Assembly: GCF_014651375.1 (NCBI RefSeq)
Contig: NZ_BMWT01000003.1
Location: forward strand, 186,001 to 250,000
DNA: 64,000 nt
Source of the DNA: Tateyamaria omphalii
GTDB taxonomy: Bacteria > Pseudomonadota > Alphaproteobacteria > Rhodobacterales > Rhodobacteraceae
Direction of reading: 5' to 3'
The notes below the pieces were generated by a model that searched no databases, had not been told where the DNA came from, and was given only the letters and a program-made list of their open reading frames with translations. Of the stretch, positions 1 to 64,000 are shown piece by piece. Each line of letters starts with the position of its first letter. Position 1 is the stretch's first letter. Position numbers and translations under genes: made by a program.

Positions 1-2
1 CC

Positions 3-116
3 ATCGCCTTTGTCCTTCTGACCGCCCGCGTGTTTGAAAACCTGGTGAAAGACATCAACAAGTACAAAAAAGGTAACGAGATGATCGAAGCCGCTGTGAT
101 CGGAGGTGACGCATGA
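3..116 (+). CDS. TRAP transporter small permease (DctQ-like), C-terminal fragment
   Basis: This is the tail of a gene that begins before the window. The frame reads about 37 residues and stops at a TGA that overlaps the ATG of the next gene (ATGA at 113-116). The translated tail has a hydrophobic start (IAFVLLTARVFENL) followed by a charged end, as expected for the last helix and cytoplasmic tail of a DctQ-type small permease. The assignment rests mainly on position, because DctQ genes normally sit directly before DctM in TRAP operons. The substrate-binding DctP subunit would lie further upstream. Confidence 0.6.
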   Translation: MAFVLLTARVFENLVKDINKYKKGNEMIEAAVIGGDA

Positions 117-1471
117 GCGATCCAACCCTCATCACGCTGATTTCCATCGGCGTTACTCTGTTCTTTATGATGGGTGTGCCGGTTTTCCTGGTCATCGCCT
201 ATTGGGTCATCGGCATGTCCTATGTGCTGGACCTGCAACTCCTGAACATGGGCGCGGCTCTGCAGGACGTGTTCACCGACGGTTTTGCGCTTCTGGCCAT
301 GCCACTCTTCATCCTGACGGGTGACCTTATCAACCGCTCTGGTATCGCCCGGCGTCTGTCAGACTTCGCCTATGCCTGTCTGGGCTGGATCCGGGGTGGC
401 CTTGCCATGGCGTCACTCGGTGCTTGCGGCCTCTTTGCTGCCATCTCCGGTTCGAACTCGGCTACCACGGCCACAATCGGTTCGATGTTGCACCCTGAAA
501 TGGTCAAGGGTGGCTATGATGAACGCTTCTCTGCCGCCACTGCGGCCGCGGGCGGTACAGTTGGCATCATCATCCCGCCGTCGATCATCTTTATCGTTTA
601 CGGCTTCCTGATGAACCTGCCGATCTCGGAATTGTTCGTGGCCGGTATCATTCCCGGCGCGCTCATGGTTCTGGGCATGATGCTGGCGTGCTTCATCATC
701 TGCTGGCGCAACGGCTGGGGCTACCTGATCGCCCTGTCCCCTTATCGCGTGTTCAAAACGGCTTTGGGCGCATGGCTTGGTTTCTTCGCCATCGGCCTAG
801 TGCTCTGGGGCATCTACACGGGCAAATTCTCTCCCACTGAAGCGGCGGGTGTAACCGTGGGCTTTGGTATTATCGCTGGCTTGGTCAGCTGGGTGATCTC
901 CAAAACGCTTAAGATGGATCAGACCAAGGACTGGTCGGAAAAGTCCGCCGTCTCAATGCTGGTGGTTGAAGGTTTCACCATCCCGCAGATCCCCGGTATC
1001 GTTATGCGCTCGGCCCAGATCACGGGTATCCTTGCGCCGCTGATCGCGATTTCGGTGGTGATGCAGCAGATCCTGTCGCTCCTGGGCGCGCAGGAGGTGA
1101 TCGGCAACTTCGTGACATCGATGGGCGGGTTCTATCCGGTGCTGTTCACCGCGATGGCCATCGTGTTCATCTTCGGCATGGTTCTGGAATCGCTGCCGGT
1201 GACGATCATCCTTGCTCCGATCTTGGCACCCATCGCGGCCAATATCGGCGTGGACCCGGTCCACTTCGCCGTGATCTTCCTCGTGGGGGCCTCCATCGGC
1301 TTCATCACACCGCCTTACGGTCTGAACCTCTACGTCGCGTCAGGTGTAACAGGCGTTCCCTACTTCAAGCTGTTGCGCTATACGGTTCCTTATCTGTTTG
1401 CTCTGATTTCAGTGTGGATTCTGGTGTCGCTGGTTCCTGACCTCGCCTTGATCCTGCTGCCGGAAAGATAA
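113..1471 (+). CDS. dctM: TRAP transporter large permease, DctM subunit
   Basis: A 452-residue, almost entirely hydrophobic protein of the length usual for DctM, the membrane subunit that carries solute and sodium ions in tripartite ATP-independent periplasmic transporters. The segment GGTVGIIIPPSIIFIVYG near residues 145-162 and the second Pro-rich segment GFITPPYGLNLYV near residue 400 are the paired re-entrant motifs of the family. It overlaps the preceding small permease by four bases, so the two are translationally coupled. The substrate cannot be read from the permease. The neighbouring IclR and GntR regulators and oxidoreductases suggest an organic acid, which is inference. Confidence 0.93.
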   Translation: MSDPTLITLISIGVTLFFMMGVPVFLVIAYWVIGMSYVLDLQLLNMGAALQDVFTDGFALLAMPLFILTGDLINRSGIARRLSDFAYACLGWIRGGLAMASLGACGLFAAISGSNSATTATIGSMLHPEMVKGGYDERFSAATAAAGGTVGIIIPPSIIFIVYGFLMNLPISELFVAGIIPGALMVLGMMLACFIICWRNGWGYLIALSPYRVFKTALGAWLGFFAIGLVLWGIYTGKFSPTEAAGVTVGFGIIAGLVSWVISKTLKMDQTKDWSEKSAVSMLVVEGFTIPQIPGIVMRSAQITGILAPLIAISVVMQQILSLLGAQEVIGNFVTSMGGFYPVLFTAMAIVFIFGMVLESLPVTIILAPILAPIAANIGVDPVHFAVIFLVGASIGFITPPYGLNLYVASGVTGVPYFKLLRYTVPYLFALISVWILVSLVPDLALILLPER

Positions 1472-1483
1472 GACGCACGCGCC

Positions 1484-2263
1484 ATGCCTGACGATCACCG
1501 CCCCCGCAAGGACACCCAAATTCCCACCAATCTGCGCCTGCTGATGGTGATGGAGGAGGTCGCCAAGCGCGGGGTGGCCGTCAAACCGACAGACCTGATC
1601 GACGCATTGGGTCTGCCGAAACCCACCGTGCACCGGCTGTTGCAGACGGCCGAGGCCGAGGGGTTCCTGCAACGCGACCTTGATGGGCGCAGCTATGGAC
1701 CGGGCCCGCGTCTGCGGGCCTTGGCCGTCAGCACTATGTCATCCGAGCATCTGCGCACCGCGCGTCTGACCATCCTGCGCAGTGTCGCCGAGGAGGTGGG
1801 GGAGACCTGCAATCTCGCCACGGCAGATCGTGAGGGGATGACTTATCTCGACCGGGTAGAAACCGAATGGCCGCTGCGCATTCAGCTGCCCATCGGCACG
1901 CAGGTGCCGTTCCACTGCACCGCATCCGGCAAAATGTACCTTTCGACCCTGCGACCCCATATCCTGCGGACAGTTCTGACGACCCGCCCGCTTGAGGCGC
2001 ACACCGAAGGCACGCTCGTCGACATCGACAGCATCAAGGCCGAGTTGGAAACCACGCGTATGCGCGGCTATTCGACGGATAATGAGGAATTCATGTCCGG
2101 CATGGCTGCTGTTGCGGTCCCGATCTGGGACGGGCAGGGCAAGCTGCTGGCGACTCTCTCCGCTCACGCGCCTATTCAACGCCGCAGCCTGTGCGACCTG
2201 ATCGACTTCCTGCCAGCGCTCCGCCGTGGGGCGGAAGAGCTGACCCGGTTGCACACGTCGTAA
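1484..2263 (+). CDS. IclR-family transcriptional regulator
   Basis: A 259-residue protein with an N-terminal winged helix-turn-helix (about residues 12-75, including LIDALGLPKPTVHRLLQTAEAE) and a C-terminal IclR effector domain. IclR proteins typically control catabolic operons in response to a small aromatic or organic acid. It starts 12 bases after the DctM stop on the same strand, so it probably belongs to the TRAP operon and may regulate it. It converges with the GntR gene, the two stop codons being nearly adjacent. Confidence 0.9.
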   Translation: MPDDHRPRKDTQIPTNLRLLMVMEEVAKRGVAVKPTDLIDALGLPKPTVHRLLQTAEAEGFLQRDLDGRSYGPGPRLRALAVSTMSSEHLRTARLTILRSVAEEVGETCNLATADREGMTYLDRVETEWPLRIQLPIGTQVPFHCTASGKMYLSTLRPHILRTVLTTRPLEAHTEGTLVDIDSIKAELETTRMRGYSTDNEEFMSGMAAVAVPIWDGQGKLLATLSAHAPIQRRSLCDLIDFLPALRRGAEELTRLHTS

Positions 2264-2264
2264 C

Positions 2265-2927
2265 TTACAGCCCGTGAAACTGGTGCTTCTCGAGAAGCGC
2301 CACCAGCATGTCGCGCGCCGCTTGCCGGTGGGCGTGGTGCGTGTCATGTGCCGTCTTCGCATCCCCCCGCGCGATCGCCTGGTAGACGACCCGGTGATCC
2401 TCGTTCGACTGTTTGGGTTTGGGGCGCATGAACAGGGTCGTGGCACGGGCCCGACGCACCTGATCGCGCATCACGGACACAACCATGCTTAGCCGTGCAT
2501 TACGACCCAATCGCACAAGCTCACGGTGAAACCGGTCATCCGCTTCGGCCCAGGCCCGCAGGTCATCTGCGGCCAGAGCAGCATCCATATCGCGGATGGC
2601 GGTGGCCAGAGTGGCAAGGTCCGCCTTGGAATACTGCGCCTCTGCGGCGCGGGCGGCGGCAAGGCTCTCCAACTCGGTCAGAATATCATAGATTTCCGCC
2701 ATGTCGGTGGCCGATACCGGGCTGATGCGAATGCCTCGGCGCGGGCGCATCTCGACCAACCCTTGCGCCTGCAACATCAACGCCGCCTCGCGGACGGGCG
2801 TGCGGGACATGCCCAGCTTTTCGGCCAGTTCGGTCTCAAGATGGTCAGATCCCGGTGGCAACTCCCCGGCAAAGATCATCTGGCGCAAGGCCGACACGGC
2901 CCGTTCCACATTGCTCATGGCTCCCAT
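2265..2927 (-). CDS. GntR-family regulator with FCD ligand domain
   Basis: A 220-residue regulator with an N-terminal winged helix (LAEKLGMSRTPVREAALMLQAQGLVEMRPRRG, cited by its ends at about residues 34-64) and an all-helical C-terminal domain of FadR/FCD type. The FCD metal-binding pattern is plausible (the D of DDRFHREL and later histidines). The ATG overlaps the stop of the oxidoreductase upstream by one base (TAATG), making it the last gene of a three-gene operon. It probably represses this operon, and a TGTATACA site in the divergent intergenic region is a candidate operator. An internal Met three codons later is a possible alternative start. Confidence 0.9.
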   Translation of the reverse strand: MGAMSNVERAVSALRQMIFAGELPPGSDHLETELAEKLGMSRTPVREAALMLQAQGLVEMRPRRGIRISPVSATDMAEIYDILTELESLAAARAAEAQYSKADLATLATAIRDMDAALAADDLRAWAEADDRFHRELVRLGRNARLSMVVSVMRDQVRRARATTLFMRPKPKQSNEDHRVVYQAIARGDAKTAHDTHHAHRQAARDMLVALLEKHQFHGL

Positions 2928-3943
2928 TACTCCACCTCGTCCAAAGTGACTTTGCAGCCCGACCCCGCCGACGCATAGATCGCGTCCTTCACGGCAATGA
3001 CGCGCAGGTAGTCGCGCGCCCCGTTCTCAAGCGGTGTGCCTTCTGTCATGGCGCGGATCACATGGGATTGCAGCGCGTGCACGCAATCACCGCCAAACCC
3101 GTCCCATGTATCGGGGCCGAGGATCGTTTCGACCTCTGACAGACCGAATGACCGGCGCGTGACAGACCCATCACCGTGCAAAGCAAGTATGCCCTTGTTG
3201 CCCTCGATCAACGCCTCGCCCATGGTGCGGCGTAAGTTGTCGGCCACGTGGTCCAAATGCCGATTGCCATCAAACAACGCCCGCACCGGCCCGTGGTCAA
3301 AGATCACATGGCCTGCGTCCTCACCCGCAATCACCGGATTGATCCGGCGCAGATCAGCATAGACAGCGCTGGCGGGGCCAAAGAGATAGGCAAAGGTGTC
3401 CACCCAATGGACCGCCGTTTCATGGACCAGAAAGCGCGGCATCTGCTGGAAGTAGGGCTGGCGATCCAGATAGGCCTCGGGCCCTTGCCCATCACCCGAG
3501 CGCAGACGAAAGGTGGCGTTCAGCACCTCACCAATCGACCCGGCCGCAAGTTCTGCCTTGATCGCCCGATACCATGGCTGAAACCGGAAATTCTCGTGCA
3601 CAACCAAGCGCGCGCCTGCCGCTTCGGCCTCGGCCACGATGGACCGTGCCTCGTCGATATCCATGCAGAACGGTTTTTGACAAATGATCCACTTGATCCC
3701 TGCGGTCAGGGCCGCGCGGATGGTGGCGGCATGGGCGGGCGGGGGCAGGATGATGTCCAGCAGATCGGGCGCGGCCTCGGTCAGCATCACGCCCAGATCA
3801 TCATAGGCGGGGGCGCCCGTGGCCTGCGCCTTTTCCATGTCCAGATCACAGGCCCCGACCAGATCGACTCGATCCATGCGGGTCCAGCTGCCATAGTGAA
3901 ACTGGCTGAAATAACCCGCGCCAGCGCAGGCCACGCGGATCAT
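2927..3943 (-). CDS. Gfo/Idh/MocA-family NAD(P)-dependent oxidoreductase
   Basis: A 338-residue protein with an N-terminal Rossmann fold (VACAGAGYFSQFHYG) and the family's Lys-Pro signature, here as ICQKPFCMD near residue 93. The C-terminal half carries the mixed sheet substrate domain. Such enzymes oxidise or reduce sugars, inositols and related hydroxy compounds. The ATG overlaps the stop of the upstream dehydrogenase by four bases (ATGA). The exact substrate is not readable. The combination with a beta-decarboxylating dehydrogenase and a GntR regulator points to catabolism of a hydroxy acid or sugar acid. Confidence 0.88.
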   Translation of the reverse strand: MIRVACAGAGYFSQFHYGSWTRMDRVDLVGACDLDMEKAQATGAPAYDDLGVMLTEAAPDLLDIILPPPAHAATIRAALTAGIKWIICQKPFCMDIDEARSIVAEAEAAGARLVVHENFRFQPWYRAIKAELAAGSIGEVLNATFRLRSGDGQGPEAYLDRQPYFQQMPRFLVHETAVHWVDTFAYLFGPASAVYADLRRINPVIAGEDAGHVIFDHGPVRALFDGNRHLDHVADNLRRTMGEALIEGNKGILALHGDGSVTRRSFGLSEVETILGPDTWDGFGGDCVHALQSHVIRAMTEGTPLENGARDYLRVIAVKDAIYASAGSGCKVTLDEVE

Positions 3944-5016
3944 GCCAAAGCTCCTTTTACAGCCGCGGCGACCTCCGCTGTCCCGGCACTTCCGCCCAGA
4001 TCACGGGTCAGCACGTGGCCCTCGGACACCACCCGATCCACCGCCTCGCGCAGATTCTTGGCGTCTGCTGCCATCGCGGGCATGTCATGCCGACTGGCCA
4101 GCCATTCCAGCATCATTGCGCCCGACAGGATCATGGCCATCGGGTTTGCCACACCCTGGCCTGCAATGTCAGGGGCCGACCCATGGCAGGGTTGAAACAC
4201 CGCGTGATCGGCCCCGATGTCTGCCGACGGGGCCAGGCCAAGCCCCCCCATCAACCCCGCGCCCAAATCCGAAAGAATGTCGCCAAACATGTTTTCAGTC
4301 ACCATCACGTCAAAGGACCACGGACGCTCGACCATCCACAAGGCGGTGGCATCGACATAGGCGTGATCGGCTTCAATGTCGGGGTGTTTTGCCGCCTCGG
4401 CATCGAACATCTCGCGGAAAAAGGCAAAGGCGCGAAAAACGTTGGCCTTGTCCACACATGTCACCTTGCCCGACCCTTGTCCCGACGCCTTGCGTGCCTG
4501 GGCCATATCAAAGGCAAAACGGAACAAGGGCTCGGAAATTTCACGGGTGATGCGTAGTGTCTCGCGGGCCTCATCGGCCTCAACCTCGCCGCGGCCCTGC
4601 GTATAAAACAGGCCCTCGGTGCTTTCCCGGATGAGGACAAAGTCCACGGGTTTGTCTGTTGCCAATGGTGTCGGTTGGCCGGGCCGAATGGTAACAGGGC
4701 GCACCCCCGCAAATAGGGTCAACGCCTTGCGCAATTCGATCTGGGGGGCAATCTCTGTCCCGTCAGGATAGCGGATACTGGGCAAGCCCATCGCCGACAA
4801 CAGGATCGCATCTGCCGCACGGGCCGCATCCATGGACGCGGCGGGTAGGCTGTCACCCGTTTTGGCGTAGTGCGCAGCCCCCGCAGGCAAGTCGATCCAG
4901 TTCAGACCATAGCCGCTGTTTGCCGCCAGATCACTTAACAGTTCAACCGTGGGCGCCATGATCTCGGGGCCGATGCCATCCCCCTGAAACACGGCGATAT
5001 CGAAACTTCTGTGCAT
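3940..5016 (-). CDS. Isocitrate/isopropylmalate dehydrogenase family protein (beta-decarboxylating hydroxyacid dehydrogenase)
   Basis: Read from the ATG at 5016 the protein has 358 residues, the usual family length. Upstream lies AAAGGGG at a good distance, so the longer open frame to 5280 is not used. Family marks are FQGDGIGPEI at the N-terminus, the arginine-rich RESTEGLFYTQGR segment, VDKANVFRA, and the metal- and NAD-binding stretch ending DILSDLGAGLMGGLGLAPSA. These enzymes oxidise and decarboxylate 2-hydroxy-3-carboxy acids such as isopropylmalate, isocitrate or tartrate. Its separation from leu genes and its coupling to a Gfo/Idh enzyme and a GntR regulator favour a catabolic role, for example tartrate/malate-like substrates, over leucine synthesis. 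Confidence 0.87.
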   Translation of the reverse strand: MHRSFDIAVFQGDGIGPEIMAPTVELLSDLAANSGYGLNWIDLPAGAAHYAKTGDSLPAASMDAARAADAILLSAMGLPSIRYPDGTEIAPQIELRKALTLFAGVRPVTIRPGQPTPLATDKPVDFVLIRESTEGLFYTQGRGEVEADEARETLRITREISEPLFRFAFDMAQARKASGQGSGKVTCVDKANVFRAFAFFREMFDAEAAKHPDIEADHAYVDATALWMVERPWSFDVMVTENMFGDILSDLGAGLMGGLGLAPSADIGADHAVFQPCHGSAPDIAGQGVANPMAMILSGAMMLEWLASRHDMPAMAADAKNLREAVDRVVSEGHVLTRDLGGSAGTAEVAAAVKGALA

Positions 5017-5070
5017 GATGCGGGCCCCTTTCGGCATAGGCTGGTGAAAAGCGACTCGCTTCTCGTATGC

Positions 5071-5090
5071 GTTTGTGTATACATTAACGC
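5071..5090. promoter_or_regulatory. Candidate GntR operator in the divergent promoter region
   Basis: The 133-base gap between the minus-strand dehydrogenase operon and the plus-strand ABM gene contains the palindrome TGTATACA (5076-5083) inside TTTGTGTATACATTAA. FCD-type GntR regulators commonly bind short palindromes of the TTGTATACAA kind, and a GntR gene is the last gene of the adjoining operon. The match is imperfect and rests on one site. Confidence 0.4.
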
Positions 5091-5149
5091 ACGAGTTATC
5101 AAATACCCGTTCGCATCCACTGTGACCGGACAAATAAAAGGGGCACCCC

Positions 5150-5443
5150 ATGCCATACGCCGTCACCGTCATCTTTGATCTGAAACCGGGCACGCAGGAC
5201 GCGTTCATGCCGCACATCATCAACAACGCGCAGTGTTCGGTGCGGGATGAACCGGGATGCCGGCAGTTCGACGTCTGCACTGACCCCAGCCAGCCCGATA
5301 CTGTGTTCCTTTATGAGCTTTACGACGACCTTGCGGCGTTCGAGGCGCATCAACAGATGCCGCACTACCTCGAAACGGGTCCCAAGATCGCTGACATGGT
5401 CGCGGGCAAAACCCTGCGCACGTTTGAACGGGTCGATCGATGA
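5150..5443 (+). CDS. Small antibiotic-biosynthesis-monooxygenase (ABM) domain protein, quinol monooxygenase-like
   Basis: A 97-residue protein formed by a single ferredoxin-like ABM domain (VTVIFDLKPG at the start, EPGCRQFDV and LYELYDDLAAFEAHQQMPHY in the middle). ABM proteins act as dimers and include cofactor-free monooxygenases of the YgiN type as well as haem-degrading enzymes. AAAAGGGG lies before the ATG. Its stop overlaps the start of the metallo-hydrolase by four bases, so the two are coupled. The actual reaction is unknown. Confidence 0.85.
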   Translation: MPYAVTVIFDLKPGTQDAFMPHIINNAQCSVRDEPGCRQFDVCTDPSQPDTVFLYELYDDLAAFEAHQQMPHYLETGPKIADMVAGKTLRTFERVDR

Positions 5444-6234
5444 CTTACGAGGTCTACGCTATCAAGTACGCCGAACAGACCGAGCGTGTGCGCGGTAACA
5501 ACTATATGTTCGAGGACAATCACGACGCGCCCGATCCCATCGATTTCTACATGTGGCTGATCCGCGGTGAGGGGCGTGTGATCCTTGTGGACACAGGCTT
5601 TGACGCCGCCGAAGGGCAGGCGCGCGGGCGACCTATCCGCCTTGATCCGGGTGAGGCTCTGAAACCCTTTGGCTTGCAGCCCGATGACGTGACCGAGATC
5701 ATCGTCACCCATCTGCATTTCGATCACGCAGGCGGTCTGCACCTGTTCCCGAACGCTCAACTGCACCTGCAGGTGGCTGAGATGGCCTATGCCACGGGTC
5801 CGTGTATGTGCCACGACGTGCTGCGCGACCCCTTCACAGTGGGCCACGTGGTCGAAGCTGTGCAGCGGCTCTATTCCGGCAAGGTGACGTTCCACGATGG
5901 CGACAGCGAGATTGCCGAGGGCATCACTGTGCACCGTGTTGGTGGGCACACCAAGGGCCTGCAGGCGGTGCGGGTGCGCACGCAGGCGGGCAGGCTGGTG
6001 CTGGCCTCGGATGCGGCGCATTTCTACGGCAACTTCCTGACCGGAACACCCTTTCCCATCGTGGTGGATATGCAGGATATGCTGGACGGTTTTGCCACGA
6101 TACAAAGGCTTGCCAGCGCGCGGAAGCTGGTTGTGCCGGGCCATGACCCGTTGGTGCGCCAGTATTTCCCAACTGCCATGGCCGACCATATCACGCGACT
6201 TGATGTTGGCCCGATACAAGATCCCACACAGTAG
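5440..6234 (+). CDS. Metallo-beta-lactamase-fold hydrolase, N-acyl homoserine lactonase family
   Basis: A 264-residue MBL-fold protein with the dinuclear metal motif HLHFDHAGG (about residues 89-97), a third His in GGHTKG (about 170), an Asp in ASDAAHFY (about 192) and the late His of VPGHDP. This set matches the AHL-lactonase/RNase Z-like branch that opens lactones or hydrolyses esters. It is coupled by overlap to the ABM gene, and both diverge from the dehydrogenase operon. It could hydrolyse a lactone made by that pathway or inactivate acyl homoserine lactones. Sequence alone does not separate these. Confidence 0.87.
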   Translation: MTYEVYAIKYAEQTERVRGNNYMFEDNHDAPDPIDFYMWLIRGEGRVILVDTGFDAAEGQARGRPIRLDPGEALKPFGLQPDDVTEIIVTHLHFDHAGGLHLFPNAQLHLQVAEMAYATGPCMCHDVLRDPFTVGHVVEAVQRLYSGKVTFHDGDSEIAEGITVHRVGGHTKGLQAVRVRTQAGRLVLASDAAHFYGNFLTGTPFPIVVDMQDMLDGFATIQRLASARKLVVPGHDPLVRQYFPTAMADHITRLDVGPIQDPTQ

Positions 6235-6332
6235 CGGGGCACGTGCTGTTCCCTATGCTGCAATTCAGATGAAAGCAGCCAGGACTGGTTTGATTGACGC
6301 GGCACCCCCGCGTGACTGGCCAGATAACGGGG

Positions 6333-8042
6333 TCAGGCGTTTTCCAGGCCTTCGGTAGAGAGCCCTTCGAGTTTGGGCATGAGGCGCAGGAGTTCCTTGG
6401 TGTAGTCCGCTTGTGGCGCAGCAAAAAGCTGTTCTGTGTCCGCCACTTCGACCATTTGGCCCTGCCGCATGACGCCCACGCGGTCGCACATTTGCCGGAC
6501 CACCGGCAGGTCGTGGCTGATGAACAGCATGGTGAGGCCAAGATGTTCTTGCAGGTCCTTGAGGATGTTGAGCACCTGCGCCTGGATCGACACGTCGAGG
6601 GCGGATGTGGGTTCGTCGCAGATCAGGAAGCGCGGTTGCGTGGCGAGGGCGCGGGCGATGGAGATGCGCTGGCGTTGACCGCCGGAGAATTCGTGCGGGT
6701 ACTTGCGGCCCGCTTCGGCGCCGAGGCCCACGCGGTCCAGAAGTTCGTCGACGCGGTCCTGGATGGCATGCCCCTCAAGCAGTTTGTGGTGGAGCACCGG
6801 CTCGGCCACGATGGCATCCACCCGCATACGCGGGTTCAGGCTGGAAAACGGATCCTGGAAGATCATCTGGATCTGGCGCCGGTAGGCATCGCGTTCTTCG
6901 CGCGAGGCCAGTTGCGTGATGTCGGTGCCGTCGAAATAGATGTGGCCGCCGTTTGTCTCATACAGCGTGGCGATCATGCGCGCGACGGTGGATTTGCCGG
7001 ACCCGCTTTCGCCCACAAGGCCAAACACTTCGCCCTCACGGATGTCGAAGCTGACCTTATCGACGGCTGTGAACATCTTGCGCCATGCAGGGATGATCGA
7101 GTCGCGCTGGACGAAGGTTTTTGTGATCCCGTCCACCTGCACCAGCGTGCCGGTTTTGGATTTGGGTGGCGTGGGCCAGTTGCGTGCAAGATCTTCGATC
7201 GCAAAGCGGGTGCTGCGGCCACCGTAGGAGAGTTGCGGGAAGCGGTGGACTTTGAGTGTCGCGCGGGGCACGGCGGCGATGAGTGATTTGGTGTACTCGT
7301 GTTCCGGCGTGCCCATGACCTGTTCAGTGGTGCCGCTTTCGACCACTTCGCCTTGGTACATGACCGTGACCCGGTCGGTCGTATCGGCGATCACGCCCAT
7401 GTCGTGGGTGATCAAGATGACGCCAACCTGCCGTTCGCGGGCGAGTTCCTTGATCAGGTCGAGGATTTGCGCCTGGATCGAGACGTCGAGGGCGGTCGTG
7501 GGTTCGTCCGCGATGATCACATCTGGTTCCGAGCAGAGGGCGAGGGCGATGACCACGCGTTGACGCATGCCGCCCGAGAACTGGTGGGGGTATTGTTTGA
7601 CCCGTTCCGCCGGGTCGGGGATGCCGACGCGGTCGAGTAGCTCGACGGCCCGGGCCTTGGCCGCTTTGTCGCCGAGATTCAGGTGCGCTTCGATGGTTTC
7701 GGTCAGTTGGTCCTCGACCGTGAGGAGCGGGTTGAGGGACGTGAGCGGGTCCTGAAAGATCATGGAGATCTTGGCCCCGCGCAGAGCGCGCATGCCTGCC
7801 GCGTCGCGACCGCTGATCGCCTCGCCCCGGAAGCTGACGGTGCCGTCGGCGATGTGACCTGGTGGGTCGATCAGGCCCATGACGGCGGCGCCGATGGTGG
7901 ACTTGCCCGCGCCGGATTCGCCCACGAGGCCGTGGATTTCACCGGGGGCGACGGTCAGGTCGGCGCCGTTGACGGCGATGAAGGTGCCGCGGCGGGTGGG
8001 GTAGTGGACCGAGAGGTCTGAGATGTTGAGGAGGTGGGTCAC
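6333..8042 (-). CDS. Dipeptide/oligopeptide ABC transporter, fused double ATPase
   Basis: A 569-residue protein with two complete ABC ATPase domains in one chain, equivalent to DppD plus DppF. Domain 1 has Walker A GESGAGKST, signature FSGGMRQR and Walker B VIIADEPT. Domain 2 has Walker A GESGSGKST, signature FSGGQRQR and Walker B FLICDEPT. The linker between them ends the first half with the oligopeptide-transporter C-terminal region. It starts at a GTG overlapping the stop of the 119-residue ORF (GTGA), so its translation depends on that ORF. It powers the importer formed with the two permeases and two binding proteins upstream. Confidence 0.95.
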   Translation of the reverse strand: MTHLLNISDLSVHYPTRRGTFIAVNGADLTVAPGEIHGLVGESGAGKSTIGAAVMGLIDPPGHIADGTVSFRGEAISGRDAAGMRALRGAKISMIFQDPLTSLNPLLTVEDQLTETIEAHLNLGDKAAKARAVELLDRVGIPDPAERVKQYPHQFSGGMRQRVVIALALCSEPDVIIADEPTTALDVSIQAQILDLIKELARERQVGVILITHDMGVIADTTDRVTVMYQGEVVESGTTEQVMGTPEHEYTKSLIAAVPRATLKVHRFPQLSYGGRSTRFAIEDLARNWPTPPKSKTGTLVQVDGITKTFVQRDSIIPAWRKMFTAVDKVSFDIREGEVFGLVGESGSGKSTVARMIATLYETNGGHIYFDGTDITQLASREERDAYRRQIQMIFQDPFSSLNPRMRVDAIVAEPVLHHKLLEGHAIQDRVDELLDRVGLGAEAGRKYPHEFSGGQRQRISIARALATQPRFLICDEPTSALDVSIQAQVLNILKDLQEHLGLTMLFISHDLPVVRQMCDRVGVMRQGQMVEVADTEQLFAAPQADYTKELLRLMPKLEGLSTEGLENA

Positions 8043-8398
8043 TGCGTTCCCTCTAAGGCAGGTCTTGGCCCGCGTTTGCTCATGACTTCGAAAGCGATCT
8101 TGGCGAACGCTTCGACGCTTTTGTACTGAGGAATTGATCTCAGGCCTTGGACGCAGGTGGTATCTTCAACGTCCAGTTCATCGAAGTCAGACAGAGCTTT
8201 GGTGTAAGCTAAACATGCGGAAACCTCTTGATCTGTGAACACAGGAGCGGACATCCACGCACAATCAAAGTCTGTCCAGTCTTCCCAGATCATAACGAGA
8301 TTGTCGGTTCCCAGTGTTTGGACGTATGAGCCGTCAGCGAAAGTCTCCATGTTGACGAAAATCGTTTCTCGGAGATTGATCAAAGAGTCATCTACCAT
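8039..8398 (-). CDS. Unknown 119-residue protein embedded in the peptide importer operon
   Basis: No family was recognised. The ATG at 8398 shares one base with the stop of the permease (TGATG), and its TGA overlaps the GTG of the ATPase, so it is fully integrated into the operon. The product is acidic and soluble with no signal peptide or membrane segment: it contains LVMIWEDWTDFDCAWMSAPV and three cysteines. By eye the DNA is clearly less GC-rich than the flanking transport genes, which suggests a later insertion. A longer frame to 8503 reads through the permease gene out of frame and is not used. Confidence 0.7.
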   Translation of the reverse strand: MVDDSLINLRETIFVNMETFADGSYVQTLGTDNLVMIWEDWTDFDCAWMSAPVFTDQEVSACLAYTKALSDFDELDVEDTTCVQGLRSIPQYKSVEAFAKIAFEVMSKRGPRPALEGTQ

Positions 8399-9345
8399 CA
8401 CCGCAACCTCGGGTTCAGCGCGTCGCGCAGCCAGTCGCCCAGCAGGTTGACGCTGAGCGCCAGAGCGAGAAGCGTGCAGGCGGGGAAGAAGAGGATCCAC
8501 CATTCGCCTGAGAACAGGAAGCCCTGGCCGATGCGGATCAGGGTGCCGAGTGAAGGCTGTGTGGGCGGCGCGCCGACGCCGAGGAAGCTGAGTGTGGCCT
8601 CTGCGATGATGGCGAGGGCCAGTGAGATGGTGGCGATCACCAGCACTGGCGACAGCACGTTGGGCAGGATGTGTTTGACCATGATCGCGGGGCCGCTGCG
8701 GCCGATCAGACGGGCGGCTTGTACATATTCCTTGCTCTTTTCGACCAACGTGGCGCCGCGCACCACGCGGGCGAACTGGACCCAGTCCGACAGGCCGATG
8801 GCGATGATCAGCACCCAGATTGCCATCTGGTCGCGGTATTCGATGGGCGTGACCCCTTTCGCGATGCCGAAGATGAGCATGGCGACAAGGATGCTTGGGA
8901 AGGTCAATTGCACGTCGGCGATGCGCATGATGATGGTTTCGGTCCAGCCGCCCACGTAGCCTGCGATCAGACCCAGAGAGATGCCGAGGACCATCGCGAA
9001 GAGCACGGCAGCAACGCCTACGAAGAGCGAGATACGCATGCCGTAGAGGATGGTCGAGAACACATCGCGCCCCTGATCATCGGTGCCGAGCCAGAACGTG
9101 TCACCGGTGAAGGCGTTGGGCTCCATCGGCTTGGAAAAGCCGTTCATCAGGTTGAGTGACGCCGGATCAAACGGGTTGTAGGGGGCAATCAGTGGGGCAA
9201 AGATCGCTCCCAGCACGAGCAGTACCGCGACGGTGAAGCTGACGATGGCCACCGGCGAGTGTTTGAACTGGTAAAAGAAATCCGAGTCCGCCCAGCGTTG
9301 CAGGCGGGTGGGGGCTTTGGTTTGGGTTTGGGCCGTGTCGGTCAT
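8398..9345 (-). CDS. Dipeptide/oligopeptide ABC transporter permease (DppC-type)
   Basis: A 315-residue inner-membrane protein with an N-terminal hydrophobic anchor (VAIVSFTVAVLLVLGAIF) followed by a periplasmic loop and the BPD_transp_1 core. The EAA loop is seen in EYVQAARLIGRSGPAIMVKHILPN, cited by its key residues near position 200. Its start lies one base after the stop of the DppB-type permease, so it forms the heterodimeric pore with it. The C-terminus GDWLRDALNPRLR is the normal family ending, so the downstream 119-residue ORF did not truncate it. Confidence 0.94.
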   Translation of the reverse strand: MTDTAQTQTKAPTRLQRWADSDFFYQFKHSPVAIVSFTVAVLLVLGAIFAPLIAPYNPFDPASLNLMNGFSKPMEPNAFTGDTFWLGTDDQGRDVFSTILYGMRISLFVGVAAVLFAMVLGISLGLIAGYVGGWTETIIMRIADVQLTFPSILVAMLIFGIAKGVTPIEYRDQMAIWVLIIAIGLSDWVQFARVVRGATLVEKSKEYVQAARLIGRSGPAIMVKHILPNVLSPVLVIATISLALAIIAEATLSFLGVGAPPTQPSLGTLIRIGQGFLFSGEWWILFFPACTLLALALSVNLLGDWLRDALNPRLR

Positions 9346-9346
9346 C

Positions 9347-10327
9347 TTAGTGTCCTCCCGCCCGGTCCACGCGCAGGCGCGGATCGATGGCGAAGTAAAG
9401 CAGGTCCACGATCAGGTTGATGCCCACGAACATGACAGAAATCAGCATCAGGTACGCGGCCATGACCGGGATATCGACGAACTGGATCGCATTGATGAAC
9501 AAGAGGCCGACGCCGGGCCACTGGAACACCGTTTCGGTGATGATGGCGAAGGCGATGATGGAGCCCAATTGCAGGCCCGTGACCGTGATTACCGGCACGA
9601 GCGTGTTCTTGAGCGCATGGCGGAAGTTGATCGCTCGCTCTTTCAGTCCACGGGCGCGGGCGAAGCGGATGTAGTCCTGTCTCAGGACCTCAAGCATCTC
9701 GGACCGCACCAGTCGCATGATCAACGTCATCTGGTAGAGGCCGAGGGTGATGGCGGGCAGGATGAGGGCCTTGAGCCCACTTTCGGTCAGGAACCCTGTC
9801 GTCCAGTTGCCAATCCTGACCGTCTCACCTCGTCCGAAACTTGGCAGCCAGCCCAGTTCGACGGAAAACAGGTAGATGAGCAGGATACCGATCAGGAAGG
9901 TGGGTAGGGACACACCGATCAGCGAGGCGGACATGATGACATTGGCCCAGAGCCCGTTTCGTCGGATCGCGGTGAAGACGCCAAGACCGATGCCAAGCGC
10001 AATCGCGAGGAAGCCAGAAACGGCCGCCAGTTCCAGTGTGGCTGGTGCGCGTTCCAGCAGGATGTCGGACACGGGACGGCCCTGGCGATAGCTGACGCCG
10101 AAATTGCCCTGCACTGCCTCTTCGAGGAAGCGGTAGTATTGCACTGCAAAGGGCTGATCCAAACCAAGCTGCGCGCGCAGCCGTTCGACATCCTCGATGG
10201 TGCGTTCCTGTCCCAGCATGTTGTCGATGGGGTCACCGACAAAGCGGAACATGGAAAAGGCGACAAGGCCCACAACCAACAGTACGAGGGCGGATTGGGC
10301 GACACGTTGGAGAACGAAGGAAATCAT
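9347..10327 (-). CDS. Dipeptide/oligopeptide ABC transporter permease (DppB-type)
   Basis: A 326-residue permease read from the ATG at 10327, giving the typical N-terminus MISFVLQRVAQSALVLLVV. A TTG five codons earlier (10342) is an alternative with no better ribosome site. It has six predicted membrane helices, the family's GQ-containing periplasmic loop (DNMLGQERTIEDVERLRAQLG) and the EAA loop near DYIRFARARGLKER. It precedes the DppC-type gene by one base. Together with the fused ATPase it makes a complete peptide importer. Confidence 0.93.
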   Translation of the reverse strand: MISFVLQRVAQSALVLLVVGLVAFSMFRFVGDPIDNMLGQERTIEDVERLRAQLGLDQPFAVQYYRFLEEAVQGNFGVSYRQGRPVSDILLERAPATLELAAVSGFLAIALGIGLGVFTAIRRNGLWANVIMSASLIGVSLPTFLIGILLIYLFSVELGWLPSFGRGETVRIGNWTTGFLTESGLKALILPAITLGLYQMTLIMRLVRSEMLEVLRQDYIRFARARGLKERAINFRHALKNTLVPVITVTGLQLGSIIAFAIITETVFQWPGVGLLFINAIQFVDIPVMAAYLMLISVMFVGINLIVDLLYFAIDPRLRVDRAGGH

Positions 10328-10418
10328 TTCCTCGTCTCGCAAGATGCGAAGGTATGGTCAAGGGACTGAAACAGTGTTGTGGGCATAGCACCATGAGTTT
10401 TTCGCCCCGTGAGTGGCA

Positions 10419-10655
10419 CTAGTCCGAGCGAGTGGCGTCCCACACCGTGATTTTGAGAATGTTGCCTTCACCGATCAGCGCCACCACAAACCGTGTATTG
10501 CCGAATGCGCTGTTGCCTGGCCGGATGACGGTCATTTCAAGATCAGAGTAGCGCTCGCCCAGTTCCCGAGTCGCCAATCTGGTAAACCCGTCGTCCAGTT
10601 CCCAAAGGTGCAATTGAAGCCTTGGCTTCAGGCTGCAGGGCTTGTCATAACCAAG
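10419..10655 (-). pseudogene. In-frame 3' remainder of the secreted protein gene, beyond an amber codon
   Basis: After the TAG at 10656-10658 the same frame stays open for 78 codons and ends in another TAG at 10419-10421. It reads LGYDKPCSLKPRLQLHLWEL and continues with RPGNSAFGNTRFVVALIGEG to KITVWDATRSD. Composition and codon use look like normal protein, and there is no good start site within it. It is best read as the severed C-terminus of the upstream secreted protein, lost by a nonsense mutation, or reached by readthrough of the amber codon. A sequencing error at the TAG is also possible. Confidence 0.6.
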
Positions 10656-11636
10656 CTACCCGGTGATGAACCGTGGCGAGGAGCCTGAAACGAAGCGGAC
10701 AACGTCAACCTTGTGTGCCAAACCTTCCAATCCCGAAGACTCGTGTTCTGCAAGGCGGGAGAATTCAGCCGAAGCGGAAGGTTGGTTTTGCTCCCAGGCG
10801 ATAAGCTTGCTGCGCCCTATTGGGCTGTAATGCACAACAATCGGGCCGTTGATACAGTGGGACGGGATAAATCGTCTTGGGTTGCTGACATAGCCTGAGG
10901 TGGTGAATGTGATCCATTGCCCGCCCTGAGTTTCTTCTAGCGGTGCGATGGCATGGTCCGTGACCTTGCCGCCGCGATCTGTTGCGCCCCGCACAATACC
11001 GTTGTTTCCACCGGACATAAGTGTCGTGAGGCGCAGGTCATCATTCCCAACACGCATGACAAGCGCGCCAAATGTGCCGCCCGCCATGTCCATGGTTTTG
11101 ACTTCTCCAAAGTCCTGCCTGTTCGATATGGTGGGGAGGCCCGCGGTGTCCATGGTCACGCGCCAGATGTATAGGTCGTTGTCTTGAAGCTTGGCAGCGA
11201 GGCGGACTTCGCCGTCACTGGCGCCAGGTGACGATTTGACCGAGCGAATACGTGGGCCAGTGTCGGTGCCCAATCGGTCCAGCGTACGTCTATCGGATCC
11301 GACCTCGAACGAGATGACGCGCAGGCGGCCATCGCCGTCCCGCATTGTGACGAGGACGCGGTTTTCACCACCGGGAGAAATCGAAACAGAGGTGGCCGTC
11401 CCAGCATCATAAGACGCGCGCGCGGTGCGGTCGGTGCCCGCGAATGTCAGGGCCTTCAAGGTGTCGTTGGATGTTCTGACCACCACCACATAGACGTCGC
11501 TGAGGCCATAGTTGAGTCCTGCCACATCAACTTCGCGGACGGCGCCACGTTTAAAGTCGAGTGCCTTGGTGATCGATTGTGCGGTCGCTGTCTGAGCTGT
11601 GAGGAAAAGCAGAAGGATCGAAAGAATGGCTTTCAT
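10656..11636 (-). CDS. Secreted protein of unknown function, ending at an internal amber codon
   Basis: From the ATG at 11636 the product has 326 residues and a clear signal peptide (MKAILSILLLFLTAQTATAQ). The mature part is beta-rich with repeated segments of the type VYVVVVRTSNDTLKALTF, NRVLVTMRDGDGRLRVISF and GALVMRVGNDDLRLTTLMSG, suggesting a propeller-like fold of about five repeats. No family was recognised. The frame continues past the TAG, so the original protein was probably about 405 residues. The gene sits between the substrate-binding protein genes and the permeases of a peptide importer, an unusual place for such a gene. Confidence 0.6.
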   Translation of the reverse strand: MKAILSILLLFLTAQTATAQSITKALDFKRGAVREVDVAGLNYGLSDVYVVVVRTSNDTLKALTFAGTDRTARASYDAGTATSVSISPGGENRVLVTMRDGDGRLRVISFEVGSDRRTLDRLGTDTGPRIRSVKSSPGASDGEVRLAAKLQDNDLYIWRVTMDTAGLPTISNRQDFGEVKTMDMAGGTFGALVMRVGNDDLRLTTLMSGGNNGIVRGATDRGGKVTDHAIAPLEETQGGQWITFTTSGYVSNPRRFIPSHCINGPIVVHYSPIGRSKLIAWEQNQPSASAEFSRLAEHESSGLEGLAHKVDVVRFVSGSSPRFITG

Positions 11637-11834
11637 GGCAAATACCCAAAAATAGAAAAGCAATTTCATGCGCGGCGAAACAATGTCGCGCAATCACCGT
11701 ACTTGAATGGGGGGGGCTGGGTGTCTCTGCCAAACCAAGGGGAGGCAGATTCTGGCAAGTCTATGCTTGTGGTATTTCTATAGTATTGCGGCCGCCCCGG
11801 TTTTGCAGGGCGACCACGGTCTGTTTTTTCCAGC

Positions 11835-13394
11835 TTAGTTCACGGTCACCCAACGCAAGATAAAGAAATTGTCCGGGCGTTGTGTGAGATCGACATTGGC
11901 TTTTGCACCCCAGACCAGAGGCTGCACGTACATCGGCACGTACGCCACTTCGTCCTGAAGGATCTTGGTGGTTTCGTCCAACATGGCTTGACGTTTAGCG
12001 TCATCGATTTCCGATTGGATCATCGGCAGCAACTCGTCCACACGCGGGTCCGAGAAACCTCCGAAGTTCCACGAGCCGAGCTTCTTTTCTTCGTTCGGCG
12101 TCGCGGCGAGGAATCGGATCGGGTGCTCAGCATCGAACGTGCCCGGCGACCAGCCCAGCAGGTACATGTCGTAGTTGTCAGCGCGCAGTTCTGGCCAGTA
12201 GTTCTGGACCGGCATCGCATCAAGCACGGCGGTGATGCCGACCTGCGCCAGCATGCCTGTGACCGCCTGACAGACGGCTTCGTCGTTCAGGTAGCGGTCG
12301 TTGGGACATTTCAGGCCGAAAGAAAACCCATCTGCATAACCCGCCTCGGCCAGAAGGGCCTTGGCCCGTTCCGGATCGTACGCAGGACGGTCTGCAAGCG
12401 GCGTGGAGTAACCACGCATGGCCGGGCTGACCAATTGGCTGGCGGGTTCCGCGTTGCCGCGCATGATCGTTTGCAGAATGGCAGGCACATTGATGGCGTG
12501 GGCCACAGCCTGCCGGACTTTTGCATCCGCAAACGGGTTGGCATCAGTGGTTTCGCTGGAGTATTTCAGCGCGTCGGCCTCATGCGGGAAGCCCAGCATG
12601 ATGACCCGGGCCTCGATCCCCTGGATCACCTTGACGGCGTCATTGGCGGCAAGGCGTTCGGCGTCCTGAATCGGCACCGGGTTGATCAGGTCCACGTCAC
12701 CCGATAGCAGCGCCGCCACAGCCGTGGCCGGGTTTTGGATTGGGGTCAGCTCGGCTCGGGTGATGTTGTGTTCGGCTGTGTCCCACCAGTCAGCATTGGG
12801 CTCAAGTACCGTGCGCAAGCCGGGTTCACGCGCGGTCACCTTGAACGCGCCGGTGCCGTTCGTGTTCAACGTTGCGTGGTTGCCGCTTTCCTTGTCAGGC
12901 AGGGTGGTGTTGTTCGTCTCGGCCCAGCCGCTGTCCATCATCATCCAGTTGGCGATGCTGTCGGGGAAGATGGGGTTGGGGGCCGTGGTCATGATGTCGA
13001 CGGTGTAGTCGTCGACCTTGATGACCTCGGACACAGGCGCGAACCAGCTGCGCGTGTCCGACGCCTCGTCGCTTGCGCGCTGGTAGGAAAAGATCACGTC
13101 GTCGGCGCTAAATTCGGCCCCATCGTGGAAGGTGACGCCCTGGCGCAGGGTGAACCGCCACCCTTCGCCTGCACCAATCGGTTCCCACGATGTGGCAAGC
13201 GCGGGCTCGATGGTCATATCCTTGCCGCGGCGGACAAGGCCCTCATAGACGTTGTTGAGAAAGCCCAGAACGGCTGCCGAGTTCACGGCGTGCGGGTCCA
13301 TGGTTTGCGGGTCGGTGGTTTCGGCCCACTTGAATTCTTCGGCGATGGCTGGTGCGGCCAGAACAGTGCTGGCCAGAAGGAAAGCGCGGATCAT
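11835..13394 (-). CDS. Peptide ABC transporter substrate-binding protein (DppA/SBP_bac_5 type)
   Basis: Read from the ATG at 13394, which has AAGGA about 11 bases upstream, giving 519 residues with signal peptide MIRAFLLASTVLAAPAIAEE. Family marks are FKWAETTDPQTMDPH at the start of the mature protein, WRFTLRQGVTFHDGAEFSAD and the late KCPNDRYLNDEAVCQAVTG. SBP_bac_5 proteins capture di- or oligopeptides, nickel chelates or glycosides in the periplasm. It is the second of two tandem paralogues feeding the same importer, which would widen its substrate range. Confidence 0.93.
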   Translation of the reverse strand: MIRAFLLASTVLAAPAIAEEFKWAETTDPQTMDPHAVNSAAVLGFLNNVYEGLVRRGKDMTIEPALATSWEPIGAGEGWRFTLRQGVTFHDGAEFSADDVIFSYQRASDEASDTRSWFAPVSEVIKVDDYTVDIMTTAPNPIFPDSIANWMMMDSGWAETNNTTLPDKESGNHATLNTNGTGAFKVTAREPGLRTVLEPNADWWDTAEHNITRAELTPIQNPATAVAALLSGDVDLINPVPIQDAERLAANDAVKVIQGIEARVIMLGFPHEADALKYSSETTDANPFADAKVRQAVAHAINVPAILQTIMRGNAEPASQLVSPAMRGYSTPLADRPAYDPERAKALLAEAGYADGFSFGLKCPNDRYLNDEAVCQAVTGMLAQVGITAVLDAMPVQNYWPELRADNYDMYLLGWSPGTFDAEHPIRFLAATPNEEKKLGSWNFGGFSDPRVDELLPMIQSEIDDAKRQAMLDETTKILQDEVAYVPMYVQPLVWGAKANVDLTQRPDNFFILRWVTVN

Positions 13395-13468
13395 GTATTT
13401 TGGTCCTTGATGCGGTTTCAATGAAATCGGTGAAAAACAGGCAACACCCCGGCGCGCATTCGGGGTCA

Positions 13469-13497
13469 AAACGAAAGGGGGCCGCGCGTGCGGCCCC
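13469..13497 (-). terminator. Stem-loop between the two substrate-binding protein genes
   Basis: An 8-base-pair GC stem (GGGGCCGC at 13478-13485 with GCGGCCCC at 13490-13497) with loop GCGT lies just after the stop of the first binding protein on the minus strand and is followed by a T-rich run. It probably causes partial termination or stabilises the upstream message, giving more of the first binding protein than of the membrane subunits. Function is inferred from shape and place. Confidence 0.6.
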
Positions 13498-13506
13498 TGT
13501 CCATGA

Positions 13507-15084
13507 TCAGTTCATGGTGATGTATTTGACCTTGGGCTGGTCTTCGGGGTCAACCTCGATCCCGACACCTTCGCCCATGCCCCAGTTCAGGACCTGGTGG
13601 TGCAGCGGAATATAGAGCTGCTCGTCCTGCACCACGCGCCAGATGGCGGCGATGTCTGCATTACGGGCCTCCAGATCGGTGTTTGAGGCCAGCGATTTGA
13701 TCTTGGCATCCAGATCATCATTGTCGAACCCGGTGCCGTTCCATGTGCCGATGTCGCTTTCACGACCGTGGACCAGGAAGTTGAAGATGTATTCCGAGTC
13801 GTATGTCGGCACACCCCAACCCAGCATGTAGAAGTCGGTTTGCCCGTCGGTGATCAGCGGGAAGTGCTGTGCCTTGGGCTTGGCATCAAGGTTCACGGTG
13901 ATGCCGATCTGACCCAGCATACCCACAGCCGCCTGACAGATCGCTTCATCGTTGATGTAGCGGTCGTTCGGGCAGTCCAGACGGATGGAGAAGCCGCTGT
14001 CATAGCCAGCCTCTGCCAGCAGGGCCTTGGCGCCGTCGATGTCGGTCGAGGATTCGCCGTCCATCGCCTCGGTCCAGCCGTTGACGAAGGGCGGTGCGAT
14101 CATGCCCGCGGGCTGGGATTGGCCGCGCATCACGACCTGACGGATCGCATCACGGTTCATCGCCATCGACATCGCCTTGCGCACGCGCACATCGGCCAGC
14201 GGGTTGGCGCCGTCGACATTGTCCGCTTCGATGTCATCCGCACCCTGGTTCATGCCAAAGAAGATCACGCGGTTCTGCGGGGCCTGCTTGACCACCAGAC
14301 CGTCAGCGGCATTCACGCGCTCAAGGTCCTGAACCGGCATGTCCTGAAGGAAGTTGATCTCGCCCGACAGCATGGCTGCGACGCGGGTCGCGGCGTTCTG
14401 GATGGGGGTGTAGACGATCTCGGTCACTTCCATCGGGAACTGGTCGATGCCCCAGTAGTTGTCGTTGCGGGTCATGACGGTTTTCACGTCAGGCTCGCGG
14501 CTTTGCAGGATGTAGGGGCCGGTGCCGTTGGCGTTCGTGGTGGCGTATGTGATCTCGCCCCCTTCAAAGTCCTGCACGTTGACGGTGTTGTTCGCCTCGG
14601 TCCAGTCCTTGTCCATGATGAACAGGTTTGTGAGGTTCGAGGGCAGGATCGGGTTCGGACCATCTGTGACCATTTCGATCGTGTAGTCATCGACTGCGCG
14701 CACTTCGGTGATCGAGCCGATCAGCTCTTTCATATCCGAATTAGTCGATTGGGCGCGGGTGAAGCTGAACACCACGTCCTCGGCTGTAAAGGCTGCGCCA
14801 TCGTGGAAGGTGACGCCTTCGCGCAGTTTGAAGACCCAGACATTCGGATCATCTGCCTTGGGTGCCCATTCGGTGGCAAGTGCAGGTTCAAACGCGCCTG
14901 TTGTGTCGCGGATGATCAGAGGCTCGTACATCTGGTGGCGGATCGTGTGCGACGGCCCTTCGTTCTGCGAATGCGGGTCGAGGGTAAGCGCGTCGCCTGC
15001 GCGGGCCCATTTCAGCGTTTCGGCGCTGACCAGTGCTGTGCTGGACAGCAGAAGGGCCGCGGACAGGAATGATGTAACTCTCAT
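13507..15084 (-). CDS. Peptide ABC transporter substrate-binding protein (DppA/SBP_bac_5 type), paralogue 2
   Basis: Read from the ATG at 15084 after the ribosome site GGGGAGA, giving 525 residues with signal peptide MRVTSFLSAALLLSSTALVSAE. It shares with its neighbour LKWARAGDALTLDPH, VFKLREGVTFHDGAAFTAED and LDCPNDRYINDEAICQAAVGM, so the pair arose by tandem duplication. It is the first gene of the importer operon. The 226 bases upstream hold its promoter and an inverted repeat CTGATC-N5-GATCAG (about 15203-15219) that could be an operator. No dedicated regulator gene is next to it. Confidence 0.93.
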   Translation of the reverse strand: MRVTSFLSAALLLSSTALVSAETLKWARAGDALTLDPHSQNEGPSHTIRHQMYEPLIIRDTTGAFEPALATEWAPKADDPNVWVFKLREGVTFHDGAAFTAEDVVFSFTRAQSTNSDMKELIGSITEVRAVDDYTIEMVTDGPNPILPSNLTNLFIMDKDWTEANNTVNVQDFEGGEITYATTNANGTGPYILQSREPDVKTVMTRNDNYWGIDQFPMEVTEIVYTPIQNAATRVAAMLSGEINFLQDMPVQDLERVNAADGLVVKQAPQNRVIFFGMNQGADDIEADNVDGANPLADVRVRKAMSMAMNRDAIRQVVMRGQSQPAGMIAPPFVNGWTEAMDGESSTDIDGAKALLAEAGYDSGFSIRLDCPNDRYINDEAICQAAVGMLGQIGITVNLDAKPKAQHFPLITDGQTDFYMLGWGVPTYDSEYIFNFLVHGRESDIGTWNGTGFDNDDLDAKIKSLASNTDLEARNADIAAIWRVVQDEQLYIPLHHQVLNWGMGEGVGIEVDPEDQPKVKYITMN

Positions 15085-15310
15085 GGAAGTCTCCCCATAT
15101 TGCTTTTCTACCGCCGAGTGTTGGTTACTCCGAGGGGATTGGCAAGCAGGTAGCTCACGTTCGGCCACGCATAAATCTTCGGTCGAAGCCGAAATCATCA
15201 CCTGATCTGACGGATCAGAAAAATTGTTCGCGTGATGTTTGGTCAGAGACCGCGGATTGCGAGCTGTTGGCAGCTTATCTGCCCATCACAGTCGATGCGA
15301 GGTTCCAGTG

Positions 15311-15790
15311 TCAGAGGTTCAGGCGTGTTGTTGCCTTGGTCCGATCCATTGCGACAAAGGTGTGAAATTTCCGAATGTTATCATTCGGAAAGAACAAACG
15401 CTGGGTCAGGTCCTCGTACTCGGACATGTCACCCACGATGACGATCAAGACAAAATCGACGACCCCCGTAACGTAGTAGCATTGCTGAACCTCGGGCGCG
15501 TCAAGGAAAGAGCGTTTTATGTCGTCAATGCGCCCGGCGGTCTCTGATCTCAGTTCGACCTCGACGACAATGGTGAGCGGCAGGCCCACTTTCTTTGGAT
15601 CAATCTGGGCGGTTTGTGCAGCGATGATGCCCGCCTTCTCCATGCGCTTTATGCGTCTTTGTACTGAGGCGGTGGAGAGGTTGACCGCTTCGCCGATTTT
15701 TCGATGCGGTTGCGTGCAATCGTGCTGCAAAAGTCGGAGAATCGCCAGGTCAAACGCATCCGGCGCTTTTGATGAATTTTCGACGCTCAT
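15311..15790 (-). CDS. Lrp/AsnC-family transcriptional regulator
   Basis: A 159-residue protein from the ATG at 15790, the usual length for the family. A longer frame exists upstream but would run into the divergent promoter. The N-terminal helix-turn-helix (DLAILRLLQHDCTQPHRKIG then VNLSTASVQRRIKRMEKAGI) is followed by the RAM/AsnC ligand domain (PLTIVVEVEL, VQQCYYVTGVVDFVLIVIV). Lrp-type proteins sense amino acids. It is divergent from diaminopropionate ammonia-lyase, which it probably controls through the GCAAA/TTTGC repeats in the 101-base gap. Confidence 0.92.
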   Translation of the reverse strand: MSVENSSKAPDAFDLAILRLLQHDCTQPHRKIGEAVNLSTASVQRRIKRMEKAGIIAAQTAQIDPKKVGLPLTIVVEVELRSETAGRIDDIKRSFLDAPEVQQCYYVTGVVDFVLIVIVGDMSEYEDLTQRLFFPNDNIRKFHTFVAMDRTKATTRLNL

Positions 15791-15801
15791 GCTGCAGTCA
15801 T

Positions 15802-15873
15802 GCAAAATTTGCTTATTCAAAGCCAGTACAAAGAGGGCATTAGTCACCTTCAGCGGGTTAAATTTGCGCAAAT
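15802..15873. promoter_or_regulatory. Candidate Lrp-type operators between lrp-like gene and dpaL
   Basis: Two inverted repeats of the same words occur in the divergent gap: GCAAAATTTGC (15802-15812) and ATTTGCGCAAAT (15862-15873). The second ends 18 bases before the dpaL start. The identical 12-base palindrome is found again at 27624-27635 in front of the amino-acid ABC operon. Lrp/AsnC proteins bind such AT-flanked palindromes, so these are the likely sites of the adjacent regulator. Confidence 0.55.
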
Positions 15874-15891
15874 GCAAAACAGGAGCCCCAC

Positions 15892-17079
15892 ATGTTCGCT
15901 TTACCTGAAACCCTGACAGCCGGATTTCACGCTTCGGAACCGCGTTTCGGACCCGTGATCCAAGACACTCTGCCGCGCGCAGGTTTTGATCGCGCCGAGG
16001 CCGAGATCACCACATGGTCTGGCTATCACCAAACACCACTGACTGATTTGCCTGGATATGCACGAAGTCTGGGCCTTGGCGCGATCCACTACAAAGACGA
16101 AGGACAGCGTTTCGGCTTGGGCAGCTTCAAGGCCTTGGGGGGCGCGTATGCCGTTTTGCGCGTCATTCAGCGAACAATATCCGGGCGCGAAGGGCGGACC
16201 GTGGGGGTTAATGAAATCCTGAACGGAGACTATGCCCAGCAGATATCAAACATGACCATGACATCTGCAACCGACGGAAATCATGGCCGGTCTGTCGCCT
16301 GGGGTGCGCAAAGGCTTGGGGCAAAATGCAGGATCTATATCCATTCAGGTGTCAGTCCGTTTCGTGCGAACGCGCTGCGCGCGTTGGGGGCGGACGTTAT
16401 TCGGATTGATGGCGACTATGATGCGACGGTGGCCCAAACACGCGTCGATGCCGAAGAACATGGCTGGATGATCGTTTCTGACACCTCTTGGCCGGGTTAC
16501 ACGCAGCCTCCTGTTGATGTCATGGCGGGTTACGGTGTGATGGCGCGCGAGATTTTACGCGAACTGGCAGAACCGCCGACCCACGTGTTCCTACAAGGCG
16601 GTGTCGGTGGACTGGCCGCAGCGGTGATCGCCGTTTTCCACCAAGAGTGGGGAGCGAATGCGCCGCGCAGCATCATTGTTGAACCGGACCTTGCGCCGTG
16701 TCTGTTTGCCAGTTCCAAAGCAAACGCGATGACTCCTGTCAAAATCCAGGAGGAATCCTTGATGGCCGGACTGTCATGCGGTGAGCCATCGCAGCTCGCC
16801 TGGGCCATCCTTTCGCAGACTGTACATGGTTTCATGACGATACCCGAACATCTCGTTGCGCCCACCGTGCGCTTGCTGTCGCAAGGCTGCAATGGAGATC
16901 CGGGCATCGAAGCGGGTGAGAGCGCAGTGGCTGGTCTGATCGGATTGTCATGCGGGGCTTTGGATCGGCACCTGCGCAACGCACTCAGGCTGGATACGCA
17001 ATCGAGGGTTCTGGTCATTGGCTCTGAGGGCATTACCGATCCAGAGGTGTTCAGCGCGATAATGTCTGGGGAAATCTGA
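15892..17079 (+). CDS. dpaL: Diaminopropionate ammonia-lyase
   Basis: A 395-residue fold-type II PLP enzyme that splits 2,3-diaminopropionate to pyruvate and two ammonia. The PLP-binding lysine is Lys80 in GLGSFKALGGAYAV. Other family marks are TSATDGNHGRSVAWGAQRLG, the glycine loop LQGGVGGLAAAV and DPGIEAGESAVAGL. Length and these motifs separate it from threonine dehydratase. It is divergent from an Lrp/AsnC gene, a common arrangement for amino-acid catabolic enzymes. Confidence 0.93.
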   Translation: MFALPETLTAGFHASEPRFGPVIQDTLPRAGFDRAEAEITTWSGYHQTPLTDLPGYARSLGLGAIHYKDEGQRFGLGSFKALGGAYAVLRVIQRTISGREGRTVGVNEILNGDYAQQISNMTMTSATDGNHGRSVAWGAQRLGAKCRIYIHSGVSPFRANALRALGADVIRIDGDYDATVAQTRVDAEEHGWMIVSDTSWPGYTQPPVDVMAGYGVMAREILRELAEPPTHVFLQGGVGGLAAAVIAVFHQEWGANAPRSIIVEPDLAPCLFASSKANAMTPVKIQEESLMAGLSCGEPSQLAWAILSQTVHGFMTIPEHLVAPTVRLLSQGCNGDPGIEAGESAVAGLIGLSCGALDRHLRNALRLDTQSRVLVIGSEGITDPEVFSAIMSGEI

Positions 17080-17198
17080 TCGATACTGTTGGTTTGGTCA
17101 TGTCGTGTCACAGGTGTGACAGGGTTTCGTGACGCCATTTCCGGTGGCAGCTTTGCCTTGAAATGCTGCCATCGGTCAGTGACGTGACGCACGTGAAG

Positions 17199-18104
17199 TC
17201 ATCTGGAGTATCGTATTTCGCTGCGGTGCTTTGAGCGCGCAATCCAGTCAAAATACCGGTTGCGCAAGTCAGAGGCGATCTCACCTGCCGCGCCATTCGA
17301 AAAACTCCGGTCGTCCACCCGCGCAACAGGAATGACGCCGCCGCCCGACGAGGACAGAAACACCTCGTCCGCCTCCAGAAACTCCTCGAGCGGCAGGGGC
17401 CGGGTTTCGATTTGCAGTCCGGCTTCAACGCACATCTCAAGCACCGTGCGCCGCGTGATCCCGTGCAGCACGCCGTGGTCGGAGGTTACGACGCGGTCGC
17501 CGAAGAGGGCAAAGACGTTGAAGCCCGGCCCTTCGGTCACGTTCCCGTCGTGGTCCAGCAGGAGCGTTGTTTCAAACCCATGCTCTTTGGCCTCGAACAG
17601 GCCCGAAGTGAAGTCGCCCCAATGGTAGTTCTTGACCCGCGGGTTCACGCTGTCTGCCGGGATGCGGCGGACGGATTTGGCGATCCAGACCGATGTGCCT
17701 TGCTCTGCCGCCTCTGGCTTGACGATGTGCACATAGGGCACGCACCAGGCGTAGAAATGGTTGGTGCAGTCGCGGGGGTCACGGCTGCCCGGCACCGGGT
17801 TGCGTCCGCGCGCTGCCACCATGGCGACATAGGCGTCTTGCAGGCCGCTGGCGGCGACCATGCGGTTGAGCGCATCACATATCGCTGCGTGGTCCATGCC
17901 GACGTTGTACCGGCCAGCCGTGAGCGACGCGATGAAGCGGTCAACATAGTCGTGCAGGCGAAAGAATGCACCGCGCCAAACCGGAACCACGTCATAAGCG
18001 ATGTCGGAATGGGTCAGGCCCCAATCGGTGACGGGAATGGCCGCGTCCGAGATGGGGATGATGTTGCCAGCCATCCAGGCGGCACCTTGGGAGAGATCTA
18101 TCAT
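17199..18104 (-). CDS. Class IV PLP aminotransferase (branched-chain or D-amino-acid transaminase-like)
   Basis: A 301-residue fold-type IV aminotransferase. The PLP lysine is at about residue 158 in NPRVKNYHWGDF, followed by the family segment LLLDHDGNVTEGPGFNVFAL. The N-terminus carries IPVTDWGLTHSDIAYDVVPV with the usual substrate loop. Members transaminate branched-chain amino acids, D-amino acids or cleave aminodeoxychorismate. The usual IlvE markers cannot be confirmed by eye, so the substrate is left open. It is the last gene of the amine/amino-acid operon and converges with dpaL. Confidence 0.88.
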   Translation of the reverse strand: MIDLSQGAAWMAGNIIPISDAAIPVTDWGLTHSDIAYDVVPVWRGAFFRLHDYVDRFIASLTAGRYNVGMDHAAICDALNRMVAASGLQDAYVAMVAARGRNPVPGSRDPRDCTNHFYAWCVPYVHIVKPEAAEQGTSVWIAKSVRRIPADSVNPRVKNYHWGDFTSGLFEAKEHGFETTLLLDHDGNVTEGPGFNVFALFGDRVVTSDHGVLHGITRRTVLEMCVEAGLQIETRPLPLEEFLEADEVFLSSSGGGVIPVARVDDRSFSNGAAGEIASDLRNRYFDWIARSKHRSEIRYSR

Positions 18105-18156
18105 GCGCTCACGCTACTGAACCCGCTGCCCGTTGCAAAGGCAGGGTGGGCGGCAG

Positions 18157-18180
18157 TGCATCCCAACGCGTTGGGATGCA
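18157..18180. repeat. 24-base perfect palindrome
   Basis: Both 12-base arms are exact (TGCATCCCAACG and its complement CGTTGGGATGCA) with no loop. It lies between the stop of the DegT-type gene and the start of the class IV aminotransferase, both on the minus strand. No T-run follows, so it is not a typical intrinsic terminator. It could form a cruciform or RNA hairpin that protects the message, or be an operator. Confidence 0.6.
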
Positions 18181-18189
18181 GGGCGGGTG

Positions 18190-19368
18190 TCAGGCGGCCT
18201 GTTGTTCTGTTGCCGTTGCCACGGCGGACAGCAGGGCCTCGGCCACAGCGTCGAGCGTGTCCTTGGTCAAGTGCACGGGCAGGCGCACGTCACAGGCGCG
18301 CATGAGCATGGTGCGGGTTTTCGGCAATTCCGGCAGGTTCGGGATGAACTGCCAGTTCCAGAAGGCGCGGGCGTTGTCCGTACTGGCCCCGAACACCTGC
18401 ACCTTGACCCCGGCCTGGGCCGCGGCGGCGACAAAGCTGTCGACTTGCGCGTCACTCATGTCGATCAGGTTGAACTGGATGGAGTCCGGGGCACGTACTT
18501 CGCCATGCAACGGGCTGGGGACATGGATATGCGGGCTTTGATCCAACAGCGCGGCGACATGATCGTGGTTGCGCCGCCCGTCTTCGACCCTCCGGGCGAG
18601 GTGAGGCAGTTGCGGGCGGATCACGGCGGCACTCAGGTTTGACATGCGCAGGTTGTAGAGCGGCCACTTGTTCTGGTGCTTGGCAAAGGCGTCCTGCAGG
18701 ACCGGGTGTTTCTTCCAGTTATGTTCGTATGCGCCTGACATGATGATGGCGCGGGCCACCAGATCGGCGTCGTCGGTGATCATGATCCCGCCTTCGCCCG
18801 CGTTGACCATCTTGTAGGATTGGAACGAGAAGCAGCCGATGGTCCCGATGGTCCCGATCTTGCGCCCGTTCCAGAGGGTGCCGAGCGAGTGGGCCGCATC
18901 CTCGATCACCGGGATCCCGGCGGCGGTGCACAGCGTCATGATGGCGTCCATATCGGACGTGTGGCCGCGCATGTGGCTGATGATGACGGCCTGTACGCTT
19001 GGTAGTTTGTCCACGAAATCGTCGATGTTGACGCGGTAATTGTCATCGACCTCGCACAGGACCGGCAGGCAGTCGGCATGCAGAACGGATGAGGGCACGG
19101 CGGCAAAGGTGAAGCCCGGGATCAGGACGCGGGCGTCGCGCGGCAGGTTAAGCGCCTTGAGCGACAGGAAAAGCGCGGCAGAACAGGACGACACGGCGAG
19201 GGCAAACTTGCTGCCCATCAATTCTGCGAATTCGGCTTCGAGAAGCGAGACAGGCGCGCCTTCGGTGGCGGTATAGCGGAAGAGATCGCCAGAGCTCAGC
19301 AGGCGGTCGATCTCTTGTCTAGCGGCGGCGGGGATGGGTTCGGCACTGTGCATGTCGGGGAGAGACAT
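18190..19368 (-). CDS. DegT/DnrJ/EryC1/StrS-family PLP aminotransferase
   Basis: A 392-residue protein from the ATG at 19368, which has AAGGA nine bases upstream. The longer open frame to 19473 overlaps the flavoprotein gene and is not used. PLP marks are the phosphate-binding SSCSAALFLSLKAL, the Asp of VIEDAAHSLG and the Schiff-base Lys at about residue 186 in FSFQSYKMVNAGEGG. This family usually makes amino sugars or acts in secondary metabolism. Its presence in an amine-catabolism operon is unusual, and its substrate may be an amino aldehyde or keto compound of that pathway (inference). Confidence 0.88.
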   Translation of the reverse strand: MSLPDMHSAEPIPAAARQEIDRLLSSGDLFRYTATEGAPVSLLEAEFAELMGSKFALAVSSCSAALFLSLKALNLPRDARVLIPGFTFAAVPSSVLHADCLPVLCEVDDNYRVNIDDFVDKLPSVQAVIISHMRGHTSDMDAIMTLCTAAGIPVIEDAAHSLGTLWNGRKIGTIGTIGCFSFQSYKMVNAGEGGIMITDDADLVARAIIMSGAYEHNWKKHPVLQDAFAKHQNKWPLYNLRMSNLSAAVIRPQLPHLARRVEDGRRNHDHVAALLDQSPHIHVPSPLHGEVRAPDSIQFNLIDMSDAQVDSFVAAAAQAGVKVQVFGASTDNARAFWNWQFIPNLPELPKTRTMLMRACDVRLPVHLTKDTLDAVAEALLSAVATATEQQAA

Positions 19369-19462
19369 ATTCAGAATCCTTATGATCGGTTTTCGTTTTT
19401 GTAAATCCGATAGGCGCAAAAGGAAACGGTTTTGTGACGTCTGGGCTGAATTAAGCCTGCCG

Positions 19463-20761
19463 TTAGAGGCCAAGGCGGTCGCGCAGGGCGTACCAGGTCA
19501 TGGCGAGAACCAGGAGCGGGTTGCGCAGTTTTGCCCCACCCGGGAACGGTGTTGTTGGAATGGCGGCCATGGTGTCGAACCCATCAGGCTGCCCTTGGAT
19601 CGCGTGCGCCATCAGCATGCCAGCATGTGTCGCTGTGCCGACGCCGTGCCCTGAATAGCCAGAGGCGCTCAGCATGTTGGGCGCCAGTCGGGCCACGTAG
19701 GGCAGCCGCTGCATCGTGATGGCAAGTGTGCCGCCCCATGCATAGTCGATCTGAACATCTGCAAGGTGCGGAAAGATTTGCGTCATCGGCTTGCGCACCT
19801 TTGCCGCGATGTCGCGGGGAAAGCGGTAGCCATAGCTTTCGCCACCGCCAAACAGCAGGCGGTTGTCGTGGCTGAGCCGGAAGTAGTTCACCACGAAGCG
19901 GCTGTCTGACACGGCGATGTCCTGTGTCAGCACGCTGGCGGGGTCGTCCAGCGGCGCGGTTGCGGCGACGAAGTTATTGATGGGCATGACGCGCGCTGCG
20001 ACCGGGGCGTTTAGCCCGCCCAGATAGCCGTTGCAGGCGAGGATCACGTGATCTGCGGTGACAGAGCCTGTGTCGGTCCTAAGCGTGACCTGCGCACCAT
20101 TTGTGATGCCGGTGACGGTGCTTCCTTCGTGAATTGTTGCCCCAGCAGTCTCTGCTGCATCAGCGAGCCCAAGTGCAAAGCGCAGAGGATGCAGGTGGCC
20201 GGACTTGTGATCAATGACACCACCGCGATAGGCCGGTGACGGGCAGATGGCGTGGAAAGCGTCCCGCTCCAGCACGTCAATGCGGTGGTCATAGTGCTTA
20301 TCCATGTGTTCTGCATAAGCGTGCAGGTCCGCCACATCGCTGTCATCTTCCGCTGTCCAGGCGATGCCGGGGCGGTAGAAGCAATCGATGCGATGCGTGT
20401 CGATCAGCTGGCGAACGAGGTCTGTCGCCTCAAGCCCCAAGTCCCACAGACGTCGGGCATCCTCGGGTCCGACTATCTTCTCAAGATAGGGCTGCTCGAC
20501 CCGTTGGCCGGTGCCGAGCTGCCCGCCGTTGCGACCTGAGGCTCCGAAGCCCGCGCGATGCGCTTCCAGCACAACAACCTTTCGCCCGGCTTGCGCCAGA
20601 TGCAGCGCAGCGGACAGGCCTGTGTATCCCGCCCCGACAATACAAACATCGGCCCGCACGTCCCCCTGCAGCGGCGCGCGAACGGGGGGAATGTCAGAGG
20701 TCGCGGCATACCAACTATCGGGATAGCTCCCCGGTTGATCATTGGCGGTCAGAAGGTCCAT
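19463..20761 (-). CDS. FAD-dependent amine oxidoreductase, gamma-glutamylputrescine oxidase-like
   Basis: A 432-residue DAO-family flavoprotein. The ADP-binding motif VCIVGAGYTGLSAALHLAQAG begins near residue 39 (written here in part), followed by VLEAHRAGFGASGRNGGQ, the covalent/FAD-contact region typical of PuuB. YSGHGVGTATHAGML near the C-terminus is the second FAD contact. PuuB oxidises gamma-glutamylated amines to aldehydes with release of ammonia and hydrogen peroxide. Neighbouring glutamine-synthetase-like genes support this role. Confidence 0.9.
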   Translation of the reverse strand: MDLLTANDQPGSYPDSWYAATSDIPPVRAPLQGDVRADVCIVGAGYTGLSAALHLAQAGRKVVVLEAHRAGFGASGRNGGQLGTGQRVEQPYLEKIVGPEDARRLWDLGLEATDLVRQLIDTHRIDCFYRPGIAWTAEDDSDVADLHAYAEHMDKHYDHRIDVLERDAFHAICPSPAYRGGVIDHKSGHLHPLRFALGLADAAETAGATIHEGSTVTGITNGAQVTLRTDTGSVTADHVILACNGYLGGLNAPVAARVMPINNFVAATAPLDDPASVLTQDIAVSDSRFVVNYFRLSHDNRLLFGGGESYGYRFPRDIAAKVRKPMTQIFPHLADVQIDYAWGGTLAITMQRLPYVARLAPNMLSASGYSGHGVGTATHAGMLMAHAIQGQPDGFDTMAAIPTTPFPGGAKLRNPLLVLAMTWYALRDRLGL

Positions 20762-20806
20762 CTTCCCTGTTTCCCAAAAATCCTCCCCGAAGGGCCGGGT
20801 TGCCAG

Positions 20807-22168
20807 TTAGACGTTCAACAGCAAATGCTCGCGCTCCCACGGGGAAATCACTTGCAGGAATTCGTCATATTCGGCGCGTTTCACAATCGAATAGACGCGG
20901 GCGAACTCTTCGCCCAATACCTTGTGCAGCTCTGTCGCTTCGTCAAATAGATCAAGGGCGGAACCTAGCACGCGTGGGATATCTCCGTCGCCTTCGTAGG
21001 CGTCGCCGCGGAACTGCGCCGACGGGCGTTGTTCTTGCACAAGTCCCAGGTATCCACAGGCCAGCGATGCTGCGATGCCTAGATACGGGTTGCAGTCCAT
21101 GCCCGCGATCCGGTTTTCAACGCGGCGCGCTTGTGGTTCGGACAAGGGGATGCGGATGCCCGTTGTGCGGTTGTCACGGCCCCAGGCCAGATTGATGGGG
21201 GCGGCGTGATCCTTCACGTAGCGGCGATAGCTGTTGACGAACGGGGCCATGACCGCAAGCGCTGCAGGCAGGTGGTTCTGCAGGCCCGCTATGAAGTGGA
21301 AGAACGCATCTGTGTCGCCGTCTTGTGGTCCCACGAAAATGTTCTGGCCGGTTTCCATGTCGATGATCGAATGGTGGATGTGCATCGCACTTCCGGGTTC
21401 ATTCGCGATGGGTTTGGCCATGAAGGTGGCGAAACAGTCGTGGCGCAGCGCCGCTTCGCGGATCAGGCGCTTGAAGTAGAACACCTCGTCCGCGAGTTTG
21501 ACGGGATCGCCATGGCGCAGGTTGATCTCAAGTTGGCCTGCGCCGCCTTCCTGCGTAATGCCGTCAATCTCGAACCCCTGCGCCTCGGCAAAGTCATAGA
21601 TGTCGTCGATCACGGGGCCAAATTCGTCCACGGCGGTCATGGAATACGCTTGTCGTGCAGCCGCCGGACGGCCGGACCGGCCCGTCATGGGTTTGATTTC
21701 CTGCGCGGGGTCCAGATTGCGCGCGATCAGGAAGAACTCCATCTCGGGGGCCACAACCGGTTTCCACCCCTTGTCGTTGTAAAGCCGCACAACCCGTTTC
21801 AGCACGTTGCGTGGGCTGAACGGGACAGGCTGGTCCTTGCGGTCATAGGCGTCATGGATCACCTGAAGCGTCCAGTCGCCGGTCCAGGGCGCCGCCGTTG
21901 CGGTCGACATGTCGGGCTTTAGGATCATGTCCTTTTCGATGAACCCGTCTTCATCCGCGGCCTCACCCCAATCGCCCGTGATGGTTTGGTAGAAGATACT
22001 GTCGGGCAGGTGGAAGTAGTCCTGCCTTGCGAATTTCGAGGCTGGCACCGCCTTGCCCCGCGCGATGCCGGGCAGGTCAGCGATGATGCATTCGACCTCG
22101 TCCAGTCGTTTGTCGTCGAGGTAGACACGCGCCGCGTCCGGCAGCTTGGATATCCAGTCGTCAGACAT
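20807..22168 (-). CDS. Glutamine-synthetase-like gamma-glutamyl-amine ligase (PuuA-type), copy 2
   Basis: A 453-residue type I/III GS-fold protein with ATP/metal motifs GAGQLEINLRHGDP, SAMHIHHSI, and the Arg-rich NRTTGIRIPL. The N-terminal RGKAVPASKF segment is that of PuuA-like ligases rather than GlnA, and no adenylylation tyrosine motif is visible. It would join glutamate to an amine at the cost of ATP. The start overlaps the end of the amidotransferase by eight bases. A second GS-like gene is two genes upstream, so the pair may accept different amines. Confidence 0.9.
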   Translation of the reverse strand: MSDDWISKLPDAARVYLDDKRLDEVECIIADLPGIARGKAVPASKFARQDYFHLPDSIFYQTITGDWGEAADEDGFIEKDMILKPDMSTATAAPWTGDWTLQVIHDAYDRKDQPVPFSPRNVLKRVVRLYNDKGWKPVVAPEMEFFLIARNLDPAQEIKPMTGRSGRPAAARQAYSMTAVDEFGPVIDDIYDFAEAQGFEIDGITQEGGAGQLEINLRHGDPVKLADEVFYFKRLIREAALRHDCFATFMAKPIANEPGSAMHIHHSIIDMETGQNIFVGPQDGDTDAFFHFIAGLQNHLPAALAVMAPFVNSYRRYVKDHAAPINLAWGRDNRTTGIRIPLSEPQARRVENRIAGMDCNPYLGIAASLACGYLGLVQEQRPSAQFRGDAYEGDGDIPRVLGSALDLFDEATELHKVLGEEFARVYSIVKRAEYDEFLQVISPWEREHLLLNV

Positions 22169-22850
22169 GTGTCAGCGCCCCCTGCTTGAGAAAGGCAGCC
22201 ATTTCATCGGCGACCTTTTGACTGTGTATGGGGGCGTCCAGTTGCGCGCGGGCAGTGTCCAGCAGCCGGTCAGGCACAACGCCGGGACCCCGGTGCGTGG
22301 CCAGTGCATCCACCATGTCAGCGCCAAATTCGGGGTGGGGCTGTATCGTCCAGATGCGTTTGCCATAGACCAGCGCCGCGTTCTCGCAAAAATCGTTCGA
22401 GGCGATGACCTCGGCCCCTTCCGGAACGTCGACGACCTGATCCTGATGCCATGCGTTCACGGCAAGGGTTTCGCCTTTGTAGTCGTATTCACGTCGCCCG
22501 ACCGACCAGCCGCCGTCGAATTTCACGACCTTGCCGCCCATGGCCTGCGCGATGATCTGGTGGCCGAAGCAGATGCCAACCATCGGACGGCTTGCTGCGT
22601 GGATGCCACGGATAAGATCCTCAAGCGGCGGGATGAAGGGGTGATCCTCGTAGGCACCGTGTTTGGAGCCTGTGATCAACCAGCCGTCGCATACCTCCGG
22701 GCCGTCTGGGAATTTCATGTCGACCACGTCGAAGGTTTCGAACTCAAAGCCGTGCCCGTCCAGCAGGCGGGCGAACATGGTGTCATAGTCACCAAGCGTT
22801 CCCAACACTTCGTCGGGTGCGTGACCGGTTTGCAGAATGCCGATTTTCAT
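22161..22850 (-). CDS. Type 1 glutamine amidotransferase (GMP-synthase-like class I GATase)
   Basis: A 229-residue stand-alone class I amidotransferase. The nucleophile is Cys at about residue 94 in GICFGHQIIAQ, and the His-Glu pair is in IQPHPEF (His about 172). It lies between two glutamine-synthetase-like genes in the same operon. In E. coli the equivalent step, release of glutamate from gamma-glutamyl-GABA, is done by PuuD, a different branch of class I amidotransferase-fold enzymes. This protein may do the same hydrolysis (inference). Confidence 0.88.
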   Translation of the reverse strand: MKIGILQTGHAPDEVLGTLGDYDTMFARLLDGHGFEFETFDVVDMKFPDGPEVCDGWLITGSKHGAYEDHPFIPPLEDLIRGIHAASRPMVGICFGHQIIAQAMGGKVVKFDGGWSVGRREYDYKGETLAVNAWHQDQVVDVPEGAEVIASNDFCENAALVYGKRIWTIQPHPEFGADMVDALATHRGPGVVPDRLLDTARAQLDAPIHSQKVADEMAAFLKQGALTHV

Positions 22851-22889
22851 GGATCACCTGAGGGTTACGGGCCGAAGATAGTGCGCCGC

Positions 22890-24224
22890 CTAGACGGAGT
22901 CGAGGTAGATTTCCGTCTGCTCGTCCAGCGTGAGTTCGGCCATGTAGCGGGCTTCCTGCCGCTTGGTCATGTTCATGTTGCGGATCAGCTCTGCGTCGAA
23001 GATGCGCGCGATATGCGGGCTGTCGGCAAAGGCGACCATGGCGTCTTCCCACGTGCCGGGAACCTGCTCCAGTTCCTGTGCGTAGGCGTTCCCGGTGATC
23101 GGCGCAGGCGGGTCCTGTGCGTCCTCCATACCGTTCAGAGCAGCGCCAAGGACGGCAGCAATCGAAAGATACGGGTTCACATCACCCCCGGCCACCCGAT
23201 GTTCGATCCGTCGGGCCGCTGAGGGGCCAGATGGGATGCGGATGGCTGCCGTGCGGTTTTCATAGGCCCATGCGATGCCGGTGGGTGCATGGGCATCCGG
23301 CACCAACCGGGCATAGGAATTGGCATGGGGCGCAAAGATCAGCATTGAGCCCGGCATGGCGGCAAGGCACCCCTGCACAGCATGGCGCAAGGTGTCTGTG
23401 CCCGCCTCGGTCCCGTCGTCAAAGATGTTCTTGCCATCCTTGTCCAGCACCGAGAAATGCATGTGCAACCCGTTGCCTGCATAGTCCGGATAGGGTTTCG
23501 CCATGAAGGACGCGGCAAAGCCGTGTTTGCGCGCCAGCCCCTTGACTAGCATCTTGAACAACCACGAGTCATCCGCTGCCTTCAACGCATCGGCCTGATG
23601 CATCAGGTTGATTTCGAACTGGCCGAGACCGCTTTCGGAAATGGCTGTGTCGGCGGGGATGTCCATCGCTTCGCAGGCGTCATAGAGCTCGGTAAAGAAG
23701 TCGTCGAAAGCATCGAGCGTGCGCATGGATAGGATTTCGCCGGCGACGCGCCGCTTGCCGGATCGCGGGGACGGAGGCACGCGCAGACGGCTGCCGGTGT
23801 CATCGATCAGAAAGAACTCCAACTCGACCGCAACAACCGGGGTCAGCCCTTTGGCAGCGAACCGATTTTGAACGGCAGCCAGTGCATGGCGTGGGTCGCC
23901 CATGAAGGGACGGCCATCTTCGTGAAACATCCAGATCGGCAGTAACCCCGTGGGCGTGTTCAACCATGGCATGGGGACAAAGCCGCGCTCGGTCGGGCGC
24001 AGTACGCCATCCCGGTCGCCGGTTTCCATCACAAGGGGGCTATCCTCAATATCTTCGCCCCAAATATCAAGGTTGAGCACTGACATGGGGAAGCGCGTGC
24101 CGCTGTCGGTGATCTTGTCGGCAAAGCGTACCGGCATACGCTTGCCGCGCGCCACGCCGTTCAGATCCGCGGCCGCCACGCGGATAGCACGGATTTCGGG
24201 ATTGTCGACAAGCCAATCGTGCAT
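22890..24224 (-). CDS. Glutamine-synthetase-like gamma-glutamyl-amine ligase (PuuA-type), copy 1
   Basis: A 444-residue GS-fold protein with LNGVARGKRMPVRFADK at the N-terminus, SGLGQFEINLMH, GNGLHMHFSVLD and ENRTAAIRIPSG as ATP, metal and glutamate contacts. It differs clearly from the second copy, so this is not a recent duplication. It begins four bases before the stop region of the ABC permease gene, placing ligation directly after uptake in the operon. It probably gamma-glutamylates a polyamine or monoamine brought in by the transporter. Confidence 0.9.
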   Translation of the reverse strand: MHDWLVDNPEIRAIRVAAADLNGVARGKRMPVRFADKITDSGTRFPMSVLNLDIWGEDIEDSPLVMETGDRDGVLRPTERGFVPMPWLNTPTGLLPIWMFHEDGRPFMGDPRHALAAVQNRFAAKGLTPVVAVELEFFLIDDTGSRLRVPPSPRSGKRRVAGEILSMRTLDAFDDFFTELYDACEAMDIPADTAISESGLGQFEINLMHQADALKAADDSWLFKMLVKGLARKHGFAASFMAKPYPDYAGNGLHMHFSVLDKDGKNIFDDGTEAGTDTLRHAVQGCLAAMPGSMLIFAPHANSYARLVPDAHAPTGIAWAYENRTAAIRIPSGPSAARRIEHRVAGGDVNPYLSIAAVLGAALNGMEDAQDPPAPITGNAYAQELEQVPGTWEDAMVAFADSPHIARIFDAELIRNMNMTKRQEARYMAELTLDEQTEIYLDSV

Positions 24225-24228
24225 GTGT

Positions 24229-25035
24229 TCACCGGATCAGGTTCATGCGCAGCTTCATCTTCTGGCGCGTGCTTGCAGGCAAGTGCCGGTTCAGGCGGCG
24301 GTTGACCAGACCAAACACACCGATGATCGCAAGCGAGCAGAGGATGAAATAGAATGCGAGGATCGGGTAGGGCACGAACGGGTTGAATGTCTTGTCCGCG
24401 AAGTAGTTTGCATAGTAAAGCGCGTCGCCGCGTTGCTGCCAGGCCGGGAAGCTTGAGAAGAACACAAGAGCCGTTGCGTGGAAGAGAAAGATCGCCTCGT
24501 TTGTATAGGCGGGCCAGGCCAGTCGCAGCATGGTGGGCCAGATCACCCGCCGGAACCGGGACCAACCGGACAAGCCGTAGGCGTCTGCCGCCTCTACATC
24601 CCCCTTGGGGATCGAGCGCAGGGCGCCATAGAAAATCTCCCCCGAATAGGCGGCCGTGTTCAGGAACAGGACAATCAGCGCCCCCAGCCATGCGGCTGTG
24701 AACGGATCAAAGAAGTCGTTTGTGCGTTTAAGGTTCAGGAACAGGAAGTAGGCAAAGAAGAACTGGATAAAGAGCGGTGAGCCCCGGAAGATGAAGATGA
24801 ACCACTGCGCTGGTTTTCGGTAGATCGCGCGGGCCGACATCTTGCCCACGGCCAGCAGCGTAGCGAGGAAGAAACCGCTGACCAGGGCTATAACTCCGAA
24901 ATAGACATTCCAGATCATGCCGGAGCCGATGAGCGTGAAATGCTCGCAAATGGTGAAGTCTGACCGCGGTAAGAGCCGTTCGCCAAACCCGATCGAACGG
25001 AAGGCATAGGCCTGGATTGTTTCCCAACAGCTCAT
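24229..25035 (-). CDS. Polar amino acid/amine ABC transporter permease (HisM/ArtM-type), 268 residues
   Basis: An inner-membrane permease of the His/Glu/Gln/Arg family with the EAA loop in GDVEAADAYGLSGWSRFRRV, written within the limit, and RGSPLFIQFFFAYF in the first half, a hallmark of this family. The N-terminus is longer than usual (MSCWETIQAYAFRSIGFGER). Its ATG overlaps the stop of the partner permease by four bases. The two permeases, the binding protein and the ATPase form a complete importer. Confidence 0.92.
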   Translation of the reverse strand: MSCWETIQAYAFRSIGFGERLLPRSDFTICEHFTLIGSGMIWNVYFGVIALVSGFFLATLLAVGKMSARAIYRKPAQWFIFIFRGSPLFIQFFFAYFLFLNLKRTNDFFDPFTAAWLGALIVLFLNTAAYSGEIFYGALRSIPKGDVEAADAYGLSGWSRFRRVIWPTMLRLAWPAYTNEAIFLFHATALVFFSSFPAWQQRGDALYYANYFADKTFNPFVPYPILAFYFILCSLAIIGVFGLVNRRLNRHLPASTRQKMKLRMNLIR

Positions 25036-25919
25036 GCGGCGACCTCTTTGCGCTGTTGTTCACCGCCGGTTGTGGCCTGTCCGTGAGTCAGCCGTTGCAT
25101 GAGCCGTTCGAGCAGGATTTCGGACACACGGGTCATCATCAGATAAAACACCAGCAGACCAAGAAAATACCACATGCGCCAATCCCCATGTGGATACGCG
25201 GAAAAGCGCGATGTTTTGGTGCCGCCTAACTCGCGGGCCCAATAGACGATATCCTCAATCCCAAGCAGGAACAGCAGCGGCGTGGCCTTGATCAGCACCA
25301 TCCACAGGTTTGACAGGCCGGGCAGGGCATAGACCCACATCTGCGGGACAAGCACGCGCCAGAAGGTCTGGCGGCGGCTCATACCGTAGGCTTCGGCGGT
25401 TTCCAATTGTGCCCTGGGAACAGCGCGCATGCCACCGAAGAGCACATTTGCTGCAAAGGCACCGAAGACGATGGCAAACGTGATGACGGCCAGTAGGAAG
25501 CCGTAGGTTTCGTGCACCCATTCCGCCGCGTTTCCCAGCGGCAGTTTCGCCTGCGCGCATACAAGGAATTCGCTGCCTTGCCGGACAGGTTGTGTCCAGT
25601 CTGGGCAGATTGCGCGGTGGCGCACATATTCGAACATCTGATCGAGAGCGATCACGAAGAACAGAAAAAAGGCAATGTCGGGCACGCCGCGGACGATGGC
25701 GATGTAGCTTTTGCCCAACAGGCTTACCGGAAGAAAGCTGGAGCGCGCCGCCATTGCACCCAAAAAGCCGACCCCCAAGGCCACAGGGCCGGTGACGGCG
25801 AGCAGAGCGAGCACCTTGATGAAGGATGCATAGAAGGACATGTGGACGCCCGTCGTCAGATAGCAGGAAAACCATCTGACCGTGTCCAGCGTATCGGGAT
25901 CAGCGCAGTAGGAGAACAT
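25032..25919 (-). CDS. Polar amino acid/amine ABC transporter permease (HisQ/ArtQ-type), 295 residues
   Basis: The partner permease, with RGVPDIAFFLFFVIAL, the variant family motif, and the EAA loop AQLETAEAYGMSRRQTFWRV. A non-homologous insertion between helices (about residues 95-125, with two Cys: ICPDWTQ and FLVCAQ) makes it longer than a typical 230-residue HisQ. An ATG 27 codons downstream (MSFYASFIKVLALLAV) would give a more typical start at about 25841. The chosen start is the longer frame and is uncertain. Confidence 0.85.
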   Translation of the reverse strand: MFSYCADPDTLDTVRWFSCYLTTGVHMSFYASFIKVLALLAVTGPVALGVGFLGAMAARSSFLPVSLLGKSYIAIVRGVPDIAFFLFFVIALDQMFEYVRHRAICPDWTQPVRQGSEFLVCAQAKLPLGNAAEWVHETYGFLLAVITFAIVFGAFAANVLFGGMRAVPRAQLETAEAYGMSRRQTFWRVLVPQMWVYALPGLSNLWMVLIKATPLLFLLGIEDIVYWARELGGTKTSRFSAYPHGDWRMWYFLGLLVFYLMMTRVSEILLERLMQRLTHGQATTGGEQQRKEVAA

Positions 25920-26004
25920 CTTGGGCCTCGCGCGGCGACCAGCCTCGAAGGCGATGCCGCGTGTAGGGGCAGGCGCGGTCGGTGCCGCACCTGCCGGGAC
26001 CGTA

Positions 26005-26736
26005 TCAGTAGGTTATGACTTCGTCGCCGAACCATTTGATCAGCAGTTCGTTCAACGTGCCGTCCTCTTTCATGGAGGTGATGGCTGCGTCGAACTTGCC
26101 GCGCAGTTCCGCGTCGCTTTCGCGCAGTCCCATGCCGACACCGCCGCCGAGCGGTACGGGCTCACCAACGAACAGCAGGTCGCCGCCGGATTCCTCGACC
26201 ATCGGCACAAGGAAATCACGGTCGGCAAAGACGGCATCCGCTTCGCCATTGCGCACGGCTGCGATTGTCTCTTCCGGTGTGGCGAATTCGACCAGGGTCG
26301 CGCCGCTCTCTGCGATGTAACCAGCCTGGATCGTTGCGGTTTGTGCAGCGACCACGCCGCCTTCCAGATCGGCGTCTTCCGACGCGGCGACGTAGGCGGA
26401 GGCGGTTGGCGGATAGTAGTCTTGTGTGAAGTCGATCACTTCGTCACGCTCGGCCGTGATGCTCATGCCGGCGATGATTGTGTCGTAGTTGCCCGAAACG
26501 AGGTTGGGGATGATCGAATCCCAGTCGTTCTTGACCCATTCGCAGGTTAATTCGGCGCGCAGGCACAGCTCATCGCCCACTTCGCGCTCGAACCCGTCAA
26601 TTTCGCCCGCGTCATTGATGAAGTTGTAGGGCGCGTAGGCGCCTTCGGTGCCCATGCGCACGACACTGTGGCCATCGGCCATGGCAAAGGTGGCTGTCAT
26701 CGCAACTGCGACGGTCGAAAGAAGGATGGATTTCAT
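26005..26736 (-). CDS. Amino acid/amine ABC transporter substrate-binding protein (SBP_bac_3)
   Basis: A 243-residue periplasmic protein with signal peptide MKSILLSTVAVAMTATFAMA. Family marks are VRMGTEGAYAPYNFINDAGEIDG at the start (given by its ends), GFEREVGDELC, ITAERDEVIDFTQDYY and GVGMGLRESDAELR. The Arg of TAER and Asp residues of the pocket match binding of amino acids such as arginine, ornithine or lysine. It sits between the ATPase and the permease genes. Confidence 0.93.
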   Translation of the reverse strand: MKSILLSTVAVAMTATFAMADGHSVVRMGTEGAYAPYNFINDAGEIDGFEREVGDELCLRAELTCEWVKNDWDSIIPNLVSGNYDTIIAGMSITAERDEVIDFTQDYYPPTASAYVAASEDADLEGGVVAAQTATIQAGYIAESGATLVEFATPEETIAAVRNGEADAVFADRDFLVPMVEESGGDLLFVGEPVPLGGGVGMGLRESDAELRGKFDAAITSMKEDGTLNELLIKWFGDEVITY

Positions 26737-26761
26737 GTGAGTTTCTCCCGTTGATTATTGG

Positions 26762-27535
26762 TTACGCGGCGTGGGTTGCAGACAGAAACCCGCGCAGTCG
26801 TTCTGATTTGGGCGCGCCAAAAAGCTCATCCGGCGGCCCTTGTTCTTCGATCAGGCCCTGATGCAGAAACACGACGTGGTCGCTTACATCATGGGCCAGT
26901 TTCATGTCGTGGGTGACGATCAGCATAGTCCGCCCTTCAGCGGCCAAATCCTTGATCACCTTGACAACTTCCTGTTCCAGCTCCGGATCCAGCGCGCTGG
27001 TCGGTTCGTCAAACAGCAGCGCCTCCGGCTCCATGCACAGCGCTCGGGCAATGGCTGCGCGTTGCTGCTGACCACCAGAGAGCTGAGCCGGGTAGACGTC
27101 GCACTTGTCGCCGATGCCGACCTTGTCGAGATATTTGCGCGCCGCACGTTCAACTTCGGCCGGGTCGCGGCGCAGGACGGTCACGGGCGCTTCCATCACG
27201 TTCTGCAGGATGGTCATGTGGGCCCACAGATTGAACTGCTGAAACACCATCGACAGGTTGGTGCGGATGCGCAGCACCTGTTTGGGATCTGCCGGACGGC
27301 GGCCATGGTCATGGCCTTTCCACGTCACCGCCTCGCCCTTGAATACCACATCACCTTGCTGGCTGTCTTCGAGCAGGTTGCAGCAACGCAAAAGGGTGGA
27401 TTTTCCCGACCCGGACGACCCGATGAGCGATACGACATCGCCCCGCTTTGCCTTGATATCCACGCCTTTCAACACTTCCAGAGGGCCGTACGCCTTGTGC
27501 AGGTCTCGGATTTCAATAACGGAAGTGTCTGACAC
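26762..27535 (-). CDS. Polar amino acid/amine ABC transporter ATPase (HisP/ArtP-type)
   Basis: A 257-residue ABC ATPase with Walker A GSSGSGKST, Q-loop in MVFQQFNLWAHMT, signature LSGGQQQRAAIARAL, Walker B ALLFDEPTSALD and the switch His in VTHDM. The insertion with KGHDHGRRPADPKQ is typical of HisP-type proteins. It is the first gene of the operon, which runs to at least the class IV aminotransferase. The 12-base palindrome at 27624-27635 lies about 90 bases upstream of its start. Confidence 0.95.
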   Translation of the reverse strand: MSDTSVIEIRDLHKAYGPLEVLKGVDIKAKRGDVVSLIGSSGSGKSTLLRCCNLLEDSQQGDVVFKGEAVTWKGHDHGRRPADPKQVLRIRTNLSMVFQQFNLWAHMTILQNVMEAPVTVLRRDPAEVERAARKYLDKVGIGDKCDVYPAQLSGGQQQRAAIARALCMEPEALLFDEPTSALDPELEQEVVKVIKDLAAEGRTMLIVTHDMKLAHDVSDHVVFLHQGLIEEQGPPDELFGAPKSERLRGFLSATHAA

Positions 27536-27623
27536 GTGGATTGGCTACGTTTGTTTCGATCAGCCGGTATAAGGGAGGAAAACATGTGCCTTGTCCACGG
27601 GCAAAAGGGACGTTTTGACTGCC

Positions 27624-27635
27624 ATTTGCGCAAAT
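27624..27635. promoter_or_regulatory. Candidate Lrp-type operator before the amine/amino-acid operon
   Basis: ATTTGCGCAAAT, a perfect 12-base palindrome, is identical to the one in the lrp-dpaL gap. It lies 89 bases upstream of the first gene of the ABC-ligase operon and downstream of the unrelated 27660 gene. Two exact copies in front of two amino-acid catabolic units suggest a shared regulator. Confidence 0.5.
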
Positions 27636-27659
27636 TGACGTAGGGAGAACCCGGTTTGG

Positions 27660-28397
27660 TCAAGGCGCAGGCGGAATCGGTAAGGCGAGATACGCGGATG
27701 GCGGGAGGTTCACGATTCCCTTGAGGCGAAGCGCGCAGCGATCTTCGTGCGACAGGTTTGAAATAGCGGTTTCGATGGAATCGAATATCGGTTTGGGATC
27801 ACGTTCCCGGGCCGTGATGTAGGGCAGCGCAGGCGTGGGCGCCGTGCGATCAAAAGCGTCCAGATATTCGGCAGCGTCGGTGTCCTCTGACGCCCATAGA
27901 AGCAGGGTCAACGCGTCAACGGCCGCATAGTCCGCCTTGCCATTCAGCACAGCCTTGATGCTTTCGATATGCGCCCCGGTCTGCAGGGTTTTCCCCGGCT
28001 TCAGCTTGCGTTCTTCTAGGTGCGCCAACGGGGCAGCCCAGCCTGATTGCGACAGTGGATCATTGAAGGCCATCAAACCTTGCCGCGACAAGTCTGCAAG
28101 GTCACGTGGATCGTCGCGTCGGAGAATGAGGTAGCTGAAGTAGTGCCCGGGCGGACAGTCGGGCAGATCGTAGTCGGGCGCACCAACAAGCGTGACACTA
28201 TCATGCAATCGCGCCCGGTAGGGCAGTCCGCATGTCTGAGCCAAAAGCAGGTCAGGCGATTGCCATTCGGCCCACGGATCCCCACCACGGCTCAGCTGAT
28301 CCGGCCCATACCCAAGGGAGGCGCGTATCGCATCCCAGAACCGATCATGGGCGCCGCGCAAATGCGGCATGTCGTACATGCCGAGCGATGCAATCAC
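27660..28397 (-). CDS. PhnD/SsuA-like periplasmic-binding-fold protein
   Basis: A 245-residue protein started at GTG 28397, which overlaps the stop of the TerB-like gene upstream (GTGA); the longer open frame would run through that gene. The sequence has the order seen in phosphonate-type binding proteins: LLLAQTCGLPYR, VGAPDYDLPDCPPGHYFSYL, LMAFNDPLSQSGW, and IKAVLNGKADYAAVDALTL. There is no convincing signal peptide, so it may be cytoplasmic or a solitary sensor. No permease or ATPase is adjacent. Coupling to two TerB-like genes is unusual. Confidence 0.72.
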   Translation of the reverse strand: MIASLGMYDMPHLRGAHDRFWDAIRASLGYGPDQLSRGGDPWAEWQSPDLLLAQTCGLPYRARLHDSVTLVGAPDYDLPDCPPGHYFSYLILRRDDPRDLADLSRQGLMAFNDPLSQSGWAAPLAHLEERKLKPGKTLQTGAHIESIKAVLNGKADYAAVDALTLLLWASEDTDAAEYLDAFDRTAPTPALPYITARERDPKPIFDSIETAISNLSHEDRCALRLKGIVNLPPSAYLALPIPPAP

Positions 28398-28828
28398 CCC
28401 GCAACCCGTTGGCGCGCCTTTGCGCTGTCCTGATCGGTGATGCCCAAAAGGTTGGTGACAAGACGCAAAAGCGCATCTTCTTCCTGCGCGCGTTGACCAT
28501 CGGCCAGCACCACTTTCCACAGTGCCTCGACGACAGCCAGCCGGTCTTCGTACGCGACGGCCTCTTTGATCGCCCGGGTGAAGCGGACCGTGTCCGGTGC
28601 ATCCGCCTCCATCGCCTCAGCTTCGGTGCGTAAAGCATTGGCTTCTTGGTGGGAAAGCTCATAGCGATCCTGTGTGATCTGATCGATCAATGCACGTTCG
28701 TCGCCGGAATAGTCGTAGTCGGAGCGGGCCACGCGGACCAGCAATGCGGTCAGGGCCAGCCGTGCGTCAGCGTCGGCGATCTGGGCGGGCTCGGGCTGGA
28801 TCAGCCGTTTGAGGAGGTCTTGGAACAT
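28394..28828 (-). CDS. TerB-like tellurite-resistance-family protein, copy 2
   Basis: A 144-residue helical protein from the ATG at 28828. It carries the TerB-type acidic pattern: ALTALLVRVARSDYDYSGDERALID and VVLADGQRAQEEDALLRLVTNLLGI (given by segments near residues 25-50 and 105-130). TerB-like domains are small helical modules with conserved acidic residues thought to bind metal. It follows a closely similar gene by 25 bases, a tandem duplication, and its stop overlaps the next gene. Confidence 0.82.
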   Translation of the reverse strand: MFQDLLKRLIQPEPAQIADADARLALTALLVRVARSDYDYSGDERALIDQITQDRYELSHQEANALRTEAEAMEADAPDTVRFTRAIKEAVAYEDRLAVVEALWKVVLADGQRAQEEDALLRLVTNLLGITDQDSAKARQRVAG

Positions 28829-28853
28829 GGGTGCGGATATATGGCCGTTGTGC

Positions 28854-29288
28854 CTATTCGCCAAGCGCACGGGTGCGAATGTCCGCGCTGTCGTCTGCCG
28901 TGATGCCAAGTGCCGCTTCGATCTGGTGCAGGACATCCTCTTCGATGCCGGCATGTTCGCCGTCCGCCAGCAACACCTGCCACATCGCCATTGCGAGGCC
29001 GAGCCTGTCGGCATAAGCCACTGTTTCTCTGAGAATATCTGTGAATTCAGGTGTGCCGGGCGCGTGCCGTTCAAGCGCCTCGCACGTGGCGCGCAGTTTC
29101 GCCGCTTCCAAGGGTTTCAGATCGAAGGTGGCTGACAGAATTTTGTCAATCGCGGCCACTTCGGGTGCTTGGTATTCGCGGTCTGCCATGGCGACCCGGA
29201 CCAGCAATGCGCCGAGGGCAAGCTGCGGCGTGGGTTCCGGCAAGGGTTTGGTTTCCTTGGGTCTTTTGGGGAAAAGGCGTTCGAACAT
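28854..29288 (-). CDS. TerB-like tellurite-resistance-family protein, copy 1
   Basis: A 144-residue protein with the same layout as its neighbour: LALGALLVRVAMADREYQAPE and WQVLLADGEHAGIEEDVLHQIE. Both copies have a basic, Pro-rich start (MFERLFPKRPKE). The conserved D/E pairs (ADREY, DGEHAGIEED) fit the TerB acidic signature. No other ter genes (terC, terD, terZ) are in the window, so a role in tellurite resistance should not be assumed. Confidence 0.82.
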   Translation of the reverse strand: MFERLFPKRPKETKPLPEPTPQLALGALLVRVAMADREYQAPEVAAIDKILSATFDLKPLEAAKLRATCEALERHAPGTPEFTDILRETVAYADRLGLAMAMWQVLLADGEHAGIEEDVLHQIEAALGITADDSADIRTRALGE

Positions 29289-29294
29289 GGCGTG

Positions 29295-30068
29295 TCACTT
29301 CAATTGGTCAAAGCGAGTTTTCAGATTTGCGGCCTGTTCGGCAAGACCGAAGGGCGGATTGATCACAAAAAGGCCAGAACCAACCATGCCGTGACCGGGT
29401 CGCGCGGGGGGAAAACGGACCTCGTGACGCAGTGCGGTCGGATGATCTTTTTCAAGCGCTTTCAGCATGTTGCTATGTGCACCTGATGTCAGGATTGGAT
29501 ACCACAAGACGATAATGCCTACATTCCACGCACGTGCGTATTTTTTTATGTGACCGGGTATCGTTGCGTAATCTTCTTTCACCTCGAAGCTGGGGTCGAT
29601 CAGCATCAGGCCGCGCCTTGGCGTCGGAGGCAGGATCGAATGGGCCATGGCAAACCCGTCGGCGCGGTGAACCTTAGCTGTTGGCAACGCCAGTTCCAGC
29701 GCGTTGTGCTCTGCTGGGTGCAGTTCCGCCACCGTCAGCACGTCATTGTCCCGAAGCGTTTGCACCGCGATCATTGGAGAACCGGGATAGGCGTTTTCAC
29801 CATGTAATTCATGGGTTTGCTGAAGGCATCTCATGTACACGTGGTTGCTTGGAAACCAATCCTTTACCCGCGCGATACCTTGCGCTGCTTCGCCGGTCTT
29901 GAGGGCTTCGTCGGCGGACAGGTCATAGAGCGCCCGACCGCCATGGGTTTCGATATAGCTGACCGGTTTGTCCTTGCGTGTGAGGTAGTCCAGCATCCAT
30001 GCCAGAACGCTGTGTTTGTGGACATCCGCGAGGTTTCCGGCATGGTATATGTGCTGGTAGCTGAGCAT
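29295..30068 (-). CDS. rlmJ: 23S rRNA (adenine(2030)-N6)-methyltransferase RlmJ
   Basis: A 257-residue protein with the RlmJ N-terminus MLSYQHIYHAGNLADVHKHS, the segment YIETHGGRALYDL, and the adenine methyltransferase motif in LMLIDPSFEVKEDY near residue 160. E. coli RlmJ has DPPY there; the second Pro is Ser here. FVINPPFGLAEQ near the C-terminus is also conserved. It methylates A2030 of 23S rRNA. The upstream region carries an 11-base phased repeat. Confidence 0.92.
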   Translation of the reverse strand: MLSYQHIYHAGNLADVHKHSVLAWMLDYLTRKDKPVSYIETHGGRALYDLSADEALKTGEAAQGIARVKDWFPSNHVYMRCLQQTHELHGENAYPGSPMIAVQTLRDNDVLTVAELHPAEHNALELALPTAKVHRADGFAMAHSILPPTPRRGLMLIDPSFEVKEDYATIPGHIKKYARAWNVGIIVLWYPILTSGAHSNMLKALEKDHPTALRHEVRFPPARPGHGMVGSGLFVINPPFGLAEQAANLKTRFDQLK

Positions 30069-30170
30069 GGGGGCTTATGGCCCGGAGGGCACCGTACGCG
30101 CAACGGTTAACAGGGTACTCCATGCATCGACATGGAAACCTGCGTTAACGCCTTCAAAAAAAGGGAAATC

Positions 30171-30224
30171 GGCCTGTCACCCCGCGTACACCCCCTGTGC
30201 ACCCCCCGTACACCGGTTGTGCAG
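30171..30224. repeat. Four to five 11-base phased repeats of GTACACC
   Basis: On the plus strand GTACACC or a close variant starts at 30086+100 intervals of 11: 30186 (GTACACC), 30197 (GTGCACC), 30208 (GTACACC), 30219 (GTGCAGC), with a weaker unit ending GTCACC at 30181. C-runs fill the spaces. The array lies about 110 bases upstream of the rlmJ start and past the stop of the 30272 gene. A spacing of one helical turn suggests side-by-side binding of a protein on one face of the DNA. Confidence 0.65.
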
Positions 30225-30271
30225 CTTTGGGCGGTTTAACGGACCGTGCGCTGCCAAATCCTGCCAGGTGG

Positions 30272-30856
30272 TTAACGTTGTCGGGGGCGGAGGCGCGGGG
30301 CGATCCGGAGGGCGGCCAAAAGGACCAGTGCGCTCAGGCCGTATTTGGTCACGGTTTCCATCGTGCCCTCGATCAGCAAGACGTGGATCACCGTGCCGAC
30401 GGCAATTATCAGGGCAAGTGCCACATGCGCCCGTCGCCATGTCATCGGGCGGAGGGCGACGCGTTTGCGCAGCGCCGCCATGAGTGCTGCGGCGAACACG
30501 GCCCACATGGCGATGACACCCCAAGCAGAAAACGGCGTGGGCGAGGTGAAGGTCAGTGCGTCGATCACATCCGGCGGGCTTGTGATCCAGAGGCCTATGA
30601 CATGCGTGAGAACTGCCATCAGCAGCAGCGTCCCTGTCAGGCGGTGCACCCGCCGCGCGCGGGCCGGGGACAGGTGGGGTAGATCACCGGCGGCCAGAAG
30701 GGGCTGCAGCAGCAGGAGCGTCATGCCGAAGATGCCAGCAAAACCCGATGCGATGTAGATGCCTTCGCGCCATTGCAGAAGGGGGCTGAACCCCGCCGCT
30801 ACGAGCGGCGCAGCAATTGCGATGGCCAGCGCGGCCCATGGGATGATGCCGCGCAT
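30272..30856 (-). CDS. Ferric-reductase-like transmembrane haem protein
   Basis: A 194-residue protein read from the ATG at 30856, with six predicted membrane helices. Two helices carry His pairs spaced 14 apart (HRLTGTLLLMAVLTH and HVALALIIAVGTVIH), the bis-haem arrangement of the ferric reductase/NOX/MsrQ/cytochrome b561-like fold. No FAD or NAD domain follows, so an electron donor must be separate. It begins ten bases after the stop of the Tat-exported dioxygenase-like gene and is probably co-transcribed with it. Confidence 0.82.
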   Translation of the reverse strand: MRGIIPWAALAIAIAAPLVAAGFSPLLQWREGIYIASGFAGIFGMTLLLLQPLLAAGDLPHLSPARARRVHRLTGTLLLMAVLTHVIGLWITSPPDVIDALTFTSPTPFSAWGVIAMWAVFAAALMAALRKRVALRPMTWRRAHVALALIIAVGTVIHVLLIEGTMETVTKYGLSALVLLAALRIAPRLRPRQR

Positions 30857-30866
30857 GGGTTCGGGG

Positions 30867-31364
30867 TCAGGCCTGTTGCAACACGAACTGAACGTCGAGC
30901 GTTGTGTCGGAGGCGCTGGACATGATTGGGCGCAGGAACACGGTTTGGAAGCCGCCCGCGTCAAACTCTGCATCGTAAGCGAGATGGCCGTGGGGCTGCC
31001 CAAAGGCCGGCACGATTTGCGGCATATCCATCTGGAACCGGCCTTGTGCATCCGTGAGCGTGGCGCCGTGGCTGCGTTCGTCCCGTTCGTGTCCTTCGGT
31101 TGTGTGTGCCCACATCTGGATGCGGGCGTTGGGGATTGGTGCACCGTCACCAGCGCGTAGAACGGTCCCGGTCATCAGGAAGCCACCGCCGCCGATGCGG
31201 TCAACGATTGGCGCGCCGGGGCGGTAGTTGTTGGCGCCGCCGCGCATGGTGAGGGTCGGGGCGACGCCTGCGGCGCGGGCGGGGATCGTCAGGCCGGAGG
31301 TCAGCAATGCGGCCGTGCCGGTCGCCAGAACGGTGCGTCGGGGCAAAGAGGTGGTCATAAGCAT
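30867..31364 (-). CDS. Tat-exported intradiol ring-cleavage dioxygenase-like protein
   Basis: A 165-residue protein with a twin-arginine-type signal (LPRRTVLATGTAALLTSGLT). The rest resembles the core of protocatechuate/catechol intradiol dioxygenases: NNYRPGAP, GTVLRAGDGAPIPNARIQMWAHT, and GQPHGHLAYDAEF with two His. Intradiol enzymes use two Tyr and two His to hold ferric iron. The His pair is visible and NNY may give one Tyr, but the second Tyr position is not obvious. Function as a dioxygenase is therefore uncertain. It precedes a membrane haem protein. Confidence 0.75.
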   Translation of the reverse strand: MLMTTSLPRRTVLATGTAALLTSGLTIPARAAGVAPTLTMRGGANNYRPGAPIVDRIGGGGFLMTGTVLRAGDGAPIPNARIQMWAHTTEGHERDERSHGATLTDAQGRFQMDMPQIVPAFGQPHGHLAYDAEFDAGGFQTVFLRPIMSSASDTTLDVQFVLQQA

Positions 31365-31478
31365 GTTTCCTCGGTTGGCGGTTGCCTATGAGGTAAGAGA
31401 GTATCACGTCGGATAAACCGGGGTCACGGGGTCGTGATAAATGTCCCAGACCAAATGGCGAAAAAAACGTGTGAACAG

Positions 31479-32375
31479 CTATTCGCTGATCGTGCTGCCG
31501 ATGGCATCGAGGGGGAGAACCTCGGGACTGTTGCCGTCGTATTGAGACAGAACGGACGCGACGCCGAACATTGGTTTCCAACCCAATCGGGTGATGGCTC
31601 GTTTGGGATCATACACCCGGTCGATGCGGGGTGGCAGTGACCAGCCGCGGTTGTCAAAGGCCTTGGCAAGATCGGGCGCGCGGCGTCGGATGACGTGCGG
31701 TGCATCATGCCAGAGTTCTTCCTGATCGCTTTTCTGGAATGGGGTTTGGCCAGAGGCGATAAACACTTCGAAAGGCGACCCGGAATGGGACAGCGCCAGG
31801 GTGTGTGCATGGGCCACGTCGCGCGCGTCGATCCCTCGGTGCAGTCGGTAAACGGCCATCATCGGGGCAGGTTCGGGAAAGCAGCGCGACATGCGGATCA
31901 CCCGCACCGCCAGATCGTCAGACGCCGCGCTTTGCAGCATGTCTTCGCCTTCGAGCTTTGTGCGGTGATAGATCGTGCGTGGTTGGGGTGTGGTGTTTTC
32001 GTTGATCCAGCTTGTCTGTCCCTCCTGTTGCGAGGCGTATCCATAAAGCGCCGTGGTGCTGGTGAAGATCAGGGATTTCACACCGTTTGTACGGACGGCA
32101 TGTAATACGTTGGCTGTGCCCTCGATGTTGATCCTCGCAAATTCCGCTTCGGGCGTTGTGGGGACGTGGGGCGCATGGAGTGCGGCGGCGTGAAACACCG
32201 CATCGGCACCGGCACAGGCGCGTTGGAGCGCTGTGTGGTCGCAAATATCCGCAATCACGTGGGTGAAATTTGAGGGCGCGCGATCAACGCCCACAACCTC
32301 GTTGTTCTTAGACAGGTGGCGCACAATGGCGCTGCCAATCCTGCCTGACGATCCTGTCACGACGTATCTGCCCAT
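31479..32375 (-). CDS. NAD-dependent epimerase/dehydratase (SDR-e family)
   Basis: A 298-residue extended short-chain dehydrogenase from the ATG at 32375. The N-terminal nucleotide-binding motif is TGSSGRIGSAIVRHL. The catalytic pair is Tyr-x-x-x-Lys in IYHRTKLEGED, preceded by the Ser/Thr of FTSTTALYG. These act on NDP-sugars or related compounds. No sugar-nucleotide genes are nearby, so the substrate is unknown. Its start has no strong ribosome site. Confidence 0.88.
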   Translation of the reverse strand: MGRYVVTGSSGRIGSAIVRHLSKNNEVVGVDRAPSNFTHVIADICDHTALQRACAGADAVFHAAALHAPHVPTTPEAEFARINIEGTANVLHAVRTNGVKSLIFTSTTALYGYASQQEGQTSWINENTTPQPRTIYHRTKLEGEDMLQSAASDDLAVRVIRMSRCFPEPAPMMAVYRLHRGIDARDVAHAHTLALSHSGSPFEVFIASGQTPFQKSDQEELWHDAPHVIRRRAPDLAKAFDNRGWSLPPRIDRVYDPKRAITRLGWKPMFGVASVLSQYDGNSPEVLPLDAIGSTISE

Positions 32376-32596
32376 AGGATTGGTGTGCCCCGTTTGCGCA
32401 TTGCAGGCAACTGCGCGGCGTGGCTGTCGGCTTGGGCCTAGGGATGGATAGGATCCGTTAGGCGGGTCGATGCCGTGACACACGCCGTGCGACCAGAATC
32501 CGCCGAACGTGCAAGCGCGCAGAGATTTTGGTGGTCAGATCAGCATGCTTACATGATCTTGACGCGGAACAAATCGAGACAAAGCGGACCAGTTGC

Positions 32597-33490
32597 ATGC
32601 CCCCTTCACGTCCGGCACCGGAAGCAATTGAGAATTTCATTTCTGCTTGCATAGCGGCCTACAGGCCGCTGGGCATGTTTCGTGCGCCATTGTTCGATGA
32701 TGTGGCCGAAGTCATTGCGAAGCTGGATCAGGACTTCGACATTCTGGACCCTGTCGTGGGCAGCGAAACTGGCGAAATCTATACGCTCTTGCTGGCTTTG
32801 GACAGGGAAACGGCTGTTCACTTCAGTCTAAGGAATATCGGGACGTATCAGCAAACAGTGACCGATATGCTGAGGTGTTTTGCCAATGATGTTGCCGTTC
32901 AGGAAGCGGGGCAGGATGGCATTGTCACCTTGCACCTGACGGGGAATTTGAAAAGCAGGAGGCTCAATGCGGACGTCGCGAACTTCGCATTGACACAGGC
33001 CTTTGCGCCGGATTGGCCTTGGACGGATGCATTCTTTGTCGAGCAGATGTTGGGGCGCTTTCTGGGGGTCGGTGAGGTGCAGTGTTTTCGTGTGACCGGG
33101 GTGGACTTTGATCAGGCGGTCTATGTCTTCCCACCGCACGAGGATGCTGGCGATGTCCTGCATCGCTTTGAGGTCGAGCATCTTGAGGATTGGGAGCGTA
33201 GTACCGAGTTAAGGGCGGAGAACCTTCCGGAACTGCCGCAGCCCACGCCAGAGAACATCGAGGAGCTTTATGAAGAGCTGGGCATAGGGGCTGTGCGCGA
33301 CAAGGACATGAACCTTGAACAGATTGCGTTGTTGACTGCCGACTACCTCGAACAGCGCCAGGTCAAGGCATCCATCTGGCAGGTTGGTTTTGACTGGTTT
33401 GTCCGGGCGCTTTGGGTGGTCGTGATCCTGTACGTCATCCGCACGGTATTGCTTCTTGCGTTCGGCTTCGGGTCGGACTGGCCCATCTAG
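32597..33490 (+). CDS. Unknown protein with a C-terminal membrane anchor
   Basis: A 297-residue protein from the ATG at 32597 that was not assigned to a family. The first 210 residues look globular and mixed alpha/beta. Residues about 220-255 are acidic (NIEELYEELGIG), and the C-terminus has one hydrophobic helix (WVVVILYVIRTVLLLAFGF), suggesting a tail-anchored inner-membrane protein with a cytoplasmic body. It is alone on the plus strand between two minus-strand genes. A start further upstream at a non-ATG codon is possible. Confidence 0.7.
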   Translation: MPPSRPAPEAIENFISACIAAYRPLGMFRAPLFDDVAEVIAKLDQDFDILDPVVGSETGEIYTLLLALDRETAVHFSLRNIGTYQQTVTDMLRCFANDVAVQEAGQDGIVTLHLTGNLKSRRLNADVANFALTQAFAPDWPWTDAFFVEQMLGRFLGVGEVQCFRVTGVDFDQAVYVFPPHEDAGDVLHRFEVEHLEDWERSTELRAENLPELPQPTPENIEELYEELGIGAVRDKDMNLEQIALLTADYLEQRQVKASIWQVGFDWFVRALWVVVILYVIRTVLLLAFGFGSDWPI

Positions 33491-33555
33491 CCATCCCAGA
33501 CAAGCCTGTCCGTGAACGCAATGCCCGACCGTTTTGACAACGGCCCGGCGCGGGA

Positions 33556-35199
33556 TCACACCAGCCGGGACATATCCTTGGCCGCGCGTACGAAATCCTG
33601 GAACAGCGGGTGAGGATCGAAGGGTTTGGATTTCAGTTCCGGGTGGAACTGCACGCCAATGAACCACGGGTGATCTGACCATTCCACGATCTCTGGCAGT
33701 CGGCCATCCGGCGACATGCCCGAAAAGCTGAGCCCCGCCTTTTCAAGCTGCTCGCGGTACTTGATGTCGACCTCGTAGCGGTGGCGGTGGCGTTCGTCGA
33801 TCGTGGTGGTGCCATAGGCTTCGGCCACGCGGCTGCCCTCTGCTAGGGTGGCGTCATATGCCCCAAGACGCATGGTGCCGCCCTTGTCGTCGCCGACCTT
33901 GCGTTCGACCTTGTGATTGCCCTGCACCCATTCCTTGAGGTGGTAGACCACTGGTTCAAACCGTTTCTTGCCTGCTTCGTGGTCAAATTCCTCGGACCCT
34001 GCGGTTTTCAGACCAGCCATATTGCGCGCCGCTTCGATCACCGCCATTTGCATGCCAAGGCAGATGCCCAGGTAAGGTACCTTGCGAGTGCGGGCGAACT
34101 CGGCCGCCTTGATCTTGCCTTCAGTGCCACGCTCGCCAAAGCCACCGGGCACGAGGATGGCGTTGAAGCCTTCGAGATGGGGCGCAGGGTCTTCGTTGTC
34201 GAACAGCTCGGCATCGACCCATTCGACCTTAACCTTGACCCGGTTGGCCATGCCGCCGTGGGTCAGTGCCTCGGCAATCGATTTATAGGCATCTTCAAGC
34301 TGGGTGTATTTGCCCACGATGGCGACCTTCACCTCACCTTCAGCATTGTGGATGCGGTCGCTGACATCTTCCCATTTGGCCAGATCCGGCTTGGGGGCCG
34401 GGCTGATCTGGAAGGCGTCGAGCACGGCCTGGTCCAGCCCTTCGGCGTGGTAGGCGAGGGGGGCGTCGTAAATGGTGCCGAGGTCCTGCGCCGCAATCAC
34501 GGAGTCGGGGCGGACATTGCAGAAGAGGGCGAGCTTCTCGCGCTCCTTGACGGGGATTGGCCCTTCGGACCGGCAGACAAGGATGTCCGGGGCGATACCG
34601 ATGGAGCGGAGTTCTTTCACCGAGTGCTGTGTCGGTTTGGTTTTCAGCTCACCGCTGGCCTTGATCCACGGCAACAGCGTCAGGTGCATGAAGATGCACT
34701 GGCCGCGTGGCTTGTCCTGGCTGAACTGGCGGATGGCTTCAAAGAAGGGCAGACCTTCGATGTCGCCCACGGTGCCGCCGATCTCGCAGAGCATGAAATC
34801 GACTTCGTCATCGCCGATCTCGATGAAATCCTTGATCTCATTCGTGACGTGGGGGATGACTTGGATCGTTTTGCCAAGGTAATCGCCACGGCGTTCTTTT
34901 TCGAGGACATTGGAGTAGATGCGGCCCGACGACACGGAATCGGTCTTGCGCGCGGCCACGCCGGTGAAGCGTTCATAGTGCCCGAGGTCGAGGTCGGTTT
35001 CCGCGCCATCGTCGGTCACGAACACTTCGCCATGTTCAAAGGGCGACATGGTACCGGGATCGACGTTCAAATAGGGGTCCAGTTTACGCAACCGTACGGA
35101 AAAGCCACGGGCCTGCAAAAGCGCGCCAAGGGCAGCCGATGCCAACCCTTTGCCCAGCGATGACACAACGCCGCCCGTGATGAAAATGTAGCGTGCCAT
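33556..35199 (-). CDS. pyrG: CTP synthase
   Basis: A 547-residue protein from the ATG at 35199 ([18 protein letters not shown]), the normal length. The N-terminal amidoligase domain makes CTP from UTP, ATP and ammonia. The C-terminal class I glutamine amidotransferase has its nucleophile at about Cys380 in LGICLGMQ and the catalytic His in [11 protein letters not shown] good promoter lies about 80-110 bases upstream. It follows secG on the same strand, a common order in alphaproteobacteria. Confidence 0.98.
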
Positions 35200-35278
35200 G
35201 TGGTGCAGTCCCCCGTGGTTCAATCAGGCCTTCAGGCCACTGTGAGCAGACGCATGAAAGCGTTCCCCACGGGACCTC

Positions 35279-35308
35279 AGTATAACAGGATTCGGTTTCA
35301 CGGGGCAA
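35279..35308 (-). promoter_or_regulatory. Predicted sigma-70 promoter of pyrG
   Basis: On the minus strand TTGCCC (-35) and TATACT (-10) are separated by 18 bases, about 80 bases before the pyrG ATG. The -10 box is near consensus. The inverted repeat GCAACA-TGA-TGTTGC just upstream may end secG transcripts. Confidence 0.55.
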
Positions 35309-35358
35309 GGATGCCGCAACATCATGTTGCAGCTTTTCCTATCTCCGCAAGGTTTTGT

Positions 35359-35724
35359 TTAGTCGGCGCTGGGGACCAGCGGTGCGTCGTCGTCAGCCGT
35401 GGGTGGCAACAGGTCGCTGCCAGGCGGCACCAGATCGTCTGCAGGCGCGTTCTGTGCGGGCGGCGTGATGCCCAGCTGGTCAATGACGGACGTGCCGGAT
35501 GCGTTCTGTGCCGCAATGATCGTCAGCGTGATCGAGGTGATTGTAAAACCGATCCCGAGGATCCAGGTCACTTTACCCAGCGCGGTGGCTGCTGGCCGGC
35601 CCGTGGCCGCGCCACCTCCGCCGCCGCCCATACCAAGCCCACCCCCTTCGGAGCGCTGCATCAGCACAACGGCAATCAGGCCGAGGGCGAGGATCAGGTG
35701 GATGATCAGGACGACGTTTTCCAT
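35359..35724 (-). CDS. secG: Preprotein translocase subunit SecG
   Basis: A 121-residue protein from the ATG at 35724. It has two membrane helices (ENVVLIIHLILALGLIAVVLM and ITLTIIA region) around the conserved loop QRSEGGGLGMGGGGGG, the SecG signature. The tail is Pro- and Asp-rich (PPAQNAPADDLVPPG), as in many alphaproteobacterial SecG proteins. SecG assists SecYE in protein export. It is divergent from the nitrile hydratase operon. Confidence 0.94.
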   Translation of the reverse strand: MENVVLIIHLILALGLIAVVLMQRSEGGGLGMGGGGGGAATGRPAATALGKVTWILGIGFTITSITLTIIAAQNASGTSVIDQLGITPPAQNAPADDLVPPGSDLLPPTADDDAPLVPSAD

Positions 35725-35840
35725 GAAGCGTTCAAGGCTCTTTGCTGCGCGATGGGCGGTATCTATGCAAGTTTGCGAAGCGGGGCAAGTGCGGTTTCGG
35801 CCTCTGGACATTTGTGTACGTGGGGTTCCATGATCGGGTC

Positions 35841-36458
35841 ATGCCACATGACCATTCCGACCACGATCACCCGCATTCGTTGTTGCCCTCTGACCCTGCG
35901 TTGCGGGTCAAGGCGCTTGAAACCATCCTGACGCAGAAGGGGCTGATTGATCCTGCCGCGCTCGATGAGATCATAGACACCTATGAAAACAAGATTGGCC
36001 CCAAGAACGGTGCCCACGTGGTGGCCCGGGCGTGGTCCGATCCTGATTTCAAGGCCGCTTTGCTGGTGGACGCCGATCCGGTGCTGGCCGAGCTTGGCTA
36101 TTACGGGCGGCAGGGCGAACATATGGTGGTCGTCGAGAACACCGAGACCGTGCACAACATGGTCGTTTGCACGCTCTGCTCGTGCTACCCGTGGCCGCTT
36201 CTGGGCATTCCGCCAGGCTGGTACAAGTCTGATGCGTACCGATCCCGCGCCGTGCGTGAGCCGCGTAAGGTGTTGGCCGAGTTCGGTGTGACCTTGCCCG
36301 AGGGGCAGGCGGTGCGGGTGTGGGATTCGACCGCAGAGGTGCGCTACCTCGTTCTGCCGCAACGGCCCGAGGGGACTGAAGGCATAGATGAGGCCGCGCT
36401 GATGGCACTGGTTACTCGTGACAGCATGATTGGCTGTGGTTTGGTAGTGTCACCATGA
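35841..36458 (+). CDS. nthA: Nitrile hydratase alpha subunit, cobalt-type
   Basis: A 205-residue protein from ATG 35841 with a His/Asp-rich start ([13 protein letters not shown]). The metal claw is [11 protein letters not shown] with Cys110, Cys113 and Cys115; threonine after the first Cys is the cobalt-type signature (iron-type has Ser). Two of these cysteines are normally oxidised. The enzyme hydrates nitriles to amides in the cytoplasm as an alpha-beta dimer. The stop overlaps the beta-subunit ATG by four bases. Confidence 0.95.
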
Positions 36459-37129
36459 CGCGCGTGCACGACATGGGTGGTCGCTTTGGGGACGGTACCG
36501 TCGTGCCAGAGCCCGAGGATGTAGTCTTTCATGCCGATTGGCATCCGCGTGCATTGGCGATCACGCTGGCGTGCGGATCGCTGGGGTTATGGAACATTGA
36601 TGTCTCGCGTCACGCGCGGGAATGTCTGTCCCCCAAGGATTACACGCGCTTTTCCTACTACGAAAAATGGATGGCTGCGCTGGCTGATCTGCTGGTCGAT
36701 ACCGGGGCTGTGAGCCGCGAAGAGCTGGCAGAAGGGGCGGCACGGGAACCGAGCGATCTGGCGGGCAAGCGATTGGCTGCGGATGCTGTGGCCGAGGTTC
36801 TGGCCAAGGGTGGTCCTGCAACGCGCCCAAGCAATGTTGCCGCCCTTTTCGCTGCTGGGGACACGGTGCGCATTCGGTCGCTCCCGGAGAATCTACAAAC
36901 GCCCGGTGGGCACACCCGGTTGCCCGCCTATGCTGCCGGTGCTGAAGGAACAATCGTGCGGCAGCATGGAACGCATGTTTTGCCCGACAGCAACGCGCAC
37001 CGCATGGGCGAAGCGCCCGAACCGCTTTACGCCGTGGGGGTCAAGGCGCGGGACATCTGGGCGCATCCGGAACATCCCGAAGACGAGGTGATCCTTGACC
37101 TGTGGCAAAGCTATCTGTCAGCCAAATGA
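36455..37129 (+). CDS. nthB: Nitrile hydratase beta subunit
   Basis: A 224-residue protein beginning [19 protein letters not shown], the standard start of beta subunits, with [18 protein letters not shown] and the SH3-like C-terminal half ([27 protein letters not shown]). It completes the active site with the alpha subunit. It overlaps both neighbours (ATGA each side), giving matched expression of the three genes. Confidence 0.94.
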
Positions 37130-37434
37130 CGCCCGAGCCGAGTTTCGAAGCCCCATGGCACGCCCAGCTCTTTGCGTTGACCGTGCATCTGAACGAAGCA
37201 GGTCATTTTGCCTGGCCTGACTGGGCCGCCCGCTTTGGCGCAACGTTGAAGCGGCATGGTCTGGCGAAAGAGCTGAATGGCGGGGACGACTATTTCATCG
37301 TGTGGCTCGAAACGCTCGAGGCGCTGATGACGGAAACAGGGGCCGCCGAGGCAACCGCGCTTTCGGATATGCGCGCAGCATGGGAAGCCGCCTATATGCG
37401 TACACCGCACGGGCAGCCTGTCACGCTGGATTGA
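37126..37434 (+). CDS. Nitrile hydratase accessory protein
   Basis: A 102-residue protein from the ATG at 37126 that overlaps the beta-subunit stop. It resembles the N-terminal half of the beta subunit (FEAPWHAQLFALTVHLNEAG, FAWPDWAARFGATLKRHG), as do the self-subunit-swapping chaperones (NhlE/P14K group) that deliver cobalt by exchanging alpha subunits. Its presence agrees with the cobalt-type claw. No amidase gene to use the amide product lies nearby. Confidence 0.88.
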   Translation: MTPEPSFEAPWHAQLFALTVHLNEAGHFAWPDWAARFGATLKRHGLAKELNGGDDYFIVWLETLEALMTETGAAEATALSDMRAAWEAAYMRTPHGQPVTLD

Positions 37435-37463
37435 TCCTTCATCTTGCCAGATAAACTTCGGGG

Positions 37464-37510
37464 GTTTGGGGGCTGGCCCCCAAGGATGAGATTTTTCGGC
37501 GAAAAATCTT
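37464..37510. terminator. Two stem-loops in the convergent gap after the nitrile hydratase operon
   Basis: TTGGGGGC (37466-37473) pairs with GCCCCCAA (37476-37483), and AGATTTTTC (37489-37497) pairs with GAAAAATCT (37501-37509). The second has T-runs in both directions. They separate the nitrile hydratase operon from a converging gene, so they probably form a bidirectional terminator. Confidence 0.6.
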
Positions 37511-37520
37511 GGCGCCGTAG

Positions 37521-37916
37521 CTACTCGTCCACGTCGTCCATATCCGCCTGCCCCGACAGGCGCCGCCGTACATGGCTCCAGTTCAGGCCGACCCCCAGCA
37601 CCAGAGACAGGGCGAACACCCCCAGCCATGTGTTGAGGTTCCCGTTGTCCAATGTGAGCAAGCCGAGGTCATAGAGCACCCAAAGCACCGCGCCGACAAC
37701 AGCCAGCACCAGCGCCATGCCGAACCCGCCAATGGATCGCAGCGTGGCGCGCAAGTAGATGATGTAGCCGATCAGCAAAAGCAGCCCGGCAAGAACCGCA
37801 ATTGAGAGATTGTTTGGCCCATGCTGCGCGGCCCAGGCCAAGTAGTTGTATTCCGTCGGATTGTAGGTGACGGCCAGAAGGCCAAAGGCGAAAAGCCAGC
37901 GTGCGAGAAAGCCCAT
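37521..37916 (-). CDS. DUF6524-like small membrane protein
   Basis: A 131-residue protein from the ATG at 37916 with four predicted membrane helices (MGFLARWLFAFGLLAVTYNP; LSIAVLAGLLLLIGYIIYL; MALVLAVVGAVLWVLYDLG; TWLGVFALSLVLGVGLNW). The sequence NPTEYNY and the acidic end DMDDVDE match what I recall of the DUF6524 family. Function is unknown. A much longer open frame extending to 38597 overlaps purA antisense and is a shadow. Confidence 0.82.
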   Translation of the reverse strand: MGFLARWLFAFGLLAVTYNPTEYNYLAWAAQHGPNNLSIAVLAGLLLLIGYIIYLRATLRSIGGFGMALVLAVVGAVLWVLYDLGLLTLDNGNLNTWLGVFALSLVLGVGLNWSHVRRRLSGQADMDDVDE

Positions 37917-37981
37917 GGGGGTTGGTCCTTGGATCGTGCTGATGCGTTGATGGCCTGAAACCTGCGCTAGTCGCAAGCGGC

Positions 37982-38006
37982 AGGAGCCTCCGGCGGTGGT
38001 ATTTTT
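37982..38006. repeat. Dispersed GAGCCTCCGGCGG element, copy 1
   Basis: AGGAGCCTCCGGCGGTGGTATTTTT lies in the divergent gap before purA, here reported by its core GAGCCTCCGGCGG. The same core followed by a T-run occurs at 56169-56192. The GCCTCCGGC core can form a small hairpin, and the two copies share extension on both sides, so this is a repeated element rather than chance. Confidence 0.5.
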
Positions 38007-38090
38007 CGTCAGAAGAAACACAGATACCGGTTTGCCTCGGCTTCTGGTGTCGCTATACGGGCGCGGGTTTGCTTTCTGAAAGGGCATCAA

Positions 38091-39383
38091 ATGGCCAATG
38101 TGGTGGTTGTCGGCGCACAATGGGGCGACGAGGGCAAGGGCAAGATTGTCGACTGGTTGAGCGAGCGGGCGGATGTCATTGCGCGCTTCCAGGGCGGACA
38201 CAATGCCGGGCACACGCTGGTCATTGATGGTGAGGTCTACAAGCTGCATGCGCTGCCTTCGGGCGTTGTGCGTGGTGGCAAGCTGTCTGTCATTGGCAAC
38301 GGCGTGGTGCTGGACCCCTGGCACCTTGTGTCCGAGATCGAGACTTTGCGTGCCCAGGGTGTAGAGATCACGCCCGAGACGCTGATGATTGCCGAAAACA
38401 CGCCGCTGATCCTGCCCATTCATGGTGAGTTGGACCGTGCGCGCGAATCTCAGAACTCCGTGGCGAAGATCGGAACGACAGGCCGCGGTATCGGCCCGGC
38501 CTATGAGGACAAGGTGGGACGCCGGGTTGTGCGTGTGGCTGATCTGGCCGACCCCAAGACCCTTGAGCTGCGCGTGGATCGAGCCCTTGTACATCACGAT
38601 GCACTGCGCCGTGGGCTTGGCCTTGATCCGGTGGATCGCGATGCGCTGCTTACCAAGCTCAGCGAGGTGGCACCCGCCATTCTCGAATATGCCGCCCCGG
38701 TCTGGAAGGTGATGAACGAGGCGCGCAAGGCTGGCAAACGCATCCTGTTCGAAGGGGCGCAGGGCGCGCTTCTGGACATTGATTTCGGCACCTATCCCTT
38801 TGTCACGTCTTCAAATGTGATTGCCGGGCAGGCCGCAACGGGTGTTGGCATGGGACCAGGCAGCATCGATTTCGTACTTGGCATCGTCAAAGCCTACACC
38901 ACCCGTGTGGGCGAGGGGCCGTTCCCGACCGAGTTGGAAGATGCGGATGGCCAGCGTCTGGGTGAGCGCGGGCATGAGTTTGGCACAACGACCGGCCGCA
39001 AGCGCCGTTGCGGGTGGTTCGATGCCTGTCTGGTGCGCCAGACCTGTGCGACGAGCGGTGTGAATGGGATTTCGCTGACCAAGCTTGATGTGCTTGATGG
39101 GTTCGAGACGCTCAAGATTTGCGTGGGCTACGAACTGGATGGCGAAACGCTGGACTATCTACCGACCGCCGCTGACCAGCAGGCGCGCTGCACCCCGGTG
39201 TACGAAGAGATGCCCGGTTGGTCGGAATCGACCGAAGGCGCGCGCAGCTGGGCAGACCTGCCGGCCAACGCGATCAAATATGTGCGCCGGGTCGAAGAGT
39301 TGATCGATTGCCCTGTTGCCCTACTTTCCACCTCGCCCGAGCGTGAGGATACGATCCTTGTCCGGGACCCCTTTGCCGACTGA
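38091..39383 (+). CDS. purA: Adenylosuccinate synthetase
   Basis: A 430-residue enzyme that joins IMP and aspartate with GTP in the first committed step to AMP. The N-terminal [19 protein letters not shown] holds the GTP-binding GDEGKGK and the catalytic Asp, with [11 protein letters not shown] after it. [16 protein letters not shown] and [13 protein letters not shown] are further family marks. Length is normal. Another purine gene, purD, lies about 17 kb away on the opposite strand. Confidence 0.98.
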
Positions 39384-39393
39384 GGAGCCTCGC

Positions 39394-39609
39394 ATGGCGC
39401 TGCGCTACAAGACCCGGAAACGGCTGGCTCTGCTGATCCTGATCGTGGCACTGCCGCTCTATATCGTGGCGGCTGTGTCCATCGTCGGGCTGTTCGAGCG
39501 CCCGCCGATCCTTGTTGAGTTGTTGATCTATGTCGGCTTGGGCGTCATCTGGGCGTTTCCACTGAAGTTTGTTTTCAAGGGGATCGGTCAGCCTGACCCG
39601 GATGCCTGA
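39394..39609 (+). CDS. DUF2842 family small membrane protein
   Basis: A 71-residue protein with a basic start (MALRYKTRKRLALLILIVALP) and two membrane helices (LYIVAAVSIVGLF; LVELLIYVGLGVIWAFPLKFVFKGIG). The ending WAFPLKFVFKGIGQPDP is the DUF2842 signature. It starts ten bases after purA with GAGG before the ATG and is probably co-transcribed. Its stop overlaps the converging acetyltransferase gene by about 20 bases. Confidence 0.88.
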   Translation: MALRYKTRKRLALLILIVALPLYIVAAVSIVGLFERPPILVELLIYVGLGVIWAFPLKFVFKGIGQPDPDA

Positions 39610-40136
39610 CGCGCCCGCCATGTGGTTTTGCTGAGCCGGTAGCATTCATAGAGCGCCGTGCCGCTGCTGAGCGTCCGTGTTTCAGTTGCGACGTGATCAA
39701 CGCCCAGTTTTGCGGTCGCCCTTTGTGAGCGGATATTGTCCGTGCCGATGTGGAACCAGACGGCATCCATGTATTGGAAGGCGTGATCCAGCATCAGCGA
39801 TTTCATTTCCCAATTCGCCGCACCTCCCCAATAGGCGCGTGTCAGGAAGGTAAATCCGATGCCGTATTCCCCCGGGCTTTCCGGGGCTGGGTAGTAGCGT
39901 GAGCAGCCGATGATGTCATTGCTGGCCCGGTCGATGACGACAAGCGTGCCACCTTCGCTCAGAAGCATCTGGAAATAGGGCGCGAACACTTCTGGCTTAT
40001 AGCGGTCAGGCGACGGGTGGACCGCCCAGATGGCGGGGTTGGACGCTGCCTGTGTAAGTGCACCTTCATCTTCGGTCTGCAAGGGGCGCAGGTGCAGCTT
40101 GGGGCCGTTCAGTGTGGGTTGGTCTGGAAAGCTCAT
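39588..40136 (-). CDS. GNAT-family N-acetyltransferase (RimJ/RimL-like)
   Basis: A 182-residue protein from the ATG at 40136 (MSFPDQPTLNGPKLHLRPLQ); an ATG five codons earlier is possible. It resembles the RimJ/RimL type of GNAT domain: LHLRPLQTEDEGALTQ, EYGIGFTFLTRAYWGGAANW as the acetyl-CoA core, and VWFHIGTDNIRSQRATAKLG with the conserved Asn-x-x-S at the end. It may acetylate a protein N-terminus or small amine. An intrinsic terminator of the gene upstream lies just before it. Confidence 0.86.
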   Translation of the reverse strand: MSFPDQPTLNGPKLHLRPLQTEDEGALTQAASNPAIWAVHPSPDRYKPEVFAPYFQMLLSEGGTLVVIDRASNDIIGCSRYYPAPESPGEYGIGFTFLTRAYWGGAANWEMKSLMLDHAFQYMDAVWFHIGTDNIRSQRATAKLGVDHVATETRTLSSGTALYECYRLSKTTWRARQASGSG

Positions 40137-40152
40137 ATGTGCATCAGCCATC

Positions 40153-40181
40153 AAAAAAGGCGCCCGTGCAAGGGCGCCTTT
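40153..40181 (-). terminator. Intrinsic terminator of the Ala-Glu repeat protein gene
   Basis: AAAGGCGCCC (40156-40165) pairs perfectly with GGGCGCCTTT (40172-40181) around a six-base loop. On the minus strand it is followed by a run of T residues. It lies 20 bases after the stop of the 40202 gene, a textbook rho-independent terminator. Confidence 0.85.
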
Positions 40182-40201
40182 CAAAAGTTCATTTGTCGGA
40201 C

Positions 40202-42373
40202 TTAGCCTGCTTCGCGTTGGTCCGGGCGGTAGCCGATATCGCCTGTTACGGCAAAGCGGCCGCCTCTGATCTTTTCGATCTTGCCCGCGCGCAGCAGCTG
40301 GCCGAAAGAACGCAGCCCGTCTTCCCGGCTGAAATCGCCTTGTTCGACCTGACGCACCTTGGTCATCAGTTGTGGGCGCGAGAATTGATCGCGACCTTCC
40401 ACAAAGCTCAGATAGCTTGCGGCGGCTTCCAACAGGGACGGCAGGTCATGCGCGCCCATCTCAGATGCATAGTCAGCGAAATTGCCCGCATCTTCGGCGT
40501 TAGCGCCGTCATCCATCGCGGCCACGCGGCGTGGTGTGACAGGACCCTTGGGCGCGGCTTCAACGTCGACCCGCTGTTCCGCAACCAGCTTGAGCGGTGC
40601 AGGGCGGTCGCTGCTCGGGCGCTTCGCACCTTCGTTGCGGGCTTCGGGACGGCGGGGTTTGACGACGGATGCAAGGTCCGAGCGGAAGGCGCCTTCCTCT
40701 TCTTCGTCCTTCTTGCCGATGTCTGCATCCGCTTTTTTCGCCATGACCGCAGCTTTGAGATGCTGGAAGGCGTTGCGGCGGCGCGACCCTTCTGGTTCAT
40801 CCATCTGGTTCTCGGCTTCGGCCATCAGGCGCTGCACGTCATCATCTTTGACGGCTTCGGGTTCTGCTGGCGTGTCTGCCTCTGCTTCGACGTCATCAAC
40901 GTGGTCGTCGTCGACGTCTGTGTCGGCGTCCTCTGATACCGGCAATTCCGCCTCGACCTCGGCCAGCTCTGCCAACAGTTCGGCTTCATCTTCCGCAGAC
41001 AGCGTGCTTTCAGCAGTTGAGTCCTCGACCTCTTCAAGCGCGCCGCTTGCGATGGCGGCGTCAATGTCCGCGCGTTTGACCTTGATCACGCGCGCGCGGG
41101 GATGGGCGGGCGCCTCCTCCGCTTCGAGTGTATCGACCTCTGCGCTGTCGTCAAAGAGGTTGTCGGCCTTGTCTTCTTCCGATGCAGGGCCATCGTCATC
41201 GGCTGCCAACAATGCGGCCAGCGTATCGAGACCAAGATCATCGTCATCATCCGCTTGCGAATCGGGAGCGGCCGCGATCACCTCTTCTGCTTCTGCTTCT
41301 GCTTCTGCTTCTGCTTCTGCTTCTGCTTCTGCTTCTGCTTCTGCTTCTGCTTCTACCGGTGCATCAGATTGGTCGGATTCGAGGCGTGCAAGGATGTCGC
41401 CAATGTCGTCATCGTCGTCATCGGCTGTGTCAGGCAGTTCGTCCTGAGCCGCTTTAATATCTTCCGCTGCAGAGATGAGGACATCTTCAGCCGTGACATC
41501 TTCGTCTACTGCTTCGGTGATGTCTTCGAAATCGACTGCCGGTGCGAAGGCGTCGGCATGTTCGTCTTCGAACATCTCTTCGTCTTCTACCTCGTCCTGG
41601 CTTTGCGATACGACGGCGCGGATGCGCTGCAGCTTTGCCGCAATGCTGTCAGGTGCCGCATCGGCCATGGCGGCCGTGGTCGTGTCGTCGACCAGTTCGG
41701 CTTCGACAGGGGTTGCCTCGACGGTGGATTGGGCAAAGAATTCTTCGGCTTCGGCTTCGGCTTCGGCTTCGGCTTCGGCTTCGGCTTCGGCTTCGGCTTC
41801 GGCTTCGGCTTCGGCTTCGGCTTCGGCTTCGGCTTCGGCTTCGGCTTCGGCTTCGGCTTCGGCTTGAAGATCGACCGCAACATCAGCTTCTAAAGGATCG
41901 ACTTGGTCGTCGTCAGCGTTGTTTTCCGCAGCCTCGTCTTCATCCTGTGCGATAACGTCAGTCGCCGCTTCATTCACCGAATCCGCGATCTGCACATTGG
42001 TGTCGCTGGCTTCTTCAGACACCGGCGCCAGTGTTTCGGCCTTGGGTGCAGGGGCGACAATCGGGGCTGCTGCCGCGGCAAGGGCAACCGGCGACACCGC
42101 GCTGGCTTCGGGTTGTTGCGTTTCTGCGCTGAGAACAATCCGGCCTTCTTGCTCGCGTGCTTCCACGCGGCGCGAAATCTCGCGCTCGGCAATACGGGCC
42201 AGCATCTCTGCATCGGGCTGTGGGGGCTCGGCCCCGAAATACCTGTCATCGGACGCCAGATCGCGGAAATACTCCGCAATCGCCTTCATGGTGCCGAAAC
42301 TATCGTCGAATCCTTCCAACGTGCACGAAAAGGTACCGTAGGAAACTGTTAAAATTTTATTATTATTCATCAT
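40202..42373 (-). CDS. Large acidic protein with two Ala-Glu repeat tracts, function unknown
   Basis: A 723-residue, very acidic protein. The N-terminus (about residues 1-75, with ILTVSYGTFSCTLEGFDDSF and AIAEYFRDLASDDRYFGAEPP) and the C-terminus (about 640-715, with FADYASEMGAHDLPSLLEAA and GQLLRAGKIEKIRGGRFAV) look folded and conserved; the middle is disordered and rich in Asp, Glu and Ala. Two perfect AE tracts lie near residues 170-210 and 340-361. The start MMNNN is AT-rich. No signal peptide or membrane helix is seen. The closest idea is a structural or scaffold protein; no family name can be given. Confidence 0.8.
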   Translation of the reverse strand: MMNNNKILTVSYGTFSCTLEGFDDSFGTMKAIAEYFRDLASDDRYFGAEPPQPDAEMLARIAEREISRRVEAREQEGRIVLSAETQQPEASAVSPVALAAAAAPIVAPAPKAETLAPVSEEASDTNVQIADSVNEAATDVIAQDEDEAAENNADDDQVDPLEADVAVDLQAEAEAEAEAEAEAEAEAEAEAEAEAEAEAEAEAEAEAEAEEFFAQSTVEATPVEAELVDDTTTAAMADAAPDSIAAKLQRIRAVVSQSQDEVEDEEMFEDEHADAFAPAVDFEDITEAVDEDVTAEDVLISAAEDIKAAQDELPDTADDDDDDIGDILARLESDQSDAPVEAEAEAEAEAEAEAEAEAEAEAEEVIAAAPDSQADDDDDLGLDTLAALLAADDDGPASEEDKADNLFDDSAEVDTLEAEEAPAHPRARVIKVKRADIDAAIASGALEEVEDSTAESTLSAEDEAELLAELAEVEAELPVSEDADTDVDDDHVDDVEAEADTPAEPEAVKDDDVQRLMAEAENQMDEPEGSRRRNAFQHLKAAVMAKKADADIGKKDEEEEGAFRSDLASVVKPRRPEARNEGAKRPSSDRPAPLKLVAEQRVDVEAAPKGPVTPRRVAAMDDGANAEDAGNFADYASEMGAHDLPSLLEAAASYLSFVEGRDQFSRPQLMTKVRQVEQGDFSREDGLRSFGQLLRAGKIEKIRGGRFAVTGDIGYRPDQREAG
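41289..41354. repeat. Hexanucleotide array (GCTTCT)11
   Basis: Eleven exact copies of GCTTCT on the plus strand, which encode Glu-Ala pairs in the acidic protein on the minus strand (AGAAGC). All units use the same codons, so the array is maintained by slippage rather than by selection on amino acids alone. Six-base units keep the frame when copy number changes. Confidence 0.95.
41747..41860. repeat. Hexanucleotide array (GGCTTC)19
   Basis: Nineteen exact copies of GGCTTC followed by GGCTTG, encoding an uninterrupted run of about 20 Ala-Glu pairs in the same acidic protein. The codon for Ala here (GCC/GCCG phase) differs from that in the shorter array, so the two tracts expanded separately. 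Long mixed frames on the plus strand across this array are artefacts of the repeat. Confidence 0.95.
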
Positions 42374-42510
42374 CGGATGCTCGTCCTCTGCTGATATGCA
42401 AAGGTCGTCCTATGTGGCGCGGCGGGCTAAAGCGGCCCGAATCTGTGGTGCTGAGGGTATCATTTTGTGTCGACATTGTGATCTGTTTCCGAAAATTGCA
42501 TTAATCCGGC

Positions 42511-43230
42511 ATGACTTCGTCGATTGTTTACAGTTCTGAGCCCGTGGCATTGTTCGGCGGTGGCGAGGCAACTCTGGCCGATGTGGCGGAGATTCAGGCG
42601 CTTTCCGGCCCCTGCGTTGCGGCGGATGGAGGCGCGAAAATTGCTCTTGAAGCGGGCGTCGATCTGGATGCTGTGATCGGTGATTTTGACTCGGTTACGG
42701 CGGATATCTTGCGCAAAATTCCGACGGATCGTCATCACCATATTGCAGAGCAGAACAGCACTGATTTCGACAAGGCGCTGCGCCATATCGCTGCACCCGT
42801 GGTGCTGGCCGCCGGCTTTTTGGGAGGACGGGTAGATCACCAACTGGCCTGTTTTACAGTGCTGGCGCGTTATGCGGACCGGCCATGTATTCTGATTGGA
42901 CGAGAAGAGATTGTCTTTCTGTGTCCGCCGCGCTTGGCCTTGGCGACTCGGCCCGGCGATGTTGTATCGCTCTATCCGCTGGCAGCGGTTGAGGGCACAT
43001 CAACGGGGTTGTACTGGCCGATTGATGGCCTCGCGTTTCACCCGACCTCGTCCATCGGCACATCGAACGCGGCGGAAGGGGCTGTCACCCTCACCATGTC
43101 GGATCCAGCGATGATCGTGATTGCGCCGCGCCGTTGCCTGCCAACGCTTACGCAGGCGCTGGTGCAGGCGCCTCAAGCCGCGCGATGGCCCGTTCGCGCA
43201 GCACGATGTACAGCCCCGCCGCAATCGTGA
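42511..43230 (+). CDS. Thiamine pyrophosphokinase
   Basis: A 239-residue protein that transfers pyrophosphate from ATP to thiamine. Family marks are ALFGGGEATLADVAE, VAADGGAKIALEAGV, the metal-binding GDFDSVTADI, QNSTDFDKALRH and GGRVDHQLACF. The C-terminal domain SLYPLAAVEGTSTGLYWPIDG is the thiamine-binding sandwich. The last 27 residues run over the end of the converging EamA gene by 83 bases and look unlike the family, so a stop may have been lost and the frame extended. Confidence 0.9.
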   Translation: MTSSIVYSSEPVALFGGGEATLADVAEIQALSGPCVAADGGAKIALEAGVDLDAVIGDFDSVTADILRKIPTDRHHHIAEQNSTDFDKALRHIAAPVVLAAGFLGGRVDHQLACFTVLARYADRPCILIGREEIVFLCPPRLALATRPGDVVSLYPLAAVEGTSTGLYWPIDGLAFHPTSSIGTSNAAEGAVTLTMSDPAMIVIAPRRCLPTLTQALVQAPQAARWPVRAARCTAPPQS

Positions 43231-44065
43231 TGCAAATCCCGATGGCGGCCAGCCCGTTGGGCAGGTCGCGGAACACGATGAACCCGATGATCGTGGCAAA
43301 GGGGATTTCGAGGTACTGCATAGGGGCCAATGTGGCCGAAGGCGCGTAGCGCAGCGACCACGTCATCAGCAGGTGCGCCAGCGTGCCGAGACCGCCGATT
43401 GCCAGCAGCAACGTCCATTCAAAGCTGTTCGGAGTGATCAGTTCGATACCCGGCAGATCGCGCCCTTGCAGCAGATAGACCAGCGGCCCCATGATCACCA
43501 CGGCCATCACGCCGCTGACCGCTTGCAGGCCAATCGGATCGGTTTCCTTGGCGATCTGGCGCGTGACCAGCATGAAGACCGAGAAATTCAGGGCGACGAA
43601 CAGGGGCAGCAGTGCGGGCCAGCCCACTTCAATAAAGCTGGGTTGAACCACCAGAAGTGTGCCACTGAACCCAACGATGCAGGCCCAGACGCGGCGACTG
43701 CCGACTTCCTCGCCCAGAACGTATTTGCCCAGAAGCATCATGATGAACGGCATGACAAAGGCGATGGCCACGGCATCTGCCAAGGGCAGGTACTGTAAAG
43801 CCGTGAACATGGCGCCGATCCCGAGGATGTGCAGCACCGTGCGGAATAGTGTCAGCCAAAGCACCCGCCCGTGCATGCGCCACAGCCGCCGTCCTAGCCA
43901 GACAATCGGGATCAGGATCACCGCTTGCACGGCGAAGCGGATCAGAACCAGTTGGGACAGTGGAACCGATTGCCCCAAGACCTTTGCCACTGCGTCCCCG
44001 ACAGGGGCAACAACGCAAAAGCCCAGCATCAAAAGGATGCCGAGAAGAGGGCGATCGTGAGTCAT
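43148..44065 (-). CDS. EamA/DMT-superfamily transporter
   Basis: A 305-residue protein with ten predicted helices in two five-helix repeats, the drug/metabolite transporter layout. Repeat 1 includes AVQAVILIPIVWLGRRL and LPLADAVAIAFVMPFIMMLLG; repeat 2 ends LAPMQYLEIPFATIIGFIVF then AIGICITIAAGLYIVLRER. Substrates of such exporters are usually amino acids, metabolites or S-adenosylmethionine. It converges with the thiamine pyrophosphokinase gene. Confidence 0.92.
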   Translation of the reverse strand: MTHDRPLLGILLMLGFCVVAPVGDAVAKVLGQSVPLSQLVLIRFAVQAVILIPIVWLGRRLWRMHGRVLWLTLFRTVLHILGIGAMFTALQYLPLADAVAIAFVMPFIMMLLGKYVLGEEVGSRRVWACIVGFSGTLLVVQPSFIEVGWPALLPLFVALNFSVFMLVTRQIAKETDPIGLQAVSGVMAVVIMGPLVYLLQGRDLPGIELITPNSFEWTLLLAIGGLGTLAHLLMTWSLRYAPSATLAPMQYLEIPFATIIGFIVFRDLPNGLAAIGICITIAAGLYIVLRERAIARLEAPAPAPA

Positions 44066-44119
44066 GGTGCCACGCTACCCGGTGCGGAGCGGAGTGCAAC
44101 ACAAGTATTGAGACTTGAA

Positions 44120-44137
44120 TGACGCCAATTGGCGTCA
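44120..44137. promoter_or_regulatory. 18-base perfect palindrome upstream of the EamA transporter gene
   Basis: TGACGCCAATTGGCGTCA is fully symmetric and lies 55 bases before the ATG of the transporter on the minus strand, after the sdaA stop. Its size and site fit a repressor operator. No regulator gene is adjacent, so the binding protein is unknown. Confidence 0.5.
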
Positions 44138-44256
44138 GATCATTTGATAATCTGCTTCGTTGGTCTGCGGATGCACTCTTTGCTGCGCAAATTCGCCCAC
44201 CCGCCGCCCCCGGACCATGGCCCTTTGACCGTCTGTGTGTCAGAATCGCGACCGCA

Positions 44257-45630
44257 TCAGCAGTTCGGCACGTTGACCGCGAGCCCACCGAGTGACGTTT
44301 CCTTGTACTTCTCGCTCATGTCTGCCCCGGTTTGCCGCATGGTTTCGATGCAGGCATCGAGCGGCACCAGATGCGTGCCATCACCGCGCAAGGCAAGACT
44401 GGCCGCGCTGACCGCCTTGATCGCGCCAAGCCCGTTGCGTTCGATACAGGGCACCTGCACCAACCCGCGCACGGGGTCGCATGTCATGCCCAGATGATGC
44501 TCAAGCGCGATCTCTGCCGCATTTTCGATCTGCTGCGGTGTGCCGCCCATGACGGCGCATAGGCCTGCGGCAGCCATGGCTGCTGCGCTGCCTACTTCCG
44601 CCTGGCAGCCCGCTTCAGCGCCCGAAATGGAGGCATTGTATTTCACAAGGCCGCCAATGGCGGCAGCCGTCAGCAGGAAGTCCTCGATATGCGCTTCGGA
44701 TGCGCCGGGAACGTGATCGAGGTAGTAGCGCACGGTGGCAGGCAGCACGCCCGCCGCACCGTTGGTGGGGGCCGTGACGACCTGTCCACCTGCTGCGTTT
44801 TCCTCGTTCACGGCCATGGCATAGACGCTCATCCAGTCATTGATGGTGTGCGGCGCTGTCAGGTTCATGCCGCGCTCTTCTATCAGCTTGTCATGGATGC
44901 CCTTGGCCCGCCGCTTGACATTCAAACCGCCGGGAAGCGTGCCGTCGGTTGTCAGGCCACGTGTGATGCAATCGTTCATCACCTGCCACAGCCGTTTTGT
45001 GCCTGACCGCAGGTGCGGATCGCCGTTGCGGGACACTTCGTTGGCGCGTTTCATGGCTGAAATGGTCTTGCCCGACCTCTCGGCCATCTCAAGCATTTCG
45101 GCAGCCGTTTTAAAGGGGTAGGGGACGGGCGCCCCTTCGTCCGTTGCCTTGCCTGCGGCCAGCTCCTCTTCGGTCATGACGAAACCGCCGCCGATAGAGT
45201 AAAAAACCTGCTGCAAGGTGACGTCGCCCTGCGCATCGGTGGCCATCAGGATCATACCATTGGCGTGGCCTGTCAGGGGTGTATCGTAGTCGAAGATTAG
45301 GTCGGTTTTCGGGTTGAAGTGCAGGGCAGGCAAGCCATCAGGATGCAGTATGTGCGTGTCTGAGAGTGTGGCCAGTGCTGTTTCGGCCTGATTGTGGTCG
45401 TAGGTTTCGGGGACAAACCCAGCCAGACCTAGGATCGTCGCCCGGTCCGTGGCATGCCCGACGCCCGTGAAGGCCAGTGAACCGTGCAGCGACGCGCGCA
45501 CTCCGGCGAACTGGAAGGGCGAGGCGCGCATCATGTCGAGGAACCGCGCGGCGGCCACCATCGGACCCATCGTGTGTGACGAGGAGGGGCCGATACCGAC
45601 CTTGAACATTTCGAAGACGGACAAGAACAT
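44257..45630 (-). CDS. sdaA: L-serine ammonia-lyase, iron-sulfur type (single chain)
   Basis: A 457-residue enzyme that converts L-serine to pyruvate and ammonia. The N-terminal half has [19 protein letters not shown], and the C-terminal half has [19 protein letters not shown] and the [19 protein letters not shown] segment; these cysteines hold the 4Fe-4S cluster. Both halves are in one polypeptide, as in E. coli SdaA. The GST gene begins upstream and its stop abuts the sdaA start. Confidence 0.96.
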
Positions 45631-46320
45631 CTAGAGTGCGGATCCTTCGGGTGGGTTCGGGCGCTGTGGCGCTGTAAACGGTGCGGGGCCCAATCCTTCG
45701 GCCCGTATGGCGATCTCGGTGGCAGGCCATGCGTCCGCCCGTTTGCAGATGTGGGACAGGCGCGGGCTGTGGGCAAGGGTAAACCAGTCACGATTGTCCG
45801 GGCCATAGATTGCGCACCAGCGCAGCAAACAGGCCACATAAAAATCGATGGCGGTCGGTGTATCGTCACCAAAGGCTTGGTTGGCGGCCTGTTCAAGGAT
45901 CGCGAAGTCCCGCATCAGTGCGCGTCGCGCACCATCGGTGACCGACTGTTTCAGGCCGGGGTCATCACCGACCAACTTGTCCGGGTAGAACAGCAATTGC
46001 ATGTGCGGGTGCACCGTGTTGGCGCAAAAGAACAGCCACTTGAGGAAAGCAGCGCGCCCTTCATCACCTGCCTTTGGGCCGATGACGCCATGTGTATCGA
46101 CAAGCCAAAGCAGGATGGCGCCTGTTTCAAAAAGGGTGCCATCGGGTGTTTCGAATGTCGGGATCAGCCCGTTCGGGTTCAGTTTGCGATAGCTGGCACT
46201 GCATTGCTCCCGTTTTGAGCGATCCACAAGGACGGTGGAGTATGCCAGGCCAATTGTATCAAGCGCCAATCGAATGATCAGCGACGCGTTGTCTGGCGCA
46301 TAGTGCAGAACGTGGCTCAT
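45631..46320 (-). CDS. Glutathione S-transferase family protein
   Basis: A 229-residue protein with an N-terminal thioredoxin-like domain (VLHYAPDNASLIIRLALDTIGL; NGLIPTFETPDGTLFETGAILLWL with the cis-Pro and the gamma-Glu contact E-T/S) and a helical C-terminal domain. The active Ser/Cys near ASLII fits the beta/zeta-like bacterial classes. ATG codons at 46320 and 46329 are both possible starts. It lies directly upstream of sdaA on the same strand. Confidence 0.86.
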   Translation of the reverse strand: MSHVLHYAPDNASLIIRLALDTIGLAYSTVLVDRSKREQCSASYRKLNPNGLIPTFETPDGTLFETGAILLWLVDTHGVIGPKAGDEGRAAFLKWLFFCANTVHPHMQLLFYPDKLVGDDPGLKQSVTDGARRALMRDFAILEQAANQAFGDDTPTAIDFYVACLLRWCAIYGPDNRDWFTLAHSPRLSHICKRADAWPATEIAIRAEGLGPAPFTAPQRPNPPEGSAL

Positions 46321-46444
46321 GCATGCCATGTACCTTCGATAACGGCGCAAACGATGTCTCAAAACGACCAATTCGTCGGAGAAAAAGCCACGATTAACGA
46401 CCCGTTTACCTTGGTGCGCTTCCTTAAAGCACGGAGGATTTCAA

Positions 46445-47032
46445 ATGCGCTGGATTCTATTGCTGATGTCGCTGGCGGTCTGTGCGTTGCCTTGGCGGGC
46501 CACGTTTGCGCAGGAATTGTCTGGGCAGTATTTGGTTGATGTGCTGGTTGCGCGGACACCGGGGGCGACGCTGGACCGGATGCGGGCGCGCCCCGACGCC
46601 TTTGTTCAAGAGGCGGCCGGGCTGATCCTTGGCTATGGCGGGACGCGGGGATTGACCGCTTCGGATATCGAGACCGCAATCGCAGCGGAGAAAGCGCGTC
46701 TGCGCGCGCGGGAAATCCGCCGCCTGCTCGAAGCTGACTTGAATGATGACCTGACGGTCACCCGCGACGAGTTGAACGTTCTGCTGCGGGCCGCGTCGGC
46801 GACAATGCGGGGGCGGCTTCTGGTCTGGCACCGAAGCGCGGACACGGACAGCGATGGCTCCGTCCAATGGGCGGAGTTGCGCAGCCATGCAGCCAAAAGG
46901 GCGGACGCCGGGATGTCAGAAACGGCTATGGCTGCCATGCGCGCGATGATGACCTTTGATCTGAATGGCGACGACCATGTGGTCCTCGACGAGGTGCTTG
47001 AGGCGATGGAACTGCTGGGTGCGCCTGCCTGA
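46445..47032 (+). CDS. Secreted EF-hand calcium-binding protein
   Basis: A 195-residue protein with signal peptide MRWILLLMSLAVCALPWRATFAQ (cited by its ends, residues 1-23). Three calcium loops are visible: DLNDDLTVTRDE, DTDSDGSVQWAE and DLNGDDHVVLDE, each with the D-x-D/N-x-D/D pattern and final Glu or Asp-Glu. It is probably periplasmic. Function beyond calcium binding is unknown. It precedes rpiA by 101 bases. Confidence 0.85.
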   Translation: MRWILLLMSLAVCALPWRATFAQELSGQYLVDVLVARTPGATLDRMRARPDAFVQEAAGLILGYGGTRGLTASDIETAIAAEKARLRAREIRRLLEADLNDDLTVTRDELNVLLRAASATMRGRLLVWHRSADTDSDGSVQWAELRSHAAKRADAGMSETAMAAMRAMMTFDLNGDDHVVLDEVLEAMELLGAPA

Positions 47033-47133
47033 CAATCTGTTTCCGTAGCACAGTGCAGCAAATTGCACCCTTTGGGGTCGCAACGACGGGCCCGCGTGCG
47101 TATAAGCCCAGCAGCATTTGGGGAGTCGCACAC

Positions 47134-47922
47134 ATGTCCGGAGAACTGTCGCCCATCGACAAGGCCAAATTCGTCGCTGCAAAACGCGCCGCCGACTATG
47201 TCGAGGATGGAATGCGCGTGGGTCTGGGGACCGGATCAACCGCCGCTTGGCTGGTGCGCTGCCTTGGTGAACAGGTCCGCGAGGGCGGCTTGCAGTTCAA
47301 GGGGGTGCCGACGTCGACCCGAACGGCAGACTTGGCCCGTGAGGTCGGGATCGAAGTGATCAGCCTGGACGAGGCTAGGTGGCTCGACCTAACCATCGAC
47401 GGCGCGGATGAGTTTGATGGCGACCTGAACCTGATCAAGGGCGGCGGCGGTGCGCTCTTGCAAGAAAAGATCGTGGCGACTGCTTCTGATCAAATGGTGG
47501 TGATCGCTGATATCGGCAAAGAAGTCGAACATTTGGGCGCGTTCCCTTTGCCGATTGAGGTCATTCCCTTTGGCTGGCAGACCACGCAGGCGCTGGTTGA
47601 GGAAACCCTTGTGTCCATGGACGTTCTGGGCCGTCAGTCGAGCCTGCGCATGAACGGCGAGCGCCCCTTCATGACGGACGAGGGGAACTACATCCTGGAC
47701 CTGCATTTGCAGCGCATCGGCAACCCTCGTCAGCTCAGCCTGGTGATCAACCAGATGCCGGGTGTGGTTGAAAATGGTTTGTTCATCGATATTTGTGACG
47801 CCGTTGTCATCGGCTACGGCGATGGTCGGGTCGAGGTGCGAGATATCAATGAAGGCACAGTGGAACAGGATCGGCTCGATTTCTTGGAAAGCGACAACCT
47901 GTTCTCCGACCTTGCAGACTAA
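47134..47922 (+). CDS. rpiA: Ribose-5-phosphate isomerase A
   Basis: A 262-residue enzyme that interconverts ribose 5-phosphate and ribulose 5-phosphate. ATG 47134 gives the normal N-terminus; family marks are VGLGTGSTAAWLV, the LTIDGADEFDGDLNLIKGGGGALLQEKIVA stretch (key residues Asp and Lys, given by ends) and GLGAF-like EVEHLGAFPLPIEVIPFG. A frame from 47053 is longer but has no family support. It is followed by gor with only 11 bases between. Confidence 0.97.
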   Translation: MSGELSPIDKAKFVAAKRAADYVEDGMRVGLGTGSTAAWLVRCLGEQVREGGLQFKGVPTSTRTADLAREVGIEVISLDEARWLDLTIDGADEFDGDLNLIKGGGGALLQEKIVATASDQMVVIADIGKEVEHLGAFPLPIEVIPFGWQTTQALVEETLVSMDVLGRQSSLRMNGERPFMTDEGNYILDLHLQRIGNPRQLSLVINQMPGVVENGLFIDICDAVVIGYGDGRVEVRDINEGTVEQDRLDFLESDNLFSDLAD

Positions 47923-47933
47923 GGACACGAAAC

Positions 47934-49415
47934 ATGGCGGACTATGACTACGACCTCTTTGTGATTGGGGGCGGTTCCGGCGGTGTGCGCGCGGCACGCG
48001 TGGCCGCTGGTGAGGCCGGGGCGCGCGTCGCACTGGCCGAGGAAGACCGCTATGGTGGGACCTGTGTGATCCGGGGCTGTGTGCCCAAGAAACTGATGGT
48101 GTTCGCCAGCGAGTTCGGTGAGATGGCAGGGGTCGGCAAAGCCTATGGATGGTCGATGACCGCTGGAACCTTTGACTGGAAAGGGTTCCGGGGCCACCTG
48201 AACACGGAATTGGACCGGCTTGAGGGCGTGTATCGCAGTCTTTTGAAAAACTCGGGGGTTGAGACCTTTGACGCGCGCGCCAAGCTGAAAGACAAGCATA
48301 CGGTCGAGCTGTCGACCGGCGAGACCAAGACCGCCAAAACGATCCTTATCGCCACCGGTGGGCGTCCGGTGCGACCGGATATCCCCAATGCCGATCTCGG
48401 TATCGTCAGCGACGATATCTTTCACCTCGAAACGCTGCCGAAGTCGATCCTGATCATCGGTGGCGGATACATCGCGTGCGAGTTTGCGTGCATCCTGCAC
48501 GGGCTGGGCGTGGAGGTGACGCAGTATTACCGTGGTGCCCAGATCCTGCGTGGCTTCGATGACGAGGCGCGGGGCCTGATCGCCGAGTCTATGCGAGATC
48601 GGGGGATCAACCTTCATACCGGCACTAACATTGTTCAGATGGGACCGGCATCGGAAGACCATTCCGGCGCAATTCCAACCGCATCTGATGCTGCAATGGG
48701 CGCAGGCGCACAGCAGGACAACGTCATGGCATATGGCAGTGCAACGACCGTGGAACACAATGGCGATCGGGATGGCCCCATCTGGGTGAAGTCCACAATG
48801 GGCCATGAGAATGTTTTTGATACGGTTCTGTTCGCGACTGGGCGTGACCCGAACAGCACTGACATGGGGCTTGAAGATGTCGGCATTGACGTCGGTCGCC
48901 GGGGTGAAATTGTCGTGGATGAGTTTTCCAAGACAGCCGCCGACAGTGTCTACGCCATTGGTGATGTGACCAATCGGGTAAACCTGACACCGGTGGCCAT
49001 TCGCGAGGGCATGGCATTCGTCGAAACGGTGTTCAAAGACAACCCGACGGCTGTTGATCATGACCTGATCCCGTCCGCCGTGTTCACCCAACCCGAGATG
49101 GGGACCGTTGGCCTGAGCGAGGAAGAGGCCCGCGAACAGGAAGAGGTCGAAGTGTACTGCACGTCCTTCCGACCGATGAAGACGGCCTTTGCCGGGAAAA
49201 GCGATCGCGTGCTCATGAAACTGGTTGTGTCGGTGGCCACGCGAAAAGTGCTAGGGTGCCATATCGTTGCCCCGGATGCGGGCGAAATGATCCAGCTGGC
49301 GGGGGTCGCCATCAAGATGGGAGCAACCAAGGAAGATTTCGACAGGACGGTCGCGGTGCACCCCACCATGTCGGAGGAGATCGTAACCATGCGGACGCCA
49401 ATGCGGACTGCTTGA
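47934..49415 (+). CDS. gor: Glutathione-disulfide reductase with an internal insertion
   Basis: A 493-residue FAD/NAD(P) disulfide oxidoreductase. The FAD motif is VIGGGSGGVRAARVAA, the redox pair is in GGTCVIRGCVPKKL, the NADPH motif is LIIGGGYIACEFACIL, and the His-Glu of the partner chain is in AVHPTMSEE. Typical Gor is about 450 residues. The extra length is a hydrophilic insertion at about residues 234-279 (rich in Ala, Gly, Asp) in the NADPH-domain region. AAGGA precedes the ATG. Confidence 0.93.
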   Translation: MADYDYDLFVIGGGSGGVRAARVAAGEAGARVALAEEDRYGGTCVIRGCVPKKLMVFASEFGEMAGVGKAYGWSMTAGTFDWKGFRGHLNTELDRLEGVYRSLLKNSGVETFDARAKLKDKHTVELSTGETKTAKTILIATGGRPVRPDIPNADLGIVSDDIFHLETLPKSILIIGGGYIACEFACILHGLGVEVTQYYRGAQILRGFDDEARGLIAESMRDRGINLHTGTNIVQMGPASEDHSGAIPTASDAAMGAGAQQDNVMAYGSATTVEHNGDRDGPIWVKSTMGHENVFDTVLFATGRDPNSTDMGLEDVGIDVGRRGEIVVDEFSKTAADSVYAIGDVTNRVNLTPVAIREGMAFVETVFKDNPTAVDHDLIPSAVFTQPEMGTVGLSEEEAREQEEVEVYCTSFRPMKTAFAGKSDRVLMKLVVSVATRKVLGCHIVAPDAGEMIQLAGVAIKMGATKEDFDRTVAVHPTMSEEIVTMRTPMRTA

Positions 49416-49488
49416 ATTTTTGGGTAAAAATCACAGGTAATGCACAAGGTGCGGCACATGTCGCACGGCAAAAGGAGAATAATACCAC

Positions 49489-50655
49489 ATGGCTGGCAAT
49501 ACAGGCGGCCCCTGGGGGGGTGGCGGAAACTCGGGCGGCGGCGACGATGATCGCGGCAAAGGCTCTCGCGGTCCCGGCCGCGGCAATGGCGGGCGTGGTC
49601 CCGGCGACGAAGGTCCGCAAATCCCCGAAATCGACGAATTGGTCAAAAAAGGCCAGGAACAGCTGCGTGTCCTGATGGGCGGTCGTGGCGGCGGCAGCAA
49701 TGGCAGCGGTCGCGGTTCGGGCGGCGGCGGCGGTCCGTTTCTGACACGCGGTACGCTGGGCCTCGGGGCGCTTGCGGCCATTGTACTTTGGGGGATGGCA
49801 AGCTTTTACACCGTCCGGCCTGAAGAGCAGTCGGTTGAGCTGTTCCTGGGTGAGTTTTCGTCCATCGGAAACCCCGGTCTGAACTTTGCACCCTGGCCCG
49901 TCGTAACGGCCGAGGTTATTCCAGTCACCCGCGAACAAACCGAAGAGATTGGCGTTGGCGGTCGTGGTGGTGATGCCGGCCTGATGCTGACCGGTGACGA
50001 GAACATCGTCGATATCGATTTCCAGGTTGTCTGGAACATCAATGATCCGGCCAATTTCCTGTTCAACCTGCGTGATCCGCGCCCAACGATCCGGGCCGTG
50101 TCGGAATCGGCGATGCGTGAGATTATCGCGCAATCCGATCTGGCACCGATCCTGAACCGGGATCGTGGTGCGATTGCCGGGCGCTTGGAGGATCTGATCC
50201 AGTCCACGCTCGACAGCTACCAAAGCGGCGTCACGATTATCCGTGTCAACTTTGACAAGGCTGACCCGCCAGCATCCGTGATCGACGCATTCCGCGACGT
50301 GCAAGCGGCGGAACAAGAACGGGACCGTCTGCAAAACGTGGCGGACGCCTATGCCAACCGTGTGCTTGCCGAAGCGCGTGGTCAGGCGGCTCAGCTTTTG
50401 GAAGAGGCGGAAGCCTACCGCGCCCAACAGGTCAACCAGGCCGAAGGTGAAGCGAGCCGCTTTTCTGCCGTTCTGGAGGAGTATTCCAAGGCACCCGACG
50501 TAACACGCAAGCGTCTGTATCTCGAAACCATGGAACAGGTGCTTGGCCGCGTGGATAAGATCATTCTTGATGAAAACCAGGGTGCCGGAGGGCAGGGGGT
50601 CGTCCCATATCTTCCGCTGAACGAGTTGCGCCGTAGCGCTGGAGGGTCGAACTGA
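49489..50655 (+). CDS. hflK: FtsH protease modulator HflK
   Basis: A 388-residue protein: a Gly/Asn/Arg-rich N-terminal 85 residues, one membrane helix (LGALAAIVLWGMASFYTV), then an SPFH/band 7 domain and a coiled-coil rich in Ala, Glu and Gln (AEARGQAAQLLEEAEAYRAQ). HflK and HflC form a large periplasmic cage around FtsH. A strong AAAGGAG site precedes the ATG. The stop overlaps the hflC start (TGATG). Confidence 0.96.
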   Translation: MAGNTGGPWGGGGNSGGGDDDRGKGSRGPGRGNGGRGPGDEGPQIPEIDELVKKGQEQLRVLMGGRGGGSNGSGRGSGGGGGPFLTRGTLGLGALAAIVLWGMASFYTVRPEEQSVELFLGEFSSIGNPGLNFAPWPVVTAEVIPVTREQTEEIGVGGRGGDAGLMLTGDENIVDIDFQVVWNINDPANFLFNLRDPRPTIRAVSESAMREIIAQSDLAPILNRDRGAIAGRLEDLIQSTLDSYQSGVTIIRVNFDKADPPASVIDAFRDVQAAEQERDRLQNVADAYANRVLAEARGQAAQLLEEAEAYRAQQVNQAEGEASRFSAVLEEYSKAPDVTRKRLYLETMEQVLGRVDKIILDENQGAGGQGVVPYLPLNELRRSAGGSN

Positions 50656-51542
50656 TGCGGAGATCAACATTTCTTCTGCCCATCTTGGTTATTTTGGGTG
50701 CCATCGGCCTTTCTTCGTTGTTCATCGTGGATGAGCGTGAAAAGGCTCTGGTGCTGCAGTTTGGCCGCGTCGTCGCCATTAAGGAAGACCCCGGATTGGC
50801 CTTCAAAATCCCGCTCATTCAGGAGGTCGTGCGCTATGATGACCGTATCCTGAGCCGTGATGTCGAGCCGCTGGAAGTCACCCCTCTGGATGACCGTCGT
50901 CTCGTTGTTGACGCCTTTGCCCGATACCGGATCACGGATGTGAACCAGTTCCGGCAAGCTGTCGGTACGGGTGGCGAAGAGTCTGCGGATCGTCGCATCG
51001 ACGGTATTCTGCGGAACGAGTTGCGCGAAGTGCTGGGCTCGGTGTCGTCAAACGACATCCTCAGCTCTGACCGTGCGGCCCTGATGCTGCGCATCCGCAA
51101 CGGCGCCATCGCCGAAGCGCGTGCGCTGGGCATCGAAGTCATCGACGTGCGTCTGAAACGGACGGACCTGCCGACCGAAAACCTCGACGCCACCTTTGAG
51201 CGGATGCGGGCGGAGCGTGAGCGTGAAGCCACCGACGAACGTGCCCGTGGTAACGAAGCGGCCCAACGTGTCCGTGCCCAGGCCGACAGGACAGTGGTCG
51301 AATTGACGTCGGATGCGGAACGTCAGGCCGAGATCATTCGCGGTGAAGCAGATGCGCGCCGCAATGCGATCTTTGCGGATGCCTTTGGCGTGGATCCTGA
51401 ATTCTTTGAATTCTACCGGTCTTTGACGGCCTACCAGCGGTCGCTTCAGGGGTCGAACTCGACCATGGTGCTGTCACCGGATTCCGAGTTCTTCAACTAC
51501 CTGAAGTCGCCCACGGGCAATAACGCTGCCGCGGGGCAGTAA
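50655..51542 (+). CDS. hflC: FtsH protease modulator HflC
   Basis: A 295-residue partner of HflK with an N-terminal membrane anchor (FLLPILVILGAIGLSSLFIV), an SPFH domain (EKALVLQFGRVVAIKEDPGL) and a coiled coil (RARGNEAAQRVRAQADRTVV). The C-terminal SLTAYQRSLQGSNSTMVLSP is the family ending. It overlaps both neighbours (TGATG before, TAATG after), so hflK, hflC and the DUF2065 gene form one operon. Confidence 0.96.
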   Translation: MRRSTFLLPILVILGAIGLSSLFIVDEREKALVLQFGRVVAIKEDPGLAFKIPLIQEVVRYDDRILSRDVEPLEVTPLDDRRLVVDAFARYRITDVNQFRQAVGTGGEESADRRIDGILRNELREVLGSVSSNDILSSDRAALMLRIRNGAIAEARALGIEVIDVRLKRTDLPTENLDATFERMRAEREREATDERARGNEAAQRVRAQADRTVVELTSDAERQAEIIRGEADARRNAIFADAFGVDPEFFEFYRSLTAYQRSLQGSNSTMVLSPDSEFFNYLKSPTGNNAAAGQ

Positions 51543-51736
51543 TGGCTTGGGTCCTCTTGGCCCTAGGACTTGTGATGTTGGTGGAGGGGCTGGCCTATGT
51601 GCTGGCCCCTTCGCTTATTGAACGGGTGCTCGAGGTGTTGCGCACCATGCCGGAAAGTGCCCGGCGGCTGTTTGGCGCACTTGTTCTTGTGACTGGATTG
51701 ATCTTTATCTGGCTGGCGTTTTTCATAGGTTTGTAA
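51542..51736 (+). CDS. DUF2065 family small membrane protein
   Basis: A 64-residue protein with two hydrophobic helices (VLLALGLVMLVEGLAYVLAP and LFGALVLVTGLIFIWLAFFI). The motif LVxEGLxYxLxP is typical of DUF2065, which follows hflC in many proteobacteria. It probably works with the HflKC-FtsH complex. Its ATG overlaps the hflC stop. Confidence 0.9.
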   Translation: MAWVLLALGLVMLVEGLAYVLAPSLIERVLEVLRTMPESARRLFGALVLVTGLIFIWLAFFIGL

Positions 51737-51908
51737 GGCAATAGGTTTCAGAGTGTTCACGCGCACATCACGCTGTGTTGAAACCACGGGACACTGATCC
51801 ATCTTTAATGTTGCAAGGATGCAACCCTACATGCACGGTGTGCCCAGGTGCGCACATCCGTGTGCAAAATGACCGAAACGGTCAACAAGACTATGCAGGA
51901 GTAACCTG

Positions 51909-53381
51909 ATGCAGCGACAGGCAATCGCCGTCTCCAGACGGCTTTCACCGCTTCCCTATTTTCGTGTCCTCTGGATGGGCGCTTTGGCGCTGGCCTTTGT
52001 TCTGGTGCAGGCGCTTATGGCGCACGCGCGCCCCGAAAGCCTGGCCCCTCTGGCCGAACAGATCAGCCCGTCGGTGGTCAACATCACCACTTCCACGGTG
52101 ATCGAAGGGCGGACCGGCCCCCAAGGGATCGTTCCAGAAGGTTCTCCTTTCGAGGACTTTTTCCGCGAATTCCAGGACCGCAACGGTCAGGGTGACAGGC
52201 CGCGCCGTTCGTCGGCACTTGGGTCTGGCTTTGTGATTTCCGAAGATGGGTTCATCGTGACGAACAATCACGTCATCGAAGGCGCGGACGAGATCACGAT
52301 CGAGTTCTTTAGCGGAGAGAAGCTGATTGCCAAACTGGTCGGCACCGATCCGAACACGGACATTGCGCTGCTGAAAGTCGAAGCGGATGAGCCTCTGCCG
52401 CACGTGCCATTCGGCGACAGCGACACCGCGCGCGTCGGTGATTGGGTGGTTGCGATGGGCAACCCGCTGGGTCAGGGCTTTTCGGTCTCTGCCGGTATCG
52501 TCTCTGCACGCAACCGCGCCCTGAGCGGCAGTTATGATGATTACATCCAGACGGATGCGGCCATCAACCGGGGCAATTCCGGTGGGCCATTGTTCAACAT
52601 GGACGGTCAAGTGATCGGTGTGAACACGGCGATCCTGTCGCCGAACGGCGGTTCGATCGGCATCGGCTTTTCGATGGCGTCCAATGTTGTGACCCGCGTA
52701 GTCGACCAGCTGCAGGAATTTGGCGAAACCCGCCGCGGCTGGTTGGGTGTTCGCATTCAGGATGTGACCGATGACATTGCCGAAGCGATTGGCCTTGAAA
52801 ACACCGCTGGCGCCCTTGTCACTTCCGTGCCAGATGGCCCCGCCAAAGATGGCGGCATGCAGGATGGCGATGTGATCCTGAGCTTTGCCGGTGTTGATGT
52901 GGCGGACACGCGCGGCCTGGTGCGTCAAGTTGGCAACAGCCCCGTGGGTGAAACAGTCCGCGTTGTCGTGTTCCGCGATGGTGAGACGGTGACCCTGCGC
53001 GTGACACTTGGACGGCGCGAGGAAGCGGAAGGCGCCGTGCCCGCCGCTGCGGCACCCGAGGAGGGACCGGCCGAAGCCGAAACCAAGGACGTGCTTGGTC
53101 TAACGCTCAGCACGCTGACGGACGAGCTGCGTGAACAGCTGGGTGCGGATGCGGATCAGGAAGGCCTTGCCGTTGTCGAGGTGGACGAGACCAGCGAAGC
53201 CTTCGAAAAGGGCCTGCGTGCGGGTGACATCATCACCGAAGCGGGGCAGCAAAAGGTCAACAGCATCGGTGAGTTCGAGACGCGCTTGGATGACGTAAAA
53301 GAAGCTGGGCGTAAATCGCTTCTGCTGCTGGTGCGTCGGGCGGGTGACCCGCGTTTCGTGGCGCTCAGTCTGGCTGAGTAA
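51909..53381 (+). CDS. degP: Periplasmic serine endoprotease, DegP/HtrA (Do) family
   Basis: A 490-residue protease with an N-terminal signal segment (YFRVLWMGALALAFVLVQALM, slightly long) and catalytic triad His121 (NNHVIEG), Asp151 (NTDIALLKV) and Ser224 (GNSGGPLF). Two PDZ domains follow, at about residues 285-375 and 395-485, separated by an Ala/Glu/Pro linker (EAEGAVPAAAAPEEGPAEAE). It degrades or refolds misfolded envelope proteins. A strong terminator follows its stop. Confidence 0.95.
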   Translation: MQRQAIAVSRRLSPLPYFRVLWMGALALAFVLVQALMAHARPESLAPLAEQISPSVVNITTSTVIEGRTGPQGIVPEGSPFEDFFREFQDRNGQGDRPRRSSALGSGFVISEDGFIVTNNHVIEGADEITIEFFSGEKLIAKLVGTDPNTDIALLKVEADEPLPHVPFGDSDTARVGDWVVAMGNPLGQGFSVSAGIVSARNRALSGSYDDYIQTDAAINRGNSGGPLFNMDGQVIGVNTAILSPNGGSIGIGFSMASNVVTRVVDQLQEFGETRRGWLGVRIQDVTDDIAEAIGLENTAGALVTSVPDGPAKDGGMQDGDVILSFAGVDVADTRGLVRQVGNSPVGETVRVVVFRDGETVTLRVTLGRREEAEGAVPAAAAPEEGPAEAETKDVLGLTLSTLTDELREQLGADADQEGLAVVEVDETSEAFEKGLRAGDIITEAGQQKVNSIGEFETRLDDVKEAGRKSLLLLVRRAGDPRFVALSLAE

Positions 53382-53406
53382 GTACCCTCATCGATCCGAA
53401 ATAGGT

Positions 53407-53434
53407 AAGGCGCCCCTTGGGGCGCCTTTCTTTT
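53407..53434 (+). terminator. Intrinsic terminator of degP, also a GTAAGGCG hairpin
   Basis: AAGGCGCCCC (53407-53416) pairs with GGGGCGCCTT (53419-53428) and is followed by TTTCTTTT. It starts with GTAAGGCG, as do four other hairpins at 53468, 59104, 59161 and 59219, so it may be both a terminator and a member of that repeat family. Confidence 0.8.
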
Positions 53435-53467
53435 GTTCAGGACTTGCAGTGGTGTGCCCAGCTGTAA

Positions 53468-53486
53468 GGCGCACCTGTGGTGCGCC
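53468..53486. repeat. GTAAGGCG hairpin
   Basis: GGCGCACC and GGTGCGCC with loop TGT, preceded by GTAA. It lies between the degP terminator and the stop of a converging lipoprotein gene. Its stem sequence differs from the other copies by paired changes. Confidence 0.65.
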
Positions 53487-53493
53487 CCGCCCG

Positions 53494-54024
53494 TCAGGTT
53501 GCGGCGGGATTGGCAACGGTGATCAGTCCCAGCTTGCGGGCGGCGGCGATGGAAAGGGTCTTGCTGTCCAGGCCCTCTGAGGCCTGGTATCGCCCGACTG
53601 CTGCTCGGGTGCGCGCGTCCATTTCGCCGGTGATCCGACCTGTATAAAACCCGCGCGCCTCCAGCGCCCGCTGGACCGATGCAATGAAGTCGGGCGTGAT
53701 ATCCGCTTCGCAGATTATCTCATACCAGGTTTCCCGGCGTGGCTGGACAACCTGTTGGCTTGTCTCGGTCTTGTAGATCGGGGGGGATTGGATCCGTCCG
53801 TCACTGCTGACCTGCGCGGGTTGCAACTGGACTTTTCGGGTCACGGTTTCGACGACGGCGGGGCTCACCGTCTTGTCCCAACACGTGTCCGGAGCAGCTC
53901 CGGGCGGGGCGGTCGCCAGCGAGATCGGGTCGACATTCGAAGACGATGTGACTGTGCCATCGTCGGCACAGGCTGCAACAATGCAGGCGGCAGCAAGGGC
54001 CGGGAAGAAGGGTCTGAGTGTCAT
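53494..54024 (-). CDS. Lipoprotein with a C-terminal peptidoglycan-binding-like domain
   Basis: A 176-residue protein from the ATG at 54024. The signal MTLRPFFPALAAACIVAAC has lipobox candidates LAAAC and IVAAC, so it is probably lipidated. The C-terminal part (FIASVQRALEARGFYTGRITGEMDARTRAAVGRYQASEGL, cited by key words) is a PG_binding_1-like repeat that often anchors envelope proteins to peptidoglycan. The middle has two Cys and an extended TETSQQVVQPRRETWYEIICE segment. Exact role unknown. Confidence 0.85.
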   Translation of the reverse strand: MTLRPFFPALAAACIVAACADDGTVTSSSNVDPISLATAPPGAAPDTCWDKTVSPAVVETVTRKVQLQPAQVSSDGRIQSPPIYKTETSQQVVQPRRETWYEIICEADITPDFIASVQRALEARGFYTGRITGEMDARTRAAVGRYQASEGLDSKTLSIAAARKLGLITVANPAAT

Positions 54025-54094
54025 GCTCGGGCCTCTGGCTGGGCTTTTGTGGGCAACATAGCTGCGGGTCCGGCCTCTGCCTAGCCCTGCTGCA

Positions 54095-54523
54095 TCAGCC
54101 GCCCTTACGGCTTTCCCAGGTGTCGGTACGTGTCTCATTTCGCATATGCCGCCCGGTGCCTTCTGCAAGAAGCTGGTCGAGCAGGGACGAGATGTCCTCG
54201 ATCTCTTCGGCCAGCACATGGGTGACGTTATGGGCCCGCTGCATCCGGCCCGTTACCTTCAACATGCGCCCGGCCACCACGGCACGGCGGAAGCGTTCGT
54301 AGATGTGACGCCAGACGATAATGTTCACCACGCCTGTCTCATCTTCAAGCGTGAGGAAGATCACGCCCTTGGCCGTGCCAGGACGTTGTCGCAGAATCAC
54401 CAGCCCTGCCACCGCCACCCGCGCATTCACGGGCGGTGCGTCCAGTTCATTTGCGCGCAGGCATGCCGGGGGACGGGGCCATGTGGTCGTATGCCCGGAA
54501 GAGGAAGAGGAATAAGTCTGCAT
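54095..54523 (-). CDS. C-terminal OB-fold remnant of error-prone DNA polymerase DnaE2, SOS-controlled
   Basis: A 142-residue product from the ATG at 54523. Residues about 30-115 match the last domain of DnaE2/ImuC: VAGLVILRQRPGTAKGV, FLTLEDETGVVNIIVW and AEEIEDISSLL. The roughly 900 preceding residues of a polymerase (PHP, palm, fingers, HhH) are absent. The start is a short Ser/Gly-rich leader (MQTYSSSSSGHTTTW) of unknown origin. A direct-repeat LexA box lies two bases before the ATG, which suggests that the gene is either a deletion remnant of imuA-imuB-dnaE2 or a small SOS-induced OB-fold protein. Confidence 0.75.
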   Translation of the reverse strand: MQTYSSSSSGHTTTWPRPPACLRANELDAPPVNARVAVAGLVILRQRPGTAKGVIFLTLEDETGVVNIIVWRHIYERFRRAVVAGRMLKVTGRMQRAHNVTHVLAEEIEDISSLLDQLLAEGTGRHMRNETRTDTWESRKGG

Positions 54524-54525
54524 GA

Positions 54526-54558
54526 GAACAAAGATAGAACATACACTGTGTGTCGCAA
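54526..54558 (-). promoter_or_regulatory. SOS (LexA) box and predicted promoter of the DnaE2 remnant
   Basis: On the minus strand GTTC-TATCTTT-GTTC (54526-54540) matches exactly the alphaproteobacterial LexA site GTTC-N7-GTTC. A promoter is readable over it: TTGCGA (54553-54558) and TATCTT (54531-54536) with 16 bases between. Transcription would begin about at the ATG, giving a leaderless message. LexA bound here would block RNA polymerase. Confidence 0.75.
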
Positions 54559-54635
54559 GTGGGAAAGTTGGGGGTCGCAAAAGGGGCTGGCAGCCTTATC
54601 TCCTGCCCGGTAGAGATGTGCGGAATGCGGATTGA

Positions 54636-54970
<335 letters not shown>

Positions 54971-54971
<1 letters not shown>

Positions 54972-55738
54972 TGCCCATCAGGGCGCCGCGTCTGCTGATG
55001 CGCCATTTGCGCCCGTCCGTTCGCGGCGCGGTGCAACCGCCGCGCCTGTTGCTGATCGCGCTGGCGTTCATGGTGTCCTCAGCGCCCGTACTGGCGGATG
55101 TCATCCTTGCCGCCCGCTATGCCGATCCGACCGACCGGTATGCCCACGGCATCCTTGGCGACGCGATCGAATGGGGAACGCTCGAGCTTGAGATGCAGAG
55201 CGGTGAGCAACGCCGCTTTGTCCTGCCCCGCGATCACGTTTTCGAAGACGTGGCTCCTCGACTTGCTGATCTGGATGGCGATGGCGCGCTCGAAGTGCTG
55301 GTGGTCGAAGCCGATGTGACCGCAGGGGCTGCCTTTGCAATCTACGGCCCGCAGGGTAAGATCACCGAGACGCCCCATATCGGGACCCGTAACCGTTGGC
55401 TTGCTCCGCTGGGGGCGGGTGATCTGGACGGTGATGGTGTGACCGAGATCGCCTATATCGACCGGCCGCACCTTGCCAAGACCTTGCGCATCTGGCGGTT
55501 TGCAGATGGCACGCTGACCCCCGCCGCAGACCTGCGGGGGCTTACAAACCACAGGATCGGAGAGGAGGACATCGCGGGCGGCATCCGCACCTGCGCGGGT
55601 GTACCCGAGATGATCCTCGCCACCGCCAACTGGTCGGACCTTGTGGCCATACGCTGGAACGGATCGCAGTTTCAGCGCATGTACTTGGGCACCGATACAA
55701 CCCGCCCGGCCTTTGCCCGCGCCATGGACTGCGAATGA
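54971..55738 (+). CDS. FG-GAP/VCBS-repeat secreted protein
   Basis: A 255-residue protein with an N-terminal signal (RLLLIALAFMVSSAPVLADV) preceded by a basic stretch. Two calcium-binding-like repeats read LADLDGDGALEVLVVEAD and GAGDLDGDGVTEIAYID, the FG-GAP/VCBS consensus, so the fold is probably a beta-propeller. It is coupled to the ferredoxin gene upstream and to the four-Cys protein downstream, each by overlap. Function is unknown. Confidence 0.85.
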
Positions 55739-56133
55739 TGCGACTGGCTGTTGCGTTGTTGTTTGCTGCAGCGCCAGCCATTGCGCAGGACCGCCTGACG
55801 CCCGAGCAGTTCCTTGATCTTGTTGCCGACCGAACGGCGTCTTTCGCAACGTTTCCAGACCGTCAGCCTGTCGGGATAGAACAGTTCCTGTCACGTGATC
55901 GCACCGTATGGGCCCGGGCAAACGGAACCTGCGCCTTTGGTCTGGTGACGGCGGAGAATGGTCAGGTCTGTTTCGACTATGATGATGACCCGCCCGGTGT
56001 GACGCACTGTTGGGTCCCGTTTCTGCGCGATGCGCGCCTGTTTGTTGCTTCAACCGATGATCTCGGAGAAGTGCAAGAGGTGGTGGACATCAGCGATGAT
56101 CCGGTCGCCTGTACCCAAGCGCCGATGTCGTAA
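55735..56133 (+). CDS. Small secreted four-cysteine protein, copy A
   Basis: A 132-residue protein with signal peptide MMRLAVALLFAAAPAIAQ. After it come LTPEQFLDLVADRTASF, NGTCAFG, QVCFDYDDDPP, HCW and VACTQ. The same layout with all four Cys is found in the 59242-59637 gene, so the two are diverged paralogues with two likely disulfides. No named family was recognised. The ATGATG start overlaps the upstream stop. Confidence 0.8.
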   Translation: MMRLAVALLFAAAPAIAQDRLTPEQFLDLVADRTASFATFPDRQPVGIEQFLSRDRTVWARANGTCAFGLVTAENGQVCFDYDDDPPGVTHCWVPFLRDARLFVASTDDLGEVQEVVDISDDPVACTQAPMS

Positions 56134-56168
56134 GCGATTTTCACACGCTGACCCGGTTGCTGGCGGTT

Positions 56169-56192
56169 GGAGCCTCCGGCGGGGATTTTTTT
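56169..56192. repeat. Dispersed GAGCCTCCGGCGG element, copy 2
   Basis: GGAGCCTCCGGCGGGGATTT followed by more T residues lies in the convergent gap between the four-Cys gene and purD. It shares its core and T-run with the element at 37982-38006. Here it could help terminate the plus-strand operon. Confidence 0.5.
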
Positions 56193-56225
56193 GAAACAGG
56201 GAAGGGGGGCCGGAAGGTCCTGGTC

Positions 56226-57491
56226 CTAGTCAAGCGCCCGCCATCCGATGTCACGGCGGCAAAAGCCTTCAGGGAAGTCGATGGCATCAATCATCCGGTA
56301 GGCACTGTCGGCGGCTTCTCGCAAGGATGCACCGCGGGCCGTTACGTTAAGAACGCGCCCGCCAGACGCGGTGATTTTGCCATCCCGCTGTGACGTTCCG
56401 GCGTGAAACACCATCTGGCTGCCAGTGGCGGGCAGTGTGTCAAGCCCGCCAATCACGGCCCCCTTCGCATAGTCGCCGGGATATCCCTCTGCCGCCATCA
56501 CGACGGTGATGGCATGATCCTCAGCCCAGTTGACTTGTGCGGTGTTCAGCCGCCCCTCGGCTGCGGCGTGCATCAGGTCCATGGCTTGCGCCCCCAAACG
56601 CATCATCAGAACCTGACACTCCGGGTCGCCAAAGCGTACGTTGTATTCCACCAGTCGCGGCGCGCCATTTTCGATCATCAAACCTGCGTAAAGGACCCCT
56701 TGGTAGGGCATGCCGCGCGCTGCCATTTCGGCCATGGTTGGGCGAATGATCTCGTCCAGTGCGCGTTGAGCGATGTCATCGGTCAACACGGGCGCGGGGG
56801 AATAAGCCCCCATGCCGCCGGTGTTTGGCCCGATGTCGCCTTCGCCAACGCGCTTGTGGTCCTGCGCGGTGCCGATGGGCAGCACGTCGGTGCCGTCGCA
56901 CAGGACGAAGAAAGACGCCTCTTCCCCCTGCATGAATTCCTCGATCACAACTTCGGCCCCGGCACCACCAAAGGCGCCCCCAAACATGTCGTCAATGGCG
57001 GCATGCGCCTGCTCAACAGTCTCGGCGATGATGACACCTTTGCCAGCGGCCAGCCCGTCTGCCTTGACCACGATGGGCGCCCCCTGGTCTGTGACATAGG
57101 CTTTGGCTGCAGCCGCATCCGTGAAATGACCGTACGCGGCCGTTGGTGCATTGGCCGCGTCACAGATGGCCTTGGTAAACGCCTTGGACGCTTCCAGCTG
57201 CGCTGCAGCCTTGCTCGGGCCGAACACCAGCACCCCTGCGTCCCGCAAACGGTCGGCGACCCCGGCGGCGAGCGGCGCTTCGGGGCCGACAATCACGAAA
57301 TCAATGCACTCTTCTTCGACGAATGTCGCGACAACGCCCCCATCGTTGATGTCCAGGCTTGCACATTCGGCAATGGCTGCGATCCCCGCATTGCCGGGGG
57401 CCACGACCAGCCGGTCGCATTTCGGGTTCTGCAACACGGCCCAGGCCAAGCTGTGCTCGCGGCCACCGCCGCCTAGAATGAGAATGTTCAT
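56226..57491 (-). CDS. purD: Phosphoribosylamine-glycine ligase
   Basis: A 421-residue ATP-grasp enzyme that makes GAR in purine synthesis. ATG 57491 gives MNILILGGGGREHSLAWAV, the standard start. Other marks are VVAPGNAGI, VKADGLAAGKGVIIAET, VVIEEFMQGEEASFFVLCDG and YNVRFGDPECQVLMMRLG. It diverges from xseA with 67 bases between, so both promoters are in that short gap. The longer open frame to 57674 overlaps xseA and is a shadow. Confidence 0.97.
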   Translation of the reverse strand: MNILILGGGGREHSLAWAVLQNPKCDRLVVAPGNAGIAAIAECASLDINDGGVVATFVEEECIDFVIVGPEAPLAAGVADRLRDAGVLVFGPSKAAAQLEASKAFTKAICDAANAPTAAYGHFTDAAAAKAYVTDQGAPIVVKADGLAAGKGVIIAETVEQAHAAIDDMFGGAFGGAGAEVVIEEFMQGEEASFFVLCDGTDVLPIGTAQDHKRVGEGDIGPNTGGMGAYSPAPVLTDDIAQRALDEIIRPTMAEMAARGMPYQGVLYAGLMIENGAPRLVEYNVRFGDPECQVLMMRLGAQAMDLMHAAAEGRLNTAQVNWAEDHAITVVMAAEGYPGDYAKGAVIGGLDTLPATGSQMVFHAGTSQRDGKITASGGRVLNVTARGASLREAADSAYRMIDAIDFPEGFCRRDIGWRALD

Positions 57492-57558
57492 CGCTTGCTC
57501 CTTGGCCTTTGCTGGGCCGCGTTCTAAGCTGGGCGGACCTGCAGCACAAGGACGCCTC

Positions 57559-59103
57559 ATGGACTTGCTTGACGATCCCGTTCCCGGTTCGAACACACCT
57601 GAGTTCTCTGTGTCCGAGATTGCGGGTAAGGTCCGCAAGCTGATCGAGGGCGAACTGGGCTGGGTCCGGATCAAGGGGGAGGTCGGGCGCGTCGTGCTGG
57701 CCCGCTCCGGCCACCTTTATTTCGACCTCAAGGATGATCGCAATGTCCTGTCCTGCATGACATGGAAGGGACAGGTGAGTGGTCTGGGCACCATGCCTGA
57801 AGAAGGGATGGAAGTCGTGGCGGAAGGGCGTATGACGGCCTCCGGCTTTCAGTCCAAATTCTCGCTGAACGCTGAACGCATCGCGATTGCCGGGCAGGGC
57901 GCGCTGATGGCGCTTCTGGAAAAGCGCAAGAAGGCGCTCGCTGCCGAGGGGCTGTTTGACGACGCGCGCAAGCGCCCCTTGCCCTATCTGCCCGACGTGA
58001 TCGGGGTTGTGACGTCTTTGCAGGGTGCGGTGATCCGCGACATTCTGCACCGGCTACGGGACCGGTTCCCGCGCAAAGTGCTGGTGTGGCCGGTCGCCGT
58101 GCAGGGGGCCAATTGCGCCCCCGAGGTTGCGCGCGCCATCGCGGGCTTCAATGCGCTGACACCTGGGGGCGCCATGCCGCGACCCGATTTGTTGATCGTG
58201 GCGCGGGGCGGTGGCTCGGTCGAGGATCTGTGGGGCTTCAATGAAGAGATCGTCGCACGTGCCGCGGCCGCGTCCGATATTCCGCTGATCTCGGCGGTGG
58301 GGCACGAGACAGACACGACACTGATCGACTTCGTATCCGACCGGCGCGCACCCACCCCGACCGCAGCAGCAGAGATGGCCGTGCCGGTGCGCCATGAATT
58401 GCTGGCATGGGTCGAACAGGCTGGGGCGCGGATGACCGCTGCGGCAAGCGGCGGGATGCAGCGGCGCAATCAGCGCCTGCGCGATCTGGCCCGCGCGTTG
58501 CCCCGGGCGGATGCACTGGTCGAGGGGCCACGCCAACGGCTTGACGTGACGGGCGGCAAACTTGGGCCCGCACTTATCGCGGGCGTGCAACGGCGCAAGG
58601 TGCGGCTGTCGGACGTGTCGGGCAGCCTGCGTCCGGCCACATTGCGGCGCAGCCTTGATGCAGAGAAACGCCGTCTTGATGCCCTGTCCGCGCGGCTTGA
58701 ACCGGCCTTGGCCCGTGTTGCTGCTGGCAAACGCGAACGGCTGGAGGCTCGCACGGCGCACCTGACACCGGCGCGGATTGGGCAGGATGCAGCGCGCAAA
58801 TCGGAACGGCTGCGGGACGTAACAGCCCGAATGCAGGCCGCTGGTCAGAGACAGTTGGAGGGGTTGCATCGCAAGCTTGCGGCCATGGATCGTCTGCGTG
58901 AAACACTCAGCTACAAGGCGACGCTGGCGCGCGGTTATGCCGTTGTGCGGGGCGGGGGGCAGATATTGACCAGTCGGGCAGTAGCAGAACAGGCCAGCGG
59001 TCTTGAGATCGAATTTTCTGATGGTCGCTTGAAACTGGGTGGCGGAAAAAGCACTGCGCAGAAAGCTGTATCCAAACCGCCAGAACAGGGCTCGCTGTTC
59101 TAG
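57559..59103 (+). CDS. xseA: Exodeoxyribonuclease VII large subunit
   Basis: A 514-residue protein from the ATG at 57559. The N-terminal OB domain (WVRIKGEVGRVVLARSGHLYF; VLSCMTWKGQ) is followed by the catalytic region (GVVTSLQGAVIRDILHRLRDRFP; RGGGSVEDLWGFNEEIVARA; SAVGHETDTTLIDFVSDRRAPTPTAAAE by its key words) and an Arg-rich coiled coil that binds XseB. The end YKATLARGYAVVRGGGQIL is conserved. xseB is not in the window. Confidence 0.96.
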   Translation: MDLLDDPVPGSNTPEFSVSEIAGKVRKLIEGELGWVRIKGEVGRVVLARSGHLYFDLKDDRNVLSCMTWKGQVSGLGTMPEEGMEVVAEGRMTASGFQSKFSLNAERIAIAGQGALMALLEKRKKALAAEGLFDDARKRPLPYLPDVIGVVTSLQGAVIRDILHRLRDRFPRKVLVWPVAVQGANCAPEVARAIAGFNALTPGGAMPRPDLLIVARGGGSVEDLWGFNEEIVARAAAASDIPLISAVGHETDTTLIDFVSDRRAPTPTAAAEMAVPVRHELLAWVEQAGARMTAAASGGMQRRNQRLRDLARALPRADALVEGPRQRLDVTGGKLGPALIAGVQRRKVRLSDVSGSLRPATLRRSLDAEKRRLDALSARLEPALARVAAGKRERLEARTAHLTPARIGQDAARKSERLRDVTARMQAAGQRQLEGLHRKLAAMDRLRETLSYKATLARGYAVVRGGGQILTSRAVAEQASGLEIEFSDGRLKLGGGKSTAQKAVSKPPEQGSLF

Positions 59104-59237
59104 GGCGCATCAAGATGCGCCTTACGGACCAGACCCACCGCATAGAACGCACAGAGATAAGGCGGAGGTGACCTCCGCCGTACAACGTCTCTGTGGCGCG
59201 ATGATGCAAGATCTGTAAGGCGGACGTGTCGTCCGCC
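59104..59237. repeat. Cluster of three GTAAGGCG hairpins after xseA
   Basis: Three palindromes lie within 134 bases. GGCGCATC/GATGCGCC (59104-59121) is in reverse orientation (its complement begins GTAAGGCGCATC). GGCGGAGGT/ACCTCCGCC (59161-59179) and GGCGGACG/CGTCCGCC (59219-59237) are forward and preceded by ATAA or GTAA. Stems differ by compensating changes while the TAAGGCG edge is kept. They fill the convergent gap between xseA and the next minus-strand gene and may also stop transcription. Confidence 0.75.
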
Positions 59238-59241
59238 CTGC

Positions 59242-59637
59242 TCACACGCCGATCTTGGGGCCAAGGCAGATCATGTCCTCGCCAACATCCTGTGCTTCGT
59301 ACAACTCGGTGCTGTCAGGGTCATTTGCGAAGGTTGCGATCAACCCACCGGCTCTCTTCTCGAAGGTCCAGCACTGCGGATCGGGGCGATCCTCGTAGAC
59401 AAAGCAGATCAGCGGACCATCATTGTACCACGTCCCGTCCCTGCATTCACCATCCAGAAACGACCATGTGACGCGCCGGTTTTCGTGATAAATCTCAGCG
59501 CCATACGCTTCGCCCGAGCGCCCGTAAAACAGGGTCTTGCCCGTCACGTAGGCTTCGAACTCGGCCGCCGTCATCGGCTCGGCCATCGCGACGGAGCCTG
59601 CAAAGACAAGCGGGATCAGCAAGAGGCGAACGATCAT
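59242..59637 (-). CDS. Small secreted four-cysteine protein, copy B
   Basis: A 131-residue protein from the ATG at 59637 with signal peptide MIVRLLLIPLVFAGSVAMAE. It then has MTAAEFEAYVTGKTLFY, DGECRDG, ICFVYEDRPDPQCWTF and DMICLG, matching copy A at 55735 in order, spacing and all four Cys. Identity by eye is low outside these words, so the duplication is old. It lies on the opposite strand with purD and xseA between the two. Confidence 0.8.
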   Translation of the reverse strand: MIVRLLLIPLVFAGSVAMAEPMTAAEFEAYVTGKTLFYGRSGEAYGAEIYHENRRVTWSFLDGECRDGTWYNDGPLICFVYEDRPDPQCWTFEKRAGGLIATFANDPDSTELYEAQDVGEDMICLGPKIGV

Positions 59638-59686
59638 GCGCGCACTGTGGCAGAGCCGCGCGAAACCTGCCAGAGGGTACGTCATT

Positions 59687-60718
59687 TCATGCGGATGCTG
59701 GCGTTATCCTGCTTTGGACCACGGCAGTCGCCCATCGTTCCGCCCGTTTGTCCATGATGCGACGCCACAAGGGTGGGACAAGCGCCAAAACGGCCATCAC
59801 CGGCAGGGAGTGGGGCAATATGGGCATGGTCTCTGCATCCAGTTCCAGACGTGGAAAGGACTTCGCTGGACGGGCATGGTGAGCCGAGTGATGTGGCGCG
59901 TTCAGCATCATGGCCGCTGAATACCAATGTGGTGCGTTCCACGAATGGGCCGGCCCCATCGGCTCCAACTGGCCGTCTGACAGGCTGCGCCGCATGAGCC
60001 CGTAGTGCTGGACATAGTCCGACAACATCAGTTGAACCTGCGCATAGGCGCTGACGAGGATCAGCCCAAGAACCCCTGCACCGCCAGCCAGCGCATAAGC
60101 AACCGCAACGCTCAGCGCGGAGGCCAATGCATAGAAAAGATAGGGGCGCGGAAGCCGCGCACCGCCATGACGTCTGCGTTCCGCGCGCAACCCCTCGCGG
60201 CACCCACCCAACCATGCGCGCGTAAGATAGGCCCAGAACCCTTCACCCAGCCGGGCGGTGGCAGGGTCATCCATGGTTGCCGCGTGAACATGGTGCACCA
60301 GACGATGCGCACTGGTGTGGTGCCCGAAAAGGATGGAGGCATAGCAAGCCGCGCCCAATCGAAACGCCCAGCGATCCGCGCGGTGGATCAATTCATGCGC
60401 ATTGGAGTTGGACACCTGCCCGAAATATAAGCCGGCCGCCACGACGATCAGCGCCTTGTCCAGTATCGCAAGGTCCGTGCCCATGGCCCAAACGGTCAGG
60501 CCCAACAGGGCAAAGTGGACAACGCCCAAGGTTTCGGACAGCCGATGACCAGACGTGTCAGTCGGCGCAGGGCGCACAGGCAGTTTGTCGAGAAAAAAGA
60601 CAATAACCGTGATGACCAGCACAGCAGCAACCGGCCACGGCCCGCCCAACAAACAGGCCAGCGCCAGACACAACCCGGGCAAAAAGCTCGCGATCAAGAA
60701 GGGAAACAGCGGTGGCAT
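59687..60718 (-). CDS. AlkB-like membrane di-iron monooxygenase (alkane 1-monooxygenase family)
   Basis: A 343-residue membrane protein with the histidine boxes of the family: HELIH (about residue 107), HHTSAHRLVHH (about 133-143) and HHSAHH (about 272-277), plus SDYVQHYGLMRRSL before the last. These hold a di-iron centre. There are five to six membrane helices. Members hydroxylate alkanes or related chains with electrons from rubredoxin or ferredoxin. No rubredoxin gene is adjacent; the 54648 ferredoxin is 5 kb away. Confidence 0.88.
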   Translation of the reverse strand: MPPLFPFLIASFLPGLCLALACLLGGPWPVAAVLVITVIVFFLDKLPVRPAPTDTSGHRLSETLGVVHFALLGLTVWAMGTDLAILDKALIVVAAGLYFGQVSNSNAHELIHRADRWAFRLGAACYASILFGHHTSAHRLVHHVHAATMDDPATARLGEGFWAYLTRAWLGGCREGLRAERRRHGGARLPRPYLFYALASALSVAVAYALAGGAGVLGLILVSAYAQVQLMLSDYVQHYGLMRRSLSDGQLEPMGPAHSWNAPHWYSAAMMLNAPHHSAHHARPAKSFPRLELDAETMPILPHSLPVMAVLALVPPLWRRIMDKRAERWATAVVQSRITPASA

Positions 60719-60930
60719 CTATGCAGAATCACTCCGATTTTGGCGGCTGGACCGTAACATAGCCCGGCACAGAACGCGTTTAACCTGAATTTGCCGCCAA
60801 AAGCGTGACCCATTGGCGGCGACATGGTGACGATACGCGCGTCATTTGCGTAGCCGGGCGTCGCTTTTGGGCTGATCGTGCTTTCCCTGCGCTGATACTC
60901 TCTGCCCAAATCAGGGCAGGAGTGCGGGTG

Positions 60931-62625
60931 ATGGCGCTGGACGAGTCGGCAAAGGGCAAAGGTGTCTGGAAATCGGGCAGGGGCAAGGGACGTGTCCGTC
61001 CCAAGGGCCGTGCGCTCGAGGATCAGGCTTGGCAAGAGGTGCAGGCGCTGCTTGGCGATCAACCGCGCCGCCGTGACCTGCTGATCGAATTCCTGCATCT
61101 GATCCAGGATACCTACGGCCACCTTTCTGCTGCGCATCTGCGGGCCCTGGCCGAAGAAATGCGCCTAAGCATGGCCGAGGTCTACGAGGTCGCGACCTTC
61201 TACGCTCATTTTGACGTGGTGAAAGAGGGCGAGGTCCCGCCCCCCGCGCTCACCATCCGCGTGTGCGACTCGCTCAGCTGCGAACTAGCAGGGGCTCAGG
61301 CACTCAAATCCGCCCTCGAAGACGGTCTTGACCCGTCCGAGGTGCGTGTCCTTCGCGCGCCCTGCATGGGCCGCTGCGACACCGCCCCGGTGCTTGAATT
61401 GGGCCACAACCACATCGACAATGCGACCCCACAAAAGGTGCATGCGGCAATCGCAGCCGGCGACACCCACGCGCATGTCCCGGAATATGAAACGCTGGAT
61501 GCCTATGCTGCCGCCGGTGGCTACACCGCGCTCAAACAACTGCGCGACAGTGGCAACTGGGAAGACGTGCAGGCCAATATCAAGGAAAGCGGCCTGCGGG
61601 GGTTGGGCGGCGCGGGCTTCCCCTCCGGCACCAAGTGGGGCTTTGTCCGTGCCAATGCGGGTGCGCGCTACCTCGCCGTAAACGGGGACGAGGGCGAACC
61701 GGGCACGTTCAAGGATCGCTACTATCTCGAACGCACCCCGCATCTGTTCCTCGAAGGGATGCTGATCGCTGCCTGGGCGGTTGAGGCCGAAACAGCCTTT
61801 ATCTACATGCGCGACGAATACCCCGCCGTGCTCGACATACTTGCTCGTGAAATCAAGGCGCTGGAAGATACAGGCATCGTGAAACCCGGCTATATCGATC
61901 TGCGGCGCGGGGCAGGTGCCTATATCTGCGGCGAAGAATCCGCGATGATCGAAAGCATCGAAGGCAAGCGCGGCCTGCCACGTCACCGGCCCCCCTACGT
62001 GGCGCAGGTGGGCATCTTCAACCAGCCCACACTGGTGCACAACGTCGAAACCCTGCACTGGATCGCGCGCATCTGCCGCGAAGGGCCAGAGGTGCTGAAC
62101 AGCACTGAAAAGAACGGGAGGACCGGCCTGCGCAGCTATTCCGTCTCAGGCCGCGTCGCCAAACCGGGCGTTTACCTGCTGCCTGCAGGGTCCACGATCA
62201 CGGACGTCATGGAGGCGGCTGGCGGTATGGCAGACGGCCACGTGTTCAAGGCATATCAACCGGGTGGCCCGTCTTCGGGCCTGCTGCCCGCGTCGATGAA
62301 CGACATCCCGCTCGACTTTGACACGCTGCAACCGCATGGCACCTTCATCGGTTCGGCAGCGGTTGTGGTTCTGTCGGACCAAGATCGTGCCCGCGACGCA
62401 GCGCTCAACATGCTTAAGTTCTTCGAAGACGAAAGCTGCGGCCAATGCACACCCTGTCGGGTGGGCTGCGAAAAAGCGGTCAAGCTGATGCAGGCGGATA
62501 CGTGGGACCAGGGTCTGCTGGATGAACTCTGCACCGCCATGACAGACGCCTCGATCTGCGGCCTCGGGCAGGCGGCGCCGAACCCGATCAAGCTGACGAT
62601 GAAGCATTTCGGGGATGAAATTTGA
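60931..62625 (+). CDS. Fused NuoE-NuoF-like subunit (NAD-dependent formate dehydrogenase beta type)
   Basis: A 564-residue protein from the ATG at 60931, with AGGAG eight bases upstream. Residues about 30-190 are a NuoE/FdsG-type 2Fe-2S domain (CDSLSCELAGA; APCMGRCDTAP). Residues about 205-560 are NuoF/FdsB: GLGGAGFPSGTKWGFV (NADH/FMN), NGDEGEPGTFKDRY, GAGAYICGEESAMIES and the 4Fe-4S motif SCGQCTPCRVGCEKAVK. It would pass electrons between NADH and a partner such as a molybdenum formate dehydrogenase. No alpha subunit follows: the next gene is ftsY. Confidence 0.88.
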   Translation: MALDESAKGKGVWKSGRGKGRVRPKGRALEDQAWQEVQALLGDQPRRRDLLIEFLHLIQDTYGHLSAAHLRALAEEMRLSMAEVYEVATFYAHFDVVKEGEVPPPALTIRVCDSLSCELAGAQALKSALEDGLDPSEVRVLRAPCMGRCDTAPVLELGHNHIDNATPQKVHAAIAAGDTHAHVPEYETLDAYAAAGGYTALKQLRDSGNWEDVQANIKESGLRGLGGAGFPSGTKWGFVRANAGARYLAVNGDEGEPGTFKDRYYLERTPHLFLEGMLIAAWAVEAETAFIYMRDEYPAVLDILAREIKALEDTGIVKPGYIDLRRGAGAYICGEESAMIESIEGKRGLPRHRPPYVAQVGIFNQPTLVHNVETLHWIARICREGPEVLNSTEKNGRTGLRSYSVSGRVAKPGVYLLPAGSTITDVMEAAGGMADGHVFKAYQPGGPSSGLLPASMNDIPLDFDTLQPHGTFIGSAAVVVLSDQDRARDAALNMLKFFEDESCGQCTPCRVGCEKAVKLMQADTWDQGLLDELCTAMTDASICGLGQAAPNPIKLTMKHFGDEI

Positions 62626-62645
62626 TATTGTCTTGGGCGACGTGA

Positions 62646-64000
<1,355 letters not shown>

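Follow-up and report, generated by a model that had tools for sequence, protein, structure and literature searches.

The window that we analysed is a stretch of 64,000 nucleotides of the genome of Tateyamaria omphalii, and the locus described here is a short gene on its minus strand, together with its control elements and its two neighbors:

53494..54024, minus strand: downstream gene for a protein with a peptidoglycan-binding domain (PF01471), a syntenic anchor outside the system
54095..54523, minus strand: the short gene, stop codon included, encoding a 142-residue OB-fold protein, the detached C-terminal OB domain of DnaE2 (translation, PRK05672 match, 97 distinct loci, dN/dS)
54170..54427, minus strand: core of the OB fold, residues 33-118 (PF01336, AlphaFold2 model, OB-fold matches in the PDB)
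54467..54481, minus strand: WPRPP motif of the N-terminal extension, residues 15-19, with 23 residues from its W to VAGLV
54526..54540, minus strand: LexA-type operator (box) GTTC-N7-GTTC, GTTCTATCTTTGTTC, ending 2 nt (54525-54524) before the ATG
54531..54536, minus strand: -10-like element TATCTT, within the operator and 16 nt from TTGCGA
54553..54558, minus strand: -35-like element TTGCGA (among 92 loci aligned on the box, 87 have T at -18 and 83 have G at -16)
54648..54971, plus strand: divergent gene for a 2Fe-2S ferredoxin (PF00111), a syntenic anchor outside the system

The short ORF runs on the minus strand from an ATG at 54523 to a stop at 54095 and comprises 142 codons. A preliminary description of this DNA had read it as the last OB-fold domain of the error-prone polymerase DnaE2, and alignment bears this out. 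In a profile search its residues 21-120 match positions 942-1041 of the 1047 positions of PRK05672, the error-prone DNA polymerase profile (E 2.2e-31), and the Pfam OB family PF01336 is recovered over its cut-off on residues 36-111 (E 2.4e-12). The DnaE2-type OB domain is present in the source genome as a gene of its own, namely the window ORF.

A search of the source assembly (4.75 Mb, 100% complete) with the PRK05672 profile recovered three matches. One of these, at C4:274341-277571, falls below the cut-off and is a whole PolIII alpha, presumably DnaE1; the second is the window ORF. The third, at C1:62533-65418 on another contig than the window, is an open frame for a dnaE2 body of 990 residues, which matches PRK05672 positions 4-938 only, with 1208 bits against a cut-off of 939. 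It contains the PHP, Pol3, fingers and HhH domains (PF02811, PF07733, PF17657 and PF14579; L004 1414-4383). Its PDIDVDF motif and a third aspartate (D410, D412 and D562), which we take to be catalytic from E. coli alpha, are invariant in 20 aligned split bodies. The OB domain does not lie in the same chain as this body, whose match stops at 938, and is encoded by the separate gene; positions 1-3, 939-941 and 1042-1047 of the profile are covered by neither half. Most bodies of the genus carry FTRGNPD at the C-terminus (L004 1411-1437), and the next gene starts at 1398 on the same strand. Judged by eye, this motif perhaps reflects the ribosome-binding site of that gene, and we do not count it among the docking motifs.

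The partners of DnaE2 are likewise encoded elsewhere. The imuB gene occupies C1:514362-516014, and its perfect box is found at 514336-514350; a candidate imuA lies at about 44.5-45.2 kb of C3, with a perfect box at 45201-45215. The latter is probably imuA, being named by eye and from the adjacent box: it scores 31.8 bits with NF033429 against a cut-off of 150, which none of 14 control genomes, Caulobacter included, reaches, and it has no Pfam match. The body, the OB gene, imuB and the probable imuA occupy four separate places in the source genome and do not form a contiguous cassette. The preliminary description had stated that everything between the operator and the final domain was missing; this has to be withdrawn, as a body with an open frame, imuB and a probable imuA are found elsewhere in the genome.

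The AlphaFold2 model of the OB protein has a mean pLDDT of 76, with 72-93 in 10-residue blocks over residues 31-110, and adopts a five-stranded barrel (strands 35-44, 54-61, 64-71, 87-97 and 100-110; helices 72-77, 79-83 and 112-120). Its best Foldseek matches in the PDB are OB-fold subunits of the CST and RPA complexes and tRNA-synthetase OB domains, with E-values of about 2e-6 to 9e-5 for Stn1/Ten1 and RPA32 and TM-scores by query of 0.40-0.57 among the 50 matches listed. By sequence, an OB profile search of the PDB gave no match at 0.01, and a single-sequence search only weak ones to Stn1 (E 0.46 or worse). The predicted model of the body is poor (pLDDT 56). Among the solved chains nearest to it are PolIII alpha chains that, with 910-927 residues, are similar in extent to the body; these are presumably active E. 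coli fragments lacking the OB domain. Both the resemblance to CST and RPA subunits and these shorter alpha chains would suit an alternative in which the free OB protein has left polymerase work to become an independent SOS-induced single-stranded DNA-binding protein, with the OB-less DnaE2 working alone.

The distribution of the two halves, in contrast, argues against such independence. We searched 101 genomes with the window protein and PRK05672 and sorted the matches by hand on span and open frame; 61 of these genomes (G000-G060) make up the family set. In 33 of the 61 the short OB gene stands free and a DnaE2 without OB domain accompanies it, the body matches ending at PRK05672 938-962; no genome has the short gene only or the body only, and 28 have neither, including four (G052, G028, G040 and G041) that were assigned there by hand ahead of counting. 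One of these four, G052, is a 74%-complete MAG that was scored apart; it has both halves and raises the number of split genomes to 34. The apparent pair of G028 is an artefact: its body (C2:214651-217569) and OB piece (C2:9-275) stand at opposite ends of one contig of 217,585 bp, so that one full-length gene probably spans the cut, and the genome has two further full-length dnaE2 copies. G040 and G041 were also rejected as split, their matches being contig-edge fragments of full-length dnaE2. A split pair together with a full-length dnaE2 is found in a single genome of the set, G054 (on C1 and C4, with the full-length gene on C4). The gene neighborhood of the body differs too: within flanks of 3 kb, 2 of 34 split loci have imuA or imuB nearby, versus 41 of the 44 full-length loci, for which the flanks ranged from 1.5 to about 6 kb.

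We then took 159 family genomes with a single representative for each genus, some of them shared with the first set. This second sample gave the short gene in 65 and the OB-less body in 62 (60 with both, five with the short gene only, two with the body only and 92 with neither). Left out of these classes were OB matches within frames of 213-876 residues (G040, G041, G137, G150, G154, G178 and G214) and the body fragments of G201 and G217. The matches in G137, G150 and G154 reach 1040-1047 beside upstream DnaE2 sequence and are of the full-length type, and that in G178 spans PRK05672 215-1038. In three of the five short-only genomes (G127, G177 and G217) the contigs are broken and carry pieces of the body whose matches end at 938-942, and G120 has an N-terminal DnaE2 fragment at a contig edge. 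In G110 (100% complete, seven contigs), which has the short gene at C4:2083597-2083896, a DnaE2 body was searched for and none was found, a case that would favor the independent DNA-binding protein. The body is present and the short gene was not detected in G103, where the ferredoxin gene was also not found, and in G123, whose contig stops about 222 bp upstream of the ferredoxin gene. With the OB-less body accompanying the short gene in 33 of 33 and 60 of 65 genomes of the two samples, we regard an independent role as improbable. In a search of plasmids with the window protein, none of 794 records reached at least 80% identity; among the 25 matches listed of these, the annotated ones read 'error-prone DNA polymerase' and there is no close copy of the free OB gene.

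The split bodies break off at a consistent point. In the 32 of 34 that were measured they end in or shortly after the motif ...HPvaLLRxxLTP, with tails of 1-31 residues (59 in G039); the remaining two end in ...RLTPPQSAR (G032, with a possible frameshift near the N-terminus, its match beginning at position 88) and ...IITPEAA (G052). In cyanobacteria, the halves of DnaE are joined by an intein. A split intein that would splice the present halves together once they are made has a precedent in the intein-split cyanobacterial DnaE, as given in the available part of PMC3919608, but is contradicted by body tails as short as one residue after LTP (G024) and by OB proteins with just two residues before WPxPP (L096 and L110). 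These leave no room for intein halves of usual size, as judged by length alone, and the probability of this alternative is close to nil.

At the promoter of the short gene, the preliminary description had noted a perfect GTTC-N7-GTTC site two bases before the ATG that overlaps a readable promoter. We confirm both points: GTTCTATCTTTGTTC is found at 54540-54526 of the minus strand, a perfect operator of the alphaproteobacterial type, TATCTT lies inside it and TTGCGA stands 16 nt away. We rejected the count of boxes alone as evidence, given that the pattern is at chance level in the window (2 against 2.05 expected) and rarer in the genome than a reversed control pattern (140 against 236). The other match in the window, GTTCAAAATCGGTTC at 23859-23873 (minus strand), belongs to a class of which about as many are expected by chance. 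The window box rises above chance by its conservation: a perfect box is present upstream of 92 of 97 distinct short-gene loci (115 with duplicates) versus 5 of 4130 control windows, in a search of the 210 nt that precede the codon for residue 33, with controls drawn from the same loci in either orientation. In 69 of these 92 loci the box ends exactly 2 nt ahead of the first in-frame start codon. In the box-aligned loci (n=92) the box itself carries a TATNTT -10-like element, and 76 of the 92 pass a loose test for a -35 element versus 6-8 at four shifted positions. With the -35-like and -10-like elements so placed, transcription would start at the ATG or close to it, and the mRNA is probably leaderless.

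Similarly, a LexA-type site, defined as GAAC-N7-GAA(C/T) or GTTC-N7-GTTC at most 100 nt upstream, precedes the split body in 33 of 34 loci versus 10 of 3208 control windows. Nine of these are perfect boxes and 24 have GAAT at one end; the one body without a site, that of G052, shares its strand with imuB, at a distance of about 0.95 kb. At the body locus of the source genome a perfect box was looked for and not found, and the site there is GAAC-N7-GAAT (one mismatch), beginning 52 nt before the start. From these sites we predict that LexA binds at, and DNA damage induces, the short gene and its partners.

The surroundings of the short gene are also conserved. The ferredoxin gene is found divergently upstream, within 1.5 kb, in 93 of 97 short-gene loci, and in 79 of 97 a peptidoglycan-binding match follows shortly downstream, on the strand of the short gene itself. 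Two congeners, G009 and G017, lack the short gene and possess a full-length dnaE2 of a different DnaE2 clade that adjoins imuB (in G009 with imuA, recognized by eye, also there); upstream of their ferredoxin gene, beside the peptidoglycan-binding gene, we found neither a box nor an OB match, with E-values accepted up to 1. In G021, which carries two full-length dnaE2 genes, the ferredoxin site holds a decayed OB piece (L246 2139-2264) that matches OB residues 80-121 with 52% identity (E 4e-8) and lacks a box; none of the other loci among the 22 ferredoxin loci compared has an OB match. Thus, the free OB is absent or decayed where the one-piece enzyme stands without a split body, which also weighs against its being an independent DNA-binding protein.

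The preliminary description had further held that the open frame was kept, and the substitution pattern agrees. In the OB core of 17 congeners (80 codons), median pS is 0.469, pN 0.042 and dN/dS 0.051 (maximum 0.148), and the same DNA read in two shifted frames as controls gives 3.0 and 4.8. When the 97 loci are taken together, the median dN/dS is 0.142, with pS near saturation. The 24 codons ahead of the core are less constrained, at 0.146 within the genus and 0.340 for the full set of loci, and the split body has a dN/dS of 0.093 (880 codons, 14 congeners of equal length compared by position without alignment). Two origins had been proposed for the short ORF. The first, an in-frame deletion that fused the promoter of the operon to the tail of dnaE2 and left a drifting remnant, draws on the box standing directly before a DnaE2 tail. 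However, the low dN/dS and the presence of the gene at 97 distinct loci over many genera refute it as a remnant. Moreover, the body exists elsewhere, the ORF lies at a conserved ferredoxin site rather than at a former imuA-imuB-dnaE2 locus, with that synteny kept, and the true remnant in G021 looks quite different; we give this origin virtually no credence. The second, a small SOS-controlled OB protein derived from DnaE2, fits the homology to the DnaE2 OB domain, the LexA-type box and the kept frame. As the ORF does align to DnaE2 and relatives carry both ORF and box, the underlying observation stands. At the level of genomic sequence, the reciprocal halves, their pairing, the boxes, the purifying selection and the absence or decay of the OB beside a full-length enzyme without a split body give good support to a dnaE2 that was split and not lost.

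In a FastTree phylogeny of 78 DnaE2 bodies (949 columns), all 34 split bodies, including the long branch of G052, fall on one side of a branch with support 100, and the fission probably happened once, in an ancestor of the roseobacter group. In many marine members of this group DnaE2 seems to consist of two separate proteins. The OB tree (87 columns) is mostly unresolved: with three changes of the split label, no single origin for the split OBs emerges from it, and it groups the 34 split OBs with the 18 native full-length forms of the family and one outside row, G100 (support 90).

Two further traits set the split lineage apart. Of the 97 short proteins, 95 carry a WPxPP motif ahead of the OB fold, or 96 when L may replace the W, versus 0 of 30 parsed linkers of full-length DnaE2 (of 44, 14 could not be parsed), and in the 95 measurable short proteins the spacing from W to V(A/C)GLV is a constant 23 residues. 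ImuB was found in all 34 split genomes, as two contig pieces in G059. Its segment just after the IMS domain is 56-61 residues long in the split lineage, with a core of RSGDxIDQEARATRSRA (n=31), versus 5-33 residues in 39 ImuBs of genomes with full-length DnaE2, and the motif QEAxAT[RK] occurs in 30 of 31 of the former (G052 has the related HEAKATR) versus 0 of 39 of the latter. The split-lineage ImuBs (L183 4363-6018 from the source genome, L264-L293 and L182) leave out G020, G059 and G060, and five of the 44 full-length loci gave no ImuB. The two ImuBs of G054 differ in this respect, L288 having the insertion motif and L190 lacking it. The ImuB of the split lineage carries a conserved insertion of about 45 residues, and this insertion and the WPxPP of the OB protein are candidate docking elements. 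Since the split genomes group together, traits common to them are not independent events, and the insertion and WPxPP are consistent with co-adaptation without proving it.

We consider it quite likely that the window ORF is the OB half of a split DnaE2 whose body is encoded elsewhere, that both are induced, and that the OB acts in trans in the mutasome. The body comprises the PHP, polymerase, fingers and HhH domains and stops immediately short of the OB domain, which the window gene would supply as a separate small protein. With a LexA-type operator of its own on each half, on imuB and on the probable imuA, DNA damage should induce all of them together. The body would then polymerize and bypass lesions within the ImuA-ImuB-DnaE2 mutasome, and the free OB might dock through WPxPP on the C-terminal end of the body or on the ImuB insertion. 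The OB domain of DnaE polymerases is taken to bind single-stranded template, and the docked OB could hold that template in trans, like the fused OB of ordinary DnaE2. This assembly in trans, with docking via WPxPP and the ImuB insertion, we infer from sequence features. We advance only tentatively, and with more doubt than confidence, the stronger proposal of a clade-wide two-subunit error-prone polymerase, in which the separately induced OB docks via WPxPP on the ImuB insertion and synthesis either needs both subunits or has its run length set by OB supply. The free OB could instead be a regulator that limits or redirects the polymerase, as a dominant negative or a handoff factor; its own promoter would make its dosage independent of the body, and WPxPP and the ImuB insertion are lineage-specific. 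Yet nothing observed demands regulation, the strong constraint on the OB fits an ordinary function, and we hold a regulator to be very unlikely.

If the split DnaE2 with an OB acting in trans is correct, nature has dissected a translesion polymerase, the OB being parted from the body in a broad lineage with both behind LexA-type sites. The split may explain DnaE2 records without an OB domain; since what looks like a 'truncated DnaE2' may be one of two parts of an enzyme that works, it calls for caution in annotation. The role of the OB and the recruitment of DnaE2 by ImuB would become testable in vivo via the 142-residue gene. In the literature searched, with subscription journals mostly uncovered, we found no report of a two-piece DnaE2. 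The accessible portion of one study describes the modules of DnaE2 and does not mention a split there (PMC12926913), and, in their accessible portions, others describe imuABC organization (PMC3901139), an imuA-imuB-dnaE2 cassette on the 126-kb plasmid of D. shibae (PMC9426580) and a LexA-site search in that organism (PMC6473078).

Several known systems invite comparison. The single-OB subunits Stn1/Ten1 and RPA32 are OB-fold proteins that work beside a polymerase; the likeness of the window OB to them is one of fold only, and no membership is claimed. Several DnaE2 proteins have been reported without an OB domain (PMC3919608, accessible text), and these may include the body type of the split lineage, although no standalone OB partner is mentioned in that text. 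The cyanobacterial split-intein DnaE (same text) is alike in having dnaE in two pieces, whereas here there is no room for an intein and the break falls at the border of the OB domain. A standalone ImuB-C with an inactive PolY, termed 'split ImuB' in the available parts of PMC12926913 and PMC6511836, likewise presents a mutasome domain as its own protein, but of another subunit and not of the polymerase itself. Closest to the system described here is the ImuA-ImuB-DnaE2 (ImuABC) mutasome with its one-piece DnaE2. The two share a homologous body and OB, ImuB, which is present in 34 of 34 split genomes, and LexA-type boxes; the present system differs in its two-gene DnaE2, four scattered loci, the WPxPP extension on the OB and an insertion of about 45 residues in ImuB.
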